Positions 1 through 20,636 of a stretch of 20,636 nt of DNA are shown here, one piece after another. Each line of letters begins with the position of its first letter. Position 1 is the first letter of the stretch. Under the pieces are notes generated by a model. It searched no databases. It had not been told where the DNA came from and saw nothing but the letters and a program-made list of their open reading frames with translations. The translations under genes were made by a program, and so were the position numbers. This stretch comes from a virus. The stretch spans positions 1 to 20,636 of IMG/VR virus record IMGVR_UViG_3300043419_000378; one strand, 5' to 3'.

Positions 1-14
1 CTCCTAAGCCAACT

Positions 15-47
15 AAGAAAAGCTCCTTCGGGGGCTTTTCTTTTTTC
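15..47 (+). terminator. Rho-independent terminator
   Basis: A 12-bp stem (arms 15-26 and 31-42, one G-T wobble) is closed by a TTCG tetraloop at 27-30, and the 3' arm runs into a T tract (41-46). This is the textbook layout of an intrinsic terminator, and the C(UUCG)G loop is unusually stable. It most likely ends transcription of the genes to the left of the window, probably head genes, before the block that starts at 153. The few bases before it hold no recognisable gene end. Confidence 0.92.
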
Positions 48-72
48 TAATTTCGTGTATATTCAACACATC

Positions 73-85
73 CCGGGGTCCCCGG
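73..85. other. GC-rich dyad in leader
   Basis: CCGGGG, a central T, and CCCCGG form a perfect 13-bp palindrome in an otherwise mixed-composition leader between the terminator and the first gene. The central spacer is too short for a full RNA hairpin (only the outer CCGG could pair), so a protein-binding site is as likely as an RNA structure. Its function is unknown. Confidence 0.35.
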
Positions 86-109
86 TGTATCTGACAGTCC
101 CGGCTGACG

Positions 110-141
110 ACATGCAGACAGATACGCTACCACTTGCATGT
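110..141 (+). promoter_or_regulatory. Inverted repeat beside ribosome-binding site
   Basis: ACATGCA (110-116) and TGCATGT (135-141) are exact inverted repeats separated by 18 bases. The right arm directly abuts the AAGGAA Shine-Dalgarno sequence (142-147) of the gene at 153. In the transcript this could form a 7-bp stem whose base touches the ribosome-binding site and so affect initiation. A chance dyad cannot be excluded. Confidence 0.3.
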
Positions 142-152
142 AAGGAAAAGAC

Positions 153-368
153 ATGGCACGCACAAGTTTTAATGGCCCAGTAGCTTCCGCTAACGGCTTC
201 ATCGCTCCCACTTATACCGTCACCACTGCTAACGCAATCCCCGCAGCTAGTAGAACCATTGGACAGATCATTTATGTGTCTAACGGTTTGGCTGGTGCCC
301 CTTGCTTGGCTGTGTACAACGGTACAAACTGGATTTCCCCCGCAGGTACAGCAATCGCTGCCGCCTAA
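153..368 (+). CDS. Small beta-rich virion-type protein
   Basis: This encodes 71 residues with no membrane segment, cysteine cluster or catalytic motif. The first half is Ala/Thr/Ser-rich. The second half carries a short pattern around residues 36-61 (IGQIIYVSNG, then AVYNGTNWISP) that I associate with the ends of phage structural proteins, where such a strand-turn-strand often forms a small beta unit. The ATG at 153 follows AAGGAA at a good distance. It is the first gene after the terminator and lies 12 bases ahead of the next small beta-rich gene, so a head-decoration or fibre-related role is plausible, but this is inferred from position. No specific family is named. Confidence 0.75.
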   Translation: MARTSFNGPVASANGFIAPTYTVTTANAIPAASRTIGQIIYVSNGLAGAPCLAVYNGTNWISPAGTAIAAA

Positions 369-380
369 TAGGAGGTCTTC

Positions 381-662
381 ATGACCATGCAAACCGACGT
401 ACTTAGTGCCACGGCTACGGCTGACGGCACTTTGGTAGCGGGCCCAGCCCGTATTAAAGGTATCTTGCTAACTACAACCTCCTCTGCGGGGTCTGTGGTT
501 TTAAAGGACGGCGGCGCCTCTGGCACCACTCGTCTGACCCTCAACACCCCTGCTGTTGCTGAGATGTTTAACGCTTTGCTCCCCGGCGAAGGTATTCGTT
601 TTACAAGCAATGTTTATGTTGACGTGACCAACGTTAGCAGCGTGACGGTGTTCTATGGCTGA
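381..662 (+). CDS. Small decoration-like structural protein
   Basis: This encodes 93 residues with a strong AGGAGG Shine-Dalgarno sequence at 370-375, five bases before the ATG; a second ATG two codons later would also serve. The sequence alternates hydrophobic and Thr/Ser/Val positions throughout, as expected of an all-beta sandwich. Examples are the segments ARIKGILLTTTSSAG and VYVDVTNVSSVTVFYG. It lacks Cys, signal peptide and TM helix. Its last eight bases overlap the next gene (655-662). Size, composition and place next to the head/tail boundary suit a capsid-decoration or small fibre-base protein. This is an inference; no family was recognised with certainty. Confidence 0.75.
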   Translation: MTMQTDVLSATATADGTLVAGPARIKGILLTTTSSAGSVVLKDGGASGTTRLTLNTPAVAEMFNALLPGEGIRFTSNVYVDVTNVSSVTVFYG

Positions 663-1404
663 TACCGAGAAGAGCATTAGCCTAGCTGGGCGCAAACTCA
701 TGGTTGCGATCCCAGCTTACGATGGCAAGCTGAATATTGATTCAGCCTTTGCGTTGTCCAACCTCGCCGTTCAGGTGCAGTCGTTGGGGGTTAAGCTCTA
801 TCTCACGCACCTCTCGGGGTGCTCCCTTATTACGAAGGCTCGCAACTGTTTGGTTGCGGACTTCCTCAAATCCGACGCAGACACGCTTCTGTTCGTCGAT
901 GCCGACGTGGTTGTTACCGCCGACGCAGTTCTCCGTTTGATGGCCCTGAGCATTGATAAAGACATCACTGCTGGCATCTACCCACGCCGCGGCATGGACC
1001 GCAAATTCTTCCTTGACTACTACCTTGATGGGAACGGTGGCTTGGAGTTTGACGCCAACGGCATGCTTCGTGTGAAGCGCATTGGCACAGGGTTCATGAT
1101 GATTCAACGCCACGTGCTTGAGACAATGATCGCCAAACACCCAGAGTGGGCGTACGATAACAACGTAGACAACCGCAAAGACCACGCCATTTTTGATCTT
1201 GGTTTGGTTAACGGTGAGTACTACGGCGAAGATTACTTGTTCTGCGACCGTGCAGCCGCCGACGGCTTCACAGTTTTCCTTGACCCCTCCATCAGCTTGC
1301 CCCACGTTGGCACTGAGAAGTTCACCCGTGACTTCGAGGCAGATGTGTTGAAGCCGCTGCTGGAGCAACATTGCACCCCGGTGCTGAAAGTTGTAAATGG
1401 CTAA
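655..1404 (+). CDS. GT-A fold glycosyltransferase
   Basis: This 249-residue protein looks like a nucleotide-sugar-dependent glycosyltransferase of the GT-A fold. Visible marks are the N-terminal beta strand KLMVAIPAYDG (residues 14-24), an ARN triplet at 62-64, and the hydrophobic strand LLFVDADV with a DAD metal-binding motif at 82-84. Further on come a GIYPRRG segment near 113-119 and a late His in SLPHVGTEKF that could ligate the metal. The pattern resembles the Anp1-like phage glycosyltransferases. The substrate is unknown. It could glycosylate a virion protein, host surface glycan or modified DNA base; its place inside the structural operon favours a virion or host-surface target. It overlaps both neighbours by eight bases, which suggests coupled translation. 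Confidence 0.85.
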   Translation: MADTEKSISLAGRKLMVAIPAYDGKLNIDSAFALSNLAVQVQSLGVKLYLTHLSGCSLITKARNCLVADFLKSDADTLLFVDADVVVTADAVLRLMALSIDKDITAGIYPRRGMDRKFFLDYYLDGNGGLEFDANGMLRVKRIGTGFMMIQRHVLETMIAKHPEWAYDNNVDNRKDHAIFDLGLVNGEYYGEDYLFCDRAAADGFTVFLDPSISLPHVGTEKFTRDFEADVLKPLLEQHCTPVLKVVNG

Positions 1405-1651
1405 GTCACCAGCATGGCAGAGAAAAGAAGGCAAGTCAGAGAAGGGCGGCTTGAACGCCAAGGGGCGCGCCTCTTACAACAAAGCCAACCCCGGAAAGCC
1501 CGGTTTGAAAGCTCCTCAGCCAGAGGGCGGAAGCCGTCGCGACTCTTTCTGCGCCAGAATGACTGGGATGAAGAAGAAATTGACTTCCGCGAAGACCGCG
1601 AAAGACCCAAACAGCCGGATTAACAAAAGCCTGAGAGCATGGAATTGTTGA
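1397..1651 (+). CDS. Small basic conserved phage protein
   Basis: This encodes 84 residues, very rich in Lys, Arg and Gly. The N-terminal block SPAWQRKEGKSEKGGLNAKG (residues 4-23) followed by RASYN and a Pro/Gly linker is a signature I recognise from small proteins of cyanophages and other aquatic phages. I recall it as a domain of unknown function, possibly DUF6321, but could not check. A second conserved block, RRDSFCARMTGMKKKLT, lies at residues 47-63. The start overlaps the glycosyltransferase by eight bases. Its basic character suggests nucleic-acid contact or an internal virion role. No function is established. Confidence 0.85.
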   Translation: MAKSPAWQRKEGKSEKGGLNAKGRASYNKANPGKPGLKAPQPEGGSRRDSFCARMTGMKKKLTSAKTAKDPNSRINKSLRAWNC

Positions 1652-1652
1652 G

Positions 1653-1901
1653 ATGGACAACATTTGGAACATCATACTGACGACTGGCTTGGGTCTTTTA
1701 AGCTGGGTGTTGAAGGAAAAATCAGATGAGCTCAGCCGAGTCACAATCCTCCTCAACCGTACCCGCGAAGAGATCGCGAAAGAGTACGTCACAAAAACCG
1801 AAGTCCACGCCGACATCAACCGCGTCTTGGACCGGCTTGATCGCTTGGATGAGAAACTGGATCGCCTTATGGAGAACAAGCATGCCAGCGGTAAGCAGTA
1901 A
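1653..1901 (+). CDS. Membrane-anchored coiled-coil protein
   Basis: This encodes 82 residues. Residues 4-20 form one hydrophobic segment (IWNIILTTGLGLLSWVL), followed by a charged heptad-rich helix to about residue 74 (EKSDELSRVTILLNRTREEI, then VLDRLDRLDEKLDRLME). It therefore looks like a single-pass inner-membrane protein with a coiled coil, or a virion protein with a membrane-active N-terminus. It begins one base after the previous stop, and its last 20 bases overlap the next gene. A role in lysis or DNA ejection is possible but not shown. The topology resembles an inner-membrane spanin or holin partner, but no lipoprotein partner is present and the lysis genes lie 13 kb away. Confidence 0.8.
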   Translation: MDNIWNIILTTGLGLLSWVLKEKSDELSRVTILLNRTREEIAKEYVTKTEVHADINRVLDRLDRLDEKLDRLMENKHASGKQ

Positions 1902-2304
1902 ACAAAAGCGTTTTATGGACGCCGCGGCGCACAACCCAGACTTTGCGAAGCAAGCGGGTGTGCCTCAAAAGGTGGCCAAGGAATATAGCGAAGCTAGCAA
2001 AGGTCTGAAGTTTGGCAAAGGTACCCAATCCCGCGCCGATCTACAGAAGGTAAACAAGCCCAAAACCCTTCAGGGCAAATCTGAACTTTTTTCAAAAGGA
2101 GGCCAAGTCATGGCTAAATCATCTGGTAACGGTATCACTAACGCCAAAATGGGCTCTGTCCGCACTGCTGCTCCCAGCCGTGACGGTGTGGCTTCCAAAG
2201 GTAAAACCAAGGGCACTCAGGTCAAGATGGCCGGTAGCAAGCCTCTGGGTATGAAAAAAGGCGGTGCAGCCAAAGGCATGAAGTACGGCGGCAAAGCCTG
2301 CTAA
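1882..2304 (+). CDS. Basic Lys/Gly-rich protein, possibly a fusion
   Basis: This encodes 140 residues starting at the ATG at 1882, which has GGAG at 1871-1874; the open frame extends further upstream but only inside the previous gene. Residues 7-40 (KQKRFMDAAAHNPDFAKQAG and onward) form a conserved module seen in small phage proteins. The middle is linker-like. The C-terminal part carries SRDGVASKGKTKG (about residues 99-111), a variant of the tail shared by three downstream genes, and then glycine/lysine repeats ending KKGGAAKGMKYGGKAC. A perfect Shine-Dalgarno sequence and in-frame ATG lie inside it at 2097-2112. The gene may therefore be two formerly separate small genes fused, or it may yield two products. 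Function is unknown. Confidence 0.82.
   Translation: MPAVSSKQKRFMDAAAHNPDFAKQAGVPQKVAKEYSEASKGLKFGKGTQSRADLQKVNKPKTLQGKSELFSKGGQVMAKSSGNGITNAKMGSVRTAAPSRDGVASKGKTKGTQVKMAGSKPLGMKKGGAAKGMKYGGKAC
2097..2102 (+). promoter_or_regulatory. Strong internal Shine-Dalgarno site
   Basis: AGGAGG lies seven bases before an in-frame ATG at 2110, inside the coding region 1882-2304. It matches the canonical anti-16S sequence as well as the best sites between genes here, such as those before 381 and 2319. Codons for Lys-Gly-Gly can generate it by chance, which is why its use is uncertain. Confidence 0.45.
2110..2304 (+). CDS. Possible nested in-frame small protein
   Basis: The internal ATG at 2110 with AGGAGG seven bases upstream would give a 64-residue protein that is the C-terminal half of the product of 1882-2304. 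It would begin MAKSSGNG and hold the RDGVASKGKTKG motif and the KKGGAAKG repeats. Its length and composition match the free-standing small basic proteins nearby (64-75 residues), and those usually begin MA-K/D. That supports an ancestral independent gene or a second product. No stop codon separates the two halves, so whether both forms are made cannot be decided from sequence alone. Confidence 0.4.
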   Translation: MAKSSGNGITNAKMGSVRTAAPSRDGVASKGKTKGTQVKMAGSKPLGMKKGGAAKGMKYGGKAC

Positions 2305-2318
2305 TTTAGGAGGCCACC

Positions 2319-2600
2319 ATGGCTAAAGCAAAACGAATCGAGGACATGTCTGAGGCAGAACTCAGCCGTCGTTCTAGCGAAGCTTACGATAAAGCCCGGA
2401 CCAGTCCTGAGCCCGGTGGGTTTGACATCAAACCGATGCTCAAACGCGCCAAAGCGGCAGCCGCAGATAGGGAAGCCGACGCAGCGGACCGTGCATCACG
2501 CACCAACGCCATGGGCGACACCTACAAAAAAGGTGGCACCGCCTCTAGCCGTGCTGATGGCTGCTGCACCAAAGGCAAAACTCGCGGAAAGATGGTGTAA
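2319..2600 (+). CDS. Small basic protein with RADG-KGKTRG tail
   Basis: This encodes 93 residues with AGGAGG at 2308-2313 as ribosome-binding site. The N-terminal two thirds is a charged, Ala-rich, probably helical region (residues 6-66) containing EAELSRRSSEAYDKA and a long Lys/Arg/Ala helix. The last 24 residues run from KKGG through SRADGCCTKGKTRGKMV to the stop. They are the first full copy of a C-terminal tail also present in the genes at 2603 and 4578. Here two cysteines replace Ile-Ala after RADG. Function is unknown; the tail may be a targeting, assembly or processing signal. Confidence 0.85.
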   Translation: MAKAKRIEDMSEAELSRRSSEAYDKARTSPEPGGFDIKPMLKRAKAAAADREADAADRASRTNAMGDTYKKGGTASSRADGCCTKGKTRGKMV

Positions 2601-2602
2601 CC

Positions 2603-3136
2603 ATGGCTACCCGTTGGAGCAAAGTCCCCGGTGGTGATGACGACGTCATTGAGCGCAGTCGCGAAGATGTACAGAAGGTCCGCAAGGGCCTGAACGTAGA
2701 TAAGTCCAACCTCAAAGGTGGGGCGCGCGACGCTGTTCGTGAAGCTGGTTCCCGTGCTGGTGCCCGTTTGGTGAACCGCGCTGGTGCTGCACAACTTGCT
2801 TTCACCGGTGGATATGAAGCTGGTAGAGCATTGGACGAGAAGACTGGCGTTGGTAAAAAGATGGTTGAGAAGTCTGGCCTTGGTGACTTGGCTGAGAAGG
2901 CCGTTAACCGCCGCGATAAGGTTGAACTGTCCAAGAGCGCCAAGGAGCGCGTGGATGAGGATGACCGCTTCAAGGAAGTTGAGCGCGTGCTGCGTGAGAC
3001 CGACGAGGATATTGAGTCTAGCAAGTACGGCAAGGGTGACAAGCTCAAGCGCGGTGGTAGAGTCTCCGTGTCTAAAGCTTCTCGCCGTGCCGACGGTATT
3101 GCAACCAAGGGTAAAACCCGAGGAAGAATCCTATGA
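2603..3136 (+). CDS. Helical basic protein with RADG-KGKTRG tail
   Basis: This encodes 177 residues with the ATG two bases after the preceding stop. The body is highly charged and mostly helical. It has a Gly/Ala-rich central stretch (about residues 49-82, GSRAGARLVNRAGAAQLAFT) and then alternating Lys/Glu segments (residues 93-145) that could form a coiled coil. The last 29 residues repeat the shared tail: KRGG, a spacer slightly longer than in the sister genes, then RRADGIATKGKTRGRIL and stop. The end overlaps the next gene by an ATGA junction. No enzymatic motif is visible. The short Ala/Gly-rich region might interact with membrane, as in some ejected internal proteins, but this is speculation. 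Confidence 0.85.
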   Translation: MATRWSKVPGGDDDVIERSREDVQKVRKGLNVDKSNLKGGARDAVREAGSRAGARLVNRAGAAQLAFTGGYEAGRALDEKTGVGKKMVEKSGLGDLAEKAVNRRDKVELSKSAKERVDEDDRFKEVERVLRETDEDIESSKYGKGDKLKRGGRVSVSKASRRADGIATKGKTRGRIL

Positions 3137-3411
3137 TGGCGAGCCGCGGTATGGGGGATATTGCCCCCTCTAAGATGCCTGAGAAGAAGGTCATTCACCG
3201 CAAGGATGACCCGAACGACGTTGACTACTACGCCGAGGGCGGCAGTGTGAACGAAGCTGGCAACTACACCAAACCCGGTTTGCGTAAGCGGATCGTGTCA
3301 CAGGTGAAAGCCGCGGCTACGCATGGCACCGGTGCTGGCCAATGGTCCGCACGTAAGGCACAATTGGTGGCCAAGAAATACAAAGCCGCTGGCGGTGGGT
3401 ACAGAGACTGA
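3133..3411 (+). CDS. Small protein with GQWSARKAQ motif
   Basis: This encodes 92 residues and starts at the ATG of an ATGA overlap; a second ATG follows at once. After a variable N-terminus with YYAEGGSVNEAGNYT (about residues 32-46) comes a compact conserved domain. It holds KPGLRKRIVSQVKAA and then GAGQWSARKAQLVAKKYKAA, ending GGGYRD. I recognise this block as widespread in aquatic phages and, from memory, in some giant viruses and algae, where its function is unknown. I recall the label DUF5872 but am not sure. The basic helix-rich core suggests DNA or RNA binding. It is paired with the next gene, which carries another family of similar distribution. Confidence 0.85.
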   Translation: MMASRGMGDIAPSKMPEKKVIHRKDDPNDVDYYAEGGSVNEAGNYTKPGLRKRIVSQVKAAATHGTGAGQWSARKAQLVAKKYKAAGGGYRD

Positions 3412-3412
3412 C

Positions 3413-3646
3413 ATGAAAGCGCCGCAACAATCGCTTAAAAATTGGGGCGACCAGAAATGGAGGACCAAAAGTGGAAAACCGTCTAGCAAAACAGGTGAAA
3501 GATACCTTCCAGAAGCTGCGATCAAAAGCCTCAGCCCTGCTGAGTACGCTGCGACAACGCGTGCAAAACGCGCTGGCAAAAAAGCCGGGAAGCAGTTCGT
3601 AGCCCAACCTAAGACTATCGCCAAGAAAACATCGAGGTTCAGATAA
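3413..3646 (+). CDS. Small basic protein, KWRTKSGKPSS family
   Basis: The ATG at 3413 is one base after the previous stop and gives 77 residues; the open frame extends upstream only as a shadow of the preceding gene. Nearly the whole length matches a conserved pattern I remember from phages, and possibly giant viruses: SLKNWGDQKWRTKSGKPSSK (residues 7-26), GERYLPEAAIKSLSPAEYAA (28-47), and a Lys-rich end with GKQFVAQPKTIAKKTSRFR. It has no Cys or TM segment and a high positive charge. Function is unknown; contact with DNA is plausible. Its TAA shares a base with the ATG of the adaptor-like gene, so it is probably translationally coupled to a virion component. Confidence 0.85.
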   Translation: MKAPQQSLKNWGDQKWRTKSGKPSSKTGERYLPEAAIKSLSPAEYAATTRAKRAGKKAGKQFVAQPKTIAKKTSRFR

Positions 3647-4578
3647 TGGCAATCACATCCGGTACCGCAGCATTTAACCTTGACCTAGCTGAGCTGGTCG
3701 AGGAAGCGTTTGAGCGCGCCGGTCGTGAGCTGCGCTCTGGTTATGACCTGCGTACAGCGCGTCGTAGCCTCAACATCATGTTTGCTGACTGGGCTAACCG
3801 CGGCATCAACATGTGGACAATCGAGCAAGGTCAGATTGATCTTGTTCAGGGGCAGAGCACCTATGCGCTTCCCAACGATACCGTTGACTTGTTGGAGCAT
3901 GTCATCCGCACACAGGCGGGGCAGCAGTCCAATCAAGCCGACCTGACAATTACCCGCATCAGCGTTTCGACCTATGCGACTCTCCCAAACAAACTTCAGC
4001 AAGCTCGTCCGATTCAGGTTTGGGTACAACGCCTTGATGGTCAAACGGCAGCGGCAATCACGACTCTTGCGTCTGGCATTTCGGCTACAGACACTACGAT
4101 CTCGTTGACATCAACTTTGGGTATGCCAGCAGCGGGCTTTGTGAAGATTGGTAGTGAGACCATCAACTACACATCAATCAGCGGCAACGACTTGATTAGC
4201 TGCTTCCGTGGGCAAAACGGCACAACCGCCGCTTCTCATTTGGCAGCAGCCCCTGTATCTGTGCAGAGCTTGCCAGCCGTGACTGTGTGGCCCACACCTG
4301 ATGCAGCACAGAGCTATCAGTTTGTTTACTGGCGGCTACGCCGCACCCAAGATGCGGGCGGTGGTGTGAACGTGATGGACGTGCCTTTCCGATTCATTCC
4401 CTGCATGGCTGCCGGTCTGGCGTACTACATCGCAGGCAAGATTCCCGAGGGCGCCGAGCGCCTGATGATGCTCAAGCAGCAATACGATGAGGCTTGGGAG
4501 TTGGCGGCTTATGAAGATCATGAGAAGGCAGCGATTCGCTTCGTACCACGCCAGCAGTACATTGGAGGTGCGATGTAA
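3646..4578 (+). CDS. Adaptor-like tail protein with beta insertion
   Basis: This 310-residue protein looks like a head-to-tail adaptor or upper-tail protein, analogous to T7 gp11. The N-terminal helical part (residues 10-60, including DLAELVEEAFERAG and NIMFADWANRGI) leads into strands ending STYALPNDTVDLLE. The C-terminal part returns to beta strands (YQFVYWRLRR) and a long helical end (residues 247-300), a plan shared with the gene at 6363. Residues 135-205 look like a separate beta module (DTTISLTST, SETINYTS, CFRGQNGTTAASH) that recurs in the large tail protein at 16821. The structural role is inferred from this plan and the neighbours; the exact family was not confirmed. Confidence 0.78.
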   Translation: MAITSGTAAFNLDLAELVEEAFERAGRELRSGYDLRTARRSLNIMFADWANRGINMWTIEQGQIDLVQGQSTYALPNDTVDLLEHVIRTQAGQQSNQADLTITRISVSTYATLPNKLQQARPIQVWVQRLDGQTAAAITTLASGISATDTTISLTSTLGMPAAGFVKIGSETINYTSISGNDLISCFRGQNGTTAASHLAAAPVSVQSLPAVTVWPTPDAAQSYQFVYWRLRRTQDAGGGVNVMDVPFRFIPCMAAGLAYYIAGKIPEGAERLMMLKQQYDEAWELAAYEDHEKAAIRFVPRQQYIGGAM

Positions 4579-4805
4579 TGGCGGATAAAACTCCCTACGC
4601 ACAACAATTTAAAGTGCCCAGCCCTCTGGAGCAAAAAGCTCTGGATAAGGTGGCTAAGGCCAATCTGTCCGCCGAGGAAAAAGAGAAAATTGCAGAAATG
4701 CCTTCGGTAAAACAGTTTGATAAAAAAGCCAAAGGCGGCATGACCGCTTCTATTCGTGCCGACGGTATTGCAGCACGCGGTAAAACTCGCGGGAGAATGG
4801 TCTAA
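4578..4805 (+). CDS. Small basic protein with RADG-KGKTRG tail
   Basis: This encodes 75 residues whose ATG shares a base with the stop of the adaptor-like gene (TAATG). The N-terminal 50 residues are charged and helical (SPLEQKALDKVAKANLSAEE) without a known motif. The final 24 residues are the third full copy of the shared tail: KGGMTASIRADGIAARGKTRGRMV split as KGG, spacer, RADG, GKTRG and a hydrophobic end. Eighteen bases encoding RADGIA are identical to those in the gene ending at 3136, so the tails may share a recent origin. The stop again overlaps the next start. Function is unknown. Confidence 0.87.
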   Translation: MADKTPYAQQFKVPSPLEQKALDKVAKANLSAEEKEKIAEMPSVKQFDKKAKGGMTASIRADGIAARGKTRGRMV

Positions 4806-5233
4806 TGGCTAACCGGTTTGCCTCCGGTAAGTATGCGATTGCGCAGTGTGATCGTTGTGATGCTCGCTTCAAACTGAAGCAGCTCAAGCGCGAGATCATC
4901 AAGACCAAGAACTATGAACTCTTGGTTTGCCCAAGTTGTTGGGACCCCGACCAACCTCAACTTCAACTGGGTATGTATCCGGTTGATGATCCACAAGGTT
5001 TGCGCAACCCACGCCCTGATCGCAGCTACATTACATCTGGTACAACCGGACTTCAGATCATCAACAGCAACAGCACCGACGTTCTCGCTCAAGGTTACCA
5101 AGGCGAAGGCAGTCGAGACATTCAGTGGGGGTGGAACCCTGTGGGTGGCGCGAGCTTAGATGATGACGGATTAACGCCGAACTACTTGGCTTTAGCCGTG
5201 GAAATTGGTACGATCACAATTAGCACAACGTAA
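4805..5233 (+). CDS. Zinc-ribbon structural protein
   Basis: This encodes 142 residues. Two CxxC pairs at residues 15-18 and 42-45 (CDRC and CPSC) are separated by a Lys-rich helix or strand, the layout of a small zinc ribbon. The conserved stretch following it (DPDQPQLQLGMYPVDDPQ, then NPRPDRS) is one I recall from proteins beside adaptor genes in uncultured aquatic phages. The C-terminal 60 residues are beta-like and glycine-rich. A metal-stabilised virion or assembly protein fits its placement between the two adaptor-like genes. DNA binding by the ribbon is the alternative. It shares one base with the previous gene and is followed by a good ribosome-binding site. Confidence 0.82.
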   Translation: MANRFASGKYAIAQCDRCDARFKLKQLKREIIKTKNYELLVCPSCWDPDQPQLQLGMYPVDDPQGLRNPRPDRSYITSGTTGLQIINSNSTDVLAQGYQGEGSRDIQWGWNPVGGASLDDDGLTPNYLALAVEIGTITISTT

Positions 5234-5243
5234 GGAGTCCCTC

Positions 5244-5438
5244 ATGGACAAGAAAGACCTCGCACAAGATAAAAAGACCGCTGCAAAGGCCGTGCACAAG
5301 CACGAAAAAGCCATGCACCCCGGTAAGCCTATGACCAAGATGCGCGCTGGCGGCAAGACCAACAGCGACATGTTGAAGATGGGTCGTAATTTGGCAAAGG
5401 TTGCCAACCAAAAATCGCCCGGTCGTCGCGGAGGCTAA
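5244..5438 (+). CDS. Small Lys-rich hypothetical protein
   Basis: This encodes 64 residues. The ATG at 5244 is chosen because AAGGAG stands at 5232-5237, while the longer frame starts inside the previous gene. The sequence is strongly basic with four His (KKDLAQDKKTAAKAVHKHEK), a central MTKMRAGGK and an end KSPGRRGG. There are no Cys residues, membrane segments or enzyme motifs. It resembles the other small basic proteins in this stretch by size, charge and glycine-rich basic end, but it lacks the RADG tail. A nucleic-acid-associated or internal virion role is only a guess. Confidence 0.75.
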   Translation: MDKKDLAQDKKTAAKAVHKHEKAMHPGKPMTKMRAGGKTNSDMLKMGRNLAKVANQKSPGRRGG

Positions 5439-5440
5439 TC

Positions 5441-5641
5441 ATGGCTACATACAAAACACCAAAGAAAGTTGCTTCGGTTGTGGTGGGTGAAGAGCCCGCA
5501 AAGAAAACCATGCGCGACGCTAACGTGTCTGTGGCCAACACACGCAGCCAAGACTACAAACCCACTAAAACTTCGGGCATCAAGATTCGTGGCACAGGCG
5601 CCGCGACTAAAGGCTTGTACGCTCGCGGACCCATGGCATAA
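5441..5641 (+). CDS. Small basic protein with RGTGAATKG end
   Basis: This encodes 66 residues with the ATG two bases after the previous stop. The first two thirds is Lys/Thr-rich and probably extended. The C-terminus IKIRGTGAATKGLYARGPMA (residues 47-66) is a pattern I recall at the end of other aquatic-phage small proteins. It resembles the RADGxxxKGKTRG tail in rhythm (R-x-G-x-A-T-K-G-x(3)-R-G). The gene ends one base before the homing endonuclease start, so it marks the left edge of that insertion; it would otherwise be followed directly by the second adaptor gene. Function is unknown. Confidence 0.82.
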   Translation: MATYKTPKKVASVVVGEEPAKKTMRDANVSVANTRSQDYKPTKTSGIKIRGTGAATKGLYARGPMA

Positions 5642-5642
5642 C

Positions 5643-6362
5643 ATGCGACACGGCTCTATCTACATTGCAACAAACAAACATACTGGCGATCAGTATGTTG
5701 GGCAGACGCGTCAGCCCGTGCAAAAAAGATGGGCCGCGCATTGGAAGACAGCGGTGTGCCCAACAGCCCGCAAGGCAAAATTTCAACACGCACTCATTGA
5801 GTTTGGTAAAGATGCGTTTTTTGTAGAAGAAGTCTTTGTTGCATTTGATGAAGAAACTTTAAACAATGTTGAAATTGGGTTTATTGCCGATTTAAACCCA
5901 ACGTATAACGCTACTCGTGGTGGTAAAGGGCTACGTCCTGTTGTTGTCTCTCCAGAAACAAAACGTAAACGTTCGGAGGCAGCAAAAGCGCGCTGGGCTA
6001 ATACCGAGTGGCGAGAGAAGACTGTTGACAGTATTAAAAAAGCGGCTCAGACGGACGAAGCTAGAGCACGCGGCAAAAAAGTTGCAGCTATTGGAATTGT
6101 TGCGCGTTGGGCAAAGCATGTCAAAAAACAAAAATCCGCGCCTCGGGTAAAAGTGAGTAAAATTAAACGCGACCCATCTGTAGGGCGCTTCTTGTCCGCC
6201 AAAGCAAAATGGAAACCTGTGTACTGCCCAGAACTACAGTGTTCTTTTTTATCCCAAAAAGCAGCGGCAGAATTTTTAGGAGTGGTACGCACAAGCGTAA
6301 CGAATGCTGTTAAGCAGAAAGGCAAAGTGGCACGTATGTACACTTTGGAAAAGGTGGCGTAA
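5643..6362 (+). CDS. GIY-YIG homing endonuclease
   Basis: This 239-residue enzyme should make a site-specific DNA break that promotes copying of its own gene. The GIY-YIG domain opens with GSIYIATN (residues 4-11) and YVGQT (18-22). The conserved Arg29 and His33 lie in KRWAAH, and the likely metal-binding Glu77 in NNVEIGF. A NUMOD3-like DNA-binding segment follows (SPETKRKRSEAAKARW, 103-118), and the end (193-239, LSQKAAAEFLGVVRTSVTNA) is a helix-turn-helix of the NUMOD1/IENR1 type. The start at 5643 is one base after the previous stop; the open frame further upstream is a shadow. The gene is visibly more AT-rich than its neighbours, a sign of recent entry. It directly abuts the adaptor gene. 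Confidence 0.93.
   Translation: MRHGSIYIATNKHTGDQYVGQTRQPVQKRWAAHWKTAVCPTARKAKFQHALIEFGKDAFFVEEVFVAFDEETLNNVEIGFIADLNPTYNATRGGKGLRPVVVSPETKRKRSEAAKARWANTEWREKTVDSIKKAAQTDEARARGKKVAAIGIVARWAKHVKKQKSAPRVKVSKIKRDPSVGRFLSAKAKWKPVYCPELQCSFLSQKAAAEFLGVVRTSVTNAVKQKGKVARMYTLEKVA
6351..6357 (+). promoter_or_regulatory. Ribosome-binding site for ATT start
   Basis: AAGGTGG lies inside the last codons of the homing endonuclease, five bases before the ATT at 6363. It is the only good Shine-Dalgarno sequence near the beginning of the adaptor frame, and it supports initiation at that non-ATG codon, as known for the ATT start of infC. Confidence 0.5.
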
Positions 6363-7094
6363 ATTACATACCAAGAACTTTTTGCGGCAATTCAAAGCTA
6401 CACAGAAAACCAGTTCCCTGAGACTTATCTTGCTGATGGTAGTGCTGTGTCCACCGAGACACAGATCAACACTTTCATTGAGCAGGCGGAACAGCGCATC
6501 TTTAACACGGTGCAGTTTCCATCGTTGCGTAAGAACGTCACAGGCACCACAACCACGAACAACAAATACTTGTCGTGCCCCAGCGACTTCCTGTCCGTCT
6601 ACTCGATGGCGGTGATTGACGGTACCGGTGCGTACGAATATTTGTTGAACAAGGATGTGAACTTCATCCGTCAAGCTTACCCACAGCCAACTGACACGGC
6701 GTTGCCAAAATACTACGCCTTGTTTGGGCCAACAACCACCAACGATGCGACGCCTGTTATTACTGACGAGCTGTCGTTCATCTTGGGTCCCACACCTGAC
6801 GCCGCGTACAGCGTTGAGCTGCACTATTACTACTACCCCGAGTCGATCACCACCGCCGCTGATGGTCGTACGTGGTTGGGTGACAACTTTGATTCCGTGC
6901 TGTTGTACGGTTCTTTGGTTGAGGCTTACACCTTCATGAAGGGTGAGGCTGACATGGTGGCGTTGTACAACACCAAATACCAAGAAGCACTTGCAATGGC
7001 TTCGCGTCTGGGCAATGGTCTGGAGCGCAGTGACGCTTACCGTAGCGGGCAATCACGCCTTGCGCCCCTACCTCAGAATAACGGGGTCAAATAA
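6363..7094 (+). CDS. Tail adaptor protein (SU10-adaptor-like), ATT start
   Basis: This 243-residue protein (counting from 6363) matches the plan of the phage SU10-type adaptor that joins portal and tail. It has an N-terminal helical part (TYQELFAAIQSYTENQFP, then INTFIEQAEQRIFNTVQFP), strands with a conserved NKYLSCPSDFLSVYS segment, a YEYLLNKDVNFIRQAYP loop, FILGPTPDA, and a C-terminal helix bundle (LLYGSLVEAYTFMKGEAD). Reading back from the GTG at 6447, conserved-looking sequence continues to the homing-gene stop at 6362, with no ATG, GTG, TTG or CTG between. ATT at 6363 is therefore the likely start; a GTG start would delete the first helix. The end shares a base with the next ATG. Confidence 0.82.
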   Translation: MTYQELFAAIQSYTENQFPETYLADGSAVSTETQINTFIEQAEQRIFNTVQFPSLRKNVTGTTTTNNKYLSCPSDFLSVYSMAVIDGTGAYEYLLNKDVNFIRQAYPQPTDTALPKYYALFGPTTTNDATPVITDELSFILGPTPDAAYSVELHYYYYPESITTAADGRTWLGDNFDSVLLYGSLVEAYTFMKGEADMVALYNTKYQEALAMASRLGNGLERSDAYRSGQSRLAPLPQNNGVK

Positions 7095-7522
7095 TGGCAC
7101 TCGCTCAAGGCGCAACAAATACATTCAAGCTCGGGTTGCCAAACGGCGACTTCGACTTCACGACAGACACATTCAAGATCGCGCTGTACACCGGTGCAGC
7201 TTCGATCGGTCCTGACACATCTGCGTACACAACTGATGGTGAGACTGTGGCCACTGGCTACACTGCTGGCGGTGAAACGCTGACTGTCACACAGACACCT
7301 ACAATCGGTAACCAGACAGGTAATGCCACGGCGTACTTGTCGTTTGCGAATGTCACATGGACTTCGGCGTTGACCGCACGCGGCGCGCTGATCTATAAGT
7401 CGGGTTCTGGTAACCCAACGGTCTGTGTGCTGGACTTCGGCGGCGACAAAACATCAACAACAACTTTCACGGTGCAGTTCCCCGCTGTCACCAACACAGC
7501 GGCGATCATTCGCATTTCCTAA
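7094..7522 (+). CDS. Beta-rich virion protein
   Basis: This encodes 142 residues beginning at a TAATG junction. The sequence is Thr/Gly/Ala-rich with regular strand patterns (FDFTTDTFKIALYTG at residues 20-34, NATAYLSFANVTWTSALTAR in the middle, TTTFTVQFPAVTNTAAIIRIS at the end). The opening LGLPNGDFDFTTDTFKIALY is a signature I remember from tail-associated proteins of many uncultured phages, usually annotated hypothetical. There are no catalytic motifs. It is followed after 11 bases by another beta-rich protein of the same general kind. A tail or fibre-base structural role is inferred from composition and position. Confidence 0.82.
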   Translation: MALAQGATNTFKLGLPNGDFDFTTDTFKIALYTGAASIGPDTSAYTTDGETVATGYTAGGETLTVTQTPTIGNQTGNATAYLSFANVTWTSALTARGALIYKSGSGNPTVCVLDFGGDKTSTTTFTVQFPAVTNTAAIIRIS

Positions 7523-7533
7523 GGAGCCAACAA

Positions 7534-8052
7534 ATGTTGACCAACAAAGCTAAAGCCGGTGGCGTTTACAAAGTGGTTTGCCACGACGCCGATGGAAACC
7601 TCAAGTGGGAAGAAAGCACCCACAACCTCGTGGTGAACACAGGTCTGCAAAACATGAACACTCAGTTCTTCAAGGGCAGTGCATATACCGCCGCTTGGTA
7701 CTTGGGTCTAATTACTGGTCCCGGTTCGGGCACCACGATTGCTGCTGGCGACACACTGGCTACACACGCAGGCTGGACTGAGTTCACCAACTATTCTGGT
7801 AACCGCAAGGCCGTGACATTTGGCACCGCTACAACTGCTGACCCATCAGTGATTGACAACTCTGGTGCACCTTCTCAGTTCACCATCAGTGGTGGCGGCG
7901 GTGTGGTGGCTGGCGCGTTCTTGTGTAACGTTGCCACAGGTACATCAGGTATCTTGTTCTCGGCTTCTGATTTCCAATCGCCCGGCGACCGTACAGTTGT
8001 GTCTGGTGACACATTGACTGTGACCTACACCTTCAGCTTGGATGCGGCTTAA
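7534..8052 (+). CDS. Beta-rich virion protein
   Basis: This encodes 172 residues with AAGGAG at 7520-7525 ahead of the ATG. The N-terminal part reads like a two-strand unit followed by NLVVNTGLQNMNTQFFKG (residues 31-48). Then comes a long Gly/Thr-rich beta region with AAWYLGLITGPG, GWTEFTNYSGNRKAVTF and a C-terminal SGDTLTVTYTFSLDAA. The pattern is known to me from phage tail proteins of aquatic metagenomes, where it usually sits beside the preceding family. No enzyme motif is seen. It probably contributes to the tail or fibre base; the evidence is contextual. Confidence 0.82.
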   Translation: MLTNKAKAGGVYKVVCHDADGNLKWEESTHNLVVNTGLQNMNTQFFKGSAYTAAWYLGLITGPGSGTTIAAGDTLATHAGWTEFTNYSGNRKAVTFGTATTADPSVIDNSGAPSQFTISGGGGVVAGAFLCNVATGTSGILFSASDFQSPGDRTVVSGDTLTVTYTFSLDAA

Positions 8053-8054
8053 TC

Positions 8055-8234
8055 ATGGCAACGAAATTCAAAAAAGGTGACGTCGTTCAGCTAAAAACCG
8101 TGGCCCCACAGGGTCCGGTTCAAGCACTGCGCATGTTGGAAGACGGTACTGTTCAATGCTTGGTTGCATGGACAGACGCTGACGGCAATGCACAAGAACG
8201 TTGGTTTGACGAAGATGCTTTGACAGGGGTGTAA
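8055..8234 (+). CDS. Tiny SH3-like protein (DUF2158-like)
   Basis: This gene of 59 residues fills the gap between two structural genes. It begins two bases after the previous stop and ends three bases before the next start. The sequence opens MATKFKKGDVVQLKTVAP, continues with a short strand pattern (VQALRMLEDG, VQCLVAWTDADG) and ends with ERWFDEDALTGV. A small five-strand barrel with a GDVVxLK start and WxD near the end is the pattern of the YodC/DUF2158 family of small bacterial and phage proteins. I infer the relation by eye. Its role is unknown; it may bind a virion protein or a nucleic acid. Confidence 0.8.
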   Translation: MATKFKKGDVVQLKTVAPQGPVQALRMLEDGTVQCLVAWTDADGNAQERWFDEDALTGV

Positions 8235-8237
8235 TCT

Positions 8238-8741
8238 ATGGCGTTCGTACTTGCTGATCGTGTCCGTGAGACCACGACGACTACGGGTACGGGCACCGTC
8301 ACCCTTGGTGGAGCCGCGACCGGCTTCCAAACCTTTGCTGCGATTGGCAACGGCAACTCGACCTACTACACCATCGCCGGTCAAGGCACGAACGAGTGGG
8401 AAGTGGGTATCGGTACCTACACTTCCAGCGGCACTACGCTCTCACGCGACACGGTGCTCTCGTCTTCCAACAGCGGTTCGCTCGTCAACTTCTCGTCTGG
8501 CACGAAGGATGTGTTTGTAACGCAGCCTGCTGGGCGCACTGTGTATGTCGGTGCAAGCAACCAAACGATCTATGGTGCCAACAACGCGCAAGGTAACATG
8601 GGCCTGCTTGTGAACGCTGACCTCATCAGCAACAACTACACATTGCCGTCTGGGTTTAACGCACTGTCTGTCGGCCCGGTTTCTGTGGCCAGCGGCGTGA
8701 CGGTTACTGTTACCAGCGGCCAAAACTGGGTGACCATCTAA
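8238..8741 (+). CDS. Short tail-fibre / fibre-base protein
   Basis: This encodes 167 residues. The N-terminal 100 residues are a module I recognise from many phage fibre proteins. It starts AFVLADRVRETTTTTGTGT, passes FAAIGNGNSTYYTIAGQG (residues 35-52) and EWEVGIGTYTSSGTTLSRD (53-71), and ends SGTKDVFVTQPAGRTV. This module often forms the N-terminal, particle-attached part of longer fibres. Here it is followed by only 65 residues of beta-like sequence, so the protein is either a stand-alone base protein or the attachment half of a split fibre whose distal parts are the next two genes. The stop shares a base with the next ATG. Confidence 0.85.
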   Translation: MAFVLADRVRETTTTTGTGTVTLGGAATGFQTFAAIGNGNSTYYTIAGQGTNEWEVGIGTYTSSGTTLSRDTVLSSSNSGSLVNFSSGTKDVFVTQPAGRTVYVGASNQTIYGANNAQGNMGLLVNADLISNNYTLPSGFNALSVGPVSVASGVTVTVTSGQNWVTI

Positions 8742-10075
8742 TGTCTACGATCAGCGCATCAACCACAACCACCACCGCGTTCAAGATCACGACGGACACC
8801 ACAGGTGCGCTTGTCTTCCAGACAGGTGCTTCGCCAACTACGGCGTTAACAATTGATGGTTCACAAAGAGCAGCTTTTGTTGCCGGTACTGCCGCAGCTC
8901 CCGCAATCACAACTTCAGGCGATACAAACACAGGTATCTTCTTCCCTGCTGCTGACACTATTGCCTTCGCTGAAGGCGGTACAGAAGCCATGCGTCTTGA
9001 TAGCTCTGGCAACATGGGTATTGGTTTAACTCCTAGCGGCTGGACTCTTGGTAGGGCCTTGCAGGTTGGTCCGACATCGGCGCTGTTTGACTACACAGGG
9101 ACCACGTATCTTTCAGGCAACTGGTACTACGGTGGGGGGCAAAAGTTTATAGCCAACGGGTACGCGGGGCAATACCAAATCAGCACAAGTGATGGCAAAC
9201 ATATTTGGACTACCACTACTGTTAATAATAGCAGCGGTGCGGGTGCTGCCGCTACATTTAATACTTTGATGACGCTTGATGCCTCTGGTAATTTAGGTTT
9301 GGGGGTTGCCCCCCAAACATGGAACGTTATAACACCGTTGCAAATCAAAAACGCCAGCTTTGGTGGGTATGTAACAGGTACAACTTACAACGCGTATGTA
9401 GGGTCAAACTGGTATTACAACAGCGGTGACAAATATATTAGTAACGGGTTCGCAACTGTTTATGTGCAGACTACTGGGCAGCATCTGTGGTACACATCCG
9501 CCTCCGGCACAGCAGGTAACGCCGTCAGCTTTACCCAAGCAATGACGCTTGACTCTAGTGGTAACTTTACCGTTGGGGCTACCGTAGCAAATCCTATTGT
9601 TAGCGGTGTTAACGGCCTAAAATATTTTTCTTCCTTTGGTGTATTGCAGGTTAATTCAAACAACAACGCAGCATTAGAAGTAGGTCGGTTTGGTGGGACT
9701 GGTGCTTTTATTAATTTTTACTACACGGGTAGCGGGGTTGGTTCTATATCAACCAATGGATCTTCAACAGCCTATAACACGTCGTCCGATTACCGACTAA
9801 AAGAAAACATTGCCCCTATGACAGATGCGCTGTCTGTCGTGGCGCAACTCAGGCCATGCACGTACACATGGAAATCAACAGGCGAGGCTGGTCAAGGCTT
9901 TATTGCTCACGAGCTTCAAGCTGTTGTGCCTGATGCGGTACATGGCGAAAAAGATGCGGTCAACAAAGATGGTTCAATCAAACCTCAAGGCATCGACACC
10001 AGCTTTTTGGTAGCTACTCTGACAGCAGCCATACAAGAACTCAACGAACGCCTTGAAGCACTGGAGCCTAAATAA
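8741..10075 (+). CDS. Tail fibre with S74 endosialidase-chaperone domain
   Basis: This 444-residue fibre protein ends in an intramolecular chaperone of endosialidase domain (Peptidase S74). That domain drives trimerisation of the fibre and then usually cuts itself off. It begins around the serines at 348-349, with SSDYRLKENIAPM followed by GQGFIAHELQAVVPDAV and a coiled C-terminal helix (ATLTAAIQELNERLEALEP). Ser349 and the following Lys354 are candidates for the catalytic pair. The stalk has two copies of a module of about 92 residues (roughly 84-176 and 177-267), each opening with MxLDxSGN and containing GNWYYGGGQKFIANG or SNWYYNSGDKYISNG. A third, diverged copy lies in the next gene. Receptor specificity is unknown. 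Confidence 0.92.
   Translation: MSTISASTTTTTAFKITTDTTGALVFQTGASPTTALTIDGSQRAAFVAGTAAAPAITTSGDTNTGIFFPAADTIAFAEGGTEAMRLDSSGNMGIGLTPSGWTLGRALQVGPTSALFDYTGTTYLSGNWYYGGGQKFIANGYAGQYQISTSDGKHIWTTTTVNNSSGAGAAATFNTLMTLDASGNLGLGVAPQTWNVITPLQIKNASFGGYVTGTTYNAYVGSNWYYNSGDKYISNGFATVYVQTTGQHLWYTSASGTAGNAVSFTQAMTLDSSGNFTVGATVANPIVSGVNGLKYFSSFGVLQVNSNNNAALEVGRFGGTGAFINFYYTGSGVGSISTNGSSTAYNTSSDYRLKENIAPMTDALSVVAQLRPCTYTWKSTGEAGQGFIAHELQAVVPDAVHGEKDAVNKDGSIKPQGIDTSFLVATLTAAIQELNERLEALEPK
8990..9541 (+). repeat. Tandem ~92-residue fibre stalk modules
   Basis: Two consecutive coding units (about 8990-9268 and 9269-9541) give alignable proteins. Both start M[RT]LD[SA]SGN[ML]G[IL]G, have a conserved NWYY followed by KFIANG or KYISNG, and end where the next TLDxSGN begins. 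A third copy is at about 10504-10791 in the following gene (ILNSSGNLGL to TQAMTLSTGN). The similarity is at protein level, with diverged DNA, so the duplication is not recent. Confidence 0.7.
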
Positions 10076-11652
10076 TGCCCGCAATCATTCTTTCTGACAA
10101 CGGCGCGACCAGCGGCTCGGCTGGGCTGAAGACGTCCGGCGGCAATGACGGCGTATTGCTGTTGCAAACGACAACGGCGGGGGGAACTCCGACCACGGCC
10201 ATCAGCATCTCAAACACACAGGTCGTCACATACACCAACCAGCCAACATACACAGGCGGCACAGCCAACGGGGTTGCATATCTGAACGGCAGCAAAGTGC
10301 TGACCACAGGCTCGGCCTTGACCTTTGACGGTACAAAAACAGCTGAGGTATCGAGCGCAGCTACTGACTACACGGGGTTAATTCTGAATAACACCAGCGC
10401 CAGCGGTAAACGATACAACTTGGCCTCTGCTGGGTCCGGCAGTTATTTTGATATTCCCACCGGTGCGTTTGGCATTCGTGACCTTACCGCAGGGGCCACG
10501 CGTATTATTCTTAACTCTTCAGGAAACTTAGGCTTGGCTGCTACTCCCAGTGCTTGGCAGTCTTCTTATAAAGCTTTCCAGATTACAGACTACGGCACAA
10601 ATCTTTATGGCTATTCTGGTGGCGGCGGCATCACAGGTCTGAGCCACAACGCCTACTTCGACGGCTCAAACTGGAAGTATCAAGTAGGTACTTTCAACGC
10701 TGCGAAATACGCAATGGACGGCACCGGAGTGCATAGCTGGTTTACATCAGGTTCTGGCTCGGCGGGTTCAAACGTCACCTTCACCCAAGCAATGACGCTT
10801 TCGACTGGCAATACGCTTAGTGTTCTTGGCAACTTTACCTGCGGACAAGTGGTAGCTTCGTTGGCGGACGTAGGTCTTAACATGTACGGAGGAAGCGATG
10901 CAAGCTCTTACACACGTATTCGGGCTTTCCAAGGAACTGCTGGTAATAACTTCTCCACAATCCACTTCTTTTCTTCAAACTGGAACGGCGGCGGTTTTGA
11001 AGCTAGCTCGCAGGGAGCAATTAACGTTTCTGGTGGCACAGGTGTAACGTTCGGCGCGTGGAACGCCCCCGATGCCTCGATTAACTCAATTCGTATGCGG
11101 TTGAATGGTGATCGCTATTTGCTGTGCGGGCCGAATTCAGGGTGGACCAGATTCCTTCAGGTTGGTGGCAATCAGAGGTACGACTCTGGTTGGGCGTCCA
11201 TCATTACCACTGACGGAAACCTGCACCTTGACCCGAAATCCGGTAACGAGATGTACCTTAACTATTACAACGGTAATGCCGTAGGTGTGTATAACGGTTT
11301 ATCTAATGGCGGTTACGGCACAATCAAAGCCGCTGCGTTTACGGTGTCATCTGACTACCGCCTGAAAGAAAACATTGTTCCGATTGCTGATGGCGCTTTG
11401 GCTTCTGTGCTTGCACTGTCACCAAAAGAATATGATCTAGCTGGCTACGATACCCGCCGTTTTTACGGCTTTTTGGCGCACGAGTTGGCAGAGCATTTCC
11501 CGGTCGCAGTTGTTGGTGAAAAAGACGCTGTTAAAGAAAATGGCACCCCTGACTACCAAGGTGTTGAATACATGCAGCTTGTGCCTGTTTTGGCAAAAGC
11601 CTTGCAAGAGTTATATGCAGAGTTCAACGCATACAGATTAACCCACCCATAA
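10075..11652 (+). CDS. Second tail fibre with S74 chaperone domain
   Basis: This 525-residue fibre protein begins at the base shared with the previous stop. The N-terminus (PAIILSDNGATSGSAGLKTS, then LLLQTTTAGGTPTTAISISN) is a fibre module common in phages. Residues about 144-239 are one copy of the stalk module found twice in the previous gene. The C-terminal S74 domain begins near Ser425-Ser426 with SSDYRLKENIVPIADGALAS. It continues with FYGFLAHELAEHFPVAVVGE and YMQLVPVLAKALQELYAEF, the last forming the terminal helix. Auto-cleavage and trimerisation are expected from the family. Two adjacent fibres with this ending suggest either a branched tail apparatus or alternative receptor-binding proteins. 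AAGGAAC follows for the next gene. Confidence 0.92.
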   Translation: MPAIILSDNGATSGSAGLKTSGGNDGVLLLQTTTAGGTPTTAISISNTQVVTYTNQPTYTGGTANGVAYLNGSKVLTTGSALTFDGTKTAEVSSAATDYTGLILNNTSASGKRYNLASAGSGSYFDIPTGAFGIRDLTAGATRIILNSSGNLGLAATPSAWQSSYKAFQITDYGTNLYGYSGGGGITGLSHNAYFDGSNWKYQVGTFNAAKYAMDGTGVHSWFTSGSGSAGSNVTFTQAMTLSTGNTLSVLGNFTCGQVVASLADVGLNMYGGSDASSYTRIRAFQGTAGNNFSTIHFFSSNWNGGGFEASSQGAINVSGGTGVTFGAWNAPDASINSIRMRLNGDRYLLCGPNSGWTRFLQVGGNQRYDSGWASIITTDGNLHLDPKSGNEMYLNYYNGNAVGVYNGLSNGGYGTIKAAAFTVSSDYRLKENIVPIADGALASVLALSPKEYDLAGYDTRRFYGFLAHELAEHFPVAVVGEKDAVKENGTPDYQGVEYMQLVPVLAKALQELYAEFNAYRLTHP

Positions 11653-11662
11653 AGGAACCACT

Positions 11663-12019
11663 ATGTCAGCAACTTTTACATGGACCATCCAGTGGATGCA
11701 AGCCTACCCGCAATACGAGGGTCAAACCGACGTTGTTATTTCTGCGGGTTGGATTTGCACTGGTGAACAGGTTGAAGGCGAAAACACCTACTCAAACAGC
11801 ATCATCAACGTTACTCCGTTTACACTTGACCCCGAACAGCCGTTTACCCCCTACGCAGACTTGACACAAGAGCAGGTGCTGGGTTGGGTGTGGGCGTCAG
11901 GTGTAGACCAAGCTGCTACTGAGGCCGCTGTTCAACAACAGATCGACAATCAAATCAACCCGCCCATCGTGCAGCCACCACTGCCTTGGGCACCAACACC
12001 GGTGCCACCAACACCATAA
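11663..12019 (+). CDS. Conserved small tail-region protein
   Basis: This encodes 118 residues with AAGGA before the ATG. It has a beta-rich N-terminal half (ATFTWTIQWMQAYPQYEGQT, residues 3-22, then VVISAGWICTG). A conserved segment follows: PFTPYADLTQEQVLGWVWAS (about residues 60-79) and then GVDQAATEAAVQQQIDNQIN. It ends in a proline-rich tail, PPIVQPPLPWAPTPVPP. This combination is a family I know from many myo- and podoviruses of water bacteria, where it is of unknown function (I recall the label DUF7936, unchecked). The Pro-rich tail suggests an extended binding segment. It stands with fibre genes and may be an accessory of them. Confidence 0.82.
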   Translation: MSATFTWTIQWMQAYPQYEGQTDVVISAGWICTGEQVEGENTYSNSIINVTPFTLDPEQPFTPYADLTQEQVLGWVWASGVDQAATEAAVQQQIDNQINPPIVQPPLPWAPTPVPPTP

Positions 12020-12028
12020 GGAGAAAAT

Positions 12029-12184
12029 ATGAAAGAAATCACTTTGCCTATCGAACTGGCTAACGCTGTTTTGGGGTACCTCGGCAAACAACCATACGAC
12101 CAAGTGTTCCAACTGATTCAGGGTATGCAGCAGGCTGCGCAACAACAGCAACCTGCCCAAGCGCCCGAAGCACCAGCTGACTAA
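12029..12184 (+). CDS. Tiny Gln-rich helical protein
   Basis: This gene of 51 residues follows AAGGAG at 12018-12023. The protein begins MKEITLPIELANAVLGYLG, continues with KQPYDQVFQLIQGMQQAAQQ and ends in a Gln/Pro/Ala tail (PAQAPEAPAD). The first 37 residues look like two amphipathic helices. It resembles small helical proteins that I remember next to the preceding family in other phages; no function is known. The stop shares a base with the start of the repeat protein (TAATG), so expression is probably coupled. The good ribosome-binding site, tight packing and conserved-looking start support it as real despite its size. Confidence 0.78.
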   Translation: MKEITLPIELANAVLGYLGKQPYDQVFQLIQGMQQAAQQQQPAQAPEAPAD

Positions 12185-13032
12185 TGTTTGGCATATCCGC
12201 CTACGCCCAGTCCCCCTATGCTAGTCTTGGGGGGTCTTCTTTTGTGGTGTTTATCACAGAGGGCGTAGTCGCGTCTGATGCCGTCTCTTCACAGGCGGCA
12301 CTCTTTTCTTCCATCTCAGAGTTGGCTACTGGCAACGACTTGGTTTACCCCGGTGCAGCCTTTGTCAGCCAAATCTTGGAAAGTATTTCTGGCTTCGATA
12401 CCGTCTCGGCGCGGGCCACGTTCCCCACGGCTATCAGCGAAACAGCTACCGGTGCCGACAGCGTTGCCACCGCACAGAACTTTGCTACCCAAATTTCAGA
12501 AACATCCACAGCCTACGACTTTGTGTACGGCGGCGTGAATTTCACAGCTCAAGTTTCCGAGCTGGCCACAGGTTCAGACCTGTACACCCCTGCCAGTGCG
12601 TACTTCATTACGGTGTCAGAAACGGCCAATGCTGCTGACTTCGTGTACCCCACTGTTGCGTTCATCGGGCAGATCTCCGAGTCGGCCACAGGCACAGATA
12701 CCGTAGTAACCACCGTCAACTTCGCCGCTTCCATAAATGAAGCTGCCCAAGCCCTTGATGTGCTCATTGCCCAAGCTGCCTTCTTGGCGTCTGTGTCTGA
12801 ATCAGGCATCGGCGCCGACACCATCCTCGGGGCGTTCCTGTGGAACATTATTAATGACAGCCAGACTGCAAACTGGCAAAATATCGACGACTCCCAAACG
12901 CAGGCATGGCAGACCGCAAACACGGCACAGGCAGGCACATGGGCACCGATTAACGACGCGCAGACCCCCGGTTGGCAAGACATCAACGACACCCAGACAC
13001 CGAGCTGGAATGTCATCAAGACACAAACTTAA
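12184..13032 (+). CDS. Repeat protein, 20- and 11-residue periods
   Basis: This 282-residue protein is built almost wholly of repeats. After a short start (MFGISAYAQSPYASLGG) come about ten units of 19-21 residues with consensus F-x(3)-[IV]-[ST]-E-x-A-[TS]-G-x-D-x-V. The units at residues 79-98 and 159-178 are typical. From about residue 220 the pattern changes to six units of 11 residues with consensus W-x(2)-I-[ND]-D-x-Q-T-x(2), for example NWQNIDDSQTQ and GWQDINDTQTP. Regular repeats with aromatic or hydrophobic anchors suit an elongated beta-solenoid or a fibrous, trimeric tail appendage. No enzyme motif is visible. It lies between fibre accessories and another fibre gene, so a fibre or host-contact role is likely but unproven. 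Confidence 0.87.
   Translation: MFGISAYAQSPYASLGGSSFVVFITEGVVASDAVSSQAALFSSISELATGNDLVYPGAAFVSQILESISGFDTVSARATFPTAISETATGADSVATAQNFATQISETSTAYDFVYGGVNFTAQVSELATGSDLYTPASAYFITVSETANAADFVYPTVAFIGQISESATGTDTVVTTVNFAASINEAAQALDVLIAQAAFLASVSESGIGADTILGAFLWNIINDSQTANWQNIDDSQTQAWQTANTAQAGTWAPINDAQTPGWQDINDTQTPSWNVIKTQT
12256..12840 (+). repeat. Ten ~60-base coding repeats
   Basis: The coding sequence repeats with a period of 57-63 bases, each unit encoding F...[IV][ST]ExATGxDxV and variants. The protein consensus is clear while DNA is diverged, so selection holds the repeat. The units align without gaps apart from one-residue length changes. Confidence 0.75.
12835..13029 (+). repeat. Six 33-base coding repeats
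   Basis: Six consecutive units of 11 codons, five of them clear, encode xWxxI(N/D)DxQTx, the last being cut short at the stop. GACxxCCAGACxC-like DNA segments recur around the D-x-Q-T codons (for example near 12857, 12957 and 12990), so part of the similarity is visible in the DNA. Confidence 0.75.
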
Positions 13033-13041
13033 GGACTCAAC

Positions 13042-14289
13042 ATGCCTAGTTCCTATAACAACGCCCTACGCTTAGAAATGATCGGCACCGGTGAACAAGC
13101 CGGTATCTGGGGCGAGACGACCAACAACAACCTTGGTACTCTGCTGGTAGACGCAGTGGCGGGCTACACCTCAGTTTCGATCACAAGCTCAAGCCAAGCG
13201 CTGACGGCTATTGATGGTTTGGAAGATCAGTCACGCAACGCCATGATTGCGTTGACCACAGTGACTTCTGCTAACTTCTCGGTGTTCATCCCCGCGTCGT
13301 CCAAGACCTATATTTTCTACAACGCGTCTTCTTATGTGGCGACGATCTACAACTCGACTGTCACTGGAAACACAACCGCTGCCGGTACCGGCGTAGCCAT
13401 CCCTGCGGGCAAAACCATGGCAGTGTGGAGCGAAGGCACAAACGTCGCCCAGCAAAACACCCACCTGAATTCACCATCATTTACAACCCCTGCCTTGGGT
13501 ACACCTGCATCGGGTGTGTTGACCAACGCAACAGGGTTGCCCATCTCTACTGGCGTGTCCGGTCTTGGTACCGGCGTGGCTACTGCTTTGGCTGTGAACG
13601 TTGGGTCTGCTGGGGCCCCAGTTGTGAACGGTGGTGCTCTGGGTACGCCAGCTTCTGGCACGTTAACAAACGCTACCGGCCTACCAATTGATGGTGGTAC
13701 TACTGGAACTTTGCCTGTTCTTCGTGGTGGCACAGGCGTAACGGCTTCTACTGGCTCAGGCAGCAACGTGCTGTCCAACAGCCCCACATTGGTTACACCT
13801 GCTTTGGGCACACCATCGTCAGGCAACTTGGCCAACTGCACATTCCCAACCCTGAACCAGAACACAACAGGTAACGCTGCTACAGCTACCGCACCGGCAT
13901 CTGGCGGCTCGTTCATCACGTCGAGCAACATCGGCAGTCAGTCTGTCAACTTCGCTAATAGTGCAAGCTCGGCCACAACAGCCACCACCGCCTCATCTGC
14001 CAACGCAGTTGTCTTGTCAAATACAAGCAACGTAAACCTTGTTGATTTTGCAGTAGGCACTAGCGTGACAATCTACTGTGGGCAAGGTTCTTCCGGTTTT
14101 GCTGCTAGATCGGATAGAAACGCGCCTCCTTCAACCGGGTACATCGTTATTGCTGGTAACGACACCTTTAACCTTGGCGGCTCTGGCTCTACTGCGTTGA
14201 CCGGAACGTGGAGAGCAAGGGGTTATTGGGCTCCCTATTACAGCCCAACCGCCTTTGAGGTATATCAAATTTTTACCCGTACAGCTTAA
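13042..14289 (+). CDS. Tail fibre with LGTPxSG repeats
   Basis: This 415-residue fibre has an N-terminal attachment module I recognise from many aquatic phages: [20 protein letters not shown] (residues 2-21) and then [13 protein letters not shown], with a beta domain to about residue 130. A flexible region with three copies of a repeat around LGTPxSGxLxNxTGLP follows (residues about 144-168, 198-216 and 247-268). After a Ser/Ala/Thr-rich region comes a beta-rich C-terminal head (from about residue 330) ending [12 protein letters not shown]. That head is the likely receptor-binding tip. No S74 domain is present, so it differs from the two upstream fibres. AAGGA-type signals precede it. Confidence 0.88.
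13471..13845 (+). repeat. Three LGTPxSG fibre repeats
   Basis: Units at 13471-13545, 13633-13689 and 13780-13845 encode closely related stretches: [37 protein letters not shown] and [17 protein letters not shown]. This module is known from many phage fibres and is a common point of recombination between them. Confidence 0.8.
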
Positions 14290-14298
14290 GGAACAATT

Positions 14299-14745
14299 AT
14301 GTCAAGAACATTTGGGCAAACAACCCTTGGCGGTATTCGCGAAGTGCGTACGCATGGCGGCGACACTGCAACATATTTTTGTAAACTGACAATGGTTTTT
14401 GATGGTGAGGCACCAGAAGAAATTAAGTATGTTGCACGTGCCACCGACACCGCTGAAACAGGTCAATGGGTTTACCAACAGATCGTAGCTGGTAACTTTG
14501 CGGGTGAAATCATCGACATGCCTGAAGGTGTAGACGCGCATACTGGTCTACCTCCGCCAGACACTTCTGTGGAAGATACTCGTATTGAGCGAGATAAACG
14601 CCTAGCCGCAACTGACTGGACCCAGCACGCCGACATCCCACAAGCTACAAAAGACAAGTGGGCACCGTACCGTCAGGCACTGCGCGATGTGCCGCAGCAG
14701 GCTGGTTTCCCAGAAACCATTGATTGGCCAACACCACCTCAATAA
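14299..14745 (+). CDS. Tail-fibre assembly / tail assembly chaperone-like protein
   Basis: This encodes 148 residues. The C-terminal part (about residues 92-147) has the pattern ERDKRLAATDWTQHADIP, then WAPYRQALRDVPQQAGFPE and a final WPTPPQ. This is the Phage_tail_APC-type ending found in proteins that lie just after fibre genes and help fold or attach fibres. The N-terminal half carries strands with LGGIREVRTHGGDT and IKYVARATDTAETGQW. It directly follows the fibre at 13042, as a fibre-assembly partner commonly does. Assembly chaperone versus minor structural protein cannot be decided from sequence alone. AAGGA precedes the ATG. Confidence 0.82.
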   Translation: MSRTFGQTTLGGIREVRTHGGDTATYFCKLTMVFDGEAPEEIKYVARATDTAETGQWVYQQIVAGNFAGEIIDMPEGVDAHTGLPPPDTSVEDTRIERDKRLAATDWTQHADIPQATKDKWAPYRQALRDVPQQAGFPETIDWPTPPQ

Positions 14746-14748
14746 GAT

Positions 14749-15480
14749 GTGGACCCCTTCAGCCTACTCATGGCGGCACAGGCGACCGTTGCGGCGATAC
14801 GCAGCGGGTGTGAGATGTTGTCTCAAGGTAAGGCTGAAATTACAAAGACGAAAGCGGCAATTGAAAAGGCTGTCGGGGACGGGAAGGCTATATATGCCGA
14901 AATCGTCGGTCTTTGGAGCTGGATTTCCAGCTTATTCGGTGGTTCAAAGAAAAGCAACGCGCCTGCGCCTACGGTCCAAACAAGTATTGCGAAACCTTCC
15001 AGCCGAGCCGTTAACTACAAACCAAAACCCGTTGAGCAACTGAGTTACGAGGAGTACCAGACCCAAGCCATCCACCAGATTTGCGAACAGCTCAAGACCT
15101 TCTTCGAGATACGCAGGCAGTTGCAAGAATACTGTCACGAGCTTGAAGAAGAATCGAAAACCACAACCGACATTGAAGGTGCCGCGCTAGACAGGATACA
15201 GATTGAAATGCAGCTTGAACAGATGACAGTTCAGATTCGCGAGACCATGATCTACACGCCCAAAGACATCGGGTTGCAGTCGATCTACACACGGTTCTTG
15301 AAGATGTACGACCAGATTCTGGAAGAGCGTGAGTTCGACAGAGCGTTGAAGCGCAAACAAGAGATTGATGCAAGATGGCAACGCGAGTACCAACAACAAA
15401 TCAGGGCAGCCAAGCTGGGGTACGCGGTCGTGGTGCTGGTGCTGGGGGTATGGATGACGGCACTGTTTTCCGCTCTATGA
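14749..15480 (+). CDS. Coiled-coil protein with C-terminal TM helix
   Basis: This 243-residue protein is read from a GTG at 14749, three bases after the previous stop. The ATG at 14747 is in another frame and gives an unlike sequence. An amphipathic start (DPFSLLMAAQATVAAIRSG) and a Trp/Phe-rich segment LWSWISSLFGG (about residues 54-64) precede a long charged helical region (about 95-215) rich in Glu, Gln and Arg. The chain ends in a hydrophobic helix, YAVVVLVLGVWMTALFSAL, at residues 225-243. A tail-anchored membrane protein with a cytoplasmic coiled coil is suggested. It opens the lysis region and ends with an ATGA overlap. It could regulate or assist lysis; no family was recognised. Confidence 0.8.
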   Translation: MDPFSLLMAAQATVAAIRSGCEMLSQGKAEITKTKAAIEKAVGDGKAIYAEIVGLWSWISSLFGGSKKSNAPAPTVQTSIAKPSSRAVNYKPKPVEQLSYEEYQTQAIHQICEQLKTFFEIRRQLQEYCHELEEESKTTTDIEGAALDRIQIEMQLEQMTVQIRETMIYTPKDIGLQSIYTRFLKMYDQILEEREFDRALKRKQEIDARWQREYQQQIRAAKLGYAVVVLVLGVWMTALFSAL

Positions 15481-15662
15481 AGGAGTTCTACTGGTGGGTA
15501 CTGATCGTCACATGTTTGATTGCGCTGTTGGGGTTTTCTATCGCGTCAGCGTTGTTCTCGTACCAACAAGTGCGCAAAGCCGAAGCCATACTTCAGCGTG
15601 CCGAGCAGCTTGAGAAGAAGCAGAAGCCAAAACTTGAACCTAAACCTGAGAAGGAAGAATAA
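15477..15662 (+). CDS. Small single-pass membrane protein
   Basis: This encodes 61 residues from the ATG at 15477, which overlaps the preceding stop as ATGA. The same frame also offers ATGs at 15450 and 15375, but both lie deep in the previous gene and add a sequence that looks like its shadow. A TM helix at residues 5-27 (YWWVLIVTCLIALLGFSIAS) is followed by a charged helix and a Lys/Pro/Glu tail ending KLEPKPEKEE. It has no lipobox. The stop directly meets the holin candidate. An inner-membrane accessory of lysis, for example an antiholin or an inner-membrane spanin, is possible; nothing in the sequence decides this. Confidence 0.72.
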   Translation: MKEFYWWVLIVTCLIALLGFSIASALFSYQQVRKAEAILQRAEQLEKKQKPKLEPKPEKEE

Positions 15663-16151
15663 ATGTTACCAATCGTTGCAGGCATCGTAGCCAACCTCAT
15701 CAACAACGGGATGCACAAGGTCGCTGACCAAGTCATTGAAAAAGGCGTGGACGCCGTTCAGCAAAAGCTGGGCATCGAGCTGAAACCAGAAGGCGAAGCC
15801 ACACCCGAGTACAACGCCAAGCTGCAAGAAGAAGCCAACCGCCACAGCGAGTTCATGGCTGCTCTGGACGAGAAATCCACTCAGCGTGCGACCGACATGT
15901 ATATGAACGACGACAGCACAAAACGCTTCACGCAAGCCTACGCTTGGTTTTTGTCGGTGGTGTCTTTCTTGTATTTCTTCATGGTGTCGTTCATGCCCAT
16001 CGAGAACCGCAACCGTGACTTCATCAACATCATCTTGGGTTTCTTAATCGGCACTGCGGTGAACAGCTTGATTCGCTTCTTCTACGGCAGCAGCAACAAG
16101 TCGCAAGAGGATGTGGACAAGAAACAAAAAGAAATGGGCGGTGACAAATGA
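15663..16151 (+). CDS. Holin candidate, two TM helices
   Basis: This encodes 162 residues. A helical soluble N-terminal part (residues 1-90) is followed by two TM helices at about 93-111 (YAWFLSVVSFLYFFMVSFM) and 120-140 (FINIILGFLIGTAVNSLIRF), and then a charged end. The two-helix hairpin and its place directly before a muralytic enzyme fit the gene-transfer-agent type 3TM holin family, in which a weaker N-terminal hydrophobic stretch (here LPIVAGIVANLI) counts as the third. Its expected job is to open the inner membrane and release the endolysin. It begins directly after the previous stop and ends in an ATGA overlap with the endolysin gene. Confidence 0.8.
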   Translation: MLPIVAGIVANLINNGMHKVADQVIEKGVDAVQQKLGIELKPEGEATPEYNAKLQEEANRHSEFMAALDEKSTQRATDMYMNDDSTKRFTQAYAWFLSVVSFLYFFMVSFMPIENRNRDFINIILGFLIGTAVNSLIRFFYGSSNKSQEDVDKKQKEMGGDK

Positions 16152-16804
16152 CACCAGACATTGCTGACCTGCAAGCTGCCAAGATCAAGAACGCCGAGAA
16201 GTGGCTTGATGCGGTGGTGGCCACCTGCCAAGAGTTTGAGATCAACACACCACAGCGCGTTGCTGGGTTCCTATCGCAGACTAGCCACGAGTCTGGTGGG
16301 TACACCATGTTGAGCGAGAACCTCAACTACCGCGCCGCTACGCTTGCTGCGTGCTGGCCCAACCGCTTCGCTGTGCTTGGCCCCGACAAGAAACCTATCA
16401 AAGAGAATGGCAAGTTAGTGCCTACTGCTGTGGCAAACAGCATAGCGGGTAAGCCGGAACTCATCGCCAACTTGGTTTACAGCTCACGTATGGGCAACGG
16501 TCCCGCCGAATCTGGTGAAGGGTGGCTGTACCGCGGCAGGGGTCTGAAACAGTTGACCGGGAAATTCAATTATGAAAAATGCGGGCAAGCTCTGGGCATT
16601 GATCTTGTTGGTAATCCTGATTTGCTTCTTGAGCCTATGGCTGCTGCTCGCTCGGCTGGCTGGTTCTGGAAAGCAAACAACTTGTCTGCATTCGCCGACA
16701 TCGACGACATTAAAGGCATGACGAAGAAGATCAACGGCGGTTTGATTGGGTACGAGCAACGCCAAGCGTTGTACGATGCGTGCTATGGACAGTGCCGCGC
16801 CTAA
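16148..16804 (+). CDS. GH19 endolysin (chitinase-like muramidase)
   Basis: This 218-residue protein is a glycoside hydrolase family 19 enzyme that should cut the glycan strands of peptidoglycan during lysis. The motif SQTSHESGGYTMLSENLNY (residues 43-61) holds the two catalytic acids Glu48 and Glu57. Further family marks are the ESGEGWLYRGRGLKQLTGK stretch (about residues 121-139), the NPDLLLEPMAAARSAGWFW helix, and the INGG turn near the end. There is no signal peptide, so export depends on the holin. Length is typical for a one-domain phage enzyme without a separate cell-wall-binding domain. It overlaps the holin candidate by four bases. Confidence 0.93.
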   Translation: MTPDIADLQAAKIKNAEKWLDAVVATCQEFEINTPQRVAGFLSQTSHESGGYTMLSENLNYRAATLAACWPNRFAVLGPDKKPIKENGKLVPTAVANSIAGKPELIANLVYSSRMGNGPAESGEGWLYRGRGLKQLTGKFNYEKCGQALGIDLVGNPDLLLEPMAAARSAGWFWKANNLSAFADIDDIKGMTKKINGGLIGYEQRQALYDACYGQCRA

Positions 16805-16820
16805 GTAGGAAAATACAGCC

Positions 16821-19055
16821 ATGCCGTTACAAAAACTTCAATTCCGCCCCGGTGTCAACCGCGAAGGCACAACTCTAGCCAACGAAGGTGGCTGGTTTGA
16901 GTGCGACAAAATTCGCTTTCGTTCGGGCTTTCCCGAGAAGTTAGGCGGCTGGATTCTTGATACCGGCACGTACTACCCGACTGCTCCCATAGGCACGCTT
17001 GTGGCGAGTGGCACAGAAACATCCGCAGTTCCCCCAGCCGGTGCGTATTGGGGCGTATGTCGTTCGATGTGGAATTGGTATTCGCTGGCTGGTAACAATT
17101 ATCTGGGTATGGGTACGAACCTGAAGTTCTACATCCAAAACGGCCCCAACGGTTACTTCTACGACATCACACCTATTCGTGACACAAACACAACTTCGGC
17201 TGGCACTGCGTTTTCGACGGTCAATGCTTCTACTACGGTAACTGTTAATGACCCCGGACACGGCGCACAGACGGGCGACTTTGTGATGATCTCTGGCGTG
17301 AGCGGCGCGGTCAATGGTATCCCCGACACAGCCCTGAACCGTGAGTTCCAGATCACATATCTGAACGGCAACCAATACAACATCACCGTTGGTTCTCCAG
17401 CTACATCTACTAACACTGCGGGCACTGCCACTCTGACCTATCAAATCACATCAGGTTCGGCTACATACACTGTGGCTACTGGTTGGGGCGCGGGTAACTG
17501 GGGCGGTACTACATCAGGTTCTGTCACGACCACATTGAACGGCTCGATCAACTCAAGTGCCACCTCCATCACATTGACATCCGCAGCATCCTTTACTGCG
17601 TCTGGCACGATTGTTATTGATACCGAGTCCATCACATACTCCGGCAAATCAACAAACACATTGACTGGCTGCGTGCGCGGGGCAAACGGTACAAGAGCTG
17701 CTGCTCACACTTCCGGCGCTACTGTTACTCAAGTCGCTTCTTCTTGGACTGGATGGGGTCAGGCCGCTGCAAGTGGTGTTGGTATTCAACTACGTATCTG
17801 GAGTCAATCAAATTACGGCGAGGATTTGATTTTCAACCCACGTGGTGGCGCGTTGTATTACTGGTCGGTAAACGCTAACCCCAACATATTTGATCGTGGT
17901 GTGGTTATGCAAGCGGGCACAACTGTTAATGGCGCGGTCATGGATAGCACAACGCCGTCAGTTGCCAACTTAGTCATGGTGTCTGACTCATCGCGTTTTG
18001 TGATTTGTTTCGGCACCAATGACCCGTCGGGCGCTTTGTTTTCAGCAACCCAAGACCCACTGCTTATTCGTTGGTCACAGCAAGAAGAGTTCTACACATG
18101 GACGCCTTCACCAACAAACCAAGCAGGTGACTACCGCCTGAGCCGTGGTTCTGAGATCGTGGCTGCACAGCAAACCCGTCAAGAAATTTTGGTGTGGACT
18201 GACGCCGCCTTGTACTCTATGCAGTACTTGGGCCCCCCATATGTTTGGGGCTTCCAGATCATGGGTGACAACTTGTCTATCGCTGGTCCGAACGTGGTGT
18301 CTGTGGCAAACAACGTGACCTACTGGATGGGTACCGACAAGTTCTATATGTACTCAGGTCGTGTGGAAACATTGCCATGCACCTTGCGTCAGTATGTCTT
18401 CCAAGACATCAACATGCAGCAGTCGTATCAGTTTTTCTCTAGCACCAACGAAGGCTACAACGAGATTTGGTGGTTCTACTGCTCGGCCAACAGCAACACA
18501 ATCGACAAGTATGTGGTGTTTAACCATCTTGAACGCACTTGGTATTACGGCACGATGGCACGCACTGCTTGGCTTGATAGCCCACTGCGTGAAGTGCCTA
18601 TGGCTGCTGGCTATAACGGCCAGTTGATTTATCACGAGACAGGTAACGACGACGGAACTATTATCGACCCCGATACAGGTAACCCCGCGCCGATTGAAGC
18701 TTACTGCCAATCCTCTGACTTTGATATCGGTGACGGACACAACTTCGGTATCGTGTGGCGCATTATTCCTGATGTGACCTTTGACGGGTCAGATACTGCA
18801 TCGCCTTCGCTGGACTTCACTGTGCGCCCACGCCAAAACCCCGGCACGGCATACGGCACATCTGATAGCCCTACCATCACGAGCGGCAATAACTACTCAG
18901 GCCAACGCACATACAACGTGCAGCAGTTCACCGAGTATGCCTACGTGCGTATCCGTGGTCGTCAGATGGCGTTCAAAATTAGCTCCAACGACCTTGGTGT
19001 TGCTTGGCAACTCGGCACGCCGCGTATTGATGTGCGCCCAGACGGACGACGCTAA
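16821..19055 (+). CDS. Large nozzle-like tail protein
   Basis: This 744-residue protein is probably the tubular or nozzle component of a short tail, analogous to T7 gp12. Its start, LQKLQFRPGVNREGTTLANE followed by GGWFECDKIRFRSGFPEKLG (residues 4-43), is a signature I remember from podoviruses of marine and freshwater bacteria. Long beta-rich blades follow, with conserved segments such as YRLSRGSEIVAAQQTRQEIL and WMGTDKFYMYSGRVETLPC. Two extra modules interrupt the fold. Residues about 133-209 (VTVNDPGHGAQTGDFVMISG) look like a small beta domain, and 235-305 (SATSITLTSAASF, CVRGANGTRAAAHTSG) match the insertion in the adaptor-like gene at 3646. AGGAAA precedes the ATG. The role is inferred from family resemblance and context. 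Confidence 0.83.
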   Translation: MPLQKLQFRPGVNREGTTLANEGGWFECDKIRFRSGFPEKLGGWILDTGTYYPTAPIGTLVASGTETSAVPPAGAYWGVCRSMWNWYSLAGNNYLGMGTNLKFYIQNGPNGYFYDITPIRDTNTTSAGTAFSTVNASTTVTVNDPGHGAQTGDFVMISGVSGAVNGIPDTALNREFQITYLNGNQYNITVGSPATSTNTAGTATLTYQITSGSATYTVATGWGAGNWGGTTSGSVTTTLNGSINSSATSITLTSAASFTASGTIVIDTESITYSGKSTNTLTGCVRGANGTRAAAHTSGATVTQVASSWTGWGQAAASGVGIQLRIWSQSNYGEDLIFNPRGGALYYWSVNANPNIFDRGVVMQAGTTVNGAVMDSTTPSVANLVMVSDSSRFVICFGTNDPSGALFSATQDPLLIRWSQQEEFYTWTPSPTNQAGDYRLSRGSEIVAAQQTRQEILVWTDAALYSMQYLGPPYVWGFQIMGDNLSIAGPNVVSVANNVTYWMGTDKFYMYSGRVETLPCTLRQYVFQDINMQQSYQFFSSTNEGYNEIWWFYCSANSNTIDKYVVFNHLERTWYYGTMARTAWLDSPLREVPMAAGYNGQLIYHETGNDDGTIIDPDTGNPAPIEAYCQSSDFDIGDGHNFGIVWRIIPDVTFDGSDTASPSLDFTVRPRQNPGTAYGTSDSPTITSGNNYSGQRTYNVQQFTEYAYVRIRGRQMAFKISSNDLGVAWQLGTPRIDVRPDGRR

Positions 19056-19708
19056 TGGCAACGAACCAACGCAATCAGCTACAAACAGTTGCCCCGCCGC
19101 GGCTACCTGCGGCACCGGTGGAGTACAGCCAACGATATGGTGACGACCTCACCAACGTGCTTCGTTTGTTTTTTAACCAGCTCAGCAACGGGCTGGCATC
19201 GGTGCTTGCACCAGAAGGCGGTAAGTACATCAACAACGTGTACGCTGCTATCCAACGCACAACAGATAAAACGTTCACAGCAAACACTGCTACACAAATT
19301 ACGTTTGACCAAAACGACTATATCAACGGCGCAACCAACGACGGCACCGACGGCATAAGAGTAAACCAAGCGGGCATCTACAACTATCAATTCAGCGTGC
19401 AGTGGAGAAACACTGATTCCCAAGAACACGACGCTTGGATTTGGTTGCGTGTGAATAACGTTGATGTGCTTGGTACCGGCAGTCAGTTTTCAATTATTGC
19501 AAGGCACGGTTCTGTCGACGGTGCCGTTATTGCTGCGGCCAATTTCTTTGTAGAGTTGCAAGCTGGGGATACTGTCGAGATGTGGTCCGCGGTGAGTAAC
19601 ACTAGCGTCAGAATGGACGCCGCCCCTGCACAGACTTCACCCTTCCCCATGCCTGCCATTCCGTCAGTTGTGGCGACACTTTCGTTTGTATCTTCTATCT
19701 TGACATGA
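19055..19708 (+). CDS. C1q/TNF-like fibre protein
   Basis: This encodes 217 residues from a TAATG junction. The N-terminal 55 residues (PAAPVEYSQRYGDDLTNVLR, then LFFNQLSNGLASVLAPEGGK) form a conserved attachment segment I recall from aquatic phage proteins beside the nozzle gene. Residues about 70-217 look like a jelly-roll of the C1q/TNF type: ITFDQNDYINGATNDGTDGI, IYNYQFSVQWRNTDSQEHDAWI, and SNTSVRM near the end with GDTVEMW before it. Such domains often trimerise and bind receptors. A short tail-tip or side fibre is likely. The identification of the domain is by pattern and not certain. Thirty-four bases separate it from the next gene. Confidence 0.78.
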   Translation: MATNQRNQLQTVAPPRLPAAPVEYSQRYGDDLTNVLRLFFNQLSNGLASVLAPEGGKYINNVYAAIQRTTDKTFTANTATQITFDQNDYINGATNDGTDGIRVNQAGIYNYQFSVQWRNTDSQEHDAWIWLRVNNVDVLGTGSQFSIIARHGSVDGAVIAAANFFVELQAGDTVEMWSAVSNTSVRMDAAPAQTSPFPMPAIPSVVATLSFVSSILT

Positions 19709-19742
19709 TAGACTCTGTTAACCCCCAATTCGCGAGGCTTTA

Positions 19743-20636
19743 ATGGGCTTTTTATCCTCCATGCTCCCAACAATCGCTGGTGCTGGCCTTATGGCTGCAT
19801 CGGGCGGTACCATTAATCCAATGACCGCTGGCTTGATTATGGGCGGTCTCCAAACTGCACGTACCGGTAGCCTCAACAAAGGTTTGATGGCTGGCCTCGG
19901 TGCTTATGGTGGCGCTGGTTTGGCGAGTGGTTTGGCTGGTGCCGGTGCTTCCGCGATGAATACATCCGCTACACAGGCGGCGCAAGCAGCGAACCCTGAA
20001 TTGATGGCAAGCGAAATTGGGCGTGAGATGGGCCAAGCTGGGTTTACTCAACCATCAATCGCCGCCAATATGAACCCCGCAACCGCGACTATGACGGAGA
20101 AAATGGGTTTAGGCGCGGCTAACTTAGGTACAAAAGCTGGGATGTCTACTTTTGCAAACCAAATGGGTGGCGCTCCCGGAGTATTGAAAGCAGGTCTCGC
20201 TGCTACTGCCCCCGCAACGATGGGCGAGCAGAACCAACCTCAGATGCCTGTCGGTGACAGCACAATGCCCCAGCGTTTGAAATATGACCGAGGTACCGCA
20301 ACACCTTTCCCTATGCCCGATGTGCCCGGTTACGACAACTTGGGTCAGGACTTTGGCCGCCAACGCAGCTATTTCCCAAATGCTGGGTACCAACAGATTA
20401 CTCCCGAAGAAGCCAAGTCAATCCGTGGTTATGCCGCAGGTGGCTATATGAGCGGCGGTCCAGTTGAGGCCATGTCTCAAGCTAACGCTGTGGGCCAGAA
20501 CACCGGATACCCCCAAGCTGACATTACTGGCCATGCGTACGCAACACCATGGCAAACACCTGTGAGCCAAAACGTAGTGGCTGGCACTGCCGACACCGGT
20601 GTGAACCGCATGACTGGCCAGATGTTGGCCGAAGGA
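19743..20636 (+). CDS. Gly/Ala-rich virion or ejection-type protein (partial)
   Basis: This open frame starts at the ATG at 19743, with GAGG nine bases or so upstream, and runs without a stop for 298 codons to the window end, so the C-terminus is missing. The first 80 residues are Gly/Ala/Leu/Met-rich with repeated GL and GAG steps (PTIAGAGLMAASGG, GLMAGLGAYGGAGLASGLAG), as seen in membrane-active or internal ejection proteins. Later residues include a Met/Asn/Gln-rich stretch and RGYAAGGYMSGGPVEAMSQA (about residues 230-249), a Gly-rich turn resembling the KGG motifs of the basic proteins upstream. A role in DNA ejection or tail interior is inferred. The exact family is not recognised. Confidence 0.78.
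   Translation, partial: MGFLSSMLPTIAGAGLMAASGGTINPMTAGLIMGGLQTARTGSLNKGLMAGLGAYGGAGLASGLAGAGASAMNTSATQAAQAANPELMASEIGREMGQAGFTQPSIAANMNPATATMTEKMGLGAANLGTKAGMSTFANQMGGAPGVLKAGLAATAPATMGEQNQPQMPVGDSTMPQRLKYDRGTATPFPMPDVPGYDNLGQDFGRQRSYFPNAGYQQITPEEAKSIRGYAAGGYMSGGPVEAMSQANAVGQNTGYPQADITGHAYATPWQTPVSQNVVAGTADTGVNRMTGQMLAEG

Follow-up and report, generated by a model that had tools for sequence, protein, structure and literature searches.

Three genes in a 20,636-nucleotide stretch of viral DNA (IMG/VR record IMGVR_UViG_3300043419_000378, positions 1 to 20,636, hereafter the window) have a common C-terminal tail of about 20 residues. The tail is portable between protein bodies, confined to one genomic slot and under selection at the peptide level, and it overlaps the ribosome-binding site of the following gene. 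Our favoured interpretation, held tentatively, is that it may serve as a docking tag which brings diverse late proteins into the virus particle, working like the capsid targeting sequences (CTS) of T4 and unrelated to them.

Tail copies in the window

All window features described here lie on the + strand. The gene at 2319-2600 (93 aa) has a body without known relatives in PHROG, Pfam or PADLOC. Directly at its stop stands KKGGTASSRADGCCTKGKTRGKMV (2526-2597), which splits as KKGG-TASS-RADG-CCTK-GKTRG-KMV. The gene at 2603-3136 (177 aa), for which the structure model predicts a helical body with low confidence and an unstructured tail, ends at position 3136 after KRGGRVSVSKASRRADGIATKGKTRGRIL (3047-3133; RGG-RVSVSKASR-RADG-IATK-GKTRG-RIL). 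The 75-aa gene at 4578-4805, immediately 3' of adaptor 1, finishes with AKGGMTASIRADGIAARGKTRGRMV (4728-4802; KGG-MTASI-RADG-IAAR-GKTRG-RMV). None of the three bodies gave a Pfam or PADLOC match or a significant PHROG match, and no homology was found between them. A tail profile of 26 rows, the three window tails among them, matches these tails and an internal variant in the window with E-values from 3.6e-15 to 1.4e-5.

The first-pass annotation had described this tail on the three genes, and it is present where it was placed; the coding pattern DG-x4-GKT-x-G occurs four times in the window against 0 in 100 dinucleotide-preserving shuffles. The layout given there holds in outline, although the spacer after KGG or RGG is 4-9 residues long, not 4-8, and the gap between RADG and GKTRG is four residues (three variable plus K or R) rather than three variable ones. 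The internal variant and the related end also noted there are likewise present. The variant, SRDGVASKGKTKG with its neighbours (2170-2214, E 1.4e-5), is a degenerate form of the tail inside a core slot gene (1882-2304) whose N-terminal 40 aa match phrog_16759. The related end, RGTGAATKGLYARGPMA, belongs to a companion gene (5441-5641) that in relatives occupies the slot before adaptor 2. The tail consensus is AKGGxxSASxRADGIAxRGKTRGKMx, and a second, interchangeable RGCG form is homologous to the RADG form.

Distribution and diversity of tailed proteins

Public viral contigs contain 350 tailed ORFs on 213 contigs, and their bodies fall into 130-166 families, the larger of which reach 35-66 members. 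Most bodies are basic and of low complexity. Many contigs carry several tails, as had been expected, and in none of the 97 contigs with more than one tail do two bodies share a family. The expectation that the tail lies at C-termini and not at random positions also held: 163 of 198 matches stop exactly 3 residues before the stop codon, and the remainder have a short extension. A strictly C-terminal location applies to most tails but fails for the 1882 family, where the tail is internal, and for a few N-terminal relatives. Strict tails show almost no change at R, D, G, G, K, T and G, and most of them have 3 residues after the last G. Because the search pattern itself included R, D, G, K and T, the constant distance to the stop carries more weight. 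Structure models gave the tail no helix or confident fold; these low-confidence models were left out of fold searches.

The tail itself has no match in PHROGs or Pfam and nothing meaningful in the PDB, and no usable result came from querying the PDB with the tail and with three slot proteins. Scans of the largest tailed bodies against Pfam and PHROG returned only DUF6321, phrog_16759 and relatives, plus one weak match, and PADLOC returned no match. A literature search for the tail peptides found them in no paper. Profile and tail-only tblastn searches of the phage collection, the latter with short queries that may be filtered, returned no tailed isolate; the module is present in the cultured relatives DSL-LC04, HTVC023P and CRP-901, and the RADG tail is absent from all three. 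Among the cellular genomes of 84,980 species the tail was found on 5 contigs; of these, several carry the phage module and one appears to be a chance match.

DUF6321 proteins with and without the tail

The window encodes a tail-less DUF6321 protein (PF19846; 1397-1651), assigned by Pfam (68.9 bits against a curated cut-off of 28.5). DUF6321 is an 80-residue domain that, like the tail, is C-terminal, but it ends in Cys and has no sequence relation to the tail. Among 96 DUF6321 ORFs of the window's virus group, 23 run beyond the usual final Cys, and the extension is the tail in 23 of 23, as their alignment also shows. This is the cleanest evidence that the tail is portable, and it places the tail behind a complete known domain, in keeping with the earlier claim of unrelated bodies. 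Mapped onto the adaptor tree, the DUF6321 tails require at least 4-5 gains or losses. The same body occurs with either tail form in two pairs of loci (L085/L252 and L063/L269), and in a further pair (L080/L101) the bodies are 98% identical while the tail is short in one and extended in the other.

DUF6321 occurs in 541 phage records, mainly aquatic ones, and the module aligns with the C-terminal end of PHROG families whose length ranges from 99 to 928 positions. Two cyanophage proteins that end in DUF6321 are connected to virion proteomes: S-SCSM1 gp29 is labelled a virion protein in the phage's record, and mass spectrometry was used to determine the virion proteome of this phage (PMC9602691); S-CREM2 gp137 is listed in the virion proteome of its phage with 4 unique peptides (PMC10665884). 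The P-SCSP1u DUF6321 protein is encoded between the capsid gene and gp11; we found no proteomics in the structure paper on this phage. Tail-less DUF6321 proteins are present in virions, which indicates that this family can get there without the tail and counts against the tail as its only signal.

Position within the virion module

The tail is confined to one large, mostly uncultured, freshwater podovirus group. In loci picked by adaptor and not by tail, 67 of 67 tails fall in the interval from the major capsid gene to adaptor 2, and in tail-selected loci module genes adjoin the tail in 123 of 125. In long genomes the tails are gathered within about 1-5 kb. The slot adjoins the major head protein (phrog_371). 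Its landmarks in the window are adaptor 1 (3646-4578), an SU10-type head-tail adaptor, and adaptor 2, a virion structural protein (phrog_2941; 6447-7094) at the slot end. A nozzle or stabilisation protein homologue (phrog_3287; 16821-19055) belongs to the same virion module. The phrog_16759 domain of the 1882 protein also begins jumbo-phage proteins annotated as virion structural. Since phages keep non-virion genes in such positions too, the slot is circumstantial evidence for a virion role.

Two similar ends occur in the same virus group: GQGRV..KTKMY on small proteins in contigs with a portal gene, and RGTGAATKG..ARGPMA before adaptor 2. Both have the GG-spacer-[KR]GxG layout of the tail near the stop but differ from it in sequence and slot. 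In DSL-LC04 the GQGRV end is attached to a body which in another locus (L032) bears the RADG tail. A common origin of these ends with the tail is suggested.

Codon usage and tail evolution

Synonymous codons in the tail vary freely, which indicates that selection on the tail acts at the peptide level. The last tail codons double as the ribosome-binding site of the next gene. In the window, sequence and statistics point to GAGGAAG (3120-3126), 6 nt before the next ATG (3133), as a likely ribosome-binding site, and GGGAG (4791-4795) lies 9 nt before the ATG at 4805. In 196 of 248 cases the next ATG overlaps the tail or starts within 3 nt of it. Where the next ATG is at most 8 nt away, GGA or GGG encodes the last Gly of 141 of 210 tails, compared to 8 of 38 otherwise; a control Gly, that of GKT, uses these codons in 7 of 248.

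Tail similarity is higher within genomes (0.774) than between them (0.710), and it is flat at 0.71 over 30 to 90% adaptor identity. Because it does not rise with adaptor similarity, the likeness within genomes points as much to recent tail copying as to a co-evolving partner, and co-evolution with the adaptor as partner is not supported. Recent gene duplication was rejected as the source of multiple tails: only 4 of 98 within-contig pairs have at least 90% nucleotide identity, and bodies are homologous in no within-contig pair. A small excess of synonymous identity (0.051, 95% interval -0.008 to 0.105) is compatible with a certain amount of copying.

Interpretation of the tail

As a docking tag, the tail would act on small, mostly disordered, basic proteins, probably made late in infection from one slot that runs from the major capsid gene to the adaptor genes. 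It would bind one phage component, most plausibly the head interior or the portal-adaptor vertex, and this binding would itself load the unrelated bodies into the particle as cargo. The cargo proteins would then enter the next cell with the DNA. The first-pass annotation, partly supported as a whole, had read a conserved end on diverse bodies as a sorting, packaging or processing signal. Its sorting or packaging reading survived every refutation named with it, and packaging into head or tail gains indirect support from gene position and from DUF6321 in the two cyanophage virion proteomes. Processing did not fare as well: tail cleavage is without support, and a C-terminal cleavage signal is unlikely because the tail is also found internally or N-terminally. 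Those placements weigh against docking as well.

They would be tolerable for a general nucleic-acid-binding end that coats or condenses phage DNA, or binds RNA late, with no specific partner and as a passive component of particles. The tail is basic (median net charge +6 over 28 residues, versus about +4 per 100 residues in the bodies) and predicted to be unstructured, both of which suit such a role. A DNA coat should however allow much change, yet the tail has nearly fixed residues at a fixed spacing to the stop and keeps an acidic D in the RADG form, and we regard this explanation as unlikely. It is rather improbable that the tail acts in the infected cell, directing diverse anti-host proteins late to one host structure such as the membrane, ribosome or a protease. 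The hydrophobic last residue (324 of 350 tails end in V, C, I, Y or L) and the diverse, unrecognised bodies, often seen in host-takeover proteins, fit this idea, but every tail lies in the virion module, none with replication genes, and the pattern is nearly absent from genomes. We know of no signal of this form on cellular proteins. Maintenance mainly at the DNA or RNA level, as a ribosome-binding site for the next gene and a 3' recombination arm for body cassettes, would explain the close or overlapping next ATG, the GGA/GGG bias and the recombination of bodies with tails. It accounts for the last few codons only, whereas RADG and GKT keep their amino acids despite free synonymous change, and a mean nucleotide identity between tails of 0.64 is poor for homologous recombination; we consider it improbable.

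That the tail is simply the end of one protein family, with N-terminal parts diverged past recognition, is very improbable. The larger body families and the shared basic, low-complexity character of most bodies are what it can draw on, but several different families occur on one contig and the same body occurs with different tails. For DUF6321 it was rejected, as the tail is present or absent behind a complete domain. Least credible is a degenerate P-loop binding nucleotide phosphate. DG[IC]AxxGKT in the RADG form does fit Walker A, [AG]x4GK[ST], letter for letter, but the homologous RGCG form has L, F, H, M or R in place of K, and the five residues left to the stop are too few for a P-loop helix, of which none is predicted. 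The Walker A reading was rejected on these GLT, GFT, GHT, GMT and GRT forms.

The docking tag has its nearest parallel in the T4 internal proteins, which are small and divergent with a common short targeting peptide, and CTS fusions have carried foreign proteins into the head and delivered them (PMC9026906). The CTS of IPI, IPII and IPIII and the tail are both short peptides common to several small divergent proteins of one phage. The CTS is N-terminal, 10-19 residues long and cut by the prohead protease gp21, whereas the tail is mostly C-terminal, basic and glycine-rich, has no sequence relation to the CTS, shows no sign of cleavage and has packaging as its proposed role. Inspection by eye found no gp21-type acidic cut site in the tail. 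The annotation of the DSL-LC04 head module includes no separate prohead protease, although genes of unassigned function remain.

Encapsulin cargo-loading peptides are short, C-terminal peptides with a GSL-type motif that occur on unrelated cargo and bind an HK97-fold shell. The tail resembles them in its placement on unrelated proteins but does not resemble known GSL-type peptides and occurs in a tailed-phage context. T7 gp6.7 and gp7.3 are small hydrophilic virion proteins encoded in the head/connector region near the portal gene; the tailed proteins are similar in size and gene position, a working analogy. To our knowledge T7 has no multi-protein tail of this kind.

More broadly, and more doubtfully, the slot could be a cargo locus in which one tag is the address label that loads more than 100 unrelated small proteins, delivered ahead of gene expression, in widespread uncultured aquatic podoviruses. 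New cargo would be gained by fusion of the tag behind an existing gene, and the sister tag forms by the portal and second adaptor genes may address neighbouring connector parts. If the docking reading is true, the tail would make virion cargo recognisable from sequence in a very common, mostly uncultured phage group, and metagenomes could be screened for the last 20 residues to list the proteins which accompany the DNA into the cell. The tag could also bring reporter proteins into a podovirus head. T4-like labelling of diverse internal proteins by one short peptide would then have arisen separately elsewhere.

A C-terminal tail shared by phage proteins

The window is a linear record of 20,636 bases that is probably a genome fragment. 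It represents a section of a podovirus genome that extends from the cement-protein slot of relatives, here occupied by a small protein (153-368), to the nozzle homologue (16821-19055) and beyond. The tail that the first-pass annotation had described (GG, a spacer, RADG, variable residues, then GKTRG and a basic-hydrophobic pair) was read in the sequence exactly as reported at the ends of genes 2319-2600, 2603-3136 and 4578-4805, together with a degenerate internal copy in a fourth gene (1882-2304) and a related motif at the end of gene 5441-5641. The tail coding pattern occurs four times in the window and in 0 of 100 shuffles. Elsewhere, the window encodes a tandem pair of fibre-like proteins (8741-10075 and 10075-11652), each with an SDYRLKENI region near its end that is characteristic of intramolecular chaperone (peptidase S74-like) domains.

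Searched with a degenerate DNA pattern encoding the tail, the viral collection gave at least 120 matches. Matches lie at C-termini and not at random positions, as anticipated: among the matches listed, the last G falls exactly three residues before the end in 163 of 198 closed ORFs, and the remaining ORFs carry an extension of at least nine residues, such as GTMITMKNGGMC. The relaxed pattern found 350 C-terminal tails on 213 contigs across all fetched loci. Cysteine is the final residue in 72 of these 350 proteins, compared with about 4% in long ORFs, and also ends other proteins of the slot between the capsid and adaptor genes (RAWNC, GGKAC).

Among the cellular genomes of 84,980 species, only five contigs contain the pattern. 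L128 and an 83.8 kb contig of a Chitinophagales MAG (L152) carry capsid and adaptor genes of the same phage group, L152 with two tailed genes besides. L127, a contig of a Gammaproteobacteria MAG, has adaptor genes and a tailed DUF6321 gene, and L129 looks like a chance match. L152 may be a phage contig that was binned with the MAG; alternatively, it hints at a Bacteroidota host. The rarity of cellular matches, several of them with phage module genes, indicates that the tail is a phage trait and not a general cellular one.

Genomic position and tail forms

To keep selection independent of the tail, 80 loci were fetched by adaptor 1 (window 3646-4578). In this adaptor-selected set, 37 loci contain the capsid gene, adaptor 1 and adaptor 2 (window 6447-7094); a strict tail is present at least once in 30 of them, and a relaxed one in all 37. 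Every strict tail in the 37 loci (67/67) lies between capsid and adaptor 2, and in genomes of 39-65 kb tails occur solely there. The genes are usually arranged as terL, portal, GroES, capsid, cement, DUF6321, holin-like, tailed genes, adaptor 1, zinc-ribbon gene, ARGPM gene and adaptor 2, with the nozzle further on. The ARGPM gene (window 5441-5641) is very common, at about one per contig, and ends in KTSGIKIRGTGAATKGxMARGPMA. In relatives it usually lies directly 5' of adaptor 2; the window has an extra ORF with a GIY-YIG-like start (5644-6362) between the two.

A total of 81 stretches carry a second tail form, RGCGxAx[KR]GxT[KR]G, and all of those examined adjoin the same phage module. Since the K of GKT is replaceable in this form, the resemblance of the tail to a Walker A motif (P-loop) was ruled out as an explanation. 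A third end, GGLVxRGQGRVIKxKKTKMY (GG, spacer, RGQGRVIKxKKTKMY), is carried by small proteins on contigs that also encode the portal and capsid of this virus group (L333, L334, L323-L350; 7313-7657 in the cultured relative DSL-LC04), and its kinship with the tail is no more than suggestive. In a few relatives the tail motif is instead at the N-terminus of a small protein (L182 6707-6898, L214 9321-9509, L138 6807-7013). This protein is encoded by the gene preceding the ARGPM gene, and its window counterpart (5244-5438) begins differently.

Exchange of tails between bodies

Tailed proteins comprise 130 or 166 body families, depending on the cut-off. More than one tailed gene is present on 97 contigs, and in all 97 each body belongs to a different family. 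The C-terminus of DUF6321 (PF19846) is conserved as SLRAWNC; 23 of 96 ORFs continue past this end, and in all 23 the extension is a tail, for example SLRAWNC-ADGGYVTQADGCATKGKTKGRFV, a trait that requires at least 4-5 changes on the adaptor tree. One body ends in VSSASKRADGCAIRGKTKGRMA in locus L085 and in VRGCGIAQRGLTKGKVL in L252, and L080 and L101 have 98% of a body in common and different tails. Thus, tails are exchanged between bodies.

Links to the virion

The best link of the tail to the virion is an indirect one through DUF6321, which carries no tail in the two phages with virion proteomes, S-SCSM1 and S-CREM2. S-SCSM1 gp29 ends in the domain and is labelled a virion protein in the phage record; we read this label as marking detection in the mass-spectrometry virion proteome of 45 proteins (PMC9602691). 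S-CREM2 gp137, for which the table of virion proteins lists 4 unique peptides (PMC10665884), likewise ends in the domain. The family can therefore enter virions without the tail. A total of 541 phage records, almost all of them aquatic, contain DUF6321 (window 1397-1651). In PHROG families that range from 99 to 928 positions, the match is to the C-terminal end, and the Cys-ended domain has the look of a second and larger C-terminal module in phage proteins. The 1882-2304 product begins with 40 residues (window 1882-2004, phrog_16759) that also form the N-termini of RaK2-like jumbo-phage proteins annotated as virion structural, and of proteins so annotated in two PHROGs. The jumbo phages that share this 40-residue domain include 201phi2-1 and PhiPA3.

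Level of selection and proposed function

Fixed residues in 160 distinct tails use many synonymous codons, so selection acts on the peptide. Where the next ATG is within 8 nt, 141 of 210 tails use GGA or GGG for the last glycine, compared with 8 of 38 otherwise; at the control glycine of GKT these codons appear in 7 of 248. This bias indicates that the tail end also serves the overlapping next gene as its ribosome-binding site, a role that accounts for some of the constraint on the last positions but leaves RADG and GKT unexplained. Tails on non-homologous bodies are more alike within contigs (0.774) than between contigs (0.710; 0 of 3000 permutations; GC-matched control, 0.715), and, below 90% adaptor identity, likeness between contigs shows no increase as the adaptors become more similar. 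A shared partner fits the within-genome likeness no better than recent copying of tails inside a genome does; a synonymous test for such copying was borderline.

We tentatively favour the tail as a docking label, by which diverse proteins would be brought into the particle, ahead of binding to nucleic acid, which we consider unlikely, of action inside the infected cell, which is less probable again, and of a role mainly at the DNA or RNA level, which comes just behind as the last of these four. This preference draws on the fixed peptide, the many exchangeable bodies, the single virion-module slot and the tail ends, which are disordered in low-confidence structure models, as well as on likeness to phage T4. 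The tail has no match in PHROG or Pfam and no meaningful one in the PDB, and none of the papers in the collection searched contains the tail peptides queried. The proposed function is of a known kind. The tag itself, its location and how widely it occurs are undescribed as far as these searches show. In T4 internal proteins, a short label serves the same task as that proposed here (PMC9026906), but at the N-terminus. In its anatomy, the tail matches what one would expect of a docking label.
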